Source of the DNA: Phycisphaerales bacterium
Lineage (GTDB): Bacteria > Planctomycetota > Phycisphaerae > Phycisphaerales > SM1A02
Reading direction: 5' to 3'
Assembly (NCBI GenBank): GCA_029260575.1
Contig: JAJDDB010000004.1
Coordinates: 310,001-374,000 of the forward strand
DNA length: 64,000 nt
Shown here: one piece after another, positions 1 to 64,000 of the stretch
Numbering within the stretch: position 1 is the stretch's first letter
Layout of the letters: the number at the start of each line of letters is the position of its first letter
Position numbers and translations under genes: made by a program
The notes under the pieces: model-generated
Seen by the model: only the letters and a program-made list of their open reading frames with translations
Told to the model about the DNA's origin: nothing
Databases searched by the model: none

Positions 1-516
1 GCATCAGTACACGATTCGGACGGAGTCTTTCTCGTTCCTGCGCTGACCGGGCTCGGAGCACCGCACTGGGACCCGCACGCGCGCGGAACATTGCTTGGAC
101 TGACGCGCGGCACAACCTCGGCGCATATTGCGCGGGCTGCGATTGAGGCAATTGCCTATCAGGTTGCGGATCTTGTGCATGCAATGGAGCTTGATGCTGG
201 CCAGCCGTTGAGCGAGTTGCGTGTCGATGGCGGTGCGGCGGTTGATGATCTGCTGCTGCAATTCCAGGCAGACATACTCCAGAAACCCGTCGTGCGACCA
301 AGCATCTTGGAAACAACAGCGCTCGGAGCAGCGTACGCCGCAGGGCTTGCAACAAACTTCTGGCGCTCGACAAGTGAGATCACATCCCAATGGAAGGTGC
401 AGCGGGTATTTGAGCCAACGATGTCTGCTGACCAAGCCGAGCACAGATGCCGGCGGTGGGCCGAAGCGATAGACAGATCGCGCCGATGGGACTGCTCAAG
501 TGGTGACTCGAATTGA
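1..516 (+). CDS. glpK: glycerol kinase, C-terminal part (gene cut by window start)
   Basis: The frame is open from base 1 to a TGA at 514-516, so only the last 171 codons or so are present. Glycerol kinase phosphorylates glycerol with ATP in the cytoplasm to sn-glycerol 3-phosphate. The fragment contains the FGGY-kinase C-terminal signature: [14 protein letters not shown] near its start, then [22 protein letters not shown] and, about 30 residues on, [20 protein letters not shown], and [15 protein letters not shown]. These match the ATP-binding half of GlpK closely. The stop overlaps the region where the next gene, glpD, begins, so the two are co-transcribed and consecutive steps of glycerol catabolism. 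The N-terminal half lies outside the window. Confidence 0.95.
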
Positions 517-527
517 ATCGGATTGAG

Positions 528-2051
528 ATGAACCGCAACGATGCCATAACACAGTTGCGATCTCGTGCAAAGCCCTGGGACATCGTCGTAATTGGTGGCG
601 GCGCGACGGGGCTGGGCGCAGCAGTTGATGCGGCGTCGCGCGGATACGAAGTCGTGTTGCTGGAGCGAAACGATTTTGCAAGCGGGACATCAAGTCGATC
701 CACCAAGCTCGTGCATGGCGGCGTTCGATATTTGCGGCAGGGCAATGTGTCGCTGGTTCGTGAAGCGCTACGCGAGCGCGATCGACTTCGACGGAACGCT
801 CCAGAGATCGTCCACGAACTGGCGTGCGTCGTTCCGAGCTACTCGCGATGGGATTCAGCACAGTATTGGGCCGGTCTGAAGCTCTATGATCTGCTTGCTG
901 GCAGCAGCGGCATCCGGCGATCCAGGCATCTGTCGCGACATGAAACTCTCGAACTTCTTCCCGAAGTGCAGTCTCAGGGGCTGCGCGGCGGGACGCTGTA
1001 TTACGACTGTCAGTTTGATGATGCACGGCTGGCAATAGCCCTCGCGCAGACGGCAGCGCAGCGTGGCGCGGTGGTCATCAATTATTTTCCTGTAACAGGG
1101 TTGCTGAAGACGTCAAGTGGCGCATTGCGCGGCGTTCAAGCGTTTGACTGTGAAACTGATGAGACATTCGAGATTGAAGCACGTGTTGTAATCAATGCGA
1201 CCGGGCCGTTCTCAGACGCTGTGCGCCGTCTGGACGATCCTGCTGCAGATTCGGCATTGACGCTCAGCCGAGGAACGCACGTAGTGCTTGATCGATCACT
1301 CCTGTCAGGCAACACCGCAATGCTGGTGCCGCGCACATCCGATGGACGGGTGATATTCATGATTCCCTGGCAGGGCGTTGTACTGGTAGGGACGACGGAT
1401 GTGTTAGTCAACCACGCCGAATTCGAACCAGCACCAAGCGATACGGAAATTGAGTATCTACTTGAAACTGCAAATCAATATCTGGATCGTTCAGCAACGC
1501 GCAGTGATATCCGAAGTGTGTTCGCAGGTCTTCGGCCGCTGGTCCGGTCGAATCGATCAGGTCGGACAGCAAGAATCTCGCGCGAGCATTCGATCATCAT
1601 TGACTCGGAATCCAAACTTCTCAGTATCGTCGGCGGCAAGTGGACGACCTATCGGGCAATGGCGGAGGACCTTATCGATAAGGCTATTGTTGTTGGCGGA
1701 TTGTCTCGCCGAAATTGTGTGACGGCAGAGCTGCCCCTGCATGTCAGCGACAGCAGTCGTCCGGGAGCCCTGAGTTCGAGCGATTCGTCTCTGGGCTATC
1801 CTGTTTGCGATGGTGTCTCGTTGTCAGAAACAGAGGTCATTCGTTCGTGTCGAGAGGAGATGGCGCGCACGGTCGAAGATGTTCTGTCGCGGCGCTACAG
1901 GCTTCTGTTTGTCGATGCGAGAAAGGCGGCAATCGCGGCACCGCGCGTGGCTGAGATAATGGCTGCGGAGCTCGGCCGTAATGCACATTGGATTCGCAAG
2001 CAGGTCGATGCATTTGCGGAGATTGTACAGTGCAGTATTCCCGCAACATGA
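528..2051 (+). CDS. glpD: glycerol-3-phosphate dehydrogenase (FAD-dependent, aerobic type)
   Basis: Oxidises glycerol 3-phosphate to dihydroxyacetone phosphate and passes electrons to the membrane quinone pool. The N-terminus carries the FAD-binding Rossmann motif VVIGGGATGLGAAVDAASRG, then LLERNDFASGTSSRSTKLVHGGVRYL split over the conserved GlpD segment, and TLYYDCQFDDARLA. About 507 residues, the usual GlpD length (about 500). I chose the ATG at 528; a TTG at 513, overlapping the glpK stop, is in the same frame and would add five residues. Neither start has a strong Shine-Dalgarno. It directly follows glpK, giving a glpK-glpD operon. No glpF transporter is visible in the window. Confidence 0.95.
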   Translation: MNRNDAITQLRSRAKPWDIVVIGGGATGLGAAVDAASRGYEVVLLERNDFASGTSSRSTKLVHGGVRYLRQGNVSLVREALRERDRLRRNAPEIVHELACVVPSYSRWDSAQYWAGLKLYDLLAGSSGIRRSRHLSRHETLELLPEVQSQGLRGGTLYYDCQFDDARLAIALAQTAAQRGAVVINYFPVTGLLKTSSGALRGVQAFDCETDETFEIEARVVINATGPFSDAVRRLDDPAADSALTLSRGTHVVLDRSLLSGNTAMLVPRTSDGRVIFMIPWQGVVLVGTTDVLVNHAEFEPAPSDTEIEYLLETANQYLDRSATRSDIRSVFAGLRPLVRSNRSGRTARISREHSIIIDSESKLLSIVGGKWTTYRAMAEDLIDKAIVVGGLSRRNCVTAELPLHVSDSSRPGALSSSDSSLGYPVCDGVSLSETEVIRSCREEMARTVEDVLSRRYRLLFVDARKAAIAAPRVAEIMAAELGRNAHWIRKQVDAFAEIVQCSIPAT

Positions 2052-2253
2052 CCAGAAGCGCGAACGCTCAGATTGTTCCCGGTTTTCGATCCAGATCGGT
2101 GTAGATATCGTCGCGCGTGTCGCAATTGCACGAAATTGCTTACTCTTGTAACGCGTGCATCACGCGCGTGTACGTTAGACAGCGCGGTCGCAGTACTCCC
2201 GACGCTGGTTTGCCTTCGTCCAGCATTGCACGGACGCAGCGGAGCCTCAGGCT

Positions 2254-3969
2254 ATGCAGTGTGACGAACTGACTTTCCAGACGTGGGATGGAACCGAATT
2301 GTTTTATCGTGCGTGGTTGCCGCCCGGCGGCGCGACGCGAGCTCTCTTGTTGTTTCATCGCGGACATGAACACTCTGCACGCTGGCAGGAAACCGTCGAA
2401 TCACTCGACTTGCCCGAGACTGCAGTATTCGCATGGGATCAGCGTGGTCACGGCAAATCGCCCGGAGAACGCGGATGGGCAACGCACCTGGCTGATGTCA
2501 TACAGGACGCAGAGTGGTTTGCCCGGCATGTTGCAAGGCACCATCACATTGCTCCTGAAGACACCGCAGTTCTGGCCCATAGCGTCGGCGCTGTCATCGC
2601 TACGGCATGGGTACATGATTATGCGCCGACGCTGCGCGCGATGGTGCTTGCAACACCCGCGTTTCGCGTGAAGCTCTATGTGCCGCTGGCCGTGCCTATG
2701 CTGCGCCTGCGCAATCGTCTGTTTGGCCGCGGATTCGTCAAGAGCTATGTCAAGGCGCATATGTTGACTCGTGATCCTGAACAGGCTCAGGCGTACCGTG
2801 ATGACCCGGCAATATTTCGACAGATCGCAATCAACATCCTGCTGGATCTTCGGGATACATCGACGCGGCTGCTGGCTGACGCTGGTGCAATTCATACGCC
2901 GACCCTTATGCTCGGAGCCGGCAGGGACTGGGTCGTGCGCAAAGAGGCGCAGTGGCGCTTCTATCGCAGACTTTCGTCGGAAGTAAAGCAGATGGAATTC
3001 TTCCCGCGTGTGGGCCATGCAATGTTTCACGACGTCGGTCGGCAGGACGTTGTCAAGACGGTACGTCAGTTTCTCGTGCGCGCGTTCGACAGTCCTTCGA
3101 GCAGGCGGACGCTGATACATGCTGATCGAGGTGGTCATACTCGAACGGAATATGACTGGCTTCGAACTCCTCCGTCTTTGCCCTGGCGGGTGGTGCGGGC
3201 GTCGCTCAAATCCGTGGGCAATCTCAGCGATGGAATTCGACTTGGTTGTACGTCCGGTTTTGATTCGGGCGTCATGCTCGACTACGTCTATCGAAACAAG
3301 CCCTCCGGTCGATGGGGTGTTGGCACGATTATTGAAAGAACGTTTCTCAGCAGCGTCGGTTGGAAGGGCATTCGCGTTCGACGTAAGAACATGGAATCGC
3401 TTCTGCGCGGCGCAATTGAACAAACTGTTGCAGATGGGCAGCCTGTACACATCGCTGATATTGCTGCCGGCGCCGGCCGATATGTTCTTGAGACTCTGCA
3501 CTCGATGAATGTAACCGGCGCGACAGCTCTGTTGCGGGATTACAAACAGGCAAATCTTGACGCCGCTCGGAATCTCGCAACTCAACTTGAATTGCCAAAT
3601 GTCAACGTAGTCCGGGGTAACGCATTCGATCCATCTACGCTTGAATCATTACAACCGCGACCAACAATTGTCATTGTCTCGGGTTTGTACGAGTTGTTTC
3701 CTGACAACGAGCCGATTCGACGTTCACTTCAGGGTCTGGCAGCAGCGACAGACTCTGGGGACCGGTTGCTGTATACGTGTCAACCCTGGCATCCGCAGGT
3801 TGAATTCATTGCGCGCGTGCTTACAAATCGCGAAGGCCAGCCATGGGTCATGCGGCGTCGAACACAGGCGGAGATGGATGATCTGGTGCGCGAAGCCGGC
3901 TTCGAGAAACAGCGACAGGAAATCGATCAGTGGGGCATCTTCACAGTTTCGATCGCGAGGCGCCGGTGA
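2254..3969 (+). CDS. fusion of alpha/beta hydrolase (monoglyceride-lipase type) and class I SAM methyltransferase
   Basis: 571 residues in two modules. Residues 1-280 are an alpha/beta hydrolase of the lysophospholipase/monoglyceride-lipase type: WDQRGHGKSPGERG near residue 61, nucleophile Ser110 in LAHSVGA (Ala replaces the first Gly of GxSxG), an acid in GAGRDWV and a His in VGHAMFHD. From about residue 340 there is a Rossmann methyltransferase with motif I IADIAAGAGRYVLETL and a second acidic strand LLRDYKQANLDAARNLA. This fusion is a known family, often beside a PAP2/dual-specificity phosphatase and phospholipid-synthesis genes (recalled). Here its TGA overlaps the GTG of the PAP2 gene (GTGA), so the two are translationally coupled. 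The substrate is not known; a lipid or glycerolipid is a reasonable guess from the family and the adjacent glp genes. Confidence 0.85.
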   Translation: MQCDELTFQTWDGTELFYRAWLPPGGATRALLLFHRGHEHSARWQETVESLDLPETAVFAWDQRGHGKSPGERGWATHLADVIQDAEWFARHVARHHHIAPEDTAVLAHSVGAVIATAWVHDYAPTLRAMVLATPAFRVKLYVPLAVPMLRLRNRLFGRGFVKSYVKAHMLTRDPEQAQAYRDDPAIFRQIAINILLDLRDTSTRLLADAGAIHTPTLMLGAGRDWVVRKEAQWRFYRRLSSEVKQMEFFPRVGHAMFHDVGRQDVVKTVRQFLVRAFDSPSSRRTLIHADRGGHTRTEYDWLRTPPSLPWRVVRASLKSVGNLSDGIRLGCTSGFDSGVMLDYVYRNKPSGRWGVGTIIERTFLSSVGWKGIRVRRKNMESLLRGAIEQTVADGQPVHIADIAAGAGRYVLETLHSMNVTGATALLRDYKQANLDAARNLATQLELPNVNVVRGNAFDPSTLESLQPRPTIVIVSGLYELFPDNEPIRRSLQGLAAATDSGDRLLYTCQPWHPQVEFIARVLTNREGQPWVMRRRTQAEMDDLVREAGFEKQRQEIDQWGIFTVSIARRR

Positions 3970-4811
3970 TTTCACGTTGGCGCGCAATTTTGACATCTGT
4001 GCTGCTTAGTACGTTCTTTCTGGTTGCGTATGGAGCAACCAATTGGTTTACAGCAACGCGCGATGTGGACGCCGTATGGATGTATGAATGGGAACACCAC
4101 ATTCCATTCATTGCGCTCATGATTCTTCCATACATGTCCATTGATTTGTTCTTTGTTGCAGCACCGTTTGTGTGCTCCGATAGAGATGAGCTCCGAACTC
4201 TGATCCGGCGCATTGTGCTCGCAGTATCTGCAGCATGTACTATCTTTCTTATCATGCCTTTGAAAATGGGTATGGAACGCCCGGCCGCAGACGGCTGGCT
4301 CGGTGTTGTCTTCGACTGGTTCCGCTCAATGGATCAGCCGCACAATCTGTTTCCATCACTACACATCGCGCTGAGCGCGATTCTGCTTGCTGTGTATGCC
4401 CGTCATACTTCGGGACTGCTTCGCTGGATCACGATCGTCTGGTTCGGGTTCGTTGCCGCTTCGACACTTCTTACATACCAACATCATGTACTGGATGTTG
4501 TCGGCGGTCTGGCGCTTGGCATTGTCTGTATCTACATGTTCCCATATGCGCGATCGTCATCACAATCGTGTGCAAATCTTCGCGTTGCTGGGTATTACGC
4601 CCTGGGCGCTGTTGCGCTGCAAGTGGTTGCTGTTGCGTTTCGGGATCGATTGGGTTGGCTTATGCTTTGGCCGGCTACCGCCGTCGCGATTGTATGTGCC
4701 GGTTACTGCGGGATCGGTCCATCGATCTACCAGAAACACAACGGTCGGTTGTCACTGGCCGCTCGAATCCTTCTTGGCCCTTCCTTGCTCGGGCAATGGC
4801 TGTCCCGTTGA
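3966..4811 (+). CDS. PAP2-family membrane phosphatase, N-terminal part of a split PAP2/dual-specificity phosphatase
   Basis: 281 residues from a GTG at 3966 that overlaps the previous stop (GTGA). At least six hydrophobic segments, beginning with LTSVLLSTFFLVAYGATNWF. The PAP2 motifs are present: HNLFPSLHIALSA (PSxH) and LTYQHHVLDVVGG (the His/Asp of the third motif), so a phosphatidate or undecaprenyl/inositol-lipid phosphatase acting at the membrane is likely. It ends at a TGA (4809-4811), after which the same frame stays open through a linker (YYAKRNRPWDVVDE, STWIGRHLNEEEAQ) straight into the dual-specificity phosphatase below. In relatives these are one polypeptide (recalled), so this is probably one gene interrupted by a single nonsense codon. 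Confidence 0.85.
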   Translation: MISRWRAILTSVLLSTFFLVAYGATNWFTATRDVDAVWMYEWEHHIPFIALMILPYMSIDLFFVAAPFVCSDRDELRTLIRRIVLAVSAACTIFLIMPLKMGMERPAADGWLGVVFDWFRSMDQPHNLFPSLHIALSAILLAVYARHTSGLLRWITIVWFGFVAASTLLTYQHHVLDVVGGLALGIVCIYMFPYARSSSQSCANLRVAGYYALGAVALQVVAVAFRDRLGWLMLWPATAVAIVCAGYCGIGPSIYQKHNGRLSLAARILLGPSLLGQWLSR

Positions 4812-4874
4812 TATTACGCGAAACGAAACCGACCCTGGGACGTCGTTGATGAAAGCACGTGGATTGGACGGCAT

Positions 4875-5276
4875 TTGAATGAAGAGGAAGCGCAACACGC
4901 GAGTTTATCCGGCGTGACTGCTGTCATAGATCTTACATCCGAATTCAATGCGCCAAGGCAGTGGCAAACGATTCCATATCTGAATCTGCAAGTGCTGGAT
5001 CTCACCGCGCCAACCCAGGTGCAGATTCGATGCGCGCTCGAGTTCATCAGTAAACATGCACAAAATGGCATAGTGTATGTTCATTGCAAGGTTGGCTACT
5101 CCCGATCTGCCGTCATCGTCGGTGCGTCGCTCCTGTCGCGTGGACGTGCAGAAAATGTCAACGATGCACTCATGCAGCTTACTGAGATGCGGCCGGGTAT
5201 CGTCGTACGACCAGAAGCGGTCCGTGCGTTGATGACGTTTGAAGAAAGTCTCGTAGCGCACATCAACACAACGTAA
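4875..5276 (+). CDS. dual-specificity (tyrosine-type) phosphatase domain, C-terminal part of the split PAP2/DSP protein
   Basis: About 133 residues if started at the TTG at 4875. The cysteine-phosphatase loop is intact: YVHCKVGYSRSAVIVGA holds Cys-x5-Arg followed by Ser. An upstream general-acid loop is less clear. It shares the reading frame of the PAP2 gene, and no good independent start exists: the TTG lies inside the conserved stretch TWIGRHLNEEEA, has no Shine-Dalgarno, and the nearby ATGs (4850, 4879) are in other frames. Either the domain is made by reading through the TGA at 4809, or it is poorly expressed or a broken gene. Substrate unknown; related domains act on phosphoinositides, phosphatidylglycerol phosphate or phosphotyrosine. 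Confidence 0.75.
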   Translation: MNEEEAQHASLSGVTAVIDLTSEFNAPRQWQTIPYLNLQVLDLTAPTQVQIRCALEFISKHAQNGIVYVHCKVGYSRSAVIVGASLLSRGRAENVNDALMQLTEMRPGIVVRPEAVRALMTFEESLVAHINTT

Positions 5277-5349
5277 TAAAGCAACAATTCTTCGTCGATG
5301 AAATGCCGCATCCGATCAATGCAAGGGTATCGTTCGGCCAAGACATTTC

Positions 5350-6441
5350 TTAGCGTATTGATGTGTGTGCAGCAGATTCTCTTACATGGTCTTGAACATT
5401 TTCAAGCCCATCATTTGAATCCACATCGGTTACACCACGACCGATCGACCACGTGCCGTCTTCAAATCGCACTGTGCGGTCCATTGACGTGACGGTTCCC
5501 CGAAGAACATTCAAGCTGCCGTCGATTACAACCACGTCGAGTGATGGCGAAGCGATCGTGAATACATCGCGATGCAATTGTATTAAAGTTACAGTAGGGC
5601 CGGATGTAAACGTAAGTTGAAATCCGAGCCTGGCGTTGAAAATGCAGACGGGATCCGGATTTACACAATCTGCTACACGCCCGGCATGCTGCGGCATCAA
5701 CGTCAGGCGTGCTTCAGTTGGCTCCAGCACAACGTCGCCTCCAACGAATTGCACGTGATCTTGCATCCATTTGAGGATGTTCTCTTGAGCAGCATCAATC
5801 TGTGCAGATGTAATGGCCGAGCCAGTGACGTCGAGATGCGCCACCAACTGCTGGGCTATTTGAAGCGGAATATGCCACTCCACGATACATTTATCGCCCA
5901 CCTGTTCGACAAGAAGCAGTGGCTGATCGAACGGATTGGATGTGAGCAATGGCGCTGGCACGTATTGGCCACGAATGACGGCAAGATCAATCGTCTCCAC
6001 ATTGCCGCCGCTCGTCAGTGTAACTGCGGAATTGCGCAACGATCCTGCGCCGCTGCCGTATATTGCGAGTTTGAGTTGACGTGCCTGCTGCGCGAGTGGA
6101 CTACTGGGGCGTAGTATCATCGCGACAAAACGAACATCAATATCGAGCGGAACCGAGATCGAGAGATTCGTTGTTTCGACGTGCAGGCGCTCGCCATGCT
6201 CATTGTACATCAGCAACGAATCTGTCAACGCTCGGACGTACTGGTTTGCCGCATCCTTGGCTTGCGGGTGAATCGACGTGTGTCCAAGTACATGTTCGTT
6301 GATCTGCGGGTGCATTTCCAGCCTGTTCAAATGCACCACGACCTCAGCAAAATCCACCGCAACACTGTGGCCGTATGCCGGCACCACAGCGATAATCATT
6401 GCAATTACAAAAACAAGTTTCTCGCAGAATCTATTTCGCAA
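5350..6441 (-). CDS. exported protein of unknown function, last gene of the mannosidase operon
   Basis: 363 residues from a TTG at 6441 whose codon overlaps the end of the mannosidase gene (11 bases shared). The beginning RNRFCEKLVFVIAMIIAVV followed by PAYGHS looks like a signal peptide, so export is expected. An ATG at 6399 inside the hydrophobic core is a poorer start. The mature part has alternating strand-like segments (for example FAEVVVHLNRLEMHPQIN, TLTSGGNVETIDLAVIRG, LLLVEQVGDKCIVEWHIPL) and looks like one or two beta-sandwich domains. I do not recognise a family or catalytic motif. Being the last gene of the sugar-uptake/alpha-mannosidase operon, it may bind glycans or assist the mannosidase, but this is inference only. 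The frame continues upstream to 6843 inside the mannosidase gene; that extension is not coding. Confidence 0.7.
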   Translation of the reverse strand: MRNRFCEKLVFVIAMIIAVVPAYGHSVAVDFAEVVVHLNRLEMHPQINEHVLGHTSIHPQAKDAANQYVRALTDSLLMYNEHGERLHVETTNLSISVPLDIDVRFVAMILRPSSPLAQQARQLKLAIYGSGAGSLRNSAVTLTSGGNVETIDLAVIRGQYVPAPLLTSNPFDQPLLLVEQVGDKCIVEWHIPLQIAQQLVAHLDVTGSAITSAQIDAAQENILKWMQDHVQFVGGDVVLEPTEARLTLMPQHAGRVADCVNPDPVCIFNARLGFQLTFTSGPTVTLIQLHRDVFTIASPSLDVVVIDGSLNVLRGTVTSMDRTVRFEDGTWSIGRGVTDVDSNDGLENVQDHVRESAAHTSIR

Positions 6442-9400
6442 TGTCGATGTCCACCTCTGTAAAGAATGTTCCCTGTCCCATATCCTCCGCCACCCAAAGT
6501 AAGTATCGGTGAACTCCAATTGATGAAAGCTCCGACGCGTGGATGTCGCCGTTGCCGAGTTCGCGTGTGTCGACAACGCCAAGCAATTCCCAGCTTTCGT
6601 TGTCGCCGTGCGAGAACGTCGCATCCGGCAGCGAGTCGCCGGATGCGCCCCATACCGAAAAGTATTGCGGAGCACGGTTACTTCGGTGCCATGAGTATGT
6701 TCGCACGTATTGAATGTCGCGCGCTGCTCCGAGATCAACATAGAAACGACCTGCATTGTCATACCACACGCAACGCTGCGTATCATCATCATTGCGCGCG
6801 AGTTGGCCATCATTGAGGCGAGGCAGCATGTCGGAGACTGCACCAGAACCCGGGTGCGGGCTCCACGCTCCCATATTGTCGATGAAGCGAAAAGTTAGGT
6901 CGACAGCATCGTCATTCGCAACGGGCGCAGCGATTGAAAGTCTGTTGAATGACTGACCGCGCGCAGTTGTTGCTGTTGTGCGTGGTGTCACTCCTTCGAA
7001 CACCGGAACAGCTGTCTGTTGATACGTGTGTCGCAACTCAATCTGGTCTGTTCCATCAAATGCGTCATACAAAAGAGCAGCGGGGCGGGTCTGCGCATTC
7101 GGATCATCCGCAACCGTCATTGCAAAGATGCGAATGTGCGGATCGTTGGGAAGGGTAAGCGTGTGGTCAGATTCATTGAGCCGAATGTGGTATCGAAACA
7201 AATACGAGAATCGATAGGGATCATTACCCTTCGATGCGTCGTGCCGATGCGTGCAGAACCACGCAATGGGATCGCGCTTAATGTATGCGGGTTCAATGCC
7301 GATGACGTTACCCACGCAGCGATAATCAACTTCTTCAAATGGGCGGTCCCACGTTCTGTTGTACCACTGGCCGACGAAATCCGTCCACGACTGGATCGTC
7401 AGTTCGTGCGACGTTGTCTCGGTTGTAAATGAAGCGGTTCGATCCTCCGTCGCCGCTGCAAGAATGTAGAGATCGCGCATGTCTCCTTCGTGAATTGCAA
7501 TATCTTGCCCCCGGCAGGTGAGAGCATTGAATGCATTTCCCGCACTTGGCCCAAGTACGAAGGGAATGTCGTTGAAAACGAGCGATTCGGGCAGCATTTC
7601 TCCGGGTATGGATTTGCCCGAGCCGTCCATCGATGCGCCTCCAACATCATCATCACCTGTCGTCACATCAGTATCGAACGGCAGGTCGATGATCTGCGCA
7701 CGAGGCGGCGACAATTCGGCATTCGGTTCGCGCAATTTTATCGCAAACGAATGTGGACTGTACGGCTTCATGTCAAGACGCAAACGTCCATCATGTACGT
7801 CAGCAGCGCCAATGATTCGTTCCTGTCCGTCAACCTCTCGCGCTTCAAGAATCGGTTTGACGAAACTGACTTGCACGTCATCCGCAGGTAATCCCCAAAG
7901 TTCCTGCAGCCGAACGATGATCCAATCTGATTGCTCAGCAACTTTGATCGCGCGGATATCAACCTGTCCGGTGTTTACTGTTGCGAACGAGAACTGCCGT
8001 TGTAACTGACCACTGCGCCGCGTAGTTTGAAACGAACGCAAAGGCTGATTGATGCGCCTGCCGTACCACTCGGTTCCGCTGGTGCGCCAATCACCACTGT
8101 GCGGATAGATGCCGTAGGTTATCTGGTGCCGGCCCCAGTCCTGGGAGTGCTGATCAAGGTAACCATTGCGCACGCCGGGTGTGTACAGCAACGTCAATCG
8201 AATTTCATCAGGCGACGGTTTATCGGAGCCATACTTGGAATCTTCAATGATCGAAACGCCATAGGAATGGTCAGGCGATGTAAGATCAATCCACTCGTGC
8301 GATGGAACTTCATATTTGCGCGGGTCATTGTTACCGCGCTGTACGGTGCCAAGGCCCCAGTTGTATGTCGCCATGTCATTGCGCACTTTGAGCGGAAAAC
8401 TGGCCTTGAGCGCGCATTCGGTCGATTGCCAGTCGATATCAGCGTCGATTTGTACGACGCGTCCGAAGTCACCCGCGCAGAGACTAATGCGTTGGGTAAT
8501 GAACGAGTTGCGTGCAGCCCGTGAGACTTCAATCGTCGCGCGCACCGGCCCACGTTCGACAACCCGGATGCGTGCCGGGCCATCAACGTAGCCACTCGGC
8601 GGGCGCTGCCGGTCGTTCCAGTCCATATTCCAGGCTGGCCATTGCTGTGGCATTTCGTATGTAAACGCAAGCCTGGACGGTTGCGACAGAACCTCACGCT
8701 TCGCCTGTTTGTCGAAGATCGATGCGATGTCTCCAGCGTCGTTGACTGTCACGCGCAGGAATTCGTTCTCGAGCGTGCGATCTGTGACCTGCAAGAGTCC
8801 TGCCGCCTCCAACGACCGTGCCGGACGAACATCGAACACTGAAAAACTGTTCGGTTCGACAGGCGCCACGAAGAGAATTGTCACACGCTGTTGATCCCGT
8901 GCGATGAGCTGCGCAAGTGTTTCTCGGCCGTCAGGTCCGAACACGCGCACCGCGGCGGGGATTTGCTGATCAGGGCCGAATTGCACACGGGCTTCAACAA
9001 CATCGTTGCGCGCGATCGCAAGTGGGTTTACGACAACAATCGGCACACCTTCGGTATCAGTATCAAGAGCGCGAGCAACCCCGCCGGTCGCATGCGTCAG
9101 CACCGAAGCGAACCCGTTCAGTGCAATAATCTCGTCGTTCCATGAATACGTGTACGCCCGGGGAATACTCGTGCCCGGCAGAATATCATGCATCTGATTG
9201 GCAAGAAAGCGCACCCACGAGCGCTCGAGTTGCTTGCGTGGATATTGCATCGCGCCCAGCCACGACGCAGCGACCGCAGCACGCTCAGCAGCATCTGCAA
9301 GTTGCTCGCACTGACGATTCCAGCGCTTCATGTACGACTGACTCGTCAGCGTGCCCGCAGAGTGCTCTGTCAAAAGCAGATCACCCTTATACCGAGGCAG

Positions 9401-10288
9401 GCGTAAACGCTGTTCCGGCGTCAGATCCCTGTACAACTGATCTGAAGCGGCCAGCACAACCTTAATTTGGCTGTCGGGGTTGTCGATCGATGCAAGATAG
9501 TTTTCGACATCTTCCGCCCGTGGCGCGCCGCCTTGATCACCAACTCCGTAGTAATGGTAATCCGCCCACACGCCAAAACGCTCACCGTTGTCATTCACAC
9601 GGCGAACCCATTGCGGGTTCAGATCAACGCGCCCCTTAATCGCGCCGACGTACGCGCCGGGGTCCAGAGCTGCCACGACAGATCGGCCGTCGGGCCCGAC
9701 CCATTCACCGATCTTGAACGGGATTCCCATCGCTGAGCCCCACGTAAGTTTCTGCGTGGAGAAACCCTTCAGTCCGCAATGCGCCCAGATCGAAGGCATC
9801 GATGCAGGAAATCCGAAACAATCCGGCAACATGAAGTCCGCAGATTCTTTGCCGAACTCGCGCTTGAAATACAAATTGCCGTATAACACCTGCCGGATGA
9901 TCGACTCCGGCGAGGGCACATTCGCATCACCCTCATCCACGGACGAGCCGCTCACGAACCACCGTCCGGCTTCGATATGCTCGGCAAGTTCTTCGTATAG
10001 ATCCGGATAGTACTCGCGCATCATTTCATAGCGTGCAGAGCCGGTGAAATTGAATGTGTAGCCGGGATACTTGTCAAACAACGCGAAGTTCTGTTCCAGT
10101 GTATCGCGGATGTACTTGTCGATTGTCGTTGGATAATCCCATCGCCATTGGGTATCCAGGTGCGCGTACCCGACGCAATACAGCACTTTCTCTTTCGAGA
10201 GATCATGTGCGCGCTCGTCAGTCTGCCCACATGCAAGCGATGCGATACTTACGCCAACTCCACATGCTAAAGCGCGTTGCAGCTTCAT
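6431..10288 (-). CDS. exported GH38-family alpha-mannosidase with C-terminal F5/8-type-like domain
   Basis: 1285 residues. A signal peptide (KLQRALACGVGVSIASLACG) is followed by a GH38 catalytic domain. Zn ligands are visible in GYAHLDTQWRWDY (His43, Asp45), and the nucleophile Asp156 sits in MLPDCFGFPASMPSIWAH, with GFSTQKLTWG after it. A His in TEHSAGTLTSQ near residue 300 is the remaining expected ligand region. Beta-sandwich domains typical of GH38 follow, then from about residue 1110 a segment (WSPHPGSGAVSDMLPRLNDG; FYVDLGAARDIQYVRTYSW) that resembles an F5/8 (discoidin) carbohydrate-binding fold. It would cleave alpha-linked mannose from glycans outside the cytoplasm. The ATG overlaps the permease stop (ATGA). 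Longer than typical bacterial GH38 enzymes (about 850-1050), the extra length being the C-terminal domain. Confidence 0.92.
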   Translation of the reverse strand: MKLQRALACGVGVSIASLACGQTDERAHDLSKEKVLYCVGYAHLDTQWRWDYPTTIDKYIRDTLEQNFALFDKYPGYTFNFTGSARYEMMREYYPDLYEELAEHIEAGRWFVSGSSVDEGDANVPSPESIIRQVLYGNLYFKREFGKESADFMLPDCFGFPASMPSIWAHCGLKGFSTQKLTWGSAMGIPFKIGEWVGPDGRSVVAALDPGAYVGAIKGRVDLNPQWVRRVNDNGERFGVWADYHYYGVGDQGGAPRAEDVENYLASIDNPDSQIKVVLAASDQLYRDLTPEQRLRLPRYKGDLLLTEHSAGTLTSQSYMKRWNRQCEQLADAAERAAVAASWLGAMQYPRKQLERSWVRFLANQMHDILPGTSIPRAYTYSWNDEIIALNGFASVLTHATGGVARALDTDTEGVPIVVVNPLAIARNDVVEARVQFGPDQQIPAAVRVFGPDGRETLAQLIARDQQRVTILFVAPVEPNSFSVFDVRPARSLEAAGLLQVTDRTLENEFLRVTVNDAGDIASIFDKQAKREVLSQPSRLAFTYEMPQQWPAWNMDWNDRQRPPSGYVDGPARIRVVERGPVRATIEVSRAARNSFITQRISLCAGDFGRVVQIDADIDWQSTECALKASFPLKVRNDMATYNWGLGTVQRGNNDPRKYEVPSHEWIDLTSPDHSYGVSIIEDSKYGSDKPSPDEIRLTLLYTPGVRNGYLDQHSQDWGRHQITYGIYPHSGDWRTSGTEWYGRRINQPLRSFQTTRRSGQLQRQFSFATVNTGQVDIRAIKVAEQSDWIIVRLQELWGLPADDVQVSFVKPILEAREVDGQERIIGAADVHDGRLRLDMKPYSPHSFAIKLREPNAELSPPRAQIIDLPFDTDVTTGDDDVGGASMDGSGKSIPGEMLPESLVFNDIPFVLGPSAGNAFNALTCRGQDIAIHEGDMRDLYILAAATEDRTASFTTETTSHELTIQSWTDFVGQWYNRTWDRPFEEVDYRCVGNVIGIEPAYIKRDPIAWFCTHRHDASKGNDPYRFSYLFRYHIRLNESDHTLTLPNDPHIRIFAMTVADDPNAQTRPAALLYDAFDGTDQIELRHTYQQTAVPVFEGVTPRTTATTARGQSFNRLSIAAPVANDDAVDLTFRFIDNMGAWSPHPGSGAVSDMLPRLNDGQLARNDDDTQRCVWYDNAGRFYVDLGAARDIQYVRTYSWHRSNRAPQYFSVWGASGDSLPDATFSHGDNESWELLGVVDTRELGNGDIHASELSSIGVHRYLLWVAEDMGQGTFFTEVDIDIAK

Positions 10289-11283
10289 TCCGTCTTCCTC
10301 TCAAGAGTGCGCAGCCCGGCATCAGCCAGAGCCGCAGTGAGAATCACCGCGCCCAACACGACTTTCTGCCAGAAGTGTTCAACATGCATCAGGTTCAAGG
10401 CATTGTTCAGCACGCCGATAATGAGTGCGCCGATCAGCGTGCCTGTCATCGTACCGCGCCCGCCGAAAAGACTCGTTCCGCCGACAACGACCGCAGCGAT
10501 AACGTTCAGTTCCCACATTTCTGCGACCTTCGGATCGCCGACATTCAGTTTGCCATCGTGCAGCAGGCCGACGAGCCCGCAGACTGCGCCTGTCAATACG
10601 TAGACCAGCAACTTGGCTCGCCGCACCGAGATGCCGGACAGTCGCGCAGCTTCTTCGTTGCTGCCGACAGCAACCACATCACGGCCGAAGACTGTGCGGT
10701 TCAGCGTAAAAGCAAAAAGTGCATAGACGATCAACATAATGAGCACGGGGAAAGGCAGCGACTTGCCAATGACATCTTCAAATACAAAGCCGCGCCCGAG
10801 AAACAGCACCTGCTCGGGAAGTCCATCAACAGGCTGTCCGTTGCAAAGAAGAAGTGCTGCGCCTCGAGCAATGAGCATTGCTGCGAGCGTGACTATGAAT
10901 GGAGGAATAGCACACCACGCAACAACAACCCCGGACATCGCGCCTACGCCTCCGCCAAGCACCACAGCAGTAAGGCCGCCTAAAGCAATTGCGAGTCCTG
11001 GCGAGAAATCTCCGGTTGCGCGCATGACGAGTGCAGCCGCAACACCCGTCAGTGCCACCAGCGATCCGACCGACAGGTCAATACCGCCGGTGATAATGAT
11101 CGCGGTCATGCCGAACGCAATTGTTGCTTCAAAGGAAACCTGCCGGAGCACGTTGACGATGTTGGCGAATTGTACGAATTGCCCATCTGTCATGAGCGTC
11201 ACACTGATGATCAGAGCCACAAGGATGACAGGCATGCGCGCCGCAAGCAGGCGGCGCACAAGAAACGCAGTTTGTTTCTTCAC
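10285..11283 (-). CDS. sugar ABC transporter permease, RbsC-like
   Basis: 332 residues, GTG start overlapping the ATPase stop (GTGA). Inner-membrane permease of the BPD_transp_2/RbsC family. Eight to ten hydrophobic segments are visible, with family signatures ATIAFGMTAIIITGGIDLSVG, preceded by NVLRQVSFE, and later NVIAAVVVGGTSLFGGRGTM and GTLIGALIIGVLNNALNLM. It forms the membrane channel of the carbohydrate uptake (CUT2) transporter with the ATPase and binding protein upstream. The substrate cannot be read from the sequence; placement with a GH38 mannosidase points to mannose or a related monosaccharide, as inference. Confidence 0.93.
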   Translation of the reverse strand: MKKQTAFLVRRLLAARMPVILVALIISVTLMTDGQFVQFANIVNVLRQVSFEATIAFGMTAIIITGGIDLSVGSLVALTGVAAALVMRATGDFSPGLAIALGGLTAVVLGGGVGAMSGVVVAWCAIPPFIVTLAAMLIARGAALLLCNGQPVDGLPEQVLFLGRGFVFEDVIGKSLPFPVLIMLIVYALFAFTLNRTVFGRDVVAVGSNEEAARLSGISVRRAKLLVYVLTGAVCGLVGLLHDGKLNVGDPKVAEMWELNVIAAVVVGGTSLFGGRGTMTGTLIGALIIGVLNNALNLMHVEHFWQKVVLGAVILTAALADAGLRTLERKTE

Positions 11284-12782
11284 GTTGCAACCTCCCCGAC
11301 AGCGAGCGTCATAATGCGCTCCTGCGTTACAGCGCGATCCGCGTTGTCAAGTATTCCAGCAAGCCGGCCTTCGTACATCACCGCAATGCGATCACACATC
11401 GCGATGACTTCCGGCAACTCACTTGAAATCATGAGAATTGCTGCGCCGCGTTGGGCCAGATCGTTGATCAGACCATAGATTTCTGCTTTGGCGCCGACAT
11501 CCACGCCGCGCGTCGGTTCATCCAGCAGAATGATCCGATATTGATCGCGCAACCAACGAGCAATCAATGCCTTCTGCTGGTTGCCGCCCGACAGCCGATT
11601 GATCGGTGCGTCCAATCCGCCATGTTTGATTCGATGTCGATTTGCGAGGGTACGCGCAGTTGCACGTTCGCTGCGGCGATTGATAACGCCCGCCTGTGAA
11701 ACATCTTTCAGATGCCCTAGCGTCAGGTTTTCTCGCAACGATCGGTGCAGCAAAAACCCTTCACGTTTTCGATCTTCAGGCACATACGCAATGTGGGCTC
11801 TGCAGGCAGCACGCGGGCTTCGGAACGGACCCGCCGCACCGCAAGCGGCTATTGATCCGGCTGTGATATGCACATCACCGAAGATCGCTCGCGCTATCGA
11901 TGAACGTCCCGAGCCGACGAGCCCTGTCAGGCCGAGCACTTCACCTGCGTGTACATCCAATGACACGTTGCGAAAGCGCCTCGCTGCGGTGAGTGCATTC
12001 ACAGACAGCAGCGGTTCGCCGATCGTGGAGTTGCGAGTTGGAAATTGTGCAGACAACTCGTGGCCGACCGTGTCGCGAATGAGCTGTGCCCGCGTGACAT
12101 CTGCGACGGCATGTGTTGATATGTGCGCTCCATCGCGCAAGACGGTAACGGTCTCAGCAAGCTCGAAGATCTCATCCATGCGATGGGAGATGTACAGCAC
12201 CGCAACGCCGCTGTTGACAAGGGTGCGAACAAACTTGAACAGGCTTGAAACTTCGCGCGGGGTGAGGACAGCAGACGGTTCATCCAGCACAAGAACGCGC
12301 GCTTCCAGGGACAGGGCCCGAGCGATCTCGACCATCTGCTGCTGCGCGACCGAAAGGCTCCCCGCGCTCGCGCCGATTGGAATGTCAAGTTGCAGGCGGT
12401 CAAAGAGCGCCCGTGTGTTGCGACGCAGCGCGCTGTACCGGACAGTGCCGAGTATTCGTGTAGTCGGAAGTCGGCCGAGATAAACGTTCTCCGCCACGGT
12501 CAGATGTGGAACGAGCGCCAACTCCTGATGCACAATGCTCACGCCGGATTGCATCGCATCATGCGGCGATCTGGGTTGATACGGCGTGTCATCCAGCCGC
12601 ATCGATCCGGAGTTCGGCTGATACACGCCCGCAAGAATTTTCATCAGCGTACTTTTGCCTGCACCGTTTTCGCCGACAATTGCATGAACAGTCCCCTGGG
12701 CAATGTCGAATGAAACGTTGCGAAGCGCGATGACGCCGCCGAATGTCTTGGTGATATTCTCGAATCGCAGGCGGGTGGACAT
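11280..12782 (-). CDS. sugar ABC transporter ATP-binding protein with two ATPase domains, RbsA-like
   Basis: About 500 residues with two fused ABC domains, as in RbsA/MglA/XylG. First domain: Walker A GENGAGKSTLMKIL, signature region SVAQQQMVEIARALSLE and Walker B VLVLDEPSAVL. Second domain: degenerate P-loop GLTGLVGSGRSSIARAIFG, a normal signature LSGGNQQKALIARWL and Walker B IILLDEPTRGVD. Such asymmetry is normal for the family. It powers sugar import in the cytoplasm. I use the ATG at 12782, which overlaps the TGA of the binding-protein gene by one base; a GTG three bases upstream is also possible. Confidence 0.94.
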   Translation of the reverse strand: MSTRLRFENITKTFGGVIALRNVSFDIAQGTVHAIVGENGAGKSTLMKILAGVYQPNSGSMRLDDTPYQPRSPHDAMQSGVSIVHQELALVPHLTVAENVYLGRLPTTRILGTVRYSALRRNTRALFDRLQLDIPIGASAGSLSVAQQQMVEIARALSLEARVLVLDEPSAVLTPREVSSLFKFVRTLVNSGVAVLYISHRMDEIFELAETVTVLRDGAHISTHAVADVTRAQLIRDTVGHELSAQFPTRNSTIGEPLLSVNALTAARRFRNVSLDVHAGEVLGLTGLVGSGRSSIARAIFGDVHITAGSIAACGAAGPFRSPRAACRAHIAYVPEDRKREGFLLHRSLRENLTLGHLKDVSQAGVINRRSERATARTLANRHRIKHGGLDAPINRLSGGNQQKALIARWLRDQYRIILLDEPTRGVDVGAKAEIYGLINDLAQRGAAILMISSELPEVIAMCDRIAVMYEGRLAGILDNADRAVTQERIMTLAVGEVAT

Positions 12783-13726
12783 CACGGTGCGCCAATTATG
12801 GCATTGAGTGAGTCGGCCGTAATAGTTCCGACTTCGACGGGCATAACTTCAGGTACGTTTACACCTGTAAGTACTTTGTGTACTGCATCGATGGTCAAGG
12901 CGCCAATCTGCTTTGGATGCTGAATGACATCACCATAAATCGCGCCGCTGCGTATCTTCTCGCGGGCTTCCATCGTGCCGTCGTATCCGACAATGCTGAC
13001 ATTGTCGAGCCGGCCGGCCGCTTCGATTGCTGCCAGTGCGCCTAGCGCGGAATCATCATTGATCGCAAACACACCGTTCAGGTCCGGATGCGCCTGCAGG
13101 AGATCTTCCATGACCTTGGCCGCCTTATCGCGCATTCCTTCCGCAGACAGCTCCGCAAGTATCGTGATGTCGGGTTCGCGGCTTAGCCGTTCTCGAAATC
13201 CCTTGACACGATCGCTTACCGATGTGACTTCCGGGTGCGAGAGAATGACGATCTTGCCGCGCGGACCAATGGCTTCAATGATCAACTCTGCAGCAAGCCT
13301 GCCGCCGGCAACATTGTCGCTTGCGATGTGCGTCTGGACTTTGCCGATTGTTGACAACGATGCAATATCCGCGGTGATGACAGGAATATTGCTTTCGTTG
13401 GCTGCGAGAATAGCCGTGCCGACCGAGCGACTGTCACATGGGCTCAGCACGATGGCATCAACGCTCTGCACAATGAAGTTGTCAACCTGATCTGCCTGCC
13501 GGGCCGGGTCAAACTCTGCAGATGTCACGACAAGTTCATATCCGAGTTCCGCAGCCTTGGATTCGAGACCTGCGCGCAAGTCCTGGTAGAATTGGTGCTG
13601 CATAGTCAACAGCGACACGCCGATGGTTCTGGTCTCACCAGCAGTACTCTCATCGGTTCCAACGGAGCATGACTGCAGCAGCAATGCAAATGCAGCAACG
13701 AGAGACAGACGTAAAACATTGCGCAT
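12782..13726 (-). CDS. sugar ABC transporter substrate-binding lipoprotein, RbsB-like
   Basis: 314 residues. The N-terminus RNVLRLSLVAAFALLLQSCS has a lipobox (LQSC), so it should be a lipoprotein facing the periplasm. The rest is a periplasmic-binding-protein type 1 fold: TIGVSLLTMQHQFYQDLRAG at the start, VQSVDAIVLSPCDSRSVG, IPVITADIASL, IKGKIVILSHPEVTSV-like segment (PRGKIVILSH), GVFAINDDSALGALAAIEAAG and VGYDGTMEAREKIRSG. First gene of the five-gene operon. A purine-rich Shine-Dalgarno (AAGGAG) lies about eight bases before the ATG. Sugar specificity unknown. Confidence 0.93.
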   Translation of the reverse strand: MRNVLRLSLVAAFALLLQSCSVGTDESTAGETRTIGVSLLTMQHQFYQDLRAGLESKAAELGYELVVTSAEFDPARQADQVDNFIVQSVDAIVLSPCDSRSVGTAILAANESNIPVITADIASLSTIGKVQTHIASDNVAGGRLAAELIIEAIGPRGKIVILSHPEVTSVSDRVKGFRERLSREPDITILAELSAEGMRDKAAKVMEDLLQAHPDLNGVFAINDDSALGALAAIEAAGRLDNVSIVGYDGTMEAREKIRSGAIYGDVIQHPKQIGALTIDAVHKVLTGVNVPEVMPVEVGTITADSLNAIIGAP

Positions 13727-13849
13727 AGCGCGCTCCTTTTAAGTCGGAGGATCGCGGCGACTATACCGCACACACAGTGAACGGGGAAGCACAAACGGTC
13801 GTCGAGCGTGGACACCTCGGCAACAGTGTGACATGAAGCGCGGCGGCGC

Positions 13850-13897
13850 ACAAAATAAAAAACCCCGCCTCGCCTTACAGATGCAAGGCGAGACGGG
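13850..13897 (-). terminator. rho-independent terminator of the dockerin-type gene
   Basis: Read on the minus strand: a G+C-rich stem (CCCGTCTCGCCTT pairing with AAGGCGAGGCGGG, one mismatch) with a short loop, followed directly by TTTTTTATTTT. It stands 50 bases after the stop of the gene that ends at 13950 and before the promoter area of the sugar operon. Confidence 0.88.
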
Positions 13898-13949
13898 CTT
13901 CTGCATCAGGCGGCTACAGGTGTTGCGCAACCTGAAAATTTCTAGACAA

Positions 13950-15908
13950 TTAGACTGTCCAGTTTGAAAGAACCAAGAGGAGATCAAAGACATCCACGAC
14001 GCCATCATCATTCGCATCACCGTCGCAGTCCGGCGGGCAGGTATCGCCCCAACTGTCAAGGACGATTAACAGGTCAAACACATCGACCGTGCCGCTGAGA
14101 TTCAAATCGCAAGGACTGAATCGCTGACAACTCGGAACGGTGAAGCACAAGTCCTGCGAGCAGCACTCGCCGAGGTTTTCATCATGAATCGAGATTCGAA
14201 TGCAGATGATTTCGCCTTCTGCTGCGCCATTGATCGTAAACACACCGAAACTCTGCGTCGTAAACGGGTTCAGGGTCGGTACGTCGACGTAGTCCGGGTC
14301 GATCGTGACTGACGTGCCGATTGGCTGCGGGACCAGGAACATGTGTTCGACGATATCCGGCGTGAGGTTTGTCAGATCGAACGTGAGCGTGATCGCCCCA
14401 GTGCCGTCGCCGACGCATTGCACATCTACGTTTGTCAACAGCATGCAGTCGCAGTCGGGTAGCTCGACGCACAGTTCCGACGAACAGCATTCTTCAATGT
14501 TGACATCAGCGAGTATGACGTCGAAGCAGAACAACTCCCCGGGTGTGCCATTGGTGATTGTCACTGAGACGCTCTGTGATGACGATCCATCACCCGGCAG
14601 CAGACTGCTGAGCGGAATGACGTTCGGTGACACATTGGAATCAGGAAAGAGTACGTACTGGGCATCAACACCTGAGAAGTTCGTCACACTGAAATTGACC
14701 GTATACGTCCCGCTCGGCTGTCCCGTTGCGTCGAGATCGCAGAGTATTTCCTCTTCCTCGATCACCATGCACGGGCAGACATCGGTGCGCAAACAAATGT
14801 TGTCGTAGCCGGCGATTTCCGCAGGGTTGGCTGTGAAATCGATCGGCAGGCGAATCTCTGTCACATTGGTGATAAGCGTAGTCCAGTCGCTGTTGGGCGC
14901 GCCGCCAGCCATGACCCACGCACCGTCTTCGTTGTTGGGAAGATTGCCGGCACTGTCGAGCGGGCCGATCGGTGCACAGACCGAATGCCACCCGCCGTTG
15001 GGGCCGTCATCGTCAGTGACCGGATTGCTTCCGACAAAGACCGCTGTCGATGTTCCATTGGAAATAATGATGCGCGGTGGAATGAAAATGAATCCGCCGT
15101 TGGCGTCGCAAGCCGGAATGCCGGGCACGCAGCCATCAAAGAACACGCGGAAATCAAAGCACAGCGCGCCGCATGGATCAGCAGCAATGTCAGTCCAATC
15201 ACCGGTGCATGCGGTCCCGCATGCCTGCGATGAACCGGACGTATCACGAAGTCGCAGATAGAAATCGTTTGCGTTGCCTGAAGGGCCGGGTGAATCTGTT
15301 GTGACAACGATATTCGGTGCAAACGAGCATGGCCCGAAGCCGTTGGTCGTATCGTCATCAAAATCCACACAACACGGTTCATCGCAGGGGTCGCCCTGAC
15401 AAATGATTCGAATGCCGCCGGTGCCGCCTGTGGGGTTTACGGGTGAGCTGCCAACCTGAATCAGGTATTCCTGCCCGCAAATCACATCGCAGATGATCTG
15501 ACTCTGCACACCACATGCATCATCGTTGCAGCAAAGTGGATCGCCACCGGGTTGCACCGGACATTCGCAGCCGTCATACAGCGCGATTTTACTGTCGAAA
15601 TTCGTCACTCCGCACGTTTCAATTGTGACGATACCGGAGCACGTTGCAGTCCAGCAGAACCACACATCGTTGACGATGCCGACTGCGCCGCCATCCGCAC
15701 AACTTTGACCTTCCGCACCTGTCGTCGCGCCTGACGTGTCGAGCGCGAAAGATCCATCTCCCGAGATTGCAATGGCATTCGAACACTCATCGTTCACCGG
15801 ACCTCCTGCGTGCGCTGGGGTGGTCCACGCCAATGCAACGAAAGCTGCAGCAGCGCAGACGATGGCTGCTGCACCCGGAAAAACTCGTTTCCGCCTGTAG
15901 GTACACAT
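13950..15908 (-). CDS. large exported protein with C-terminal dockerin-like repeats
   Basis: About 652 residues. A signal peptide with a long Ala-rich core ends in WTTPAHAGG. The N-terminal domain (ECSNAIAISGDGSFALDTS; WFCWTATCSGIVTIETCG; KIALYDGCECP) is of the prepeptidase/CUB-like beta-sandwich kind found in planctomycete exported proteins. Middle parts are beta-rich with paired cysteines and repeated CCSxxLC motifs (EECCSSELCVELP and GECCSQDLCFTVP), suggesting two tandem similar domains. The end has two calcium-loop repeats: DLNLSGTVDVFDLLIVLDSW and DANDDGVVDVFDLLLVLSNW, typical of dockerin-like tails. I start at 15908, where AAAGGA lies six bases upstream; an ATG two codons earlier (15914) is possible. 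Substrate or role unknown; surface or extracellular location is likely. Confidence 0.85.
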   Translation of the reverse strand: MCTYRRKRVFPGAAAIVCAAAAFVALAWTTPAHAGGPVNDECSNAIAISGDGSFALDTSGATTGAEGQSCADGGAVGIVNDVWFCWTATCSGIVTIETCGVTNFDSKIALYDGCECPVQPGGDPLCCNDDACGVQSQIICDVICGQEYLIQVGSSPVNPTGGTGGIRIICQGDPCDEPCCVDFDDDTTNGFGPCSFAPNIVVTTDSPGPSGNANDFYLRLRDTSGSSQACGTACTGDWTDIAADPCGALCFDFRVFFDGCVPGIPACDANGGFIFIPPRIIISNGTSTAVFVGSNPVTDDDGPNGGWHSVCAPIGPLDSAGNLPNNEDGAWVMAGGAPNSDWTTLITNVTEIRLPIDFTANPAEIAGYDNICLRTDVCPCMVIEEEEILCDLDATGQPSGTYTVNFSVTNFSGVDAQYVLFPDSNVSPNVIPLSSLLPGDGSSSQSVSVTITNGTPGELFCFDVILADVNIEECCSSELCVELPDCDCMLLTNVDVQCVGDGTGAITLTFDLTNLTPDIVEHMFLVPQPIGTSVTIDPDYVDVPTLNPFTTQSFGVFTINGAAEGEIICIRISIHDENLGECCSQDLCFTVPSCQRFSPCDLNLSGTVDVFDLLIVLDSWGDTCPPDCDGDANDDGVVDVFDLLLVLSNWTV

Positions 15909-16309
15909 GATCATTCCTTTCAGTTTTGTTCATGACACAGCGACATCCGCCGCGCGCTCCGTGCGCAGCCGATGCGATACACTTCATTGCGAAGCAGGAG
16001 TCTCAGGCGCAGTCAGGAACCAGTACGCCCCGGCGATACGAAAGCGTGTCGATTCCTCCCGCGGCTTGCCACCTCAAAATCCCCACTTCCTCCGCTGCGA
16101 ACGGTAACAATTCCACCCGCAACATGTCCAGCAGTTTTCGTATTTTGTTCGAGTTGCGCTTGCGATGCCCTTCCTGCCCACCACAGTGGCGTGTTACGCA
16201 GGCAGATCAACACATGCAGTGCATGCCTGCATCGATCGGCACAGGCATGCCAATCAGCGGTGCTACCATGTAAGGAACTCGTGATTCCTGCATGGCAGGA
16301 GGCAGGCCA
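15909..16309. other. divergent intergenic region
   Basis: About 400 bases between two genes transcribed away from each other. It must hold both promoters. The only marked structure is the inverted repeat listed separately at 16221-16250. I see no RNA gene and no open reading frame with coding character. Confidence 0.6.
16221..16250. promoter_or_regulatory. perfect 9-base inverted repeat, possible operator
   Basis: GCATGCCTG (16221-16229) and CAGGCATGC (16242-16250) are perfect inverted copies separated by 12 bases, with centre-to-centre distance of about two helical turns, as expected for a dimeric regulator. It stands 60 bases before the ATG at 16310. There is no T-run, so it is not a terminator. 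An RNA hairpin is the alternative. Confidence 0.4.
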
Positions 16310-17140
16310 ATGAAGACAGGGTTTTCAACGATTGCAATTGGACTGGCTGCGTTTTGCGGTTCAGCACTCTGGGCCCAGACCGATCATGCCGCACACGACG
16401 ACGCGCTTCTTGGCGGGCCGAAGATCAGCCAAGAGGCGCGGCAAACGCTTGTCAAGACCGATGCACGCGGCAGGATGATGCAGCTCGAACAGCGCCCTGA
16501 AGTCGCTGCGCTTGCGCTGCTTGTTCTCGACCCGGTGCAGCGCGAGCAGGCTCGGCAGCGTATCGAGAACCGCCAGACTGAACTCGGCATGCTGCTCGTT
16601 GATCATATCGATGTGATTCGCGAGATCACTGATGCTATTCGAAGCGGTGATCAAGATACCGCTGCGAAATTGTCTCATGATCTGTACGACATGTATGACC
16701 CGCAGCACCTTCGCGCGCCGCTGCTTGAATCACTCTCAGATGTCCTGCCGGCGGACAGTGTCAAGGAACTTCAACAACTGGTTGATGAATACTGGCAGGC
16801 GTGGATCGATTGGGAATTGCGCAGCACACCTGATGCCGATGAGAATGCGCGTCAGGCTGCAGCAGCGCGCCTTGCCTTCACGTTGTTTCAGGTTGAAATG
16901 CGATCCGCCTACGAATGGACACTTCGGCCGTACCACAATCGACTGCAAACCATTTACGAGATCACCGAAGCCAATGATGAACAGCGGGCGGAAATCCGAG
17001 CTGCGATTATTGACTATGTTCGCGAATCACGCCTGCAACCAACAGATGAACAGCGCCGGGCGGTGACGCAGCGCATCTATGACGTGCTCAACGAGCAACA
17101 GCGCCTGCGCTTGTTCGAGCAGGTTGTTCTGCGGATGTGA
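16310..17140 (+). CDS. exported helical protein of unknown function
   Basis: 276 residues from the ATG at 16310, which has AGGAGG nine bases upstream; an in-frame ATG at 16292 is less likely. The beginning KTGFSTIAIGLAAFCGSALW plus AQTDHAAHDD is a signal peptide and cleavage site. The mature protein is almost all charged amphipathic helix (HIDVIREITDAIRSGDQDTA, QRRAVTQRIYDVLNEQQRLR) with no Cys in the mature part and no catalytic motif I can name. The style is like periplasmic helical proteins of the Spy/LTXXQ kind, including repeated xxDEQRxxI segments near the end (ANDEQRAEIRAAI; PTDEQRRAVTQRI), but I would not assign it there. It precedes the redox operon by 43 bases, in the same direction, and may be co-transcribed. 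Confidence 0.75.
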   Translation: MKTGFSTIAIGLAAFCGSALWAQTDHAAHDDALLGGPKISQEARQTLVKTDARGRMMQLEQRPEVAALALLVLDPVQREQARQRIENRQTELGMLLVDHIDVIREITDAIRSGDQDTAAKLSHDLYDMYDPQHLRAPLLESLSDVLPADSVKELQQLVDEYWQAWIDWELRSTPDADENARQAAAARLAFTLFQVEMRSAYEWTLRPYHNRLQTIYEITEANDEQRAEIRAAIIDYVRESRLQPTDEQRRAVTQRIYDVLNEQQRLRLFEQVVLRM

Positions 17141-17183
17141 TGACGTGTCCGTGACGACCGGATGAATCCGCTACACTGCTCGC

Positions 17184-18656
17184 ATGCAGTACGGCTTCCT
17201 GATCGACCATGACCGATGCATTGGCTGCCACGCGTGTACAGTTGCCTGCAAGGCGGAGAACGATGTGCCTGTTGGCAGCTTTCGGACATGGGTCAAGTAC
17301 ATCGAGAAGGGATCCTTTCCCGAAACCCGCAGGCACTTTGCAGTGCTGCGGTGCAATCACTGCACGGATGCTCCGTGTGTCAGTATCTGTCCGGTCAATG
17401 CACTCGAAAAGCGCCCCGATGGAATTGTCGATCTCGATCGCGATGCGTGCATAGGGTGCCGGGCCTGCATGCAGGCCTGTCCGTATGATGCGTTGTACCT
17501 CAATGAAGATCGCGGCGCGGTCGAAAAATGTCACTACTGCGCGCACCGAGTCGAAAAAGGGCTCGAACCCGCATGTGTCGTCGTCTGTCCGGAGCAAGCG
17601 ATTGTTGCTGGCGATGTACACGATCCCGAATCTCGCATCTCGCTGACGATCGCGAACAACCCCGTGCAACGTCGTCGTGAAGAGCAGGGCACCGGCCCCA
17701 ACGTCTTCTATAAAGGTACCGACGCAACCGCATTGCAACCGGGCGCGGCCCATCGGCCGGATTCATATATCTGGAGTGATCGCCCTCCGCACAAACCGGA
17801 GAAGTGGCCGATTGAACTTGCACTCGTACACAAGGCGACGGTCGTGCTCGATGCTGGCCATAAGGTCGAATGGGGTTGGCATGTCGCAGCGTATCTGGTC
17901 ACCAAAGGAATCGCCGCAGGTGTTGCAATGCTCGCACCGTTTGTCGGCACGTTGAACATCACCGGAACAGGCGCTGCGTATCTGCCGGAAGTCATCGCGC
18001 TGCTGTTCATGATCATTACATCATGGCTGCTCGTTGATGATCTTGCCAAACCGACAACATTCTATCGGTTGCTCACTCGTCCGAATTGGAACAGCTGGCT
18101 GGTAAAAGGCGGCGTCATACTCTGGCTTTTCGGCGCGTCGCTGACCGCAACGATTGTCATGCGCGCGCTTGGGCAGCATGCGATCGCTGACGGCCTGCGC
18201 TGGGTCAATGCAGTACTCGGCATAGGAGTTGCTGGGTACACCGCGCTGCTCTTTTACCAGTGTAAGGGCCGCGATCTGTGGGAAAGCAAATGGCTCGGCC
18301 CGCATTTGCTTGTGCAGGCGGTGTTATGCGGAAGCGCTGTTCTCGTTACATTCACTGATCCGCATGGCGAAATTCTGTTGATCATTGCGACCAGCGCCAT
18401 CGTGCATGGCGCACTGGCGCTCATCGAGCGCTACGGCCCGCATGCGACAACGAATGCGAAACAGGCGGCTGCGTTTCTTGGCAGCATTCGCATCGGTCCA
18501 CTGCATGCGTTCCGTGAGTCGCTGCTCATCGGCGTCGTACTGACCGTCATCATCACGTTCACGTTGCCCGAATTTGCAATCGTGCCCACACTGCTCGGGC
18601 TGTATCTCTATGAACATGCCTTTGTCCGTGCCGGTCAATTGCCGCCGCTGTCGTAA
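17184..18656 (+). CDS. fused 4Fe-4S ferredoxin subunit and NrfD-like membrane subunit
   Basis: 490 residues. Residues 1-150 hold four Cys clusters of the DmsB/NrfC type: CIGCHACTVACKAEN, CNHCTDAPCVSICP, CIGCRACMQACPYDA, and CHYCAHRVEKGLEPACVVVCP. After a linker of about 70 residues come eight or more membrane segments (for example GIAAGVAMLAPFVG, VIALLFMIITSWLLVDDL, LWLFGASLTATIVM, ILLIIATSAIVHGALALI) of the NrfD/PsrC quinone-interacting family. In most complexes these are two polypeptides; here they are one. It would carry electrons between the quinone pool and the molybdoenzyme encoded nine bases downstream. There is no signal peptide, so the Fe-S part should face the cytoplasm. Confidence 0.9.
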   Translation: MQYGFLIDHDRCIGCHACTVACKAENDVPVGSFRTWVKYIEKGSFPETRRHFAVLRCNHCTDAPCVSICPVNALEKRPDGIVDLDRDACIGCRACMQACPYDALYLNEDRGAVEKCHYCAHRVEKGLEPACVVVCPEQAIVAGDVHDPESRISLTIANNPVQRRREEQGTGPNVFYKGTDATALQPGAAHRPDSYIWSDRPPHKPEKWPIELALVHKATVVLDAGHKVEWGWHVAAYLVTKGIAAGVAMLAPFVGTLNITGTGAAYLPEVIALLFMIITSWLLVDDLAKPTTFYRLLTRPNWNSWLVKGGVILWLFGASLTATIVMRALGQHAIADGLRWVNAVLGIGVAGYTALLFYQCKGRDLWESKWLGPHLLVQAVLCGSAVLVTFTDPHGEILLIIATSAIVHGALALIERYGPHATTNAKQAAAFLGSIRIGPLHAFRESLLIGVVLTVIITFTLPEFAIVPTLLGLYLYEHAFVRAGQLPPLS

Positions 18657-18665
18657 TGGAGATTT

Positions 18666-21464
18666 ATGCCGCGATCACATGATCCATTACCGATGACCGT
18701 TACACCGTTGGAGTCGTTTCCCCCCCCTGATCAATGGGACGACTGGGCAGAATTCGACGCTGCTGCCTGGCCGAAAAAGGTCGAGCGCCGGTACATGCTT
18801 GTGCCGACAACGTGCTTCAACTGCGAAGCAGCGTGCGGGCTTGTCGCCTACGTCGACAAGCAAACCCGCAAAATCCGCCGGCTGGAAGGCAATCCGTATC
18901 ACCCCGGTTCGCGCGGACGCAACTGCGCCAAGGGCCCCGCAACGATCAACCAGGTCAATGATCCACAGCGCATTCTGTATCCGATGAAGCGCGTCGGCGA
19001 GCGTGGCAGCGGAACATTTGAGCGCACCTCGTGGGACGAAGTGCTCGATACCTTTGCAACGAAAATTCGCCAGGCAATCATTGACAATCGCCACAACGAG
19101 ATCATGTATCACGTCGGAAGGCCGGGCCACGATGGATATATGGATCGCGTGTTGCGCTCCTGGGGTGTAGACAGCCACAACTCGCATACCAATGTCTGTT
19201 CATCATCCGCCCGCGTCGGTTACGCATTGTGGTCCGGTGCGGATCGACCTTCGCCCGATCACGCCAATGCGAAATTCATCCTGCTGCTGTCCGCACACCT
19301 CGAAACCGGGCATTACTTCAACCCGCACGCACAGCGCATCATTGAAGCCAAAAGCAATGGCGCGAAGATCTGCGCGATCGATGTGCGGCTGTCGAACACT
19401 GCATCCATGGCAGATTGGTGGCTCGCACCCTGGCCGGGCACGGAAGCGATGCTATTGCTGGCAATTGCCCATGTCCTGCTCGAAGAAGATTTGTTCAACC
19501 GTGAGTATGTCGAGCAGTGGACCAACTGGCGAGATTATCTCACGCATAAGCACCCTGATGTTGAAGTCACGTTCGAGAACTTCATTGCCAAGCTGAAGCA
19601 CGACTACGCGTTTGCGACGCCCGCCAAGGCCGCTGCCGAATGTGGCATCGACGCGCAACAGATCGTCGACATTGCGCGCGCAATCGGCGAAGCTGGTTCT
19701 GCACTTTCCACACATGTGTGGCGCAACGCAGCAGCCGGGAACCTCGGCGGCTGGCAGGTGTCGCGCTGTTTGCAATTTCTCGTTGTGCTCATGGGCGCAG
19801 TAAACACTCCAGGCGGGACGCATCAGAATTCATCGAACAAGTTCGTACCCGCGCCGTTTCTCAAGCCGCCGCCGCAGCGCATCTGGAATGACCTGTTATA
19901 CCCCATCGAATATCCGTTGGCGTATCACGAGATGTCGATCTTGTTGCCGCATTTTCTGTTGGAAGGCCGCGGTAAACTTGCTGCGTATTTCACGCGCGTC
20001 TACAACCCGCTGTGGACAAATCCCGACGGCATGATGTGGGAACGTGTATTGCATGACGAGTCGTTGATTGAATTGCACGCAGCCATGACGCCGGTATGGA
20101 ACGAGACCGCCCAATACGCAGATTACGTGTTGCCGATGGGCAACGGCGCAGAGCGTCACGATGTGATGAGCCAGGAAACGCACGCTGCCCGTTGGATCAG
20201 TTTCCGCCAGCCGGTGCTGCGTGTAGTTGCGCAGCGCATGGGTGAAAACGTTTCGCTGACGTACGACACAAATCCCGGCGAGGTCTGGGAAGAAGATGAA
20301 TTCTGGATCGAACTTTCCTGGCGGATCGACCCCGACGGTTCGCTCGGAATTCGCCGGTATTACGAGTCGCCGTATCGAACCGGCGAGAAGATCACGATTG
20401 ACGAGTACTACCAGTGGATGTTCGAAAACTCTGTGCCCGGTCTTGCTGAAGAAGCTGCAAAGCACGAGCAAACTCCGCTGCAGTACATGCGCACCCGCGG
20501 CGCATTTCTTGTCGAACGGGATGTTTATGAAACCCAGTTGAAGCAGATCAGTGCTGATAAACTTGCCGGTGCAACAACACATCCCGACGGTACAGTTGTG
20601 CAGGGCGACAAACCGATTGGTGTGCAAGTCAACGGCGCGGCAGTCGTCGGGTTCAATACGCCGTCGCGCAAACTCGAAATTTACAGTCAAACCATGGCAG
20701 ACTGGGGTTGGCCGGAGTATGCAACGCCGGGCTACATCGAAAGCCACGTCCATCGGCAGCATTTCGATCGCGAACAAGGCCAGTATGTTCTGATTCCCAC
20801 GTTCCGCCTTCCCACACTCATTCACACGCGGTCAGCAAACGCAAAGTGGCTTTACGAACTGTCGAACACGAACCCGGTGTGGGTGCATCCCGAAGATGCG
20901 GATCGAATCGGACTCGCGACGACCGATCTTGTGCGCGTATCGACGCGCATCGGATATTTCGTCAACAAGGCGTGGGTGACAGAAGGCATGCGCCCCGGCG
21001 TCGTAGCATGCTCACATCACCTCGGACGCTGGCGACTATTCGACGACATCGGAACCGATCGCTGGGCCAGCTCCAAAGTTGCACGCGAACAAACTGAAGA
21101 CGGCGTGTACCGTTTCCGCCGAACCGAAGACATCAAGCCGTTCAAAAGCACAGATCCAGACTCGCAGCGCATCTGGTGGACCGATGGCGGCGTGCATCAG
21201 AACCTGACATTCTGCGTGCAGCCCGACCCAGTCTCCGGCATGCAGTGCTGGCATCAACGCGTCACTGTCGAAGCTGCACATCCTTGCGATCAGTACGGCG
21301 ACATCGTTGTTGATACCAACAAGTCGCTGCAAGCGTATCGTGAATGGATGTCGCTCACCAGGCCGGGTCCCGGGCCGGACAATCTGCGCCGGCCGCTGTG
21401 GTTTGCGCGTGCTGTGCGCCCGGCAGATGAAACATATCACGTGCATCCTGCACCGACGCAATGA
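18666..21464 (+). CDS. molybdopterin-dependent oxidoreductase, catalytic subunit (CISM family)
   Basis: 932 residues. Residues near 45-95 bind a 4Fe-4S cluster: CFNCEAACG and, about 27 residues on, RNCAKGPATINQVNDP. The likely metal ligand is the Cys in HTNVCSSSARVGYALWSG, as in polysulfide/thiosulfate reductases, Nap and formate dehydrogenases, rather than Ser as in DMSO reductase. Further family signatures are IDVRLSNTASMADWWLAPWPG, TEAMLLLAIAHVLLEED and YADYVLPMGNGAERHDV. The C-terminal molydop-binding domain includes VWVHPEDADRIGL and TEGMRPGVVACSHHLGRW. No twin-arginine or other signal peptide is visible, which together with the upstream Fe-S/NrfD fusion suggests a complex facing the cytoplasm. 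GGAG sits five bases before the ATG. The substrate cannot be assigned from sequence. Confidence 0.9.
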   Translation: MPRSHDPLPMTVTPLESFPPPDQWDDWAEFDAAAWPKKVERRYMLVPTTCFNCEAACGLVAYVDKQTRKIRRLEGNPYHPGSRGRNCAKGPATINQVNDPQRILYPMKRVGERGSGTFERTSWDEVLDTFATKIRQAIIDNRHNEIMYHVGRPGHDGYMDRVLRSWGVDSHNSHTNVCSSSARVGYALWSGADRPSPDHANAKFILLLSAHLETGHYFNPHAQRIIEAKSNGAKICAIDVRLSNTASMADWWLAPWPGTEAMLLLAIAHVLLEEDLFNREYVEQWTNWRDYLTHKHPDVEVTFENFIAKLKHDYAFATPAKAAAECGIDAQQIVDIARAIGEAGSALSTHVWRNAAAGNLGGWQVSRCLQFLVVLMGAVNTPGGTHQNSSNKFVPAPFLKPPPQRIWNDLLYPIEYPLAYHEMSILLPHFLLEGRGKLAAYFTRVYNPLWTNPDGMMWERVLHDESLIELHAAMTPVWNETAQYADYVLPMGNGAERHDVMSQETHAARWISFRQPVLRVVAQRMGENVSLTYDTNPGEVWEEDEFWIELSWRIDPDGSLGIRRYYESPYRTGEKITIDEYYQWMFENSVPGLAEEAAKHEQTPLQYMRTRGAFLVERDVYETQLKQISADKLAGATTHPDGTVVQGDKPIGVQVNGAAVVGFNTPSRKLEIYSQTMADWGWPEYATPGYIESHVHRQHFDREQGQYVLIPTFRLPTLIHTRSANAKWLYELSNTNPVWVHPEDADRIGLATTDLVRVSTRIGYFVNKAWVTEGMRPGVVACSHHLGRWRLFDDIGTDRWASSKVAREQTEDGVYRFRRTEDIKPFKSTDPDSQRIWWTDGGVHQNLTFCVQPDPVSGMQCWHQRVTVEAAHPCDQYGDIVVDTNKSLQAYREWMSLTRPGPGPDNLRRPLWFARAVRPADETYHVHPAPTQ

Positions 21465-21502
21465 CTGTGCGCCTCTGGATCTCGTGACTTTGTGAACTAC
21501 AA

Positions 21503-22351
21503 TCAGAATCGCACGGTGATACCGGTAAAGACGTTGATGTCATCTGCATCGCCGGTCAGGCCGATGTTGACCCCTGCGTCCAGCACGACGTTTTCTGACA
21601 GCGAATACGTCCCGCCAATGCCGAGCAGCGCACGAAAGTCGCCGTCGGTCGGAGTAATTGCGACGCCTTCGAAATACATGCCAAGATCTTCGGTGAGGTC
21701 GACGCCGATCACTGCGGTTGTCACAAATTCCAGATCGTAGTCATCGTCAGCGTCGTCGTAGACAAGGTCCAGTTCGGCCATGAGACCGAGTCCGACTGAT
21801 TCGGTCAGAGTTGTACCCCACGGCACGATCAATCCGCCTTCGAATTCATCATTGCCGATGCCATCGGCTGCAGTGGGTATCTTCACGAACGGCATGACGG
21901 CCAGAGCAGTCTCGCCGGAGTCATTGCCCCAGAGATTTATCTTCAGTCGAATCTGCACATCACCGATGCCGCTTTCGGTCGCGCCACTGTCGCGCACATG
22001 AACATACGGATCGAAGACGAACTGAATGTCCGCACTGTTTGTCAGGCCGACCTTGAGGTTGAACGGCGCAGCCGTCCACGATTCCGCCGATCCGTTGCGG
22101 GCATAATCAAAGAAGCTCATTTCCAGCTGTACCGCGCCGGCGTCGACCGTAATCGGGCTTTCGGTGAGGTCCGGCCGATCAGCACTGAGCTCCCGCCACA
22201 ATTCTCGTGGAGTCGGGTTGAGCAGCGTATACCCGCTCTTGGCAGCAGCAGGGTCACGATCAGCGGCGGCGGCAGAGCTGCTGAAAGTGAGTACACCGAC
22301 TAGCAGCGGCATCGCGAAACATGGTTGTACGAGCAATCGGCATAGCGACAT
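21503..22351 (-). CDS. outer-membrane beta-barrel protein, MetA-pathway transporter-like
   Basis: 282 residues. A signal peptide (LLVGVLTFSSSAAAADRDPA) is followed by alternating beta strands: VQLEMSFFDYAR, FNLKVGLTNSADIQFVFDPY, GIGDVQIRLKINLWG, ETALAVMPFVKIPTA, FEGGLIVPWGTTL, VGLGLMAELDLVYDD, VFTGITVRF. It ends in Phe, as outer-membrane barrels do. The PITVDAGAVQLE and GDVQIRLKINL segments resemble the family of putative channels annotated as MetA-pathway phenol-degradation or simply transporter. Stand-alone, convergent with the molybdoenzyme gene 38 bases away. Ligand unknown. Confidence 0.8.
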   Translation of the reverse strand: MSLCRLLVQPCFAMPLLVGVLTFSSSAAAADRDPAAAKSGYTLLNPTPRELWRELSADRPDLTESPITVDAGAVQLEMSFFDYARNGSAESWTAAPFNLKVGLTNSADIQFVFDPYVHVRDSGATESGIGDVQIRLKINLWGNDSGETALAVMPFVKIPTAADGIGNDEFEGGLIVPWGTTLTESVGLGLMAELDLVYDDADDDYDLEFVTTAVIGVDLTEDLGMYFEGVAITPTDGDFRALLGIGGTYSLSENVVLDAGVNIGLTGDADDINVFTGITVRF

Positions 22352-22383
22352 GCGGAATCTCCATTCATGCGTTCAATGCCGGT

Positions 22384-22412
22384 ATGGTAAAACCATAATT
22401 TTGATTAGTCAA
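22384..22412 (-). promoter_or_regulatory. candidate sigma-70-type promoter for the outer-membrane gene
   Basis: On the minus strand TTGACT (22412-22407), a 17-base A+T-rich spacer, then TACCAT (22389-22384), about 33 bases before the ATG at 22351. The -35 box matches five of six consensus bases and the -10 box four of six. Seen in the sequence only; no transcript start is known. Confidence 0.5.
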
Positions 22413-22514
22413 AATAACATCAGATGACGATTACTCGGGATTCGCGATGTCGCCTGGGGCGCAAGAAGTGTGTTTTCAGAGGTGGACGAAGGCCGGGGGG
22501 GTTGCCGGGCTCGA

Positions 22515-23942
22515 TCATGGGCTGGGCAGAGTTGACGCGTTTTCAGTAATCTGCACCCGATAGATCGTGCCGTGGATTCTGCCGCAGGTGTCATTGTTGC
22601 GCGAGCTGATGTACAGGTAGCCCGATTCGTGATCGGCGAAGAGATTGTTGCAGCCGGTTCGTCGGCCGAGGAGTTCGGACATGTCCAGAAATGGGGGAGT
22701 CGTTGTCGGGCGATCCGTCTGATCGTTGCCGAAAAAAGGTTTTGCGGGGTCCGGTGCAAACCTCCAGATGCGACCTTCTGTCCCCATGGACACGAAAACA
22801 TCACCAGCGGGACCAATTGCAATGTCGTATAGGTTGCCGCTGCGTCCGGTTGCAGTATCCCACGGCTCAAAGACGCCGATCAAATCTGCTGTCGCTTTAC
22901 CGTCCGCACTGCGGACAATGTCACCGTCCTCGTGAAGCGCGAAACGCAGCACCACCGAAGATGTTCGGTAGCCGACATAGAGAAAACCATCATCCTGCGC
23001 AACGGAACTCGGGCCGAGCAGTTGCATTTCCTGTTCGCCGCCGGGATATCGAACTTGTACTGTCGAATTCAGCACAGGGCGACTCTTCGGCGGACCGGCA
23101 TCCGGATCATTGCGAATGTTCTCAAGGTCGTACTGCACCACGACGTGGTTGTCCTTGGCCGGGACATAGAGGAACCGGCCAACTGCAATGCAGCCGTCAG
23201 CACCGTTAGTCCAGCCATGCGGCGGCGGGTTCGCAGCAGGATCATGATGCGGGTAGTACTCATTCGAAACGACGATGCCGATTTCAGTCACCGACAGTTC
23301 TGCCGGATTGTGCTGTTCGACGACATGCCAGGAATCGGTTCGCATGTCGTACCGAAAGACAGCGTCCGTACTGTGCTTGCGAAAACTGCTCGCAAACTCG
23401 GCTCCGCTGTACGCGCACACAAAGAAGTTGCGGCTCAGCCCATCAAACGCCAGCGCGCAATACGGTCGATCCATCAATAAATCCAACTCGGGCGGGTTGT
23501 CGTAGTCGTACAAATGAAACGGCGGACTTGTTGGCTGCGCGAAAATCGTGGCATTGCTACGAACAGCTTCGCCTGCAAGTCCTCCGGGGATAACCACTTC
23601 GCTGGCGGAAGTATCTACAACCCACAACGTACCCGCATGGTCATTGATTGTGCGATCAATCCCGCCCTCGCCGCGATGTCTGCCACGTGACAGAACCAAG
23701 AGCGTGCCATCCACCGAAGTCATGCCGCGTCCCCACGGAACCGCACTCGTCACGCGCTCAAGCGTCACTTCACACTTCGGCCTGTCGTTGGTTGTATGCG
23801 CTGGGACAAACTGACCGAAATCCGGCACGACTTCCTGTCTGGCCGCATATGCAGTGTCGCTGGCAATGCAATTCTGTGCTGCCGACATGCATACGCAAGC
23901 GGTCATAACAAGAGTTGTCGATTGAATCCATTGCCGATGCAT
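22515..23942 (-). CDS. exported protein, probable beta-propeller
   Basis: 475 residues from the ATG at 23942; the start HRQWIQSTTLVMTACVCMSA followed by AQNCIAS is a signal peptide. In-frame starts up to 23996 would put 18 polar residues in front and are less likely. The rest shows repeated blades with small hydrophobic strands between loops: GTLWVVDTSASEVVIPGGL, YCALAFDGLSRNFFVCAYSG, GCIAVGRFLYVPAKDNHVVV, DGFLYVGYRTSSVVLRFAL, DIAIGPAGDVFVSMGTEGRI, GYLYISSRNNDTCGRIHGTI. This is the pattern of an NHL/SMP-30-like propeller. I cannot name an activity. It ends with the minus-strand series of exported proteins in this area and has no close operon partner. Confidence 0.72.
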   Translation of the reverse strand: MHRQWIQSTTLVMTACVCMSAAQNCIASDTAYAARQEVVPDFGQFVPAHTTNDRPKCEVTLERVTSAVPWGRGMTSVDGTLLVLSRGRHRGEGGIDRTINDHAGTLWVVDTSASEVVIPGGLAGEAVRSNATIFAQPTSPPFHLYDYDNPPELDLLMDRPYCALAFDGLSRNFFVCAYSGAEFASSFRKHSTDAVFRYDMRTDSWHVVEQHNPAELSVTEIGIVVSNEYYPHHDPAANPPPHGWTNGADGCIAVGRFLYVPAKDNHVVVQYDLENIRNDPDAGPPKSRPVLNSTVQVRYPGGEQEMQLLGPSSVAQDDGFLYVGYRTSSVVLRFALHEDGDIVRSADGKATADLIGVFEPWDTATGRSGNLYDIAIGPAGDVFVSMGTEGRIWRFAPDPAKPFFGNDQTDRPTTTPPFLDMSELLGRRTGCNNLFADHESGYLYISSRNNDTCGRIHGTIYRVQITENASTLPSP

Positions 23943-24030
23943 TGCGGGACTCCGGAAACAGCGTGTCTCGAATCCAGACATCATACTCCCGCCCAATGCA
24001 TCGAAGCGATGTGTTCATATCTCTCAACGA

Positions 24031-24064
24031 AAAAAAACCCCACCACGTACAGGCGTGATGGGGT
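24031..24064 (-). terminator. rho-independent terminator of the subtilase gene
   Basis: On the minus strand a ten-base stem, CCCCATCACG with CGTGGTGGGG (one G-T pair) and loop CCTGTA, followed by a run of T. It lies about 45 bases after the stop at 24111. Confidence 0.9.
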
Positions 24065-24110
24065 GGAAGGAGCACGGAAAACAGTTACGCATAACTGCGT
24101 TGTTGTGCGA

Positions 24111-27080
24111 TTACGGATTCGCAAACGGGCATGGGCCGAAGCTATTGAGCACGATGCTCCAGTCTGTTGGATCGACGAATCCATCATTGTTGACGTCTTC
24201 GGGGCATCCAACACAGAAAGTGTTCTGAGCTGCAGCAACAAGTGCTGCATCTGCGGCATCAACCGTACCGTTATTGTTCACATCAGCCAGACATTCACAT
24301 TCATCGGGAATGCCGTTGCCATTGAGATCAATCGGACTCAGCGCGCACGGCGGGCCGACGAGATTCATTTCAAACGAACCTGGCACCTGATTGCCCCACG
24401 AGGCAGCGCGGATGTAGTAATCCTTGCCGGCTTCCACATTGATGACGATCTTGAAGTGATCCTGTTCGTTGCACGCAATCTCGTTACCTGCGGGTGGGCA
24501 ACCATCGTAGATCGCATACAACCAGTAAATCGGCGGACCTTCAATTCGAACAAAGAGAACGCCGTCATATGCCGGTCGGTATCGATACCAGACATCCTGG
24601 TTGCCCCAGAACAGCCCGCAGAAATATGGCATGCTGCTGACCGCATTCACGTTGGTACCGACGTAATCGATACCAGGACACACAAGCATCGCATCTTCGC
24701 AAAGGTCCTGCTCAACAGCGATAGTCGGATCGCCATCCGGCTTGGTTTCGCATTCATCAAGGATGGCGTTCATATTGCAGTCATCGGCATCGAGTTCACA
24801 GTCATCGGGAATCCAGTTGGCGTTGCAATCGTTGTTCGGCTCTTCATCGCAGTAGGCCCGCCACGCAAGGCTGAAGAGTTCCGGTTGCCAGGGACCATCG
24901 GGTCCAGTCACGGACAGTGTCGCAAAGAGACCACCCTGCGCAAGGTTTGGCCAACCTGTGAGCCAGTACCATGAGTCCGTTGACGTGGGTGTGTCGTTGT
25001 AGATCAACACCCAGTAGTTGCCTGCATTCAGGTTTGCAGGCACCTGCAACATGTGTGAGTATTCAAAGACTCGGAAGCCGCTGATTGTGTTGCCAGTGTC
25101 AAGTTTGAGGTCTGCCTCGAAAGGCCCCCATGTATGAACAGGTGCTGCGCCGGGTTGGCCTGCGTGGTCCGGTCGAATCTCGATCGTGAACCGATCGTGA
25201 ATCACAGCATCATCTGTGTTTGCATAGGCGCCCCACCATTGGAATCCCGTCAGATTTCTGGAACCTGGAATCTGCAACTGATCCGCCATGATCTGCACGC
25301 CTGTGCCGCAGGGATCACAACTCCAATCGGATGCCAACGCGGTGATGTAGTTTGGATATTGATTCAGGCAATTGCCCAATTCGCATTCATCGGGAATCTT
25401 GTTGAGGTTGCAGTCCTGGCTGTGCAGAAGTTGAATGTCGATTACATCGGGCACAAAGTTATTGTTGCAGTCAATGCCGTACATGATGTCCATCGCGCCA
25501 CGTGCGTTCACAAGCCCCCATCCAAACGTTTCGTCATATGAAAACGTCCCAAGGTCTTTGGCAGAGAGTGCCAAGACCGTTGCAACACCTACCGGTCCAA
25601 GCGAATTGTCTACGGACAGAATCAACGCTGCGACACCTGCGGCATACGGCGATGCGAACGATGTCCCATCGATGCACGTGTAGTCATCTGTGGAGTCATA
25701 TCCGTTTGCACCAACGCGATCCGTCGTGTGGATATCAACACCAGGTGCGCAAAATGCCAGCCCCGGCCCGCGATCACTGAAGCTTGCAAGCGTGCCATCC
25801 TTGTCAATCGCTGAAATGGCATTGACACTATCGAGATTCGCCGGGTAGCCGACTGTTGTCGTGCCGTCGTTGCCTGCGGACGCGAAGTGTGATTGCCCAC
25901 CGAGCGCAGTCAGGAAGTACGCAAGTTCGATCGCCCCGGATGTAAGCCCGTACCCATTACTGTTGTTCGTCACTTTTGCGCCGGCAGTATTGAACCCCCA
26001 GGACAGCGCATCGACGGTCCAGCTCGCCATAGTGGTCCAGTTTCCTGAACATACCGGATTGTTTTCGGTTGGTATGAACGGTCGTGCCGAGGCGACGGTG
26101 CAGCTTGGCGCAATTCCGCAGCTGCCAATGTTGTTGTTGATGACTGCTGAGACGCAGCCGGCAACAGCCATGCCGTGTCGATCACAGAAATGCACTGGGG
26201 CTCCCGCGCCACCTTCACCGGTGAAGTCTGCGCCGAAACCACTGTGGTTTATGTCCGGATGATTGAACTCGTAACCACTGTCAATGATTAGGACGATGAC
26301 CGAAGGATCACCCTGTTGCAGTTCCCATGCTTCTGGTCCGTTCATGTCGATGTTTTCAACGCCGACAGCACCGATGCAACCGGTTGGCTGGCCGGTATTG
26401 TGCAAACCCCAGGCGTCATCAAATTCAGCATCATTGGGAACAACATGGCTTCTGCCGGTGAAGATCATGTCCGGCTCGGCAAATTCAACTTCGGGCAGCA
26501 CCGCAAGCGCGTTGGCAGCGTCGAGGACTGCGAATCCATCTCGTGCATTGCTTTGAATTTGATAAAGCCCATCGAAACCGCCGTAGTTGCGAGCCGAAAT
26601 AACTCCTGACTTGGAGTTGAGGACAATGCGATCCGCATCCACTGCAGCTACCTGCTCGCTGAACTTTACAAAAATGTTGCGCGTCACAATGAGCGGTCCG
26701 CCGTAGTCATCGACGAACACCGGAGACACAAACGCGGTTTGGTCCGCAGCGACGAGATTCGCAACCAATTGCTCGATCTGTGCGGCAGAGCGTTGGCCGC
26801 CTGCGACTTCTGCAAGTGCCCATCCCGGAATCGGAACACTGTCGTGGTCCATCCGTTTTATTCCGGTGGCGCGAAGAGACTTGTTCTGATTCTCAAGATT
26901 GACGCCGGCCTGCACATCAGCCTGATCATGATAAACGGCGACGGCAGCAGTATTCAGCTGCAATTCCTGAGCCACGCCTTGATAGTACCGAACATACTGC
27001 TGGCCGTAGGTACTCGAATCGGCGATGAGCACCGCGGTAAGAACGAAACAAAATTGGATCCGATGTTGCACGCAACGCAT
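24111..27080 (-). CDS. exported subtilisin-like (S8) serine protease with C-terminal dockerin-like repeats
   Basis: 989 residues with a signal peptide (IQFCFVLTAVLIADSSTYGQ). A propeptide-like region covers about residues 27-210. The catalytic triad of family S8 is present: Asp267 in LIIDSGYEFNHPDI, His302 in RHGMAVAGCVSAV, Ser474 in DGTSFASPYAAGVAALIL, with the oxyanion Asn near HFASAGNDG. After residue 540 come Asx-rich repeats of the CNxNxxPDxCE type (DCNNNFVPDVIDIQ, DCNLNKIPDECE, DCNANWIPDDCE, DCNMNAILDECE) between beta-rich domains. At the end is a dockerin-like pair: DVNNNGTVDAADAALVAAAQ and DVNNDGFVDPTDWSIVLNSF. A strong AGGAGG lies before the ATG. Expected to act outside the cell or on the surface. 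Confidence 0.93.
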   Translation of the reverse strand: MRCVQHRIQFCFVLTAVLIADSSTYGQQYVRYYQGVAQELQLNTAAVAVYHDQADVQAGVNLENQNKSLRATGIKRMDHDSVPIPGWALAEVAGGQRSAAQIEQLVANLVAADQTAFVSPVFVDDYGGPLIVTRNIFVKFSEQVAAVDADRIVLNSKSGVISARNYGGFDGLYQIQSNARDGFAVLDAANALAVLPEVEFAEPDMIFTGRSHVVPNDAEFDDAWGLHNTGQPTGCIGAVGVENIDMNGPEAWELQQGDPSVIVLIIDSGYEFNHPDINHSGFGADFTGEGGAGAPVHFCDRHGMAVAGCVSAVINNNIGSCGIAPSCTVASARPFIPTENNPVCSGNWTTMASWTVDALSWGFNTAGAKVTNNSNGYGLTSGAIELAYFLTALGGQSHFASAGNDGTTTVGYPANLDSVNAISAIDKDGTLASFSDRGPGLAFCAPGVDIHTTDRVGANGYDSTDDYTCIDGTSFASPYAAGVAALILSVDNSLGPVGVATVLALSAKDLGTFSYDETFGWGLVNARGAMDIMYGIDCNNNFVPDVIDIQLLHSQDCNLNKIPDECELGNCLNQYPNYITALASDWSCDPCGTGVQIMADQLQIPGSRNLTGFQWWGAYANTDDAVIHDRFTIEIRPDHAGQPGAAPVHTWGPFEADLKLDTGNTISGFRVFEYSHMLQVPANLNAGNYWVLIYNDTPTSTDSWYWLTGWPNLAQGGLFATLSVTGPDGPWQPELFSLAWRAYCDEEPNNDCNANWIPDDCELDADDCNMNAILDECETKPDGDPTIAVEQDLCEDAMLVCPGIDYVGTNVNAVSSMPYFCGLFWGNQDVWYRYRPAYDGVLFVRIEGPPIYWLYAIYDGCPPAGNEIACNEQDHFKIVINVEAGKDYYIRAASWGNQVPGSFEMNLVGPPCALSPIDLNGNGIPDECECLADVNNNGTVDAADAALVAAAQNTFCVGCPEDVNNDGFVDPTDWSIVLNSFGPCPFANP

Positions 27081-27452
27081 GGTTCATGCCTCCTGTTTCC
27101 TACGAAACCAGAGGTCTTCGCAGAAGCAATACTGGTCAAGAATTGTCTCGCAACGTAGTGGCAAAATTCATCGGATCAACGCAGCGCTGCAAAACGAAAG
27201 GAACCTCATTGCACATCGCGGTGCAGGAGCCGTCACTTAGCATCGCGGATGCCACAGACCCGCACAAGACCAAAACGTCCGAAAATGCGGGCATGCGCGC
27301 AACATACGCAAGTCACCGATGTTACGGTCGAATATTACGGCTTATCAATGTAAACACAGGCAAGTTGCAGCCTCGTCGGCGTTCACTTCAATCGGGCGAT
27401 CTTCGACGCACGCGCATGCCCTGTCAGCACTACGAGTGCCGTGAACTGTCAA
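27081..27452. other. intergenic region upstream of the subtilase
   Basis: About 370 bases between the start of the subtilase gene and the superoxide dismutase terminator. It should contain the subtilase promoter. I find no convincing -35/-10 pair, repeat, RNA gene or small gene here. Confidence 0.5.
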
Positions 27453-27480
27453 TACAAAAACGCCGGTCGTTTGACCGGCG
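27453..27480 (-). terminator. rho-independent terminator of superoxide dismutase
   Basis: A perfect eight-base stem, CGCCGGTC and GACCGGCG with loop AAAC (minus-strand reading), followed by TTTTTGTATT, 33 bases after the stop at 27514. Confidence 0.92.
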
Positions 27481-27513
27481 ACGTGTGTTTGAATTTGAGA
27501 GTAGCTTACCTGT

Positions 27514-28158
27514 TCAGGCCGACGCGCCGGCACTCGCCGCTGCGGTGTAGCGCTCTGCAACCGCTGACCAATTCACAACGTTCCACCATGCTGCGATGTA
27601 GTCCGGACGTTTGTTCTGATAGTTCAGGTAGTACGCGTGTTCCCAGACATCAAGGCCAAGGATCGGCGTGCATGGTGTATCGCAACAATCCTTCATCAAC
27701 GGATTGTCCTGGTTTGGTGTTGAACACACGCAAAGCGAGCCGTTATCCTTGACGCCGAGCCATGCCCAGCCGGAACCGAATCGCGTCGCAGCAGCGTTGC
27801 CAAACTTCTTCTTGAAGTCATCGAACGAACCGAAACCCTGCTTGATGGCATCTGCGATATCGCCACTCGGTGCGCCGCCGGCCTTCGCGCCCATGATCGA
27901 CCAGAACAACGAATGGTTGTAATGGCCGCCGCCGTTGTTGCGTACTGCGCCGCGAATGTCTGCCGGAATCGCTTTCAGATCGCGGAGCAATTGTTCGATG
28001 GTCTTGTTCTGCAGGTCGCTGTGACCCTCGAGCGCAGCGTTGAGTTTGCTGACATAGCCGGCGTGATGCTTGTCGTGATGGATCTCCATCGTCCGGGCGT
28101 CAATGTGCGGCTCGAGCGCATCGGATGCATACGGAAGATCAGGCAGTGAGAATGCCAT
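27514..28158 (-). CDS. sodA: superoxide dismutase, Mn/Fe family
   Basis: 214 residues from the ATG at 28158, with GAGGAG eight bases upstream. Dismutates superoxide in the cytoplasm. Metal ligands are visible in [13 protein letters not shown] (His), [11 protein letters not shown] (His) and [20 protein letters not shown] (Asp and His). The Gln in STPNQDNPL is in the position typical of manganese enzymes (NQD rather than NAG), so a Mn or cambialistic enzyme is more likely than strict Fe. A short Cys-containing insertion ([15 protein letters not shown]) between that Gln and the last ligands is unusual for the family. Mono-cistronic, with its own terminator. Confidence 0.95.
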
Positions 28159-28330
28159 GGTGTCGTACTCCTCGTGTCTGAATGTTCGCTGGTCTGTAAT
28201 CAAACGCCAAGTCCGTTGTCGAATCTTGTCAACTCGACCGGCCTCTTTCAGACAACCATAGCCGCTGAAGTTGTGATATTCCTGCCTTTGGAGCGGGATC
28301 GTCATATGGGCGATGAAGAATCGTCCACGA

Positions 28331-29875
28331 TCAATTCACTCGCACAATGGTAAGGCTCTGATCGGCAGGGTGTTCGACCCACAGGCCACGCCGATTGGGC
28401 TCGGGTGTCAATTCCTTGACGACATTGCCGATCCGCACTTGCACAGTTTCGATTCCTTCGTCAACCGAAATGCGCCAGACGATGCGATCATCCACGTGCA
28501 GGCCGGTCGCAATGATCTTCGAGTCCCACGGAATGGGATCGATCGAGACTGTTGCACCCCATTCGCCTGCCAACTTGAAATTCATCTCCTCTAGCAATGA
28601 ACTCAGTCTGACATCATCTGAAGGCAGCGCGTAGCTGCCCGGACGGTTGGTTGTCGATTCCTTGAGGTTCCAGCAGATTATTTCTCGGCATCCATGTATA
28701 CCGATTTGAAAGACGAATTCGTCATAGTGCGGCGACTTCGAAATCACCATGTTTCGATCGAGGTGTACGGCAGAAGACCGAATCTGACTGTAGCCGACGA
28801 TCCACGGATGAAACGGACGGTCACTGCTTCGGCGAATCGCACGCATCTGATTCACATACAGCAACACGCCGGCAAACGGACTGTCTCCATATGGATGCGT
28901 ACCATCGAGTCGCAGGCGAGCGAGCCCGGGCTTGATGATGCCATAGAATTTTGCGGCGTCGTGAGTTCCGAATCCATCTCCGAGACGATATTCCATCCGC
29001 CCTGCATAGTGCGGCACAGCATGTTCTTCATCTATGAGGAATGACTGGTAGTTGGAGATGATTGCCTCAGGAAAGTATTCCTTCACGACGTCCGTGAATG
29101 CCTGGTTCATGTAGAAACTGCGGTGGCCTGCCATGACCGCGTCCCACCGGAGGCGGCGCGCACCTGTCACGTCCGACAGATCTGAATACCCGAGTTGTGT
29201 TGCGATAGACGAAAACCGCGGGTCATTCTGAATTGCTCTGCGTCGCTCACTGCCGCCTTTGTAAATGGCAGGCCATCGGTAACCTTTTTCAAAGTCAAGA
29301 ATCACGTAATTGACATCGCCGCCGGCTTCTTTGAACTGTTGACAAAACCGCTCGACGTTGAATCGGGTTGCTTCGAGGCCACGCTGCGGCCAGATGCCGC
29401 GCTGATTCGTCGGATGTCCTGCGGGTGTCAGGCACACATCACGAGGATCAGTAACCAGGGCCTCTGCGAATTTGCGCAAGAACAGAACGCGCTGGCCATC
29501 GGGAATGCTCTGCATGGTTGAAGCGGCTTCTGCCGGATCGTGCTGAGGCGTTACTTTGATGCGCCCGATCAGATGCTGCAGTGCCGTATCAGTAGTGCCC
29601 CAGCATATTACGACGATATTCGCTTCGGACTCGTCAATGACGTCGCCGTCCCATGGCTCAAACGGCACCTCTTCAGGCAGCACATCGACACCAGGCCCGC
29701 GTGTTGCTCGCAGCACCGGTCGTTCTCGTTTGCCTTCTCGCGCCCCAGGTCTCGATTCTTGGGCGTTTGCTCCAACTGCCATGTGCCACGTCAGAATCGC
29801 AACAGCGATTGTCGTGACGAATGGTTTCGAAGTGACGATTGACAGCAGCGAATGGCGCAGATTGGCTTGGGGCAT
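28331..29875 (-). CDS. exported protein of unknown function, possible glycosidase-like barrel
   Basis: 514 residues from the ATG at 29875. The beginning contains a hydrophobic segment ([20 protein letters not shown]) ending in AQESRPG, which fits a signal peptide with a long n-region. The body has patterns seen in alpha/beta barrels: [67 protein letters not shown], and [13 protein letters not shown], that is, strand-end acids and Trp like those of glycoside hydrolases. A small beta domain follows ([20 protein letters not shown]). I cannot assign a family or catalytic pair. The frame extends upstream to 30043, but that part overlaps the divergent gene at 30063 area and lacks a signal peptide. 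Confidence 0.65.
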
Positions 29876-30062
29876 AGAGAAGTCATCCCATATTGGTAAC
29901 GCTGCCTCCTCAAGCACCCATCGAGCCATTCCTGCAGACACTTCAAGGTTACAGTGGTGGGAATTCGACAGATTCGTGGTGCAATCCTTGCCTCGTTGGT
30001 AGCATCGATACAGATTCGCGGCACTTTGCCCGCACAGCTTCACATGGAGGCACGAACCACTC

Positions 30063-31535
30063 GTGCAGGATCACAGAAAACGCATCATTGTGGATGGGGT
30101 CGATTTCGCCGAACTGTTCCAGTTCCATCGGATCGCATTGGCGATCAGCGCTGCCCTCCAGCCGGCTCGACTGATAATCGGATTGTTGATCGTCCTTGCC
30201 ATCATCACCTTCGGCAAAGGCTGGGATAAATGGGATCGCATGGCCGGACCGAGCATCTCGCCCGACGGCTTGCTTGCCGGCGAAATCACGGAAGCAGAAC
30301 GACGCAGCTCTCGACGCGCCATGATGGCTGCCGTCTTGTCCTTCGCGCCGACAACGCAATATCCAGAGCCGGCTGACGACCCCGAGAGTTGGAAGATTGA
30401 ACAACTACAACCACTCATTGCCGATCTGCCAACGTTTTATCGCCAGCACCTCGCAGTCGATGAATCTGATGCCGCTCGGCGCGCAACAGAAGTACGCCTG
30501 CAGCGCATCAGCGACGATCTTGAGCGGACACGGCCGCGCAGCCCCTGGGAGGCAACTTCCACGCTGCTTTCAGGATCATTTGAATCGCTTGTTGTTGCGG
30601 TATCGAGTTTGGATATTGCGACCGTTGCTTCAGAACTCAGCACGATTTTCTATCACATGCCGTGCGCGCTGTGGAGCCTGAATAAACCCTTCGCAATCGT
30701 ATTCGGATTGTTTCTTGTATTCATATTAGCAATAGGTGGGGGGGCGCTGTCGCGCATGGCAGCAACGCAGATCGCCGGCCAGGAGCGACTGCGCGTTCGC
30801 GCTGCTCTTGGTTTTTCCGTCGGCAACTGGCGCCGCTTCAGCCTGGCCCTGCTGCTGCCCGTACTGTTAACGCTGCTTATCGCAGGCATTATCGTCGTAC
30901 TGGGATTACTCATGGCCGTGCCTTGGGTCGATGTCATCGGCGGCCTTGTCTACGGTATTGCGATCCTGCTCGGATTCGTTATGGCCTTTCTGCTGCTGGG
31001 GTTTGCAGCAGGTTTCAGCCTGCTTGTTCCTGCTGTCGCCTGTGAAAACTGTGACCCCGGCGACGCAATGCAGCGGACATTCGCCTACGTCATCAACAGA
31101 CCGCTGCATCTGCTGTTCTACGCAATTGTCGCGCTGATCGGCATGGTGCTGGGGTATGTGGTTGTTGCATTCGTAGCGTCGCTGATGTTGAATCTGACCG
31201 CTGCGACGTTCGGCGCCCTGCATGACCATCCTGCGCTACATGCAGCAGGCGGATATTCGATTTTCGATCTTGTACAAACACGCCAATCGGCTGTCTTTGA
31301 CACCTGGCACGACGCTTCAACCGCGTGGTTCGTCCATCTCTGGGAGACAATCGTCGTTTGCCTGGTCATTGCCTATGTTGTGGCGTACTACTACTCCGCG
31401 TCGACGGTGATGTACCTGCTGCTGCGGCGCGCTGCCGACGGCCAGGACATTGACGAGATCTGGCGGCCCGGGCTTGTGCCAGGCACACTTGCACCTCTTC
31501 CCAGTCCGCCAGTTCGATCGTCTGCCGGCAAGTAG
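30063..31535 (+). CDS. multi-spanning membrane protein of unknown function
   Basis: 490 residues from a GTG at 30063. A first membrane segment (ARLIIGLLIVLAIITFG) is followed by a loop of about 150 residues, and then by six or more membrane helices (FAIVFGLFLVFILAIGGGAL, FSLALLLPVLLTLLIAGIIV, GIAILLGFVMAFLLLGFAAG, LLFYAIVALIGMVLGYVVVA, IVVCLVIAYVVAYYYSASTV). The C-terminal part GFAAGFSLLVPAVACENCD, with its AMQRTFAYVINRP segment, recalls conserved planctomycete membrane proteins that I know only as hypothetical. No catalytic motif. It is divergent from the exported protein ending at 28331. Confidence 0.75.
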   Translation: MQDHRKRIIVDGVDFAELFQFHRIALAISAALQPARLIIGLLIVLAIITFGKGWDKWDRMAGPSISPDGLLAGEITEAERRSSRRAMMAAVLSFAPTTQYPEPADDPESWKIEQLQPLIADLPTFYRQHLAVDESDAARRATEVRLQRISDDLERTRPRSPWEATSTLLSGSFESLVVAVSSLDIATVASELSTIFYHMPCALWSLNKPFAIVFGLFLVFILAIGGGALSRMAATQIAGQERLRVRAALGFSVGNWRRFSLALLLPVLLTLLIAGIIVVLGLLMAVPWVDVIGGLVYGIAILLGFVMAFLLLGFAAGFSLLVPAVACENCDPGDAMQRTFAYVINRPLHLLFYAIVALIGMVLGYVVVAFVASLMLNLTAATFGALHDHPALHAAGGYSIFDLVQTRQSAVFDTWHDASTAWFVHLWETIVVCLVIAYVVAYYYSASTVMYLLLRRAADGQDIDEIWRPGLVPGTLAPLPSPPVRSSAGK

Positions 31536-31564
31536 CTGCGCTGTTGCGCCTCGGTTCATTCAAT

Positions 31565-31589
31565 AAAAAACCCCGGCTCATAGCCGGGG
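31565..31589 (-). terminator. rho-independent terminator
   Basis: On the minus strand AGCCCCGGCT-type stem: CCCCGGCT and AGCCGGGG with a short loop, followed by TTTTTTATTG. It lies 29 bases after the stop of the minus-strand gene ending at 31618, and may also serve the plus-strand gene ending at 31535, although the T-run is on the minus side. Confidence 0.88.
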
Positions 31590-31617
31590 CTGAATGGTTG
31601 CTTTACGACGCGAGTGA

Positions 31618-32181
31618 TCAGGATTCGTCTTTTTCCAGGCCGCCGATCTGGAAGATCGATTGCGATCGGAGCACGAGTCCACAGTCACTTCGCAGGTGAT
31701 ACGCCTGCACGTGAACTTCTTCGCGATAGCGCTGGAAGTCAATCATCGACAGGTTGTTCTTGGGCCCGTCTTTCCAGAAGGCCATCAGTCCATCGCTGTT
31801 GCGGCCATGCTCGAGCAGCTCTTCATACGTGCTGAGATACAGATGGTCAGTCAGCGTTTCTGTCTGGATTGACGTCATGAACGTCAACCGTTCTGCGATG
31901 TCGGATTCATGATCCTTTTCGCCGGCACAGGGCAGCGTGGTGATAAGCCCGCGTTCCGGGATTTCGTCTGCAAAGTCGCTGACGATCTCGTTGACACACA
32001 TTCCATCGTGCTCAAACCGCAGCGCATGACCGCCGTTCCAGATCCACGCTTCGAACTCGTATTCCCCCTGGGCAAGACGACGACGGCCCTGAATCTGGAA
32101 GAACTCCGGGTGAATCGCATTGCGATACAGGCTCATGTGGTAGGCCTGAAGGCTGGTTGATTTTGGAGCAAAACTGCTCAT
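31618..32181 (-). CDS. conserved cytoplasmic protein, DUF2617-like
   Basis: 187 residues, soluble, no signal peptide or membrane segment. Recognisable features are an N-terminal SLYRNAIHPEFFQIQGRRRL, a central FEAWIWNGGHALRFEHDGMCV followed by the RGLITTLPC segment, and a C-terminal VQAYHLRSDCGLVLRSQSIF. From memory this pattern (HPELF, GGHxxxF, QAYHxxxxxxxVxxSQSxF) fits planctomycete proteins annotated as DUF2617; I could not check it. Function unknown. It is divergent from the HEAT-repeat gene, across a 270-base gap that should hold both promoters. Confidence 0.7.
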   Translation of the reverse strand: MSSFAPKSTSLQAYHMSLYRNAIHPEFFQIQGRRRLAQGEYEFEAWIWNGGHALRFEHDGMCVNEIVSDFADEIPERGLITTLPCAGEKDHESDIAERLTFMTSIQTETLTDHLYLSTYEELLEHGRNSDGLMAFWKDGPKNNLSMIDFQRYREEVHVQAYHLRSDCGLVLRSQSIFQIGGLEKDES

Positions 32182-32454
32182 GTTGCGGTCCCTTGCAAAA
32201 AAATAACGTCAGACGAGAGAGTCCTTTCTCACCTCCGACGGCAGCGGCACAATTGTTGCCACCTTACGCCGATTGACAAGTCCAAATATGCGAACTTTTT
32301 CACTTTGATCGGTCGATACTCTGCAGGCCAGATTCACCAAGTTATCGGGCCATAGTCGATTTGGACCACAACTGCTTGTTTGGCAACAGTATGAGTACAT
32401 TTCCCTTGCAGCGCTCGTCGGCGTAAGTGTGATGTTCGTAACCAAAGGCAATCG

Positions 32455-34359
32455 ATGCCAGCTCTCAATATCCGTCTTGACAAGTTGTCCGCATCAACAA
32501 AAGTCGCCCAAAAGGCGATTCTCCGGGAGGCACTTCAGCATGCCTGCCCCGAGGAGCGAGTGCCGATTGCTGTACGTCTGCTGGCCCTGAATTGTTCGCA
32601 CGGTGTCGCTGCCTGCATTCGTCTTCTCGATTCACATCCGGAGTTCTTCGAACATCTCGTTGGAACCGATCAGTCCGCGCTCGCGCGCGGGATCACTCGT
32701 ATCGTCGATGCCGGCCATGCCCGCAGTATCGAAAAAGCGCTCGATCTGATTGAAGCAATTCCCGAGCCGATCCTGACAATACCACTGCTCCCGGTCTTGC
32801 GAACACATGATCGGGAGCTTTGCGATGCAGTCGGCGCAGCGATTCTCAATACCGCAACAAACGTGCTCGGCCGCAACGGTCGCCGCGAAGTTGCGCAATC
32901 GCGCATGCAACAACTCGAAAATCTGATCACCGAAGCGCTCTTGAGTTACGAACGCCATCGATCTGTCGATGTGCTTCTCGCAACTGCATTGTTGCATCAG
33001 CGCGCGGGCAAGACTCTCTCAACCGTGCTGAACGAAACTGGAACACCAGCCCGTTTGGCAGTTCAGGGTGTTCCCCGGCGTCTCGAACATCCTGTCGTCT
33101 TACGAAATCTGCTTGCCTGGATGGATTCGGAATTGCTCGGAAGGCAGGTTGCCCGCACCCTGCACCAGATTGCCGAACCTGCAGCAATTGCGCAGCTCCT
33201 TGAATCGTCGCATCTGCTGCTTTCTCCGCGTCGCCGGCGGATGATGCGCAATGTCGATCGCGCTGTTCGCTGCCTGGTTGATCTGTCCATCGTGACAACG
33301 CTGCCCGCCGATGCACAGCGAATGCTCCCGCGTTTCGTCGCTGCGCTTCCGCTGACGACAGTCCGGCGTCGAGAATACTGCGCTGATCTGATTGCGGCGC
33401 CGTCGCCGATCGCGCGCTGGCGCACTATAGAGTTGTTGTCTGCACATCGCACAACAGTTGCTGAACAGGCAGTTGTTCGGTTTGCCCGCGATCGCAATCC
33501 AACCGTGGCAGGTGTCGCTGCTGCGCGCGTGTTGCACAGCGGCCAAACCACGGATGCGGCGCAGCTCAACGCGTTGCAACATATCGCGAATCCGGTTCAA
33601 GCCCGACGCGCACGAATGTTCAGCGCAGGTCGTGACGCGGCGTCCTTCGCAGCAATGTGCAGCACTCTCAAACGCCCCGCATGTCTAGCTGCGACCCGCA
33701 GATTGCTTCGTACTCAGCCGCTGGCGCTGTTCGGACAGTTCGAACGCATGCTCGCTGATCAACATCGCGAGACCTGCCTGACAGCAATCTTCCTGGTCCG
33801 CAGGCTGCAGTTGGTCGAACAATTCAGACAGCAGTTGTGCGAGTGCACAATCAGCGATGACTCGCAAGTCTGCTCTGCTGCCGTGTCTGCACTGGCTGAT
33901 GCGCCGGATGACCAAGTATTCGAGCGCGTGCTGGCGTTGTTGCGCAATCAGCACATGCGCGTTCGCGCAAATGCAATCGATGCGCTGTCGCAATTGAATC
34001 GTCGCCTGCAACCAGAGGAGCTGAAAGAACAGATTATCGAAATAATTTCGCCGCATCTCCTGAGCCGACATAACCGTGAACGCGCCAATGCACTGCGTGC
34101 CTGGATTCAGAATGCGCCGCAGACTGATACGTCATCGCGCGAGCACAGCAGAGCAATCATCGGCCTGCGTGACATGCTGCACGATTCCAATCCCATGCAC
34201 CGAATCAGCGCCATCTGGGTTGCAGGGCGATCGCGTTTGCCGTTGTTCGCTGACGACCTTCACGTAGCAGCAAAGCACGACGTCGCGCAACCGGTTCGGC
34301 GCCGCGCCGTTGCCGCCCTGCAGCGACTTACCGCACGCCACGTCGAATATGCCGCCTGA
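32455..34359 (+). CDS. HEAT-repeat protein
   Basis: 634 residues, cytoplasmic, almost wholly helical. Repeated helix pairs of about 30-35 residues are visible through the length, clearest in the C-terminal half: DSQVCSAAVSALADAPDDQV, NQHMRVRANAIDALSQLNRR, SRHNRERANALRAWIQNAPQ, DSNPMHRISAIWVAGRSRLP and DVAQPVRRRAVAALQRLTAR. Such proteins are scaffolds or binding platforms. The protein begins with a segment (LDKLSASTKVAQKAILREAL) unlike a repeat. The next gene follows after 53 bases, so the two may be co-transcribed. Partner unknown. Confidence 0.85.
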   Translation: MPALNIRLDKLSASTKVAQKAILREALQHACPEERVPIAVRLLALNCSHGVAACIRLLDSHPEFFEHLVGTDQSALARGITRIVDAGHARSIEKALDLIEAIPEPILTIPLLPVLRTHDRELCDAVGAAILNTATNVLGRNGRREVAQSRMQQLENLITEALLSYERHRSVDVLLATALLHQRAGKTLSTVLNETGTPARLAVQGVPRRLEHPVVLRNLLAWMDSELLGRQVARTLHQIAEPAAIAQLLESSHLLLSPRRRRMMRNVDRAVRCLVDLSIVTTLPADAQRMLPRFVAALPLTTVRRREYCADLIAAPSPIARWRTIELLSAHRTTVAEQAVVRFARDRNPTVAGVAAARVLHSGQTTDAAQLNALQHIANPVQARRARMFSAGRDAASFAAMCSTLKRPACLAATRRLLRTQPLALFGQFERMLADQHRETCLTAIFLVRRLQLVEQFRQQLCECTISDDSQVCSAAVSALADAPDDQVFERVLALLRNQHMRVRANAIDALSQLNRRLQPEELKEQIIEIISPHLLSRHNRERANALRAWIQNAPQTDTSSREHSRAIIGLRDMLHDSNPMHRISAIWVAGRSRLPLFADDLHVAAKHDVAQPVRRRAVAALQRLTARHVEYAA

Positions 34360-34412
34360 CACGCAGTCGTCTTTGGCGCGAGACACTACAACTGGTCGAT
34401 CAATCCTGCGTC

Positions 34413-34835
34413 ATGACTGAACTACTCACCGCATGCAGCGCAACACTCGCAACGCTCGGCCCCAGTGAACTCAACCTCCACGAGTTCACCCGCGCATTAG
34501 ACGGTGAAGGTTGGTTCGGCCGAACACTTACCGACCCGCTCGTCTGGGGCCTCTCAGCGGCAGCGATCGGCAGCATTGTTCTGGCCGCGATATTTGTGCT
34601 TCGACAACACAGAGACAGAATCCAGCACGGCCCCGCCTGGCGACATCTTGCCGGTGCGTTACAGCTCACTGCCGCGCAACGCCGAACACTTACACAGCTC
34701 GCACGATGTGGCGGCCACATCAATCCCGCGCCGCTTGTCATCTCCCGCGGGTGCTTTGATCGTTCTGTGCAGCGACGCCCCGGCCGCAGGCATATCTCCG
34801 AAATCGACGCGCTGCGCCGCCAACTCTTTGACTGA
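34413..34835 (+). CDS. small single-span membrane protein of unknown function
   Basis: 140 residues. An N-terminal region of 40 residues precedes one membrane helix (VWGLSAAAIGSIVLAAIFVL) and a basic cytoplasmic part with a helical domain (WRHLAGALQLTAAQRRTLTQ) and a C-terminal ISEIDALRRQLFD. The order helix, then LxxxERxxLxxLAR-like motif, then xxLRRQLF at the end, is one I associate with planctomycete hypothetical proteins encoded beside HEAT-repeat genes. No known motif. Follows the HEAT-repeat gene by 53 bases and precedes the EamA transporter by 38. Confidence 0.7.
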   Translation: MTELLTACSATLATLGPSELNLHEFTRALDGEGWFGRTLTDPLVWGLSAAAIGSIVLAAIFVLRQHRDRIQHGPAWRHLAGALQLTAAQRRTLTQLARCGGHINPAPLVISRGCFDRSVQRRPGRRHISEIDALRRQLFD

Positions 34836-34873
34836 TCGCGCGTCCGCAGCCATTGCCCGGCTACTATCGCCAC

Positions 34874-35974
34874 ATGGATGCCATCACTCCGTGGCTGGGT
34901 CATATTGCTGCGCTCGGCACTGCATTGTGCTGGGTCTTCACATCGTTGTCCTTCGCTGCAGCAGGCCGGCGCATCGGTTCCGCAACAGTCAACCTGCTGC
35001 GCCTCTTCGTCGCGCTGTCCATTCTTTGGATTGTCTACCGAATCGTCTTTAACGACTGGTTTCCCGACGTCGATCGCGTCGGCCTGATCTACCTTGCGCT
35101 CAGCGGGTTGATCGGTTTGACCATCGGCGATCAATTTCTCTTTACTGCATTCGTCGACATTGGTCCGCGTCTGTCCACGCTGCTCATGACGTTCTGGTCG
35201 CCGGTCGCAGCGCTGCTTGCCTGGCCGATGCTCAATGAACCGCTGAACATCTGGGCAATCGTGGGTATCGCCATCACGCTGTCCGGCGTTATCTGGGTCG
35301 TGATGGAACGTCCGGCCACGAAAGGCCCGAGTGGCGCATCTTCTGCACTCGATCGCCCACACTTTGTGCGCGGCGTGCTCTTCGGCCTCGGTGGGGCGGC
35401 TTGTCAGGCTGTCGGTTTCATTCTCGCCAAGATCGGTATCGGTCACACCCGTCTTGATCCATCGCAGCACATGGACCCCTGGCCGGCTACTTTGACGCGC
35501 ATGGCATTTGCCGCAGCAGGCATGACACTGCTGTACATTTTCTGGCGCATAGTTCGATCGCGCCGCGCAATCGACACCGCAATGGAAATCAGTCCCGAAC
35601 TCGAACATCTGGAACAATCGCGTCCAAAGCCGAAGTCGATCTGGCCGTTTGCGATGTTGATGGTTTTCACCGGCGCAGTCTGCGGTCCGGTGGTGGGGGT
35701 CTGGCTGTCATTAGTCGCTCTTGACCGCACATCAGCCGGGATCGCTGCGACGTTGATGACGATGACGCCGGTCTTCATTCTCCCGTTTGCGGTCTGGCTG
35801 GAACGTGAACGCATCAGTTGGCGGGCTGGCATAGGCGCGGCCATCGCTGTCATTGGCGTCAGCACGCTCAGTGCATTCGGCAGGGCAACGCCGCCGGTTA
35901 CTGGCGATTCAGCATCGGAGAACCTGCCGGAAGCGCGCGAGGTATTGCTCGATCCCGCAGTATCATCAGATTGA
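34874..35974 (+). CDS. EamA-family (DMT superfamily) permease
   Basis: 366 residues from the ATG at 34874 (a TTG at 34853 is in frame but less likely). Ten membrane helices in two EamA repeats: first repeat from HIAALGTALCWVFTSLSFAA to GIAITLSGVIWVVMER, then an acidic/polar linker, second repeat from LFGLGGAACQAVGFILAKIG to GIGAAIAVIGVSTLSAFG. Signatures TLLMTFWSPVAALLAWPMLN with a Glu-Pro after it, and GIAATLMTMTPVFILPFAVW with LERE after it, are typical of the family. It is an inner-membrane exporter of small metabolites, substrate unknown. Compared with typical 300-residue members it has a long central loop between helices. Confidence 0.9.
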   Translation: MDAITPWLGHIAALGTALCWVFTSLSFAAAGRRIGSATVNLLRLFVALSILWIVYRIVFNDWFPDVDRVGLIYLALSGLIGLTIGDQFLFTAFVDIGPRLSTLLMTFWSPVAALLAWPMLNEPLNIWAIVGIAITLSGVIWVVMERPATKGPSGASSALDRPHFVRGVLFGLGGAACQAVGFILAKIGIGHTRLDPSQHMDPWPATLTRMAFAAAGMTLLYIFWRIVRSRRAIDTAMEISPELEHLEQSRPKPKSIWPFAMLMVFTGAVCGPVVGVWLSLVALDRTSAGIAATLMTMTPVFILPFAVWLERERISWRAGIGAAIAVIGVSTLSAFGRATPPVTGDSASENLPEAREVLLDPAVSSD

Positions 35975-35993
35975 TTCGCAGCGAGACCGATCT

Positions 35994-36755
35994 ATGACAC
36001 ACAACCCGCAACTGCTCCGGGCCGCACGGCAGAATCTTGCCACCGATCGAATGTTCGGCGTCGATTTTGTTCCGCGTTGTGCGACTGCTGCGGGGCAGGC
36101 ACCCACCGTCAATTCGAATCCTGTTATCGAACCCAAACCGCAGCGCAGCGAAACGCCCGGTCGAAACACCGATCAGAAGCAGGCCGCGCTCCGTGAGCTG
36201 CATCAGCGTCATAATGCCCAGTGTCCGCACTGCACGACAGTGACCACCCACACGCAGACGGTCTTCGGCGAAGGCAATCCTGACGCACAGTTGATGTTCA
36301 TCGGCGAAGCGCCAGGCGCAGAAGAAGATCGCACAGGACGTCCGTTTGTCGGCAGGGCCGGTCAGAAGCTCGATGAAATCATCGGCGCGATGGGTCTGCA
36401 GCGCAGCGATGTGTTCATCGCCAACGTTCTCAAGAGTCGCCCCCCGGACAATCGAACGCCCCTGCAGGGCGAAGTTGATGCGTGCAGTCCGTATCTTGTT
36501 GAGCAGATTCGCATCATTGAGCCGGCTGTCATTGTGACGCTCGGCGGCCCTGCGACGAAGCTGATGCTGCAGACTGCAGTCGGCATCACAAAGCTGCGCG
36601 GCATCTGGGCGGTATTTACCGACCCGAACACCGGCAGGAAAACGCCGATCATGCCGACCTTTCACCCTGCGTATCTGCTGCGTGCCTACACGCCGGACAA
36701 TCGCCGAAAGGTGTGGTCGGACATGCAGGCTGTCATGCAGAAGATCCAGTCGTAA
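35994..36755 (+). CDS. family 4 uracil-DNA glycosylase
   Basis: 253 residues from the ATG at 35994. Removes uracil from DNA in base-excision repair. After an N-terminal extension of about 65 polar residues comes CPHC (two Fe-S cysteines), then [20 protein letters not shown] with [20 protein letters not shown] after it (motif A and neighbours), and [12 protein letters not shown] (motif B with catalytic-site His). The fourth-cluster region reads [14 protein letters not shown] and then EVDACSPYL. In well-studied family 4 enzymes the third Fe-S ligand is the Cys of KCRPP; here it is Ser, the other three Cys being present. The cluster may be three-Cys ligated or lost. Starts 19 bases after the EamA gene, so may be co-transcribed. 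Confidence 0.93.
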
Positions 36756-36828
36756 TCTCGCAAAAAGCGGACTTCTGGGTCGTTTTATGAATTGACCAAA
36801 AACAATCGCAACTGCAAACATGCACTGG

Positions 36829-36860
36829 CTCTGCACTTCCGCGCACCGGCAGAGTTTTTT
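36829..36860 (+). terminator. rho-independent terminator of the uracil-DNA glycosylase gene
   Basis: CTCTGC (36829-36834) pairs with GCAGAG (36849-36854), followed directly by six T. It stands about 75 bases after the stop. The loop of 14 bases is long but partly G+C-rich. Confidence 0.6.
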
Positions 36861-36968
36861 CCAACACTTTGAAACCGCTGGAAAACCGTTCTCGTATCTT
36901 GTAAATGGATCAAGAAGCTTCGACGTCTGACGCTGAATGAGGCCAAGAAAAAATGCCCCCCCCACAAG
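36861..36968 (+). ncRNA. possible small RNA between two terminators
   Basis: This stretch of about 110 bases lies after one terminator and ends in another strong hairpin with a T-run (36969-37010), although no gene sits between them. A second terminator with nothing coding before it suggests a short independent transcript. I see no match to 6S, SRP RNA or tmRNA, and no clear promoter, so this stays a suggestion. Confidence 0.25.
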
Positions 36969-37010
36969 GAGCCCGTTATTCGCTGCGTGTGCAGCGGCGG
37001 GCTCTTTTTT
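36969..37010 (+). terminator. strong rho-independent terminator
   Basis: Outer stem GAGCCCG (36969-36975) with CGGGCTC (36998-37004), inner stem CGCTGC with GCAGCG around loop GTGT, and then TTTTTT. It ends 37 bases before the next gene. Confidence 0.85.
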
Positions 37011-37046
37011 CGCGTTCCGGCGGGCATTCGGTACGCTGAATCGATC

Positions 37047-37817
37047 ATGAACCGGTTCTGGTGCTTGTCTGTAGTTTTTGGATTCGGTCTGCTCGCATCC
37101 CAGGCCGCTGGCAGAATCCCGCCGCTGACGACTGAACAGCAGATCGAACTCGACTCTGCTGACGATGATGATCGCGGCTGGACCGAAGCCGCGTTTCGCG
37201 GCCTGATTGAAAATGCAAGAATATGGTCCAGCGGGACCACTTCCAACAACGCCGCTGCTCCTGATCTGGACAAACTCGTCAACACTCCGGAGTCTTTTCG
37301 CGGCGGTTTGTTTGAGCTGCGCGGCCGCATTGAGCAGCAACATCAACTGCCGCCGCCGTATACCGATGTCCTGGAGTGGTTTGTTCGAGACGACTCCGGT
37401 ACGCCGATGCATGTGTTCGTTATTGATCCGAAGATTGCCACACCAGGGTTCGATTTCAGCGACGGTTCGCGCATCGTTCTGACAGCTCGGTTTTACAAGC
37501 GTACCGGTGAGACAGCCCGCAGTGGCGCATCCATGCGCTACGCCGCGTTCGTCGGTGCGCTACCGCGCCCGGATGTGCCGCCGGTGCATGCGCAGCTGAT
37601 GCCGTTGTGGTTCATCGCTGCGCTGCTTGCGGGGTTGCTGATCATATTCGGCCTGCTCTTCATCTACGTCCGGCGGCAGCGGCGCAGCGGTCGCTCGCCG
37701 ACGCGCAGGTCGTCAAAGCTGCCTGCTGATCTCCCAGCTAAAAACCCGAATCTGCCCGCCAATCCGGCAGATGCACTGGCCGAATTGCACAAGCGATCCA
37801 CCCTGGACGTGGATTGA
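37047..37817 (+). CDS. exported, membrane-anchored protein of unknown function
   Basis: 256 residues from the ATG at 37047 (an earlier in-frame start lies inside the terminator and is rejected). Signal peptide NRFWCLSVVFGFGLLASQAA, an extracytoplasmic domain of about 170 residues, then one membrane helix (LWFIAALLAGLLIIFGLLFI) and a basic tail. The domain has strands such as FRGGLFELRGRIEQQHQLPP, WFVRDDSGTPMHVFVIDP and IVLTARFYKRTGETAR with the order of a small OB-like beta-barrel; that fold is only a guess. It precedes aroB by 52 bases. Function unknown. Confidence 0.75.
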   Translation: MNRFWCLSVVFGFGLLASQAAGRIPPLTTEQQIELDSADDDDRGWTEAAFRGLIENARIWSSGTTSNNAAAPDLDKLVNTPESFRGGLFELRGRIEQQHQLPPPYTDVLEWFVRDDSGTPMHVFVIDPKIATPGFDFSDGSRIVLTARFYKRTGETARSGASMRYAAFVGALPRPDVPPVHAQLMPLWFIAALLAGLLIIFGLLFIYVRRQRRSGRSPTRRSSKLPADLPAKNPNLPANPADALAELHKRSTLDVD

Positions 37818-37869
37818 GCAGGTGACGTCGCACAACCGCGATGGTCGTGTTTCGCCGTACACTGCGCAT

Positions 37870-38994
37870 ATGGCTTTGATCGATGTCAGTACAACTTCAG
37901 CACACTATGCGATTCATATCGAACCCGGGTTGATCACTCGCGTTGGCGAAATGATCCGCGCCGTCGCTCCAGCCGGCCGGGCCATGCTCGTTGCAGACGA
38001 AGCACTGGTGGATCTCTACGTCGCGCCCGTCTCGCAATCTCTTTCGGATGCGGGATTCGAGACAATCATCGGAACTGTCGAAGCGGATGAAATCCACAAG
38101 AGCCTGTTATCTGTGAATCATCTGTATGGCGCGGCGCTGAAGGGAAATCTCGAACGATCCTCTCCCATCATTGCGCTGGGCGGCGGCGTGATTGGCGATC
38201 TGGCAGGCTTTGCTGCGGCGACGTTCATGCGGGGCGTGCCGTTTGTGCAGATTCCCACGACACTGCTGGCAATGGTCGATGCATCCATCGGCGGCAAGAC
38301 CGGCGTCAATCTGCCGATGCCGAGTTCCGATGATGCAGCAGCGCCGGCACTGGCGAAGAATCTGGTCGGCGCGTTCTGGCAACCCCGAGTTGTATTGATC
38401 GATCCAAATGTTCTTGCGACACTGGATCGGCGGCATTTCAATTGCGGTCTCGCAGAGTGCATCAAACACGCAATCCTCGCCGACCGTTCCCTGCTGGAGT
38501 TCATAGGTGAACACGCGTCAGCTCTGCAGGAATTGAACCAGGCAAAGCTTCTCGAATTGATTACCCGCTGCGCGCAGATCAAAGCTGATGTCGTCGCAGC
38601 TGATGAACGCGAGGCCGGCCCAAGGGCGCTGCTGAACCTTGGTCACACGTTTGCCCATGTCATCGAACCGATTTCGGAACTCGGCCTGCATCATGGCGAA
38701 GCAGTTGCGATTGGTCTTTGTGCTGCGGCGCATTGCGCGCGAATGACAGATCGTCTCTCGGAAGACGATGCGAAGCAGATCGAGCAACTGATCAGCGTCG
38801 TTGATCTTCCAACGCAATTGCCCCGGCCGATTGCGGTCGATACGCTCATGCGGGCGATGTTGCATGACAAGAAGGTGCAAGCGGGACAGCTTCGACTCGT
38901 CCTTCCGACGTCGATCGGCAGCGCTGAGATTATCAACGATGTGCCCGATAACATTGTGCGCGATTCCTGGAAAGCAGTTGCGGCGTCGCCGTGA
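37870..38994 (+). CDS. aroB: 3-dehydroquinate synthase
   Basis: 374 residues from the ATG at 37870. Converts 3-deoxy-D-arabino-heptulosonate 7-phosphate to 3-dehydroquinate, second step of the shikimate pathway, with NAD and a divalent metal. Clear signatures: LGGGVIGDLAGFAAATFMRG, IPTTLLAMVDASIGGKTGVN, LAECIKHAILADRSLL, PRALLNLGHTFAHVIEP and LHHGEAVAIGLCAAAHCAR, which carry the metal-binding Glu and two His. Length is usual for the family. Its stop overlaps the start of the downstream glycosyltransferase (TGATGA), so the two are translationally linked even though their functions differ. Confidence 0.95.
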   Translation: MALIDVSTTSAHYAIHIEPGLITRVGEMIRAVAPAGRAMLVADEALVDLYVAPVSQSLSDAGFETIIGTVEADEIHKSLLSVNHLYGAALKGNLERSSPIIALGGGVIGDLAGFAAATFMRGVPFVQIPTTLLAMVDASIGGKTGVNLPMPSSDDAAAPALAKNLVGAFWQPRVVLIDPNVLATLDRRHFNCGLAECIKHAILADRSLLEFIGEHASALQELNQAKLLELITRCAQIKADVVAADEREAGPRALLNLGHTFAHVIEPISELGLHHGEAVAIGLCAAAHCARMTDRLSEDDAKQIEQLISVVDLPTQLPRPIAVDTLMRAMLHDKKVQAGQLRLVLPTSIGSAEIINDVPDNIVRDSWKAVAASP

Positions 38995-40610
38995 TGAATC
39001 GGGGCATGTCTCAATCACAGCGCCGTCTTGCAATGGCAACGTTCATCGCATCAATTGTCGCGCTGAGCATTCTGCTTGCAGCGAGAATCTTCGGCCCGAC
39101 GGATGTGTGGGATCAGACCCAGCCGAAGACTGTCAGTTACACGACGGACATCATCGCGAACGGCAGATGGATTCTGCCTCTTGAGCGCGGCCAGTTTCCT
39201 GCAACGAAACCGCCGCTGTACAACTGGTTCGCAGCGCCGGCAGTTGCCGTGTTTGGCTCTACCAGCGAGTTCGCGCACAAACTCCCAAGCGTTCTCGCGC
39301 TGGTTACGTGCTGGATTGTGGTGTTGCATATTGGCAAACGATTCGCAACTGATGAACAGGCAAGAGACGGCGCGTTGATCGGGTCGCTTGCAGCATTGAT
39401 GCTGGCCACGAACTATTCAATGTTCAAAATCGGCTACCTCGCTCGGCCTGACATGCTGCTGGTGCTGTGGACGCTGCTCGGGTGGTGGGCTGCAACATCG
39501 ATACTTGTTGATATGCACCCAGACGATACGTCGCGACTGCGCAGATCAATTCTCGCAGTTGCGTTTTGGTTATGCATCGCGCTTGCCGGCCTCACGAAAG
39601 GACCGGCGGTACTGGTCTTGCTTGCCTACGCATTTTTCGCGCCGCGCGTGCTCGCAGGGCAATGGAAAGCGATCAATCACCTGCAGTGGTGGTGGGGTGC
39701 CCCGGCTGCGCTGGGCATCATCGGTGTGTGGGTGTACGGCGCATGGGTGATCGATCCACAACATGTCTATGACCAACTCTGGTACGCAGAGTTCTACGGA
39801 AGGGTGACAGGCACCGGCCCGGAGGGTTCACGCGATGGTTTGATCGGGCTTCTGCGCACGATTCACTTGCCGGTGTTCTACTTCGTATCCCGATTCGCAC
39901 CGTGGTCGATCCTGTCGATATTTGCAGCGATCGCGCTACTGCAACGAGAGCGCGCGACGAACCGTGCATATTGGCGAAGCGTGCCGGGGCGGTCGCGATC
40001 GTGGCTCCTCGCAGTAGTGTTCTTTGTTGGGATGACGATTGGCTTGTACATGTTCAGCTCCAGCAAGAAGCCGGACTATCTCGCAGCGGCTGTGCCGATG
40101 GGAGCGCTGCTCGGGGCGTGGTGGATCGTGCAGTTGCCTGTTCGATTACGCAGCAGAGCAGTCGTCGGCGTGATTCTCACAAGCAGTTTCACGCTCGCAG
40201 CGATGATCGGCTTCAACATTCGTCAGCCAGCCGCACCGACTCCCGAATTCGGTTCCGCTATCAATGCGTTCATCGATGAGACGGATCACCATTTGCGCGA
40301 TTCGAATGCGCCCGTGGTGTTCTGCTGGACCGGATACACTCACCTGCAGGCGATGCTCGGGTATTCGATGGTGGATGACACAGCCGCGTTCGAGCGACAG
40401 TACTCAATCGGCGAGCCGTTCTGGGTCATCGCCGGGCGGCGTAAAGGCGACCCGCCGATGTTCGAAAACTGGGTCGCAGCCCGTCGTCGTTTTAGCGCTG
40501 AAGTCGAGCAATTGGCGTTGTCAGCTCACCTGCCGCGCGCGTTTGGTTGGCCTGAACAGGTCGGATTGTATTGGGTCAAGCCGACTCCGAGAGATGAGCC
40601 GCCGCGGTGA
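38994..40610 (+). CDS. ArnT/PMT-like integral membrane glycosyltransferase
   Basis: 538 residues from the ATG at 38994 (GTG at 38991 is possible). Ten or more membrane helices. The first periplasmic loop has the GT39/GT83 pattern DVWDQTQPKTVSYTTDII, RWILPLERGQFPATKPPLYN and W, where the acidic residue and the KPPL motif are conserved in enzymes that use polyprenyl-phosphate sugars. YLARPDMLLVLWTLLGWW and LTKGPAVLVLLAYAFFAPRV follow, as in ArnT. It likely moves a sugar from a lipid carrier to lipid A, a glycan or a protein on the outer face of the inner membrane. Acceptor unknown. Confidence 0.88.
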   Translation: MNRGMSQSQRRLAMATFIASIVALSILLAARIFGPTDVWDQTQPKTVSYTTDIIANGRWILPLERGQFPATKPPLYNWFAAPAVAVFGSTSEFAHKLPSVLALVTCWIVVLHIGKRFATDEQARDGALIGSLAALMLATNYSMFKIGYLARPDMLLVLWTLLGWWAATSILVDMHPDDTSRLRRSILAVAFWLCIALAGLTKGPAVLVLLAYAFFAPRVLAGQWKAINHLQWWWGAPAALGIIGVWVYGAWVIDPQHVYDQLWYAEFYGRVTGTGPEGSRDGLIGLLRTIHLPVFYFVSRFAPWSILSIFAAIALLQRERATNRAYWRSVPGRSRSWLLAVVFFVGMTIGLYMFSSSKKPDYLAAAVPMGALLGAWWIVQLPVRLRSRAVVGVILTSSFTLAAMIGFNIRQPAAPTPEFGSAINAFIDETDHHLRDSNAPVVFCWTGYTHLQAMLGYSMVDDTAAFERQYSIGEPFWVIAGRRKGDPPMFENWVAARRRFSAEVEQLALSAHLPRAFGWPEQVGLYWVKPTPRDEPPR

Positions 40611-40738
40611 ATCAGCGGGCAATCGCTGCTGATACAGGAACTTCAGAATTCAAGCCAACCATTGAGGGGTTCCGATAAGCCTTGCGTGCGCCGGAATTGC
40701 GCGGTTGTGTGCTGGGGGCATGTGGATCAGCGAGAGCC

Positions 40739-42451
40739 ATGGAAAGGCCGCAAGTGAGGACGATCGCGATCGTCAACCAAAAGGGCGGAAGTGGCAAGAC
40801 CACAACGGCCATCAATCTCGCTGCGGTCTACGCCCAGCGCGGCCATCGCACGTTGCTCATCGATATCGATCCTCAGGGGCATTGCGCAGCCGGCCTCGGC
40901 GTACCCGAACACCGAATCGAACGCGGGATTGCTGACGGCCTGCTGGCCGATCACAACAGCCCGAAATTCAAGCCCGAAGATCTGCTCTGGGAAGTATCGC
41001 GCAATCTGATGTTGATGCCCAGCACAGTCCGCCTGGCTGCGATGGAAGCGCCGGGTGGCGGTCTACATGAACTGGAAGATCGCGATCGTCGCCTACTGAG
41101 TTTGCTCTCGAAATTCGATGGCATGTTTGATCGATGTCTGATCGACTGCCCACCGACCATCGGCCTGCTGACGTACAACGCCATGCGCGCATCGCGTGAG
41201 ACGCTGATTCCCGTCGAGACCGGATACCTCGCGATGAAAGGTGCTGAGCGACAATGGCAGACCATTCGCAGCCTAGTGGAGCGCATCGACCGTGCGATCG
41301 CTGTGCATCTGCTGCCGACGATTCATAAGGATGAAAGCCGAATTGCCCGGGATGTACTGGCAGCGCTGCAGCGGAAATTTGCCGGCCAGATTCTCCCTGC
41401 GGTGATTCACGATCACGAGCAGTTGCGCGAAGCTGTCAGTTTCGGCCAACCGATCACCGAATTCGATCCGCACTCCAAAGCCCGGCAGGATTTCGAGCGC
41501 CTCGCTGAATGGCTCGAACAACACCAGCCGCCGCCGAATTATCGTACATCGCAAACGCCACAGGAACCGATCGCAGATTCACCACCGCGTGTGGTGGATA
41601 TGCGATCCGCAACGCCGTCAATTTCCGCTTCGACGTCGATTCCTGCATCAAGCCGCGTGGCGGAACTCGTCCGACGCGTACAGGCGATCGCCGAACGGAA
41701 TGCCCAGCTCGAGAAGAACGTAAATACGGCACTCAGTGACGTGCCGCCGGTCTTGTGCAGCGATCCAACCGTCTCCGAGCCCTCGCCACCGGCAATCGAA
41801 ACCATCCGAAAGCAGGATTGCCTTATTAATGTGACAATCCCTGTGTCGCGTGAGGACGAATCGAACGAAGTCCGTCCGATGGCTGAGACTTCATCTGTTG
41901 TGTTTGACGATGCACTAGAGACGCTAGATACACCGACCGCCTGTCGTATGCATGAGGTGCCTTCATGCAGCCGCGATGCCGATTCAGATTCGACGATCGA
42001 TGCATCGCCACCGCTGGTTGTCCAAACAAAGCCGCAGTCAACATGTATCAGCCAGCCGCTCAGCAACGCCATTCATCTGTTTGGCGTTCGTCCCACTGCA
42101 ACGGGCGTGCTATTCGTGCAACCCGCCGGTTCATCCCGATCGATCCACGTTGCCGGCGATTTCAACAACTGGTCGTCGACGAACAATCCTTTGCGACGCA
42201 ACGACAAACTTGGCGTCTATGAAGCAGTTATCCCCATTGTTCCCGGCAGACACCAGTATCGACTGATCATTGACGGCGTCTGGCAGGCTGACCCGTACAA
42301 TCCACATAAGCAACGCAATGATTACGGCGAACCCAACAGTGTCCTCACGATCGAACCGGCGCCTCCGTGCAAGCCGCCGGTTGCGCCCGCGCCGCAGACT
42401 GTCATCGCTCGTGCCCCGAGCGTCGCAGACACATTGCAGCAGGCGTGGTGA
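40739..42451 (+). CDS. ParA-type ATPase fused to a C-terminal glycogen-binding (AMPK-beta/CBM48) domain
   Basis: 570 residues from the ATG at 40739. Residues 8-260 form a ParA/Soj ATPase: deviant Walker [21 protein letters not shown] (Lys15 and Lys20), [36 protein letters not shown] and [20 protein letters not shown] linker of about 190 residues, rich in Pro, Ser and acidic residues, contains one coiled-coil-like stretch ([20 protein letters not shown]). Residues 456-538 are a glycogen-binding E-set domain: [58 protein letters not shown] with the expected Trp residues. ParA proteins move or space cargoes on a nucleoid or membrane surface; the fused domain points to a polyglucan as cargo or anchor. 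The next gene, a MinD-like protein, is likely its partner. Confidence 0.9.
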
Positions 42452-42553
42452 GTACAACATCAGTAAGTGGGTTCGCCGGGCAACTGTTGATGAGAATGAA
42501 ACCAACAATGCGCGCACATGCACAGCGCAGTGAAGAAGAAGGCGGGGATTGAG

Positions 42554-44038
42554 ATGCCCAGGACCGCAGATCCATACGACGAGCTTGCCGCAATGTTCCT
42601 GACACAACCGGACCAACCAGGCCACGGCGACGAACGTACGACATCCTCCATAATCGAACTGCTGGTGGTCGGCCATCTGCCTGTTCGCGCCGGCTTGTGG
42701 CTGACGCCCTATGCCGATGCATGCGCTCGCGAACATGGACCGACCGCGCTGCTTCGCCTGGATCGTGATGAACCGGTTCTGCAGATTCTCCGCGGCGCAG
42801 ACACCGATGCCGTCCCCCCGGCAGGCGGAACCCTCCGCGACACGATCAGAGCGGTGGCAGGCAACATTACCAGCTGGATCGTCTATGCCGGTGGCACAGC
42901 AACCGCAGCCGATCTCGTCCGCCCGCAGCCGGATCGCATCACTGTCCTGTCCAGCGCTGATGACGCCGCAGTCGTGGGCGCGTATCAACACGTAAAGAAT
43001 CTGGTAAACGCAGCTGAATCCGAGCAGACCAAACTGCCGAAAGTCACGCTCGCAGTTCTCGGCGCCGATGAAACAGCCGCCTCGCGCGTCTTTGATCGTG
43101 TCAATAGAACCACAACCGCGTTCCTCGGCGTCGATGTCGAACTCAGCTCCGTCATCCAGCGCATGGATGCCGGCGTTCGATCAACCAGTTATGTCAACTT
43201 CCCCGGCGAAACATCGCCGACAGCCGAGGACATAGTCAAGCTGATCCAACAGGCACCAACCACAGCGCCGCCGCAGACAACAGCGCAACCAGTTGCCCCG
43301 GTCGAATCTCATTCTGCCGATCTGCACGGCATTGGTGAAGCGACTGATGCGACTGAACCGACTCGCCTTTCGTCCGATGAGCGTGAACTGCTGCATCAAC
43401 AATCCGCGCCTGCCGAACCAGTCGCCCAACCTGCTGTCGAGCAACCCGAACAACCCAATGCATCGCAGCAGCCGGCAGTTCATGATGGGCGTGACGCCGA
43501 TGTGCAGCGTCCGCTGGTTGAATACGTCGCGTATGCAGAAACTCCGCAAGCCCAGCAATTGCGGGAGCAGCAACAGTTTGCACAGACCCATCAACGGCGA
43601 CCTGCACGAGTTGTCCCGCGCCCGCACATGGAAGTCGAACCGAAGAAACCCGACGCTGCCCGTGAACCCAATGATCGTGGCAAGCCGGTGCAGCTTGCAT
43701 CACATGTACACGATCTCACGCCGATCGTGCCGCGCTGCCCCGGAAGAGAGCGCGTCGAGCTTGCAGTGGGGCGATTCGGCCGCGTGCATCTGCTTGGCAA
43801 AGAAGACACGATGCGCGAAATGCGCGTCGTCGAATCATGGGTCCGTGCGCATTGCGAGTTGCTTGCTATGGCGTGTCCGGACGTGACGATTGATCCCGCC
43901 GCCCGGCCGGTCTGCCACGTCTTTACCGACACCCCGGCAGAGCTTGCAGACATGCACGGCTGCGATGTCAAACTCCACGTGCTCGCGCCCGTTCAGGTCA
44001 ACGGCGAAACCGCCTGGTACGCCGCGCCACTGAACTGA
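42554..44038 (+). CDS. MinD/FlhG-like protein with degenerate P-loop, partner of the ParA fusion
   Basis: 494 residues from the ATG at 42554, preceded by an AGGCGGGGA purine stretch; an in-frame ATG at 42518 has none. The N-terminal half follows the MinD/FlhG fold in order: first strand and P-loop position IIELLVVGHLPVRAGLWLTPY, where GKGGVGKT is replaced; LLRLDRDEPV; ITSWIVYAGG; ITVLSSADDAAVVGAYQHVK; VTLAVLGADETAASRVFDRV; FLGVDVELSSVIQRMDAGVR. The last three match the FlhG segment that follows nucleotide binding (xxxAYxxxK, VNxxxSxxEAxxVFxRL, FLGxxLxxxGxI). The C-terminal half is a Pro/Gln-rich linker and a conserved domain (GRFGRVHLLGKEDTMREMRV, FTDTPAELADMHGCDVKLHV). It probably does not bind ATP and may regulate or bridge the upstream ParA. 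Ends in a terminator 30 bases on. Confidence 0.75.
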   Translation: MPRTADPYDELAAMFLTQPDQPGHGDERTTSSIIELLVVGHLPVRAGLWLTPYADACAREHGPTALLRLDRDEPVLQILRGADTDAVPPAGGTLRDTIRAVAGNITSWIVYAGGTATAADLVRPQPDRITVLSSADDAAVVGAYQHVKNLVNAAESEQTKLPKVTLAVLGADETAASRVFDRVNRTTTAFLGVDVELSSVIQRMDAGVRSTSYVNFPGETSPTAEDIVKLIQQAPTTAPPQTTAQPVAPVESHSADLHGIGEATDATEPTRLSSDERELLHQQSAPAEPVAQPAVEQPEQPNASQQPAVHDGRDADVQRPLVEYVAYAETPQAQQLREQQQFAQTHQRRPARVVPRPHMEVEPKKPDAAREPNDRGKPVQLASHVHDLTPIVPRCPGRERVELAVGRFGRVHLLGKEDTMREMRVVESWVRAHCELLAMACPDVTIDPAARPVCHVFTDTPAELADMHGCDVKLHVLAPVQVNGETAWYAAPLN

Positions 44039-44067
44039 ACTCAGAAACAAACGTAATCCCCCAAAAG

Positions 44068-44100
44068 CCCAGCATCCCCCGATGCTGGGTTTCTTTTTCT
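44068..44100 (+). terminator. rho-independent terminator, probably bidirectional
   Basis: Nine-base perfect stem CCCAGCATC / GATGCTGGG with a loop of four C, then TTTCTTTTTCT. It closes the ParA/MinD-like operon. The converging gene that ends at 44127 may use it in the other direction, where a weaker T-run (CTTTTGG) follows. Confidence 0.92.
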
Positions 44101-44126
44101 CCGCGCGTTCTCCATGTGCAAGAAAC

Positions 44127-45125
44127 CTACCCCAACACCTCAGTCAAGAAACGAAACCAATTCCCACTGGCAAACCCTTCAACCTCTGTAACACTCCACC
44201 CCGCATCACCAAGCGCCGCGCCAAGTGCTGGAAGCAGCCCCGGATGGTCCACACCCGCAGCAAGTTTCGACGCGGCGAATCCGCCATCCATGTCAGAACC
44301 AAGACCGATCCCGTTGCGATGTCCCATGATGTCGGCGATGTGCTCGATATGCGTTACGACATCAGCGACAGTTGCCCGTCGCCCCGTCGCGAGGAATTTC
44401 GTAAACAGATTGATGCCGATAATGCCCTTACGGTCGCCGATCGCGCGGATTTGCGCATCACTGAGATTGCGCTCACCAAAGCTGTGATCAATCGAGCGAG
44501 CGTTGGAGTGTGACGCGACAATTTTGCCTTCGGAACAGTCACACAAATCCCAGAACGCATCTTCAGACAAATGCGATGCATCGTGGACAATGTTCAGTTC
44601 ATCCATCGCAGCGATGACATCTGAACTTGCATCAGACAATCCGCCGCCGGTTGCGTTGCCGCCTGCGAACTTCGAACCCATTGCCCAGGTCAGACCGACC
44701 ACACGCACGCCGTGATCGTGCCACCACTGCACATCTGCCGCATCGCGGATCGGATCACCACCTTCCATCAGAATCACAATCCTCGGCTGCGCACCGTCAG
44801 CAGTCAGATCGTCTGCAGATCGCACGATGGACAGTTCACCTGCCGATTCCAGTTGTGTGTACACACCAAGCTGCGCGATACCGCATTGCCGGGCTGTGTC
44901 GAAGTCATCGCGGGCGTAGACCTGCGCTTCAGACGACTTCGCACCGGTGTAGTTCATCTCCGTGAAGATCGTACCCAGAGCCAGGTCAACACCAGCTTCG
45001 CGCAGGGCAGGCAGACTGATACACGCATCCGCATCGTTGGCCACGGGTTGAGAAATATCCCTGCCGTTGACAACGAGATACGCAAGATCAAGATGCCCAT
45101 CGATCCACCAGTTGGCTTTGGTCAT
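44127..45125 (-). CDS. membrane dipeptidase family (renal dipeptidase-like, M19) metallopeptidase
   Basis: 332 residues from the ATG at 45125 (a GTG one codon upstream is also possible). M19 amidohydrolase that cleaves dipeptides with a binuclear Zn centre. Visible motifs: WWIDGHLDLAYL (HxD), IVILMEGGDPIRDAADVQWW with the bridging Glu, VVGLTWAMGSKFAGGNATGG, LNIVHDASHLSEDAFWDL (His), IVASHSNARSIDHSFGERNL (His), and GIGLGSDMDGGFAASKL (Asp near the end). No signal peptide, so probably cytoplasmic. Stand-alone, facing the deiodinase-like gene divergently across about 120 bases. Confidence 0.93.
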   Translation of the reverse strand: MTKANWWIDGHLDLAYLVVNGRDISQPVANDADACISLPALREAGVDLALGTIFTEMNYTGAKSSEAQVYARDDFDTARQCGIAQLGVYTQLESAGELSIVRSADDLTADGAQPRIVILMEGGDPIRDAADVQWWHDHGVRVVGLTWAMGSKFAGGNATGGGLSDASSDVIAAMDELNIVHDASHLSEDAFWDLCDCSEGKIVASHSNARSIDHSFGERNLSDAQIRAIGDRKGIIGINLFTKFLATGRRATVADVVTHIEHIADIMGHRNGIGLGSDMDGGFAASKLAAGVDHPGLLPALGAALGDAGWSVTEVEGFASGNWFRFLTEVLG

Positions 45126-45247
45126 CACTGCAGTGTACCGCTCGGGAATGCCCTGATTCCGGTATTGGATGTCCCCGCGCAGCTCGATCCGGCCAATCTG
45201 GACGGACCATCACTGTCCATGCACGATTCAACACCAGGAGTACTCGT

Positions 45248-46396
45248 ATGAGCCGTTCCATTGCACCGTTGTTCACAGTCGTTCTCGCTGCGGTCCTGTT
45301 GCTGGCGGGTCTTGCCCAGGCCCAGGATGGCCGCAACCCCAGGCGTCCTGATCGCCAACCGCAGCAACGTGGCGAACGCGGCCCTCAGCGCGGCGGCCAG
45401 CAGATGTTTACAGTCGATCCGGACAAAGATCCGGTCCTCAAGACGATCCGGGCAGCTGTCGAGCCGACTGATGAACAGATGGATGTGATTACGGCTGCGT
45501 TCATCAAGCTGCGCGCCGATCAGGAAAAAGCGTTTACAGAATTCAGAGCTGCGCAAATGTCGCAGCGCGGCGAACGTGGTCCGCGGGGTGAACCCGGAGC
45601 ACGCGGTCAGCAGGGCAAACGTGGTCAACGCGGTGAATCTGACGCACGCCGAGAACACGGCGAACGCGGCGATGGCAATGGGCGCGCCCAGCGCGAGCAG
45701 ATGATGCAGAAACTCAATGCAGCATTTGAACCACTCAATGCGCAGTTTATGGCTGACTGTCGCGTCATACTCAATGATGATCAACATGCAGCATGGAATG
45801 CCTGCGCAGCTGACCTGAATCTCAGCCCAATGCGCAGCAGACAAGCACGCGATGCAGGCGGCCCGGCAGTCGGTGATGCTGCACCCGACTTCAACATTCT
45901 CACAACAACAGGCGATGCGGTGAAACTGAAATCGCTGCTCGACAAGCCAACGGTCATCGAGTTTGCCAGCTACACCTGCCCGATCTTCCGCAGCAAGATC
46001 GACAAGATGGCAGCCCTGCGCGAGCAGTTCGGCGATCGGATCAACTACATCATTATTTACACAAAGGAAGCCCACGCGTCCGACGGCAGGCGGCCTGTGC
46101 AGCGAAACACTGATGCGGGAATCGACATCCATCAGCACACATCATTCCAGCAGCGCCTCCAAGCCGCCCAGCGCATGCAGTCGGACCTCGACCTGAATGT
46201 GACAATCCTGGTTGACAGCTTCGATGATGATGTCACGAATGCCTACAACGGCCATCCGAATCGCGGATATGTCATCGACTTGGACGGCAAAGTTCGCTCG
46301 CGACAGGTCTGGATTGATGCCGACGCCACGCGCAAGACGCTGGAAACGCTGCTCAAGACTGAAGCAGCCAGCGCATCGCCTGCGGGGGAAATCTAA
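45248..46396 (+). CDS. exported redoxin, iodothyronine-deiodinase-like, with a collagen-like Gly-x-y tract
   Basis: 382 residues. AGGAG precedes the ATG. A signal peptide ends in GLAQAQDG. Residues 108-131 are eight consecutive Gly-x-y triplets (GERGPRGEPGARGQQGKRGQ and GES), rich in Arg. They interrupt a helical region (VEPTDEQMDVITAAFIKLRA; EQMMQKLNAAFEPLNAQFMA) that looks like an exported heavy-metal/LTXXQ-like helical pair. From residue 210 a thioredoxin-fold domain: VGDAAPDFNILTT, VIEFASYTCPIFRSKIDKMA with Cys244, NYIIIYTKEAHASDGRRPVQ. The last strings match iodothyronine deiodinases, in which the Cys position is selenocysteine and the motif is EAHPSDGW. Likely an extracytoplasmic thiol oxidoreductase; a deiodinase activity is not implied. 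Confidence 0.85.
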   Translation: MSRSIAPLFTVVLAAVLLLAGLAQAQDGRNPRRPDRQPQQRGERGPQRGGQQMFTVDPDKDPVLKTIRAAVEPTDEQMDVITAAFIKLRADQEKAFTEFRAAQMSQRGERGPRGEPGARGQQGKRGQRGESDARREHGERGDGNGRAQREQMMQKLNAAFEPLNAQFMADCRVILNDDQHAAWNACAADLNLSPMRSRQARDAGGPAVGDAAPDFNILTTTGDAVKLKSLLDKPTVIEFASYTCPIFRSKIDKMAALREQFGDRINYIIIYTKEAHASDGRRPVQRNTDAGIDIHQHTSFQQRLQAAQRMQSDLDLNVTILVDSFDDDVTNAYNGHPNRGYVIDLDGKVRSRQVWIDADATRKTLETLLKTEAASASPAGEI

Positions 46397-46578
46397 GCAT
46401 ACTTAGTTTGACAGGAGCGGCTTTTCACCGTGATCTCGGGGTTCGTGTATACAATTAGCGCAGCCAGCCCGTTGATTGCATCTTCAGGGTCTTGCTGCAT
46501 GTTTGTTTCCCGAGGCGCCGCGTGTGGAACATGTCCAGCCTCGGTTCAGCCGCGTATTCACGATTGGGGGCTGTTGTC

Positions 46579-46875
46579 ATGCAGGTTGAAAAGATTCACG
46601 ATGTCAAACGGCATGTGTCCAACGGCGATGCGCTGCACGGGCCGAAGCAGCCGCCACGCGTTGCGGTCATCAATCTCAAGGTCACTCGACTGATTGCGTT
46701 TGTGATTGTTTCGCTGTCGCTGCTGACTGCATCGGTCGTGTGTGTCGCAGCAATCTGGAATTATGTTGAAACAGATTACGCATGGCGGGCCCTGGGCAGC
46801 CTGGGTGTCGTTTCGGCTGCAGCTGCGATCTTCGTTTCCCTCAATGAAGGGTTCGGCCCGTTCGTGCGCGGGTGA
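46579..46875 (+). CDS. small membrane protein of unknown function
   Basis: 98 residues from the ATG at 46579. A cytoplasmic N-terminus of about 38 polar residues is followed by two hydrophobic segments (LIAFVIVSLSLLTASVVCVA and GSLGVVSAAAAIFVSLNEGF) ending in GPFVRG. It lies about 180 bases after the redoxin gene and before the DUF6504-like gene. Planctomycete conserved small protein in style; no known motif. The frame extends upstream to 46492 without a good start. Confidence 0.6.
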   Translation: MQVEKIHDVKRHVSNGDALHGPKQPPRVAVINLKVTRLIAFVIVSLSLLTASVVCVAAIWNYVETDYAWRALGSLGVVSAAAAIFVSLNEGFGPFVRG

Positions 46876-46952
46876 TCGCGCTACTGGCTGCAACCACATG
46901 TGCTTTGTTTGCGTAATCAACTGCGAGATGCGCCGCGCCGGAATGCATACAT

Positions 46953-47309
46953 ATGGATGGCACAGCAGCGAAAGATGAACAGTTCATCAGCGAAGCGATT
47001 GTGCCCGAAGCTGGTTCATTCGACACCGCTTTGATGGCTACAGGTTTGGCATCGCTGCCGGCGTCATTCACATGGCGCGGTCAGCGCTATGCGATCGTCG
47101 AGTGTCTGGAGCATCGCAAAGTCTCCCAACCGGAGGTGACCGGCGAGCGCTACCTTCGCAGGCAGGAATTCCGCGTGAAACTCGACACCGGCCAACATGC
47201 ATGGATTTACGTCTTGCGAAACGCCCCCGCCGGCGCGAGCCGCAGCGGAGCCAAACGGCGGTGGTTCCTGTACACCATGACGAACGCAGCCCCAGCACAC
47301 GAGACCTGA
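46953..47309 (+). CDS. small conserved protein, DUF6504-like
   Basis: 118 residues, soluble. The order FISEAIVPEAGSFDTALMAT, GLASLPASFTWRGQRYAIVE, GERYLRRQEFRVKLDTGQHA and RRWFLYTM matches, from memory, the DUF6504 family (SEPITPxxGSFDxxxMAxGxPxLPxxFxWRGxxYxVxxxLExWxxxGERYLRKHxY), proteins of unknown function sometimes encoded near DNA-polymerase-like genes. None is near here. It could not be checked against a database. Confidence 0.7.
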   Translation: MDGTAAKDEQFISEAIVPEAGSFDTALMATGLASLPASFTWRGQRYAIVECLEHRKVSQPEVTGERYLRRQEFRVKLDTGQHAWIYVLRNAPAGASRSGAKRRWFLYTMTNAAPAHET

Positions 47310-47363
47310 TCGAAACTGCCTTCGCGTTGTCCCGCATCCATCCCGAGAGTACGCTTACATCAG

Positions 47364-47876
47364 ATGAGTTCCATAGATGCTGTCGCTGACATGCCGATGA
47401 ACGAAAACGTGACCGCTGCACCGCCGATTGCAGCGCCGCAGGCACCATCTGTTGGTCGAACCGGCAGGCGACTGCTCGGGGCGATCGTCGCGCTCGGTTG
47501 CGCGGCGGTGTTGCTCTTGGCAGCATGGATGACGCCGTCTGAATCGGGTTTGGGAACACATCAACAACTCAACATGCCGCCGTGCGGCTGGGTTGCCGTA
47601 ATGGGCATGCCATGCCCGACATGCGGTATGACGACATCTTTCGCACATGCTGCTGATGGAAATCTTCTGAAATCACTACTGACGCAACCGCTGGGGTTCA
47701 TCCTTGCATTAAGTACAGCTATGGCACTGTTCCTGGGCGGGTATACCGCTGCGACCGGCTCGCGCGTTGCCATCGTGCTTGCCGGGTTCTGGACCCGGCG
47801 CACCACATGGTGGGTGATCGGCATCGCGCTGGCTGCGTGGGTCTACAAGATTTTTTCCTATAGAGGGCTGGTATGA
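47364..47876 (+). CDS. DUF2752-family membrane protein
   Basis: 170 residues, two or three membrane helices (LLGAIVALGCAAVLLLAAWM; PLGFILALSTAMALFLGGYT; WWVIGIALAAWVYKIFSYRG). The DUF2752 signature is seen: CGWVAVMGMPCPTCGMTTSF with AHAADGNLLKSLLTQPLGFI after it, that is, the CPxCGxTRA/S-type cysteine motif and the downstream hydrophobic stretch. Function unknown; small membrane proteins of this family occur widely. Its stop overlaps the next ATG (ATGA), so it is coupled to the lipoprotein gene. Confidence 0.85.
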   Translation: MSSIDAVADMPMNENVTAAPPIAAPQAPSVGRTGRRLLGAIVALGCAAVLLLAAWMTPSESGLGTHQQLNMPPCGWVAVMGMPCPTCGMTTSFAHAADGNLLKSLLTQPLGFILALSTAMALFLGGYTAATGSRVAIVLAGFWTRRTTWWVIGIALAAWVYKIFSYRGLV

Positions 47877-48556
47877 AACACCGCTCGACAGTCATATTCA
47901 TCGTCACGTTGATTGGGTGCGCTGCTGCGCTGACCGGCTGCGCGTTTACGAATCTGATCGGCGGGATGTCACAGAACTACGAGTACTCCAAGCTGATCGA
48001 AGTGCTGCCGAAGTATGACGGTCTTGAAAACCACACTGTCGCGGTAGTCGTCGCTGTCGACATGTCCGTGTTGTATGAATACCCGACGCTTGTTGCCAAG
48101 ATTTCTGATGGTATCGCGCGCCGTATAGCTCGTGATGTGCCCGGCAGCCGTGTGTTGCCATCGGGCACAGTCGTTGCGTGGCAGTATCGCACGCCGCAGT
48201 GGGAAGCCCTGCCGTACGGCGACATTGCGAGTCAGCTCAACGTCGATCGCGTGGTGTACATCGATCTGTACGAGTACCGCCTGAATCCGCCGGGCAACAG
48301 TTGGGAATGGGAAGGCTCAGCCGCAGCGAATATCGGCATCGTCGAGCGCGGCGGACTCGTAACCGATGTCTTTGCAGAAGAATTTCACGTGCTCGCGACA
48401 TTCCCGAATGAAAAGTACATCACTCGCGAAAATGCCGATCGCGCAACGATTGAATTCGGCCTGCTCAGTGAGTTGATCAAGCGCACCGCGTGGTTGTTCC
48501 ACACCCACGAGGAACCGAAGTACCCTGACAAGTACAAGCCCCAGCCGGAGTCATAA
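47873..48556 (+). CDS. lipoprotein of unknown function, first of a related pair
   Basis: 227 residues. Signal peptide with a lipobox (LTGC) at about residue 20-23 after the hydrophobic TVIFIVTLIGCAAA, so it should be lipid-anchored outside the inner membrane. The body begins NHTVAVVVAVDMSVLYEYPT and continues with VAKISDGIARRIARDVPGSR, GDIASQLNVDRVVYIDLYEY and ANIGIVERGG. The pattern of an N-terminal beta strand, helix, then a GDIASxLxVDxVVYIDLxxY segment occurs again in the next protein, so the two look like distant paralogs. No known family recognised. Stop and next start share one base (TAATG). Confidence 0.75.
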   Translation: MKHRSTVIFIVTLIGCAAALTGCAFTNLIGGMSQNYEYSKLIEVLPKYDGLENHTVAVVVAVDMSVLYEYPTLVAKISDGIARRIARDVPGSRVLPSGTVVAWQYRTPQWEALPYGDIASQLNVDRVVYIDLYEYRLNPPGNSWEWEGSAAANIGIVERGGLVTDVFAEEFHVLATFPNEKYITRENADRATIEFGLLSELIKRTAWLFHTHEEPKYPDKYKPQPES

Positions 48557-49251
48557 TGCGACACGAGCGTTCCCGATTCTCATTGTTCATCAGGCACTGG
48601 CTGTTTGCCGCGATGGCGTGCAGCCCGTTCCTGCTGTACGGCTGCAATTACGCTGGCCCGCTGTTGTATGCGGTGCAACCCGAGCCGACGCTCGACGCGC
48701 AGTTCACACTCGAAGATCGCACGACCGTTGTGTTCGTTGATGATCGAGATGGGCTTCTGAACCCCGCAACACTTGCTGATGTCATCGCAGATCGCGCGAG
48801 TGAAGAATTAATGATCAACGAGGTTGTCACCGAGACGATCCGTCCGCGCGATGCAATGGCTCTGGCTCGCTCGCGAGATCAACACACCAACCTGATGTCA
48901 ATCGACACGATTGGCGAAACCGTTGGCGCGGAACTGATCATCTACGTTGAGATTCGATCGTTTGCTGAATCACGCGATCAGTACACACCGCAACCGACCG
49001 GATCCGCGCGAATCAAAGTGCTCGATGTCGTCAACAATACACGCATTTTCCCAGCCGATGACAGCGACACCGGCGACTTCTACATTGTGCAGACCAATCT
49101 GGGTAACATCGATCGCGAACTTTATAAATCTGCATCGACACGGCGAAAGATCAGGGAAACGCTTGCCCTTGCGCTCGGCGATGATATTGCCAAGGTCTTC
49201 TACGAACACAAACCGTCGGATCTGCTCGGCGAGCGACTTGAGTCCAAATAA
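48556..49251 (+). CDS. lipoprotein of unknown function, second of the pair
   Basis: 231 residues. Signal peptide LFAAMACSPFLLYGCN has the lipobox LYGC. Body: TTVVFVDDRDGLLNPATLAD, VIADRASEELMINEVVTETI, DTIGETVGAELIIYVEIRSF and GSARIKVLDVVNNTRIFP, aligning by eye with the previous lipoprotein (strand VVxVxDxxxLLxxxTLxxxI; then ISDGIARRIA / IADRASEELM; then DIASQLNVDRVVYIDLYEYR / TIGETVGAELIIYVEIRSFA). The role is unknown; an outer-membrane assembly or surface function is possible. The end of the gene overlaps the downstream glycosyltransferase start by 14 bases. Confidence 0.75.
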   Translation: MRHERSRFSLFIRHWLFAAMACSPFLLYGCNYAGPLLYAVQPEPTLDAQFTLEDRTTVVFVDDRDGLLNPATLADVIADRASEELMINEVVTETIRPRDAMALARSRDQHTNLMSIDTIGETVGAELIIYVEIRSFAESRDQYTPQPTGSARIKVLDVVNNTRIFPADDSDTGDFYIVQTNLGNIDRELYKSASTRRKIRETLALALGDDIAKVFYEHKPSDLLGERLESK

Positions 49252-50482
49252 ACCAATACGCGTTCTGCACCTCGTCGATCCCGCATCTCCCGGCGGCGGT
49301 GCATGCACACTCCATCTGCTGGCGGAGGTGCTCCGGCGTCTGAATTCCATCGAGCATCATGTTCTGGTCATCGGCAATCGCCGACGTGCAGATCTTGTCA
49401 GGCGCTGCGGCGTGCGCGGTGCTGGCCAGATCAATCCGCCGCTCGGTGTGCCTGCACTTGCGCGGCCCCAACTGAAAATATGGCGCAGATTCACAGAGCA
49501 CTCTGCCGGCCGTTTCGATCTCGTGCATGCGTGGACGCTTGAAAGCGCGCTCCTGGCTGGGCATGTATTTCGCAATACGCCGATGGTTGCCACATGTTCC
49601 GTCGGCCCGACTGCTGGAACTTCGACGTCGCTGCTCAAGGCGCTTGCCCGCAAGCGACCGTTTCCCATTCTCACAAGCAGCCCCGGCGTGTTCGGCCGAT
49701 GTGCATCGCTCGGCTTCGATTCGGAAGTGTTGTCTGTACTGCCGCCGGCGGTCCATCCGCAATCTGTGGGCATGACACCGCGCGCCGAAGTGCGGCGTCG
49801 CTGGAATGTTGATGATGACACGTTCGTTGTCGGCCTGCTGTCCGATCCGTGGAGTTGGGCCGATGCACTCGGCGGAGCGGATATCTTGGCCCGCCTTGCG
49901 TCGGCCGGCCGGCGCATGCGTCTGCTTGTGCATCATCGCGCGCATCGTCGCGTCGCTGCTGAAAAATGGATCCGGTCACTTGGCTGGTCGGATTTCATTG
50001 ATACAGACAACAACATTGCCGAACCGTGGTCGATCGTCAACGGACTCGACGCAGCATTGTTCGTCGGAAGTGACATGAATGTCAACCGCCAGCCTCCGCA
50101 AGAATCAGCCGCATCAATGCCGGCAACGATGCCGCTGCTGTGGGCGATGGCTGCGGAAGTTCCCGTCATCGCTGAATCCAACGATGCAGTTCGTGATGTG
50201 ATTGAAGAAGGACGCAACGGTCTGCTCGTGAGCTCCGGCGATCGAGTCGCGGCATCCAATCGTCTGCTTCGTGTGCATGATGATCGGAGTTTGGCACATC
50301 GACTTGGCGGAGCGGGTCTGCAAACCGTGCATGATCGTTTTCATGTCAGTTCGTTTGCAGTTCGCCTCAAGGACACGTACGAGCATGTCCTGCAGGGGCT
50401 GCCCGCGCATGTGCTGGGTGTGGATCAACGACCGTGGGTTGTCCGCCATGTTCACCAAACCGAATCGTGGACCATACATTGA
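49238..50482 (+). CDS. GT4-family glycosyltransferase
   Basis: 414 residues from a TTG at 49238 that overlaps the lipoprotein gene. GT-B fold: N-terminal PIRVLHLVDPASPGGGACTL, middle FDLVHAWTLESALLAGHVF, PPAVHPQSVGMTPRAEVRRR-WNVDDDTFVVGLLSDPWSWA, and C-terminal WSIVNGLDAALFVGSDMNVN, PLLWAMAAEVPVIAESNDAV, RDVIEEGRNGLLVSSGDRVA. These are the acceptor-side and nucleotide-sugar-binding signatures of GT4 enzymes (the E-x7-E motif is partly changed: PLLWAMAAEVPVIAE). Cytoplasmic face. Donor sugar and acceptor unknown; glycan of the cell surface is likely by family. A longer upstream frame to 48947 lies within the lipoprotein gene and is rejected. Confidence 0.85.
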   Translation: MSPNKPIRVLHLVDPASPGGGACTLHLLAEVLRRLNSIEHHVLVIGNRRRADLVRRCGVRGAGQINPPLGVPALARPQLKIWRRFTEHSAGRFDLVHAWTLESALLAGHVFRNTPMVATCSVGPTAGTSTSLLKALARKRPFPILTSSPGVFGRCASLGFDSEVLSVLPPAVHPQSVGMTPRAEVRRRWNVDDDTFVVGLLSDPWSWADALGGADILARLASAGRRMRLLVHHRAHRRVAAEKWIRSLGWSDFIDTDNNIAEPWSIVNGLDAALFVGSDMNVNRQPPQESAASMPATMPLLWAMAAEVPVIAESNDAVRDVIEEGRNGLLVSSGDRVAASNRLLRVHDDRSLAHRLGGAGLQTVHDRFHVSSFAVRLKDTYEHVLQGLPAHVLGVDQRPWVVRHVHQTESWTIH

Positions 50483-50665
50483 AGACTGCGCAGGTTTGCA
50501 GGCTTGTCCATCTTCTCATCTTCGACGCTCGATTTGGGATTGCGCGGGGCAGTTCGCAAACTCATGCATCGCATTGGGCACGAAAGCTGGATTCAGCCCT
50601 ACAGTGCTGCACAATAATGATGTCGGGCGAATGATTCGCAGGCACATGCGAGGGCGAGATTTACC

Positions 50666-51550
50666 ATGCAGCAGCAAACCAAACCGGCACCGTACGTAGC
50701 GGCTGTGATCCTTCGACTGATCATGGCAGGTACGTTCGTGTTGTTGATCGCGCTGGCGATGACATCCGCAATCGAGATCAACGGCCGCCAGCAGTTGCTC
50801 CGAGTTTACGAAGGCCAGCTCGAAGATGCGATGCGCGAACTCGAAAGCGCATCAGCAATGCCCGCCGCACGCGCTCCGATGGAGCAGCGCGTCTACGACC
50901 TGCAGCTGCGCATCGATGGCATTCGTGAACGAATCGTTCGCGGTGATAATGAACTCAAAGCTGTTGTGTTGACAGGCGGAACCGCAACGCCGGAGGATCT
51001 TGCTGAAGCCGGTCCGCTCAGCGCCTCCGAATCTCTCGCGCGGCAGCTCAGTGAAGCGCAGCCCGATGAAGCAAGCTCGCCTTATTGGTTCACGCAGTTT
51101 CTCATTGCATGCGCGCTGTGGTTCGTGTCGTTATCCTCAGACCAATTACTCGCAATTGCGGTCATTGCCGCAGCAGTCCTCGGCGCGATGGTCGGCGGTC
51201 TGCGCCGCGAAGACCTGCGCTACCTGCGTCCGATGCTTGCAGGTCTGGCTGCAGGATTCATCACGTATCTAGCGATCCGCGGGTTGCGTGGCGTGTTCAT
51301 GACCGGAAGCGAAGGCCCCACGCCGGACTTCAACGCGTTCAGCGCAACACTCGCAGGACTGATCGCCGGTCTGTTCTTCGAGCGCATCTACGGCCTGTTC
51401 GGCCGTCGCGCATGGAAACAGCAACAGATCGCGCAGGCAGCAGTCGCCGAGCGCGAAACCCAGCGATCGCACCGCCCGGAATCACATAGCGATGTCGCGA
51501 GGACCGACACCCACACGCGCCCAACTGAACCCGCTTCCGAATCTCAATAG
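50666..51550 (+). CDS. membrane protein with coiled-coil region, unknown function
   Basis: 294 residues. One N-terminal membrane helix (VAAVILRLIMAGTFVLLIAL), a helical periplasmic or cytoplasmic segment of about 90 residues with heptad-like spacing (QQLLRVYEGQLEDAMRELES; EQRVYDLQLRIDGIRERIVR), then three further hydrophobic segments (FLIACALWFVSLSSDQLLAI, VIAAAVLGAMVGGLRRED, LAGLAAGFITYLAIRGLRGV, ATLAGLIAGLFFERIYGLFG). The C-terminal tail of about 50 residues is hydrophilic and His/Thr/Glu-rich. I recognise no family. It is about 180 bases after the glycosyltransferase. Confidence 0.7.
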   Translation: MQQQTKPAPYVAAVILRLIMAGTFVLLIALAMTSAIEINGRQQLLRVYEGQLEDAMRELESASAMPAARAPMEQRVYDLQLRIDGIRERIVRGDNELKAVVLTGGTATPEDLAEAGPLSASESLARQLSEAQPDEASSPYWFTQFLIACALWFVSLSSDQLLAIAVIAAAVLGAMVGGLRREDLRYLRPMLAGLAAGFITYLAIRGLRGVFMTGSEGPTPDFNAFSATLAGLIAGLFFERIYGLFGRRAWKQQQIAQAAVAERETQRSHRPESHSDVARTDTHTRPTEPASESQ

Positions 51551-51622
51551 ATGCTCACGCACACGGAACGAGTCGGTCGCTTCAGCGACCGGACACAGTC
51601 CAATACAGTTCGCGCGCACAGC

Positions 51623-52738
51623 TCATTGCTGATGCATCGGCTCCAAAAGTTCATGCGCCGCATCGTGATAAATCACCTGCAACAGATCATCCGGCAGCGC
51701 CTTGCCCGACAGTCGTGGTGATGCATCCTCGTCATAGGTTTCCGGATCAACCATGTGCAGATCCGGATCAACGATCGGCGAGGGTCCGTCGTACTCACGC
51801 TCCAACAGCGTGCGCATCGCCCAGAACCGACTGGCGTACAAATCAAACGCTTCATCTTCAGAATTGGCTTTGCGCATCATCTCGTGTTCATCTTCAGGTG
51901 ATGGTTCGAGATGTTCATCGGTGGTGACAATGTCAGTGCCGAAGAGAATCCGCCCTTTGAACTTCTGCATGAATTCCAGGAAATCGCGTCGACTGTGCTT
52001 GCTCAATTCGCGCACCATCCACTTGCACGCGCTTGTGTCAAGATGCAGATTCGGGTGCCGAACAAGCAAACCGGTCAGAAACTCCAGATCCTCCGGCCAG
52101 CCACCCATATGCGCAGCAAGCCACGGTTGCGTGAATCGATCAAGCAATTCTTCCAGCGACTCATATTGCTGGCGTTTCGTGCCATACACCGACGCATCTG
52201 CGTACTTGGTTGCGAACCAGGTATCGGGATCAGCCACATGCACCATCAGCATCATCCCCAGCGATGTCGCCAGTTCCATCGCAACGATCTTCTTCGGATT
52301 GTCCAGACGCATGAAGTTCGGATCGCCCAGCTCGGTGGCCACGTCAATCGAACGCGGCGCGACCCAGAACTTGCACACCCGCGAGCCGATCCCGTGAAAG
52401 GTTTCGATCGTCTTGAGGTATCCATCGCCGAACTCCGTAAGCTTGTCATCCGATCGCCAGTTGGGCACTGCAATGAAGCGGATTGCATCGCCCATGTGCT
52501 GCTGCACAGGCTCGACATTCGGCAGAGGCGTCATGCTATAGGTGAGCCCGATGCCGTATGCTTCGGCGGCGCGCTTGTAGACGCGCACTGCGTGGCGGCC
52601 GTTGACATGCGTATGAACGTCTATGATCGGCGTCTGTCGGGGCGTGAACGTCGCAGCCTCGGCAAGGTAATCCAGTCTCAGCAGATTGGCCGGATTGGTT
52701 CGAGCAGGTTTCTTTGGCGATGTGCGTGTCGAAGTCAT
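51623..52738 (-). CDS. amidohydrolase of the TIM-barrel type (metal-dependent hydrolase)
   Basis: 371 residues from the ATG at 52738; the frame extends to 53068 across the divergent glycosyltransferase and is not used there. Amidohydrolase-2 pattern: PIIDVHTHVNGRHAVRVYKR (HxH metal site near residue 40), GSRVCKFWVAPRS, LGMMLMVHVADPDTWFA (His), FTQPWLAAHMGGWPEDLEFL (His) and KGRILFGTDIVTTDEHLEPS (catalytic Asp). This is the metal-binding set of decarboxylase/lactonase-like amidohydrolases. Substrate unknown. Cytoplasmic, no signal peptide. Its ATG and that of the neighbouring glycosyltransferase lie back to back. Confidence 0.85.
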   Translation of the reverse strand: MTSTRTSPKKPARTNPANLLRLDYLAEAATFTPRQTPIIDVHTHVNGRHAVRVYKRAAEAYGIGLTYSMTPLPNVEPVQQHMGDAIRFIAVPNWRSDDKLTEFGDGYLKTIETFHGIGSRVCKFWVAPRSIDVATELGDPNFMRLDNPKKIVAMELATSLGMMLMVHVADPDTWFATKYADASVYGTKRQQYESLEELLDRFTQPWLAAHMGGWPEDLEFLTGLLVRHPNLHLDTSACKWMVRELSKHSRRDFLEFMQKFKGRILFGTDIVTTDEHLEPSPEDEHEMMRKANSEDEAFDLYASRFWAMRTLLEREYDGPSPIVDPDLHMVDPETYDEDASPRLSGKALPDDLLQVIYHDAAHELLEPMHQQ

Positions 52739-52757
52739 GGGGTCGATGATAGACGCA

Positions 52758-53864
52758 ATGTCACAACCGAGGGTACATCTCGCACACGACTGGCTCGTCG
52801 GCATGCGCGGCGGCGAACGCGTGCTCGATCGGCTCGCGCGAATGTACGGCCCGACCACGCTGTATACGCTTGTTGATGACGGCCGCCCGTTGAGCGATGC
52901 GATTTCTGCGTGCGTTGTGCAAACATCTCCGTTGCAGCGATTTCCGGGTGCTGCCCGACGAATGCGACGGTGGTATCTGCCGCTGATGCGCTGGGCCGTG
53001 GAGCGCATAGATGTGAAGGATTGCGATGTGCTTGTATCCACGAGCAGTGCCGTGATGAAGTCGATCAAAGCCCCGGCCGGCGTGCCGCATCTGTGTTATT
53101 GCCACAGTCCCGCGCGATACATCTGGGATCAGCAAAGCGATTACGATCATGGAAGCGGGGGAGTATTGCGCGGCGCTGGTTTGCGCATGTTGCGCAAGCG
53201 CTTTCAGGAATGGGATTGCAGAACAGCCGATCGTGTGACGCAATTCATTGCGAATTCCCAGCACACAGCAAGACGCATCCAGGAATGCTACAGCCGCGAA
53301 TCAATCGTGATCTACCCGCCCGTGCGAACCGAGTTCTTTACCGTTGATAAGACCATTCCGCGTGAGGAATTCTATCTGGTCGTGGCGGCACTGGAGCCGT
53401 ACAAACGAACCGATTTGGTCGTGGATGCAGCGAAGCGCAGCGGTTTCCGATTGAAAATCGTCGGCGGCGGATCGCAGGAATCCGCATTGCGTGAATCGGC
53501 GGCTGGCCACGCCAACATCGAATTGCTCGGCCGTGTGTATGACGAACAATTGCGCACGTTGTATCGCCAGGCTCGGGCGCTGATCTTCCCGCAGATGGAG
53601 GACTTCGGCATCATCGCTGTTGAAGCCCAGGCATGCGGATGTCCCGTGATTGCATACAACAAAGGGGGCGGGGCCGAGACCGTGACTGAACACACCGGAG
53701 TGCAGTTCGCAGAACAATCAGAAGGCGCAATTTGCGATGCCGTGCAGCAGTTCGAACGCCGGTCATTTGTTGCACAACACTGTCGTGACAATGCCGAGTG
53801 TTTCAGTGAGGCCGCGTTTGACAACTCAATCGCGAGACAAGTGAATCAGTTGCAATCGAAATGA
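52758..53864 (+). CDS. GT4-family glycosyltransferase (mannosyltransferase-like)
   Basis: 368 residues from the ATG at 52758, giving the usual family start SQPRVHLAHDWLVGMRGGER; in-frame starts at 52737 and 52746 are possible. Motifs: CDVLVSTSSAVMKSIKAPAG, VPHLCYCHSPARYIWDQQSD, FYLVVAALEPYKRTDLVVDA, LKIVGGGSQESALRESAAGH, IELLGRVYDEQLRTLYRQAR, ALIFPQMEDFGIIAVEAQAC, GCPVIAYNKGGGAETVTEH. The E-x7-E motif lies in EDFGIIAVE. Members of this subgroup (HDWLxxxxGxExVL start) act in lipopolysaccharide or capsule glycan assembly on the cytoplasmic membrane. Together with the other GT4 gene and the ArnT-like gene it hints at glycan synthesis in this area, though the genes are not in one operon. Confidence 0.9.
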   Translation: MSQPRVHLAHDWLVGMRGGERVLDRLARMYGPTTLYTLVDDGRPLSDAISACVVQTSPLQRFPGAARRMRRWYLPLMRWAVERIDVKDCDVLVSTSSAVMKSIKAPAGVPHLCYCHSPARYIWDQQSDYDHGSGGVLRGAGLRMLRKRFQEWDCRTADRVTQFIANSQHTARRIQECYSRESIVIYPPVRTEFFTVDKTIPREEFYLVVAALEPYKRTDLVVDAAKRSGFRLKIVGGGSQESALRESAAGHANIELLGRVYDEQLRTLYRQARALIFPQMEDFGIIAVEAQACGCPVIAYNKGGGAETVTEHTGVQFAEQSEGAICDAVQQFERRSFVAQHCRDNAECFSEAAFDNSIARQVNQLQSK

Positions 53865-53932
53865 ATCAAATTCTCGTCCCTGCGCAGGCAGAGACCCAGC
53901 CGCCGCGCAAACGGTTCGTGACTGTAGACTAG

Positions 53933-53970
53933 GTTCCCGCCGTAGTTCACCCGTCGGGGTGTGCGGGAAC
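53933..53970. terminator. strong hairpin, possible terminator of the glycosyltransferase gene
   Basis: GTTCCCGC (53933-53940) pairs perfectly with GCGGGAAC (53963-53970), with an inner CACCC/GGGGTG stem. No T-run follows on either strand, so termination would not be classical; it could also be an RNA processing site or a protein-binding repeat. It lies 70 bases after the glycosyltransferase stop. Confidence 0.4.
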
Positions 53971-54065
53971 GACGAAACGTACTGACAATCACCGCGCGAA
54001 CTAAGTTGCGAGCCACTACATCTCCGCGGCGATGGAAACGAATCCAAAAATCTGGAGACTGCACG

Positions 54066-54635
54066 ATGTCACATCTTGAAGATCTACTTTGTGAATATCT
54101 TATGTGGAAACGACATCTTGTTCTGCGCAACGAACGTGTTGGAAAACTCGATCATGGCGGGCACGCAGGCGAACTGGACATTGTCGCTTACTCTCCGCAG
54201 AGAAATTTGATCCTGCATGTCGAACCATCGCTTGATTCGGACAATTGGAAGAAACGTGAAGTTCGATACACGAAGAAGTTTGCAGCCGGAAGGAAACACA
54301 TTGCGTCACTGTTTCCCTGGCTTAATCCCGTGCCATCGATTCGGCAGGTGGGGATATTCCCCTCAGTAGCGAAGGACAAGAAGACCATGGCCGGCGGAGA
54401 GCTACTCACTGTCGATGAAGTGATCCATGAAATCAAAGAGCAGATCTGCAGCCAAGGCAAGGTAAGTACGGGGGCAATCTCTGAGCAATTTCCCCTACTT
54501 CGCACTATTCAGATGCCTGAATGTGGCTACTACCGCAAAAGGGACAACAGTCGTGCAGCGCTCATCACCTTTGGAGACGGCAGCGCAAAGCAGTACAAAG
54601 CGAGCCGCCATGTCCCCGCGGCGATTGACGTTTGA
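54066..54635 (+). CDS. protein of unknown function, possibly nuclease-like
   Basis: 189 residues from the ATG at 54066, soluble. The N-terminal half has the order LLCEYLMWKRHLVLRNERVG, GGHAGELDIVAYSPQRNLIL, HVEPSLDSDNWKKREVRYTK. An acidic pair in ELDIVAY and, one strand later, HVEPS, resembles the core of PD-(D/E)xK nuclease folds, but the last Lys is missing or displaced, so this is only a structural hint. The C-terminal half includes ELLTVDEVIHEIKEQICSQG and SEQFPLLRTIQMPECGY. It sits between a hairpin and a flavin-reductase gene, in a locus of isolated, unrelated genes. Confidence 0.55.
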   Translation: MSHLEDLLCEYLMWKRHLVLRNERVGKLDHGGHAGELDIVAYSPQRNLILHVEPSLDSDNWKKREVRYTKKFAAGRKHIASLFPWLNPVPSIRQVGIFPSVAKDKKTMAGGELLTVDEVIHEIKEQICSQGKVSTGAISEQFPLLRTIQMPECGYYRKRDNSRAALITFGDGSAKQYKASRHVPAAIDV

Positions 54636-54680
54636 AAATTTATAAATGCAACAACCGAGTTTCTTGCGATGGCGTGGCGA

Positions 54681-55196
54681 TCATTCATCATCCTGATGAT
54701 GAATCCCGTTGCTCGAAGCGCCGTTGCATTGGCCGAAGCACACTGCCGGCCGGCGATCGTGCAGCACTCGGGCGCTGTTGACCATTGCGATGAACAGCCG
54801 GTGATTCGATTCCAGGTCAACGTGCATCTGCAGTTCGCAGTCTGCGAAACTCATTGCGCGCATGACAACAGGTGCGCCGCTTGGGGCACATATCGTGTCC
54901 AGCGTCACAAATGGATCGTCATCGCGATCCGGCGGTTTCGCAAATTTGCGAATGAGAAAGCGATCGTCTTCACTGATCTGACACAGTGCAAACGTGCGCG
55001 AATCACGAATCAATGATTCGACCGGCGTTCCCTTGGGCAGCGCGATCATCAGCATTTGCGGATCTTCCGAACATCGCTGCACCCACGATGTCAGGACAGC
55101 ACTCCGCCGTTCATCGTGCGCAGCGGTCAACAGGAACAGCCCGCCGGGTATCCGGGCAAGTGTCTGCTTCATCTGTCCATCAGGATTTGTGGTCAT
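54681..55196 (-). CDS. flavin reductase-like (FMN-binding) protein
   Basis: 171 residues. The flavin-reductase-like domain reads LARIPGGLFLLTAAHDERRS, AVLTSWVQRCSEDPQMLMIA, LPKGTPVESLIRDSRTFALC and, later, APVVMRAMSFADCELQMHVD with RLFIAMVNSARV at the end. These match the FMN-binding split-barrel family (PxGxxxxT, GxxxSWxxxxSxxPPxxxVA, xNIxxxGxFxxN). It likely binds FMN and either reduces free flavin or serves as an oxidoreductase partner. Isolated gene, tail to tail with the previous gene, 45 bases apart. Divergent from mraZ. Confidence 0.85.
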   Translation of the reverse strand: MTTNPDGQMKQTLARIPGGLFLLTAAHDERRSAVLTSWVQRCSEDPQMLMIALPKGTPVESLIRDSRTFALCQISEDDRFLIRKFAKPPDRDDDPFVTLDTICAPSGAPVVMRAMSFADCELQMHVDLESNHRLFIAMVNSARVLHDRRPAVCFGQCNGASSNGIHHQDDE

Positions 55197-55456
55197 CTCT
55201 ATCGATCTGCCGAAGCGTTCATTGGTGTGGATTCATCGCTGAGTCGCAGCAGTAGCGCATGGAGACAGTACGTCCACAGTTGATCCACATCGGCTGAGGA
55301 CGGGCAGCGCATAAGGCGACAGCAGTCGATCGCAATTCACAAGCGAGCTTGAGGTCGATAACTGGCTGCTTGGGCAATGGTTATCGGCTGTGAGATGGGA
55401 GGTTCTGATATGAGAATGTCGAAAATGAACTGCAGGGTGTTGCGTGGTGGGGCAAA

Positions 55457-55987
55457 GTGTCTTATGCTCCCGTCACTATTGACCGAGGGCAGGAATGCGT
55501 GCTTTTCACAGGTGTATACGACCATTCGATCGACGCAAAGCATCGGCTGGCCATCCCGGCCCCGGTCCGCAGTCAACTCAAGACGGGCGACATATCAGCG
55601 GGTTTGTATATGCACATCGGCCAGAACGATGCGCTGTGGCTGTGGCCGGAGGTTACATTCGAGAAACTGGCAGGGGATGTGGAGCCGACGTTGACGCCGA
55701 GTCGGAATGTGGAGGCGTTCGACGAAGTGATGTTCCCGCTGACGCATCGTGCAGAGCTGGACTCCGCCGGGCGGATCACAATTCCCGAAATGATGCTTGC
55801 AGAGGCCGGTCTGGGCTCGAAGGTCGTGATTCTGGGCATGCGGCATCATCTGGAAGTCCGCGATCCGGAGCAGTGGCAGCAGCGGATGCAGCGGCAGTCG
55901 CCGCGCCGGGGCGAGATTGCCGAGCAGGCCGAACCCGAGATCAACAGCACACGCCGGCGGAGCGGCGATTCCGGAGGGGAGAAATGA
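55457..55987 (+). CDS. mraZ: MraZ-family transcriptional regulator, orphan
   Basis: 176 residues from a GTG at 55457. Two SpoVT/AbrB-like repeats are visible: VLFTGVYDHSIDAKHRLAIP and MFPLTHRAELDSAGRITIPE, each with the DxxxR motif that defines MraZ, and GLGSKVVILGMRHHLEVRDP after the second. MraZ represses the division and cell-wall (dcw) cluster in other bacteria by binding TGGG-type repeats. Here the usual next gene rsmH is absent: the following 1.1 kb holds no recognisable methyltransferase. The protein is longer than typical (about 145-150) because of the C-terminal polar tail. Upstream the region is short of clear repeats, although TGGG occurs more than once. Confidence 0.9.
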   Translation: MSYAPVTIDRGQECVLFTGVYDHSIDAKHRLAIPAPVRSQLKTGDISAGLYMHIGQNDALWLWPEVTFEKLAGDVEPTLTPSRNVEAFDEVMFPLTHRAELDSAGRITIPEMMLAEAGLGSKVVILGMRHHLEVRDPEQWQQRMQRQSPRRGEIAEQAEPEINSTRRRSGDSGGEK

Positions 55988-56409
55988 GCAACCGGTCGGA
56001 GCCGGGAGATGGATGGGGCGGTGCGCGAGGAGGCGCATCACCTCGTGATTGTGACTTGGGCAGCCGCAGGGTGTCCGAAGCAGACCGATCATGGTTGTCA
56101 GCCACGGACGGCTGGCAATGTGGAGCATGTTGTGTGTGCAAGGACACGCGCCACAACAATCAGGATGATGCCCGCTTCACTTGTTCCGCCCACAGGGGAG
56201 GTCGAATGCTTCGGACAGATCGGGTCAAGGATGACCAGCACGCCAATGTGATGTACTCAGCCACGGATCGGCAGCACAACACGGCGAGCAGGCGGCACGG
56301 GGCGATCGGGCAACCGCATTGCGGAGCGCGACGCGGGGCGGAGCCCACCCCAACCTTCTTAACGTCTTCGGCCTCTCAGCATGAGGTCGAAGGCCTTTCT
56401 GCCAGGTGA
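55984..56409 (+). CDS. doubtful open reading frame after mraZ
   Basis: The ATG at 55984 overlaps the mraZ stop (ATGA), so translational coupling is possible, giving a 141-residue product. Its composition (Arg, Ser, His, Asp, Gln rich, few hydrophobic clusters) does not look like a folded protein, and I see no rsmH motif. It may be a decayed gene in place of rsmH or a chance frame. It ends before a hairpin at 56366-56392 that is followed by a weak T-run. Confidence 0.2.
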   Translation: MSNRSEPGDGWGGARGGASPRDCDLGSRRVSEADRSWLSATDGWQCGACCVCKDTRHNNQDDARFTCSAHRGGRMLRTDRVKDDQHANVMYSATDRQHNTASRRHGAIGQPHCGARRGAEPTPTFLTSSASQHEVEGLSAR

Positions 56410-56450
56410 CTCGCTGCGGTAATACGCAGCTGAGTCGATCCCTTCCCACC

Positions 56451-56490
56451 GCTCGTAGCGTGACCCACCACACGCTACGAGCATTTTTCT
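56451..56490 (+). terminator. rho-independent terminator downstream of mraZ
   Basis: Perfect 12-base stem GCTCGTAGCGTG / CACGCTACGAGC with an eight-base loop ACCCACCA, followed by ATTTTTCT. It closes the mraZ transcript about 460 bases after its stop. Confidence 0.9.
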
Positions 56491-57091
56491 GCGCCTCGTT
56501 CCCTACCACAGAGAACACAGCGGAAGAAGATCATTGTGAGTGCTGCGTGCTGAGTATGTGCAACATGTTTGTGCGCGCTGCAGGCGAGGGAAAAAGTCAG
56601 CGCTGCGGCGCGCGCGCTACTTCCGGACGGCGGTCCATTCGGGGGGTCAACCCCGCTGGCGCGGCGCAATCGACGCATGCAACAGTGCTGCGCGCGCCAC
56701 ACGCAACATTTTGCGCTCCTGCCGTGCGAATCCGGGACAATCCGAACACTTCTGCTGTGGAAACATTCTGTCAAAAAATACAATCGAGAACAATCTGCTA
56801 TTGATCTGAGACAATCTTTGCTACCGATTTAGACGCTGCGCGCGCCAGTCGCTGGGTGTTTGTGCGAAAGTGCGTAATTGTGCAACGGCGCGCGGTATTG
56901 TCATAATCTCTCAATTCACAATGCTTTGCATCATGTTCCAATGTCGCGATGAAGATATCTGCGCTCGCACTTTCTGTTTTTGTATCACAAATTTTTCTTG
57001 CAACCGCACATCCACCCGGTAGCGTATTCCTGATCGACTGCGATCACATATCTTTCATCTTCCGGTTTCCGGGTCTTGTGGGAATTGACAC
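56491..57091. other. 600-base gap, no clear gene
   Basis: Between the mraZ terminator and the large exported gene. It has several short reading frames, one of which (56949-57179) begins with a signal-peptide-like segment (KISALALSVFVSQIFLATAH), but it runs into the next gene in another frame and its later residues do not look like a protein. It may be a remnant of a gene start. No RNA gene seen. The promoter of the next gene must lie here. Confidence 0.4.
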
Positions 57092-59869
57092 ATGCATAAC
57101 GCGCCTCGAACGTTCCGGGTCAGTCTTTTCGCGCGCATGTTGGCGCTGGCTGCGACTACTACTGTGCTCTGCTGGCTGAGTCTTTTGGGCAGTGCTGCCG
57201 CCGTAGCTGCACCAACTGAACAAGACCCACCACCTGAAGCAGCACCGTCCGACGATGTCACAGGCGACAACATTGCCGACACGATCACCGCTGAACCCGA
57301 TGGCGACGGCACCACCAGCGCAGGCATCGTCGAGATCACCTCCGGCGCCGACGGATCGGCAGTCTCCACCATCGAAGGCAAGGAAGACGGCGACAAGTTC
57401 GGACAGTCACTTGCAATCATCGGCCCTGACCCCAACGGTATTCGCCATCTGCTCATCGGCGCGCCGGAAGATTCCGGCACCGGCAGAGCGTACTTCTTTC
57501 AAGGCCCGTTTACTGCATCCGCAACGCCGGAGGTTCAGGCTGAACAAGCGCTCTTTCAAGTGCAAAGCGCATTCGGTCTCACCGCTGCCGGCAATCCCGA
57601 TGATTACGCCTTCGGCGTCAAGACCGCGCCGCTGTTCGACATCAATGCGGATGGCTTCATGGAGTTCCGCGTCGGTTCACTCTGGAATGACGGCATTGCG
57701 CTGCGTTCGGTTGTGCATGTCTATGACGGCGCAACAGCAACGCTGCTGTTTATGTTCGTCTCCAGCGATGACTTTGATCCTTGGGCATCAATGCCCGGCG
57801 ACATCAATGGCGACAGCATTGTCGATCAGATCGATCTCGACATCGTGACGAAAAACATCGGCGCGTCAGGTCCCAACATTTCCATTCTTGATGGCGATCT
57901 GAATGCGGACGGTTTTGTCGATGCGCTTGATGTTCTTGAAGTGTTTGATGCGTTCAACACGCGGTCGCTGTACATCGGCCTGGATGAAGATGATCAATAC
58001 ACCGTGTTCGACGCGGCAGGCAGACCTGTCTCGAGTTTCATTCCGCTTGCAGGGCCGTCGCCATGCGGATGGATTTGCTGCAAGGTCTGCACGCCGGCGA
58101 CGGAGCATTGTCGTTGTGGCGGCGATCCCGGACCAAGTCCGTGTCCATCGTATCCGTGCAATTGTCCATGTAATCCGGAATGTGAAAATTTCGATCCGTG
58201 CAGTTTGTTGTGCAATCCGCCGCCGGATTGTGGCAACCCGTGTCGACAGAATCCATGCGGCGCGAATTGTCCGAATCGTCCGCCGTGGTGTGATGATCCA
58301 TGCTTTGAAGATCCGTGCAGCCCGGACTGTCCGGATGCAGCCTGTGATCCGCAGTGCGGCGGCTCGCCGTGCGCTCAGGCGTGTTGGTATGCGCCGTGCA
58401 ATGAAGCGTGCGGTGGCGATCCGTGCAACCCGGCATGTCCCGAGCCGCCGCCGTGCGATGCGCTTCAGGAATGCGGCGGTGGCGATGCAGAACAAATCGT
58501 CTGCGTCGGCGAAGTAAAGACATTCACCGCGCGGGAGTGTCCCGAAGCATGCGAACAGGGTTGTCAGCCGGGCGATGAGTGGGAGTGGGAGATTGACGAT
58601 GAGTCGCGCGCGATCTTCGTGGGAGGATCGACCGGCGACACGGTTGTGGTGCTGTTCATTGGGCCTGGATCGATCACAATAACCGCAACTAATGGCTGCT
58701 GCTCAATCCAATTCGTTGCGAGAGTACTAAACATTGATCTTCGCCTTGATGTGAATAGTGATGGCACAATCGATGCTACGGATGACTCTCGCAAGACGGT
58801 AGCGCCGGGCAAGCTGATACAAGTAAACGACGATGACGATAATCAGAACGACACTCCAGATTTTCAAGAGTCGGGCGCCGTTGAGAATGAAGATGATCTG
58901 GTTGAAATCGCAGTGATTCTTGACGAGGATTTTGCTAATGGCAAATGGCGTATAGAGTATTCATGGGGAAAAATTGGAGTATGGACGAGTCTAGAACGTG
59001 GGGATGAACACTTCGTTAGCCCGTCAGAGGAATACGATGCTCCTGCGCCTGCGATTCTATATGTCGAAGCAGACAGACTAAGTGACTTTCTAGGTGATGT
59101 CTCGTTAACATTTGAATCTGAGATCGGTGAAACGCAGAGTTGGTGCGCGTCGCCAACAATTCTGTTTACGGTTGTTCCTACCCAATTTGAAATTCAAGTT
59201 ACAGCTTGGATTCCTGAAGACCACTTTGAACACCCAGTGCTGTTCGATCGTGTATTTCATGCGGATGCTCCGGGCGGTGTGGTTGCATTTGATCTCACTC
59301 GAAATTCATTTCGAATGCGTCAATCAGTTACAGTCATTCCCACATTGGCATTGGACAAATCGCCGAATCAGAATGGTGAGGTTGCAGGAACAAACAGTTC
59401 CATGTGGCCACCCAATCAGCGATTGGTTGGATGGACCCGCTTGTACCAAACTTCAACATCGGTGGGGGCCCCGCCGGCGCCATTTCTCACTCAGGCAGCT
59501 CGTGACGACAACATTCTCGGGGAGCCAATGATGGTTGACAAAGCACAAGCAAATCCTAGTCACAACACTATCTCGGTATCGCGTTTTGATCCGGCGACCG
59601 TCATCGTTACAATGAAAATGAGCACAGGTGATCCGTTGGTGGCTGGAGCGCCGCATATTGACTGGGAGTTGATCATTACCCTGTTTACATGGGATCCATT
59701 GAGGCCAGAATACACTATTACTGGAGACAGAGATGGATATCCAGCGCATGACATTTACATTAATACTGTGCTAGTGGATTCACACGATCCAACAGTTACC
59801 GGCGAGGGAATAATTTCTTTATATCCACCAATGGAACATCACATAGCCACATGGAATACACTTCCCTGA
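57092..59869 (+). CDS. large modular exported protein: FG-GAP-like, internal dockerin-like, Cys-rich, and A+T-richer C-terminal module
   Basis: 925 residues in visible modules. A signal peptide (MLALAATTTVLCWLSLLGSA; AAVAAPTEQ) is followed by an Asp/Gly-rich region with FG-GAP-like motif GDKFGQSLAIIGPDPNG and LLIGAPEDSGTGRAYFFQGP, then a calcium-loop pair (DINGDSIVDQIDLDIVTKNI; DLNADGFVDALDVLEVFDAF). Residues about 325-460 are an unusual Cys/Pro stretch (CNCPCNPECENFDPCSLLCN, CGGSPCAQACWYAPCNEACG), followed by a PKD/Ig-like domain with VCVGEVKTFTARECP. From about residue 550 the DNA becomes visibly more A+T-rich. This part (DLRLDVNSDGTIDATDDSRK; LIQVNDDDDNQNDTPDFQES; IQVTAWIPEDHFEHPV; YTITGDRDGYPAHDIYINTV) resembles a module I recall at the ends of RHS-type and other secreted proteins, not verified. 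No catalytic site assigned. Confidence 0.8.
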   Translation: MHNAPRTFRVSLFARMLALAATTTVLCWLSLLGSAAAVAAPTEQDPPPEAAPSDDVTGDNIADTITAEPDGDGTTSAGIVEITSGADGSAVSTIEGKEDGDKFGQSLAIIGPDPNGIRHLLIGAPEDSGTGRAYFFQGPFTASATPEVQAEQALFQVQSAFGLTAAGNPDDYAFGVKTAPLFDINADGFMEFRVGSLWNDGIALRSVVHVYDGATATLLFMFVSSDDFDPWASMPGDINGDSIVDQIDLDIVTKNIGASGPNISILDGDLNADGFVDALDVLEVFDAFNTRSLYIGLDEDDQYTVFDAAGRPVSSFIPLAGPSPCGWICCKVCTPATEHCRCGGDPGPSPCPSYPCNCPCNPECENFDPCSLLCNPPPDCGNPCRQNPCGANCPNRPPWCDDPCFEDPCSPDCPDAACDPQCGGSPCAQACWYAPCNEACGGDPCNPACPEPPPCDALQECGGGDAEQIVCVGEVKTFTARECPEACEQGCQPGDEWEWEIDDESRAIFVGGSTGDTVVVLFIGPGSITITATNGCCSIQFVARVLNIDLRLDVNSDGTIDATDDSRKTVAPGKLIQVNDDDDNQNDTPDFQESGAVENEDDLVEIAVILDEDFANGKWRIEYSWGKIGVWTSLERGDEHFVSPSEEYDAPAPAILYVEADRLSDFLGDVSLTFESEIGETQSWCASPTILFTVVPTQFEIQVTAWIPEDHFEHPVLFDRVFHADAPGGVVAFDLTRNSFRMRQSVTVIPTLALDKSPNQNGEVAGTNSSMWPPNQRLVGWTRLYQTSTSVGAPPAPFLTQAARDDNILGEPMMVDKAQANPSHNTISVSRFDPATVIVTMKMSTGDPLVAGAPHIDWELIITLFTWDPLRPEYTITGDRDGYPAHDIYINTVLVDSHDPTVTGEGIISLYPPMEHHIATWNTLP
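58064..58117 (+). repeat. 54-base repeat, copy 1 (inside the Cys-rich region)
   Basis: Codes for CGWICCKVCTPATEHCRC within the large exported protein. It matches 60993-61046 at 50 of 54 positions, with 33 identical bases at the end (58085-58117 and 61014-61046). Confidence 0.9.
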
Positions 59870-59891
59870 TCGAGAACGGCAAAGACAGAGT

Positions 59892-60806
59892 ATGAGGATG
59901 AATCAAATGTATAGCACAAATGCAGCAAGTAGACTACAAATCATCGCGATCATAACTCTATTATGGACTACGAGCGTCGCTTCAAGTCAAGCGGACCATG
60001 TCACATGGGAAAACGCTGAAGAGTTATTGCGCAACGATGATGTAGCTATTCAAGAACAGGCTGCGCGATTCATTGCAATTAACAAGCCCGAAGATCAACC
60101 TGCGGAAAAAGTGTTGCGAGTCAGCAAGATTGCGATCGCCATTGACAACGAGGACATTCGGCGACTCGGGTTAGCGGCCTTATGTCGGTACTCGGGGGTA
60201 TACTCGCCGAGAAGTACGCGAGATGAGAACGGTAAACCTGTAAATCTACCGTTTGCCAATGACGACGAATTCTTTAGCCTTGTAATAGAAATTGCCAGGA
60301 ACCAAGACCTTCCTATCGGTCTTGAGACATCACGAGTTCTTGCTGTACAGGTCCTGGGAACTGCGTTTGGGTCAAGAGCAGACTTGCCGAAAATCCTTGG
60401 TGAAATGTATGACGATGAGGCTGCGCCGCTGTTTCAGACGCAAGTGATAGAGGCTATCGGTTTTGGAAGGATTCAGACCGAGGAGACCTCCGAGATTCTG
60501 ATTGACGCAATACAATCGGGCGATTCGAGAGTGAGTACGCGAGCGGCTCGAGTTATCGCAATCACAGAGTGCGTTGAAGCAATGCCCGCACTATTGAATT
60601 CATATGCATTGACTAGTGACCCATCGGTGCGCCAGGCGATGCTGGCAGCCGTTCGCGCACTACATGATGAAGCTGTTCCGAAACTAGGGGAATTGCGTGA
60701 TCAGCGCCAGCGACTGTTGGAACAGGCTCGACGCACGGCCGAATTGATCGAGTACATTGAAGACCCGACCAAGTATCCTGAATCAGTTGGCCCTCATCGT
60801 CGTTAG
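59892..60806 (+). CDS. exported HEAT-like helical protein, partner of the preceding gene
   Basis: 304 residues. It starts 22 bases after the stop of the large exported gene. A signal peptide (LQIIAIITLLWTTSVASSQA) is visible, so it is exported too. The rest is helical and repeat-like in the HEAT style: ENAEELLRNDDVAIQEQAAR, IDNEDIRRLGLAALCRYSGV, SRVSTRAARVIAITECVEAM, SDPSVRQAMLAAVRALHDEA. Like the end of the preceding gene it has an A+T-richer base composition than the rest of the window. No family name. Close spacing and shared composition suggest the two genes came together and function together, for example as a partner or inhibitor of the C-terminal module. Confidence 0.75.
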   Translation: MRMNQMYSTNAASRLQIIAIITLLWTTSVASSQADHVTWENAEELLRNDDVAIQEQAARFIAINKPEDQPAEKVLRVSKIAIAIDNEDIRRLGLAALCRYSGVYSPRSTRDENGKPVNLPFANDDEFFSLVIEIARNQDLPIGLETSRVLAVQVLGTAFGSRADLPKILGEMYDDEAAPLFQTQVIEAIGFGRIQTEETSEILIDAIQSGDSRVSTRAARVIAITECVEAMPALLNSYALTSDPSVRQAMLAAVRALHDEAVPKLGELRDQRQRLLEQARRTAELIEYIEDPTKYPESVGPHRR

Positions 60807-60832
60807 AGAACTGTCACGTAAGTTGTATTCAG

Positions 60833-60940
60833 TTGGGCAAACAGCCTGCCGACATTTCCGTGCAGTGGTTTGTGGAAGCGTTCGACAAAGCAATCATCGA
60901 CATCACCAGCCGGATCGCGGATGCTCAATCGAGTGAGTAA
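60833..60940 (+). pseudogene. 36-codon fragment of an unknown gene
   Basis: A frame from TTG to TAA coding for a protein-like sequence (GKQPADISVQWFVEAFDKAI and the helix IDITSRIADAQSSE). It has coding-type codon use, with no promoter or Shine-Dalgarno, and sits 26 bases after the previous stop. It is probably the tail of a gene whose front has been lost. Confidence 0.45.
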
Positions 60941-60992
60941 TCCACGCAACTTTTAATAGAGCAGTGGTGGTTCCGCCGGTCGGACCTTGCTG

Positions 60993-61046
60993 TGCGGGTG
61001 GATCTGCTGCATAGTCTGCACGCCGGCGACGGAGCATTGTCGTTGT
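60993..61046 (+). repeat. 54-base repeat, copy 2 (orphan piece of the Cys-rich module)
   Basis: 50 of 54 bases equal to 58064-58117. In the same frame it would read CGWICCIVCTPATEHCRC, then CPDGRCDLPLRCAWRRLVG and soon a stop. The frame opens upstream only after a TAG, with no start codon, so this is a fragment left from a second copy of the Cys-rich gene. Confidence 0.85.
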
Positions 61047-61403
61047 CCGGATGGGCGGTGTGACCTGCCCCTTCGCTGTGCGTGGAGGCGGCTTGTGGGG
61101 AGAGTTGGAGGGTTGATTGTTGACGGTCAGGTCCCGGCATCTGGAGATGCCGGGCTTTAGAGCGAGGCCGGGCTGGAACGAACTTCCTGCAACGCAATGA
61201 TTTCACTTAAGATATGTGTTGCAAAGCAATTACGTGGGTTTGCCGTAGTTTTGTGTGTGCAGAGGTGCCACGGCGCGGCTGGCGGATATTCGGCTTTTGG
61301 TTAGATTCTTGTTGCTAACTTGCATCGTGCGGATGCACAATGCAGGCGCTACGGGGGCGTGGGTCGGGATTCAGTTTTTACACTTTGCGCAAGGAGACTT
61401 GCC
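61047..61403. other. gap with one hairpin, otherwise no gene seen
   Basis: Contains the end of the orphan fragment's frame and a perfect inverted repeat at 61133-61154 (CCCGGCATCT / AGATGCCGGG, then CTTTAG), which looks like a weak terminator. The promoter of the next exported gene should be in the last 200 bases. No RNA gene seen. Confidence 0.4.
61133..61154 (+). terminator. short perfect hairpin, possible terminator
   Basis: CCCGGCATCT and AGATGCCGGG are perfect complements around a two-base centre (effective loop TGGA), followed by CTTTAG. The T-run is short, so the termination strength is doubtful. Confidence 0.45.
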
Positions 61404-64000
61404 ATGCGTTGTCGATCGCCGCTCGGGTGGCTTGTCGTTGTTGTTGTATTTGTAGTAACAATGTTTTCCAACTCAGCACATGCACAGGATGCGGTGTTGG
61501 TAACGGTGACGAATGGAACCGGCTCGACTGCGGGTCGACTTGAAGTGACGTTTTCCGGAGCGGGAGGAGCGCTGTCAGTCGATCCGTTTACGGTGTTTGC
61601 GACGGGTTGCCCGTTGCCGGCTATCGGTGTTGTGCTGGACACGGTAACGATTGACTGGGGCATTGACTGTGTCGTTGCAGGCGCATCGGTTTCGTTCCTG
61701 GCGACGACGCCGAACGGGCCTTTGGATGTTGCAAGCGGAGCATGGTTTAGTACCGGCGGCGTACCGCTGTTGGGCCTGCTGGATACATCAGGCCGCGCAA
61801 TGTACGGCACGAACGGCTCGGAACTGTTCACGATTGATCCGAGCACCGCTGCGACGACCTTTATCGGCGCGGTTGGTTCGTTCGGGATTGTTGCGGATAT
61901 TGACTGCGCGCCGGACTGCGTGATGTACGGCGGCACGGGTTTCGGTGGCGGTGATCTGATTACGATTGATCAGAGCAGCGGTGCAGAAGCGTTTATCGGG
62001 AACAATGGTTCGCCTGGAGAAAACGATAGCGCGCTGGAGTGGGTTGGCAGCACGTTGTACGGGGTGATATCCGGAAGCGGCGTATCGCCCTCGACGCTGG
62101 TGACGATAGATCCAATATCAGGCACGGCGACACCAATTGGCTTGACCGGGGTCGGGCCGATCGGCGGTATTGCATACAACACGCTTACCGGAATTATGTA
62201 CGGCGTTGAAGCGGGTATGACAGCCACGGGCAATCTGGTTCGGATCGATTTAACGACCGGCGCTGCGACTGTGATCGGGCCGACAGGATTTGCAGGTGTC
62301 GGCGCGCTGGAATTCGATGCGGCGACGGGAATTCTGTACGGCGGTGTCGGCGGGGTTGACCCGGCTGGCGGCGATCTGGTGACAATCGATCTTGGGACTG
62401 GCGCTGCGACGAGTGTCGGCCCGACGACGTACTTAACATTGAGCGGCATTACGTTCTGCGGGGGCAAGGTGATAGTGCAACGAATCGGAGCCGGCGGGAT
62501 CATTCTTCCCAATGGTTTCCTAGTTGTGTGGAGACAGCGCATTCGTTATCAGCCGATCGGTTTGTTCTACAGCCCGTGGTTCAAGCCGGTGGGTTCGTGC
62601 TGGACGCGATGGTGCTGCTTTGTCGGTCAGGTGTGCCGACGTGATATTAATGTGTACGTGTACAAGACATTCTTTGGGCGCGCATTTGGTTTGCGGCGTT
62701 GCATTCGCGTTGTGCGTGGACAGTTTGCAGGTGTACGCGGCGCGGGTTGGGGGCGACAGCGCAGAACAATTCCACCGCCGCCGGATGAACCGGTGATCCC
62801 CATCATCGGCCCGATCCCGGACCCGCCGCCGATACCCGGTTTGCAGATCTATGGTGCAAATGACGCAAACGGCGCGATCGATCGTTTGTCGTACACCGAC
62901 GATGGTGGTGTGTCGTATCGCGATGGTGCGAATGCGGCGCAGACATTCGGCGCGATGCTGGATGCCATCAGTCCGATTGTTCCGGGCGCAGGTGCACCGC
63001 CGCCGCTCAATGACTCATTCCAGCAGCAGTTGCAGGACATGTCAGCGGGATGGTGCGCTGCATCGCAGGCGCTGCAGGCGTTCAGCAATGAACTGCAGAT
63101 TGTGCTCAACAATGAACCTGATCCATGGATTGTGCAGGTAAAGAACGAGATCGATATCTACGCAGCAAGCATGAACGACATCTGTGTGCAGATGAGTACG
63201 GGCAACGTGCTGAACCCTGTGCCGTTCTTCAATGCTTCGGGCGCGAACGCGAATCTTGCGGCGCTGATGGCAGGCGTACCGCTTCCTGGTGATGCCACTC
63301 CTGATGCGGGACAGCGTCTTGGGAATGCTTCGAGTCACTTTGACCGTTGCGCGCTGGGTTTCCAGATTGCAGGTGATCAGGTGGCGCAGAATATGTATGA
63401 CGCCATCAACGATACACCCGAGCGCGATACGTTCTTCTGGCACATTATTCAGCATTACCCGGTAGAACTGGCGATGCTTGCGGCGTCGCTGGATCGTCAT
63501 GTGCGGTTGCAAGTCGCCGTCGATGGGCCTGTAGGTTGGGGCTTTGAAGCCGTCGAACCGATTGAAGTTGAACTGGTGGAACTGCAACTTGTTTCGCTTT
63601 CGCCGATTCCGGTGACGACGATTGAAATGCCGGTATCACATCCGGGTGACCTGTACATTCGTCGGCCTGACCGGTTGGATGGCAACACAGATGCGGATGA
63701 ACTGTTCCGCGTGAAGGTCAAATTCCCGACGATGTTGAGCCGTGTGGTTGACGTGCCGCCGGGTGACGGGCTTGTTCTAGCTTTGCCGCCGATGATTCCC
63801 GGCGATGCGGATGGTGACAACTGCATCACACCCAACGATCTGCAGATCGTCATTGACAATCAGGGTGTCGGCGGTGAGTTTGCACCGGTCGTGCCCAGCG
63901 CTGATGTGAACTTTGACGGCATTGTTGATCTTCAGGATCAACTGGTCGTGCAGAACAACATGGGCCAGTGCGGCCAGGCAATTGATGATTGCGACTACAA
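61404..64000 (+). CDS. large exported protein with repeat domain and dockerin-like tail, cut by window end
   Basis: The frame is open from the ATG at 61404 (AAGGAG eight bases upstream) to the last base, at least 865 residues. Signal peptide GWLVVVVVFVVTMFSNSAHA. Residues about 110-350 contain about five repeats of the form MYGxxxxxLFTIDPSTAATT-FIG: AMYGTNGSELFTIDPSTAAT, LITIDQSSGAEAFIGNNGS, LVTIDPISGTATPIGLTG, LVRIDLTTGAATVIGPTG, LVTIDLGTGAATSVGPT. This is a beta-propeller-like arrangement. A Cys/Arg/Trp-rich stretch follows, then Pro-rich DEPVIPIIGPIPDPPPIPGL. Near the window end are two calcium-loop repeats (DADGDNCITPNDLQIVIDNQ; DVNFDGIVDLQDQLVVQNNM) of the dockerin kind. It starts 360 bases after the orphan repeat. 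Function unknown; outer surface or extracellular. Confidence 0.85.
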   Translation, partial: MRCRSPLGWLVVVVVFVVTMFSNSAHAQDAVLVTVTNGTGSTAGRLEVTFSGAGGALSVDPFTVFATGCPLPAIGVVLDTVTIDWGIDCVVAGASVSFLATTPNGPLDVASGAWFSTGGVPLLGLLDTSGRAMYGTNGSELFTIDPSTAATTFIGAVGSFGIVADIDCAPDCVMYGGTGFGGGDLITIDQSSGAEAFIGNNGSPGENDSALEWVGSTLYGVISGSGVSPSTLVTIDPISGTATPIGLTGVGPIGGIAYNTLTGIMYGVEAGMTATGNLVRIDLTTGAATVIGPTGFAGVGALEFDAATGILYGGVGGVDPAGGDLVTIDLGTGAATSVGPTTYLTLSGITFCGGKVIVQRIGAGGIILPNGFLVVWRQRIRYQPIGLFYSPWFKPVGSCWTRWCCFVGQVCRRDINVYVYKTFFGRAFGLRRCIRVVRGQFAGVRGAGWGRQRRTIPPPPDEPVIPIIGPIPDPPPIPGLQIYGANDANGAIDRLSYTDDGGVSYRDGANAAQTFGAMLDAISPIVPGAGAPPPLNDSFQQQLQDMSAGWCAASQALQAFSNELQIVLNNEPDPWIVQVKNEIDIYAASMNDICVQMSTGNVLNPVPFFNASGANANLAALMAGVPLPGDATPDAGQRLGNASSHFDRCALGFQIAGDQVAQNMYDAINDTPERDTFFWHIIQHYPVELAMLAASLDRHVRLQVAVDGPVGWGFEAVEPIEVELVELQLVSLSPIPVTTIEMPVSHPGDLYIRRPDRLDGNTDADELFRVKVKFPTMLSRVVDVPPGDGLVLALPPMIPGDADGDNCITPNDLQIVIDNQGVGGEFAPVVPSADVNFDGIVDLQDQLVVQNNMGQCGQAIDDCDY

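Follow-up and report, generated by a model that had tools for sequence, protein, structure and literature searches.

A probable recent in-frame nonsense codon in the ynbD-like phosphatase gene of a ynbC–ynbD pair from a Phycisphaerales bacterium

The YnbD family and the layout of the locus

E. coli YnbD (b1411) is described as a "phosphatase domain-containing protein", in which a PAP2 domain and a dual-specificity phosphatase (DSP) domain are joined in one chain of 430 amino acids, and its gene stands behind ynbC in the row ynbA, ynbB, ynbC, ynbD. In the available part of PMC7413402, YnbD is given no assigned function, and defects in C55-PP and PGP phosphatase are not complemented by it. The literature search found no paper on ynbABCD, and none on a fusion of PAP2 and DSP domains in Planctomycetes. 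The DSP fold and its catalytic loop are also present in PTPMT1-type and archaeal DSP phosphatases (3rgo, 5z59); these have both features in common with the DSP part described here, whereas as solved they are single-domain catalytic chains, about 25% identical to it, with no fused PAP2 domain.

The window (that is, the whole stretch of 64,000 nucleotides that was analysed) contains a gene at 3966–5276 which, judged by sequence homology, is the orthologue of E. coli ynbD and lies directly behind the orthologue of ynbC, as in E. coli (Table 1). The product of the upstream gene shares 46% identity with E. coli YnbC across 577 alignment columns, and it contains the Pfam domains Hydrolase_4 (6.7e-60) and Methyltransf_20 (2e-119). 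In BLASTP against E. coli YnbD, the PAP2 part is matched with an E value of 8e-44 (35% identity, 271 alignment columns) and the DSP part with an E value of 2e-16 (30% identity, 145 alignment columns). Since both halves can be aligned to one and the same YnbD, and to 14 further fused relatives, the open frame after the TGA is not a product of chance. The two domains, their order, their junction and the ynbC neighbour are thus common to E. coli YnbD and the window gene; the difference is that the junction is formed by a sense codon in E. coli, whereas in the window the frame is split by TGA, so that the uninterrupted frame of a YnbD-type gene is missing. The upstream surroundings also differ, with glpK- and glpD-like genes before ynbC in the window in place of ynbA and ynbB.

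Table 1. Features of the interrupted gene and its neighbour (positions in the window)
Feature	Position	Strand	Details	Basis
ynbC-like gene	2254..3969	+	alpha/beta hydrolase + methyltransferase fusion, 571 aa	Pfam, YnbC homology
PAP2 part of ynbD-like gene	3966..4808	+	281 codons, GTG start	translation, Pfam, YnbD homology
In-frame TGA	4809..4811	+	between membrane module and DSP domain	sequence, translation
DSP part	4812..5276	+	154 codons, then TAA (5274–5276)	DSPc match, predicted structure
Sole nearby in-frame restart codon, TTG	4875..4877	+	DSP residue 22; 63 nt after stop	

In Pfam, the first part is recognised as PAP2 (4.4e-08) and PAP2_3 (5.5e-07), and it consists of the PAP2 core and a C-terminal membrane module (about residues 205–280). 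The second part is recognised as DSPc (8e-17); its domain is intact and carries the active-site loop HCKVGYSR. The preliminary description of this DNA had reported a single in-frame TGA followed by an intact DSP domain, and the sequence, its translation and the Pfam matches bear this out. The GTG start of the ynbD-like gene and the stop of the upstream gene overlap by 4 nt (GTGA), which suggests that the two genes are probably translationally coupled. When the junction was scanned, no promoter-like site was found; one terminator-like site (4791–4805) was returned, against 0.8 expected by chance, and it was disregarded. The DSP part is probably untranslated or poorly translated. Just downstream of it, on the minus strand, lies an ORF (5350–6843, 497 aa as listed, with its true start probably further in), which overlaps the end of an ORF of 1285 aa (6431–10288).

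In one relative (L003:89–9498), ynbC and ynbD stand in a row with genes for a CDP-alcohol phosphatidyltransferase, a CTP_transf_1 protein and an acyltransferase on one side, and with an MFS + acyltransferase + AMP-binding gene on the other; this row is a candidate lipid-making cluster. From these neighbours and from its domains, the intact protein may be expected to have a role in lipid-phosphate or lipid head-group metabolism. It is a predicted phosphatase, the support for its activity being the conserved motifs in the sequence.

The TGA column and the constraint on the DSP half

In the alignment with the window, a sense codon occupies the TGA column in all 15 distinct fused relatives, which are not all independent (L010 and L011 share one genus), so the earlier statement that relatives carry both domains in one protein holds for these. 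These 15 were counted after leaving out duplicates from one genome (L023, L103, L105, L107), fragments, and relatives that have either no PAP2 core or nothing but the PAP2 part; of those retained, L025 is cut by a contig end, L008 is missing its N-terminal region, and the C-terminus of L009 is altered. The residues at the column are L in six, V in three, K and R in two each, and M and I in one each; W is found in none of the 15, and Cys is likewise absent. In four close relatives with no PAP2 core in frame (L006, L007, L026 and L027), where the column was read by eye, W appears only in L027, whose alignment there is poor. Intact copies are thus widespread. Because the 15 fused relatives have L, V, K, R, M or I and never W, an ancestral TGG is unsupported, and so is the path from TGG to TGA proposed in the preliminary description.

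The DSP half shows no sign of decay and diverges no faster than the PAP2 half. When DSP identity was regressed on PAP2 identity over the other pairs (sd 0.050), the mean residual of the window was 0.000, with those of the other sequences lying between -0.069 and +0.030. In the alignment of fused relatives, the DSP part keeps all 11 invariant columns and all 18 columns conserved at 90%, and the PAP2 part keeps 41 of the 41 columns in which at least 90% of the relatives agree. The predicted structure of the DSP part has a mean pLDDT of 88.4, and in Foldseek the model is matched to DSP structures, including that of PTPMT1 (3rgo). In a simulation of neutral substitution, the probability of retaining both the open frame and all 18 residues was 0.35 for a divergence of 2%, falling to 0.07 for 5% and to 0.005 for 10%, from which it follows that a dead DSP half must be young. 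Either the stop is young, or the cell does not have it, or the DSP continues to be produced.

The reading that we favour, with a probability of roughly 0.64, is that a YnbD-family gene in a ynbC–ynbD pair has been disrupted by a single in-frame stop of recent origin. It is favoured because the frame is open in 15 of 15 relatives, the DSP half is undecayed, there is no usable restart, RF2 is present, neither a suppressor tRNA nor a Sec system was found in the genome, and the gene looks dispensable. As in ordinary bacterial nonsense pseudogenes, from which the locus has no notable difference, the orthologues are intact, one lineage has a single in-frame stop with flanks homologous to one protein, and no functional restart follows. 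The stop itself, the homology on both sides of it, the sense codons in the relatives and the lack of acceleration in the DSP half are observed; from them we infer a real base, a recent change and the loss of the DSP step in the cell. In that case, ribosomes passing on from the upstream gene by way of the GTGA overlap would produce a membrane PAP2 protein of 281 residues and terminate there, and the DSP half would be lost, or would arise in trace amounts only, through background misreading or a weak internal start. The recency of the change is derived from the constraint and not from a sister sequence, as the window's genome alone represents its genus among the genomes compared; against a recent nonsense mutation it has to be said that an intact, constrained DSP half is equally expected if the DSP is translated.

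Second in rank, and on the whole unlikely, is that the TGA stems from a wrong base in the consensus, or from a mixture of strains, in the draft assembly, the intact fusion of about 436 residues being made in the living cell. The genome is a draft of 41 contigs, 95.3% complete and 1.86% contaminated, and an error would leave just this pattern, one substitution flanked by perfectly constrained sequence; a base error is indeed compatible with all the data that support a recent nonsense mutation. On the other hand, substitution errors are rare in a deep consensus, there is no sign of pervasive indel errors (ORFs of at least 250 aa span 80% of the 404 kb of contig), and no second pair split in the same frame was noticed when the ORF map of the window was gone through by eye and unsystematically. 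A codon-usage scan of the 404 kb for stops flanked on either side by coding signal ranked the TGA 418th of 2123 candidates, but its signal is too weak (0.11 nats per codon) to bear on other broken genes.

Among the three options raised in the preliminary description, then, a recent nonsense mutation is the best supported and a sequence error is possible, while programmed readthrough is left without support; for readthrough, gene fission and recoding alike, the tests at the locus and in the genome returned no positive evidence. For annotation this means that the two open frames, PAP2 and DSP, should be treated as halves of one YnbD-type gene. As an ordinary nonsense interruption, the locus would be one more instance of decay in a lipid-phosphatase pair of patchy distribution, and is of little further consequence.

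Restart codons, natural split points and dispensability

The TTG listed in Table 1 is the first in-frame ATG, GTG or TTG past the TGA. If it were used, the DSP of the window would be translated alone after the PAP2 stop, as a true gene fission, which we consider very improbable. The codon does lie close behind the stop, with a weak purine stretch a few nucleotides upstream of it, and stand-alone DSP-like proteins are present in the phylum. A start there, however, removes residues 1–21 of the DSP part, and with them two strands predicted with good confidence at residues 9–13 and 16–20. A further TTG (4808–4810), which overlaps the TGA, was rejected as a restart; it lies in a different frame, which is closed by a stop after 13 codons. 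The earlier remark that no good restart exists therefore stands.

The natural split points of the family also lie elsewhere. Many Planctomycetota have a protein of about 225–300 residues in which YnbD's C-terminal membrane module stays joined to the DSP and the PAP2 core is absent (L007:4617–5363, L027 and L113–L133); two of them, L007 and L027, are linked to ynbC. Such proteins match the profile only from positions of about 200–225 to the end (about 205–424 in L113, L116 and L118), so that they have the same membrane module and DSP as the window gene, but their boundary comes before the membrane module, about 70–80 residues upstream of the window TGA, which comes after it. A functional fission would be expected either before the membrane module or with a new start past the stop, and the window has neither. 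Separate-gene relatives had been named beforehand as an observation that would speak against a single broken gene; relatives without the PAP2 core do exist, but not with their boundary at the TGA.

In the search of the phylum, 51 matches were obtained in 47 of 392 genomes, and a stop within the match was found in seven, namely the window and six others. Three of these six (L115, L117 and L121) are open from about profile position 201–207 onwards, and their stops thus come before the membrane module; the remaining three reach only profile position 198 or 263.

The gene looks dispensable, with its loss tolerated in many lineages, as judged from three observations. Of the family's 181 genomes, only 5 have a strong ynbC match. 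In the nearest relative of the family (G003), the ynbC match runs as far as residue 423, where the PAP2 match takes over at its residue 97 with no gap between them, so that this ynbC–ynbD fusion is either a deletion of about 0.7 kb or a misassembly. Among 5426 complete genomes of E. coli, ynbD is matched in 4577, of which 4559 hold at least 80% of it, and has no match in 849; 60 of the ynbD rows, sampled evenly down the ranking, comprised 59 full-length copies and one fragment. At the G003 junction (L103, contig C328, about 1466–1476), ynbC has lost its 3′ part and ynbD its 5′ part, and what remains of the two genes is joined out of frame. A rearranged pair is seen in G457 (L101, contig C44), in which an intact ynbD-like gene stands on the strand opposite to ynbC.

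Decoding of UGA in the genome

UGA might also be read as an amino acid, either Sec or Trp, in the organism or at this site, and a TGA within an otherwise open frame is what would be seen in that case; yet we regard such recoding as barely credible. TGA is the commonest stop, ending 137 of the 214 training ORFs of at least 250 aa in the 404 kb of contig, and RF2 is found above its family cut-off in the window's genome, in agreement with the earlier view that TGA is a normal stop here and the code unaltered. For Sec, both SelB and tRNA-Sec should be present in the genome. The best SelB match in the genome (95.3% complete) reached 196.9 bits, below the cut-off of 242.25 bits, and is presumably EF-Tu; the sole hit of the tRNA-Sec model over its cut-off was identified by ARAGORN as tRNA-Leu(UAA). 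A selenoprotein stem-loop after the UGA was not found either, the RNA around the stop being no better folded than shuffled sequences and its folds in three stretches being weaker than theirs (z +1.07, +0.69 and +0.55). For a change of UGA to Trp, the expected signs are the loss of RF2, a tRNA-Trp with anticodon UCA and the disuse of UGA as a stop, and none of them was found: ARAGORN, run on loci covering all 48 tRNAs that Rfam finds in the genome, gave no UCA anticodon among the 48, and the tRNA-Trp has anticodon CCA. The absence of Cys and Trp from the column in the relatives likewise speaks against recoding.

UGA is the most easily misread stop, the frame downstream of it is open and the DSP is fully constrained, all of which would suit a programmed or leaky readthrough yielding a membrane PAP2 protein and a minor fused PAP2–DSP product. 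Such readthrough is nevertheless improbable. A programmed stop should be conserved among orthologues, and none of the 15 fused relatives has one; the RNA structure downstream is not unusual, no tRNA of the 48 reads UGA, and the anticodon stem of the tRNA-Trp is an ordinary one of 5 bp (by eye). It differs in this from the 4-bp anticodon stem that, in the available part of PMC13092985, is linked to the reading of UGA. The idea of programmed readthrough put forward beforehand thus finds nothing to sustain it in the relatives, the fold or the tRNAs. Nor do we give much credence to the TGA being a regulated readthrough or fission point, at which mostly membrane PAP2 with a small share of PAP2–DSP would be made and the DSP would be selected behind the stop. 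If it were true that sister species have fixed the TGA with a constrained and expressed DSP, the locus would represent a readthrough that separates membrane and soluble phosphatases.

Elsewhere in the same genome (C1:61853–61938; L041, L155), there is a leucine-like tRNA gene of type II, 86 nt long with a long variable arm, for which ARAGORN gives the anticodon UGG (proline CCA). The genome also has a normal tRNA-Pro(UGG) (L064) and a tRNA-Leu(UAG) (L077). Another genus of the family (G457, contig C9; L156) holds a copy that is 81% identical and has the same anticodon, and the other 10 of the 12 best-match loci are tRNA-Leu(UAG). Judged by its sequence, this tRNA could bring leucine to CCA codons, or it could have another role.

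Follow-up and report, generated by a model that had tools for sequence, protein, structure and literature searches.

A ParA ATPase fused to an AMPK-type glucan-binding domain, with a degenerate FlhG-like partner, in Phycisphaerae and other bacteria

The adjacent genes ORF1 and ORF2 of a Phycisphaerales bacterium, found in a window of 64,000 nucleotides (the whole stretch of DNA that was analysed), encode a ParA ATPase that carries a CBM48 domain of the AMPK beta type and an FlhG-like protein that has lost its P-loop (Table 1). We consider, with a probability of roughly 40%, that the two proteins form a ParA system for positioning or partitioning that is linked to alpha-glucan, in which a dead descendant of FlhG would act as the adaptor. 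The initial annotation of this DNA knew of no described system of this kind, and none was found in the open literature searched, a coverage that leaves most subscription journals and preprints outside; the same searches revealed no ParA with a polysaccharide cargo or with a polysaccharide-sensing role.

Table 1. Positions, within the window, of the two genes, their domains and the terminator
Feature	Position	Strand	Basis
ORF1: ParA ATPase, linker and AMPK-type CBM48, 570 aa	40739..42451	+	Pfam; orthologues class-wide
ParA ATPase domain of ORF1; DIDPQG as Walker A', LIDCPP as Walker B	40754..41530	+	catalytic-residue alignment
Linker of ORF1, variable; helical stretch resembling RAAELVxRAxxL of homologues	41531..42076	+	alignment A2
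CBM48 / AMPK beta-type glucan-binding domain of ORF1, including GDFNNW	42080..42358	+	Pfam; PDB match 1z0m
ORF2: FlhG/MinD-like protein, degenerate, with a PD-(D/E)XK-like domain at the C-terminus; start probably at 42554	42518..44038	+	profile versus FlhG; AF2 model; Foldseek
N-terminal helix motif DPYDELAAMFL of ORF2, candidate ParA-binding peptide	42569..42601	+	motif count in partner proteins
FlhG-like fold without P-loop in ORF2; VVGHLPVRAGLWLTPY at the P-loop position	42650..43250	+	pattern scan, AF2 model, Foldseek, hhalign
C-terminal alpha/beta domain of ORF2, PD-(D/E)XK-like without active-site residues	43640..44035	+	AF2, VIA-align; separate gene in other phyla
Intrinsic terminator stem-loop, 12-pair stem and T-run, closing the gene pair	44065..44092	+	

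The ATPase and its glucan-binding domain

Judged by its sequence and catalytic residues, ORF1 is an intact ATPase of the ParA/MinD kind. Residues 7-187 match AAA_31 (PF13614) at an E value of 1.4e-39, and CbiA is matched at 2e-18. At the other end of the protein, AMPK1_CBM (PF16561) is found at residues 465-540 (1.8e-10, 41.3 bits against a cut-off of 26.8) and CBM_48 (PF02922) at residues 448-520 (1.9e-7, 31.7 bits against a cut-off of 22.4). All four Pfam matches lie above the curated cut-offs, and the fusion of a ParA ATPase with a CBM48/AMPK-beta domain, as read in the initial annotation, is therefore confirmed. The lysine of the KGGxGKT[ST] signature, the aspartates of Walker A' and Walker B are invariant in the fused ParAs of all groups, as are the catalytic columns in the alignment of the ORF1 family (A2). 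The linker that joins the two domains measures 22-193 aa in Phycisphaerae; in Omnitrophota, most linkers span 7-46 aa. In place of the KGGVGKTT of Soj, the subfamily has KGGCGKTT. Only the searches of the class and of the phylum give an unbiased view of this signature, because the scan of named genomes used NQKGGCGK as its search pattern; a second signature, KL[KR]EA, stands where Soj has RL[AS]EAP. ORF1 of the window itself has KGGSGKTT.

The nearest solved relatives of the CBM are the beta subunits of AMPK (AMPK beta-1, 1z0m, 3.1e-9), with GlgB far behind at 3e-3. In AMPK beta-1, residues W100, K126, W133, L146 and T148 touch the sugar, every mutation tested cut glycogen binding, and both W100 and W133 are needed for it (PMC2642990). 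The domains of the ORF1 family resemble AMPK beta in keeping these two tryptophans, with mostly K or R at position 126 and N or D at position 150. Among the Phycisphaerae CBMs (n=65), W100 is present in 64/65, W133 in 59/65 and N150 in 53/65, and position 126 is R in 64/65. Both W100 and W133 are found in 42/42 Omnitrophota CBMs, in which K, R or Q occupies position 126, and both tryptophans are also kept in 10/10 of the fused ParAs from outside these two groups. Thus, the aromatic ligand-binding residues, on whose retention in homologues the initial annotation had made its reading depend, are conserved. The family departs from AMPK beta in being joined to a ParA rather than to a kinase complex, in the change of L146 to F/Y (in 54 of the Phycisphaerae domains) and in the position of T148, which is mostly E. 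On the strength of these contact residues, the CBM of the ORF1 family is likely to bind glucan. Two features of the domain count against a tie to alpha-glucan, namely that T148 is not kept and that Q is found at position 126 in 8/42 Omnitrophota proteins.

A partner derived from FlhG

ORF2 follows ORF1 on the same strand after a gap of 66 bp, and the stem-loop listed in Table 1 closes the pair, so that the adjacency and the terminator described in the initial annotation both hold. The true start of ORF2 is probably the ATG at 42554, since the aligned homologues begin just ahead of the helix motif. As a single sequence, ORF2 has no match in Pfam or NCBIfam, and a family profile (alignment A1, 44 sequences) was needed to reveal its relation to FlhG. 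From sequence alone, this profile matches FlhG (4rz2/4rz3) at 2.1e-11 and FleN at 1.3e-6, and hhalign against the FlhG of the same genome gives a probability of 95.8% over 122 columns. The AlphaFold model of ORF2, with a core pLDDT >90, has FlhG 4rz2/4rz3 as its top Foldseek matches (5e-6). A P-loop pattern was found in none of the ORF2 family members tested. Both the FlhG/MinD fold and the loss of the P-loop proposed from the single sequence are thereby upheld. Outside Phycisphaerae, the partner protein of locus L135 matches CbiA above cut-off and reads TSGKGVRGKT at the P-loop position, which looks like an intermediate state.

ORF2 shares with FlhG and FleN the fold and the C-terminal half of the ATPase domain. 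Unlike them, it has no P-loop, lies away from FlhF, and possesses an extra N-terminal helix and a PD-(D/E)XK-like C-terminal domain; its neighbours are not flagellar, and the FlhF-FlhG of the same genome are encoded elsewhere. The conserved C-terminal domain was absent from the initial description of the protein. Folded alone, it reaches a pLDDT of 91.6 in AF2, and the best rows in the structure comparison with VIA-align are the PD-(D/E)XK proteins EndoMS (Z 6.4), SduA/Shedu, PaqCI and XisH, with modest Z scores; the best E value in Foldseek is only 0.03. The D..(D/E)XK active site is not conserved in this domain (alignment A3). In L134, L140, L151 and L155, its counterpart is encoded downstream by a gene of its own, assigned by position and alignment in the case of L134 and L155.

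The gene pair recurs. Members of the ORF2 family adjoin the ParA gene in 27/40 Phycisphaerae neighbourhoods, which shows that the pair is conserved in the class, and no ORF2 homologue was found in the sampled loci of the Phycisphaerae families f7, f18, f19, f22 and f23. FlhG-like partners also follow the fused ParA outside the class, in L135, L140, L143, L155 and L263. In known ParA/MinD systems, it is the N-terminus of the partner that binds the ATPase (PMC10241942). The N-terminal helix motif [ILV][ASG]xx[FY][LFM] occurs in 58/82 partner proteins versus 61/979 control ORFs, a count that gives support and is no test, because the pattern was picked after inspection and the partner sequences are related. 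The motif, with variants such as LAAMFL, ISHLFLS and LADLFL, is common to partners of unrelated build: the ORF2 proteins of the class, a transmembrane protein of Omnitrophota and the FlhG-like partners found outside the class.

Distribution, descent and neighbouring genes

An orthologue of the ParA is encoded in 124/198 Phycisphaerae genomes, and in 117/198 the open frame has the length that the fusion requires, which serves as a proxy; by HMM, the CBM is present in 65/74 distinct orthologues. The fusion is found in at least 105/193 Omnitrophota genomes, counted by hand as matches from residue 1 or 2 to at least residue 358 of a 362-residue fusion. The scan of named genomes added single genomes of Auribacterota (Auribacter), Rokubacteria, Latescibacterota, Myxococcota and Gammaproteobacteria (Thiogranum). 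This breadth goes beyond what the reading of a single sequence could reveal. In a maximum-likelihood tree of 86 ParA domains, a branch with 100/98 support parts all Soj-type ParAs from all fused ParAs, and the sequences from records named Phycisphaerales, Sedimentisphaerales and Phycisphaerae sit inside the class clade. On this tree, the fused ParAs are one ParA subfamily apart from Soj. Since they all fall on one side of the branch, a single origin of the fusion is possible, short of proof.

Losses of the CBM are nested among the fused ParAs in the same tree. Seven Phycisphaerae members have lost the CBM and retained the ParA; in six of the seven, the ORF2 partner is also still present. The genomes G197, G185 and G066, which have short ParAs, contain zero matches to PF16561; these are therefore real losses, and a split or frameshifted CBM was ruled out for the three. 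In G109, the short ParA results from a frame break, and the CBM is still present downstream. Loss of the CBM while the ParA stays, mostly together with its partner, suggests that the domain is an add-on to a core function of ParA and partner.

The initial annotation proposed that glycogen is being positioned, and here the evidence divides: co-occurrence in the class lends the proposal no support, and enzymes of alpha-glucan metabolism adjoin the fusion in two other phyla. In Phycisphaerae, the fusion is associated neither with GT3 synthase (odds ratio 0.68, p 0.19) nor with branching enzyme (odds ratio 0.57, p 0.06), both values being uncorrected for phylogeny. No association was found with phosphorylase, nor with GT5 GlgA, which is above cut-off in just 1/198 genomes of the class. 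The genome of the window, 95% complete, encodes GlgB (978 bits) and has no match to GT5, GT3 or the TIGR02093 phosphorylase. Neighbourhoods in Phycisphaerae have no conserved glucan genes; nothing beyond ORF2 is conserved in them, and they give no clue to function. The lack of association with synthase or branching enzyme, the CBM losses, the class neighbourhoods free of conserved glucan genes and the lack of a synthase match in the same genome count against glycogen itself and weigh on the proposed tie to alpha-glucan.

In one Omnitrophota lineage, the conserved genes just upstream of the fusion encode a porin (Alginate_exp, 1.5e-30), a GH57 protein (PF03065, 2.8e-68) and a transmembrane protein, one end of which is weakly carbohydrate-binding-like; the 12 loci form one syntenic block, and the GH57 neighbours thus count as one event. 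In Latescibacterota L165, the genes downstream of the fusion encode a GH57 branching enzyme (1.9e-56) and two glycosyltransferases that resemble starch synthase. Both sets of neighbours, like the GlgB encoded in the genome of the window, favour a tie to alpha-glucan. GlgA, above cut-off in 11/15 genomes searched outside Planctomycetota, points the same way, though GlgA is common in bacteria generally. In other Omnitrophota, the fusion gene sits between obg-proBA-nadD and mraZ-rsmH-ftsL-ftsI, a setting that could be a hint of the cell cycle or a plain neighbourhood.

Possible roles of the gene pair

McdAB is a ParA/MinD (A/D) positioning ATPase system for carboxysomes. Like other positioning ATPases of this kind, the present pair has a deviant Walker A ATPase, a dedicated adjacent partner and an N-terminal peptide conserved among partners (for the principle, see PMC10241942); it is unlike McdAB-type systems in that the ATPase itself carries a glucan-binding domain, the partner is a dead FlhG and no cargo is known. 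By analogy with ParA systems in general, ATP-bound dimers of the ParA would coat the nucleoid, and the N-terminal helix of the partner would bind the dimer and stimulate hydrolysis. The CBM may tie the ParA to alpha-glucan, or to enzymes or granules decorated with it. As a result, glucan material would be spaced or shared out, or ParA turnover would be placed where glucan is. Alpha-glucan would be the material attached or sensed, and a role as cargo or anchoring site is likelier than one as a pure signal. A fuller proposal, that the ATPase holds alpha-glucan through its AMPK-type domain and, with the dead FlhG as adaptor, spaces or shares storage glucan at division, which would make this a ParA system with a polysaccharide cargo in several phyla, is advanced slightly more tentatively.

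In a rather less probable alternative, the CBM would sense alpha-glucan or malto-oligosaccharides and alter the ATPase cycle of the ParA, so that glucan is signal and not cargo, and another process, such as placement of DNA, division or envelope via the partner, is coupled to carbon status. Glycogen inhibits AMPK allosterically through its carbohydrate-binding module (PMC2642990), and the module of ORF1 is of the AMPK type with both tryptophans. Moreover, the CBM is dispensable while ParA and partner stay, the C-terminal domain of the partner resembles DNA-binding nuclease folds, and the location beside mraZ-rsmH-ftsL-ftsI in some Omnitrophota would suit such a role. Against this stands the linker of the Phycisphaerae proteins, which is long and variable, and for this reason tethering fits better than allostery. 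It is also conceivable, though unlikely, that the CBM48 fold was co-opted to contact other proteins or to hold a different ligand, the material positioned by the system then having no relation to glucan. In Phycisphaerae, neither glycogen synthase nor branching enzyme co-occurs with the fusion, and the neighbourhoods lack glucan genes; both results, and the genome of the window without a recognised synthase, are in line with co-option. A scaffold role, however, would not need the stacking tryptophans and the mostly basic position 126 that are conserved across phyla, and the GH57 and glycosyltransferase neighbours in two other phyla also speak against it.

Two further explanations link ORF1 with known families. 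The protein resembles BcsQ in being ParA-like and in its probable link to polysaccharide, and a role as an aid to an envelope machine that makes or exports polysaccharide would agree with the match to BcsQ in NCBIfam (TIGR03371, E 2e-28) and with the porin, GH57 and transmembrane genes upstream in one Omnitrophota lineage. Nevertheless, the score of 99.4 bits is far below the BcsQ cut-off of 157.85, so that membership of this family was rejected; cellulose synthesis genes were not seen adjoining, and neither synthase nor export genes adjoin in Phycisphaerae, which leaves this role very improbable. Even less credit can be given to a chromosome- or plasmid-segregation ParA that carries a CBM by chance. 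The ATPase domain is like that of Soj/ParA, and the PHROG ParA-like partition protein matches ORF1 at 6e-44; but the same genome encodes a separate Soj, the fused ParAs have their own signatures and their own branch, and the neighbour is FlhG-like, with no ParB nearby. Identity with the chromosomal ParAB system was rejected, given the separate Soj and a partner that is no ParB. As Soj, FlhF-FlhG and Mrp are all encoded separately in this genome, ORF1 is an extra ParA.

ParA ATPases are known to position DNA, chemotaxis arrays, flagella and organelles built of protein. Hundreds of genomes encode the ParA-CBM subfamily, whose binding residues are conserved and whose partner recurs; two questions are therefore open to direct test: whether a ParA system serves bacteria to distribute or to monitor the glucan they store, and what role a dead FlhG has as the partner of a ParA. 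The presence of the fusion in several unrelated phyla, often beside a dead relative of the flagellum-placing FlhG, is a hint that a ParA system may be used by bacteria for positioning, or for sensing, their stored sugar.

Glycogen synthases and stand-alone AMPK1_CBM proteins of the class

The recognisable glycogen synthase of Phycisphaerae is of the GT3 type (PF05693), which a class-wide search found in 89 of 198 genomes, and in the same class GlgA, the GT5 glycogen synthase, scored above the cut-off in 1 of the 198. The AMPK-type glucan-binding domain AMPK1_CBM also occurs as small stand-alone proteins (frames of about 95-140 aa), which are numerous and found in many Phycisphaerae genomes.

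Coordinates of an ORF in the window and of ParA-CBM neighbours in Latescibacterota
Sequence	Position	Feature
Window	45248-46396	ORF; by eye, Gly-rich collagen-like stretch, then thioredoxin/peroxiredoxin-like part
L165 (Latescibacterota)	4605-9124	Two genes resembling GT4/GT5, plus one for a GH57 branching enzyme, adjoining ParA-CBM

Loci outside Planctomycetota

No GlgA above the cut-off was found in the Latescibacterota genome carrying L165. At several loci outside Planctomycetota (L140, L143, L155), a small MerR/BldC-like regulator lies upstream of ParA.

Omnitrophota neighbourhoods

In one Omnitrophota lineage (L239-L257, L159, L164), the ParA ATPase fused to an AMPK-type CBM48 (ParA-CBM) belongs to a recurrent block, together with a porin (Alginate_exp), a GH57 protein and a transmembrane protein that carries an N-terminal EIYEHLAxVYL and an end with weak likeness to CBM30. 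In a second lineage (L266, L271-L278), ParA-CBM is flanked by obg-proB-proA-nadD on one side and by mraZ-STAS-rsmH-ftsL-ftsI on the other.
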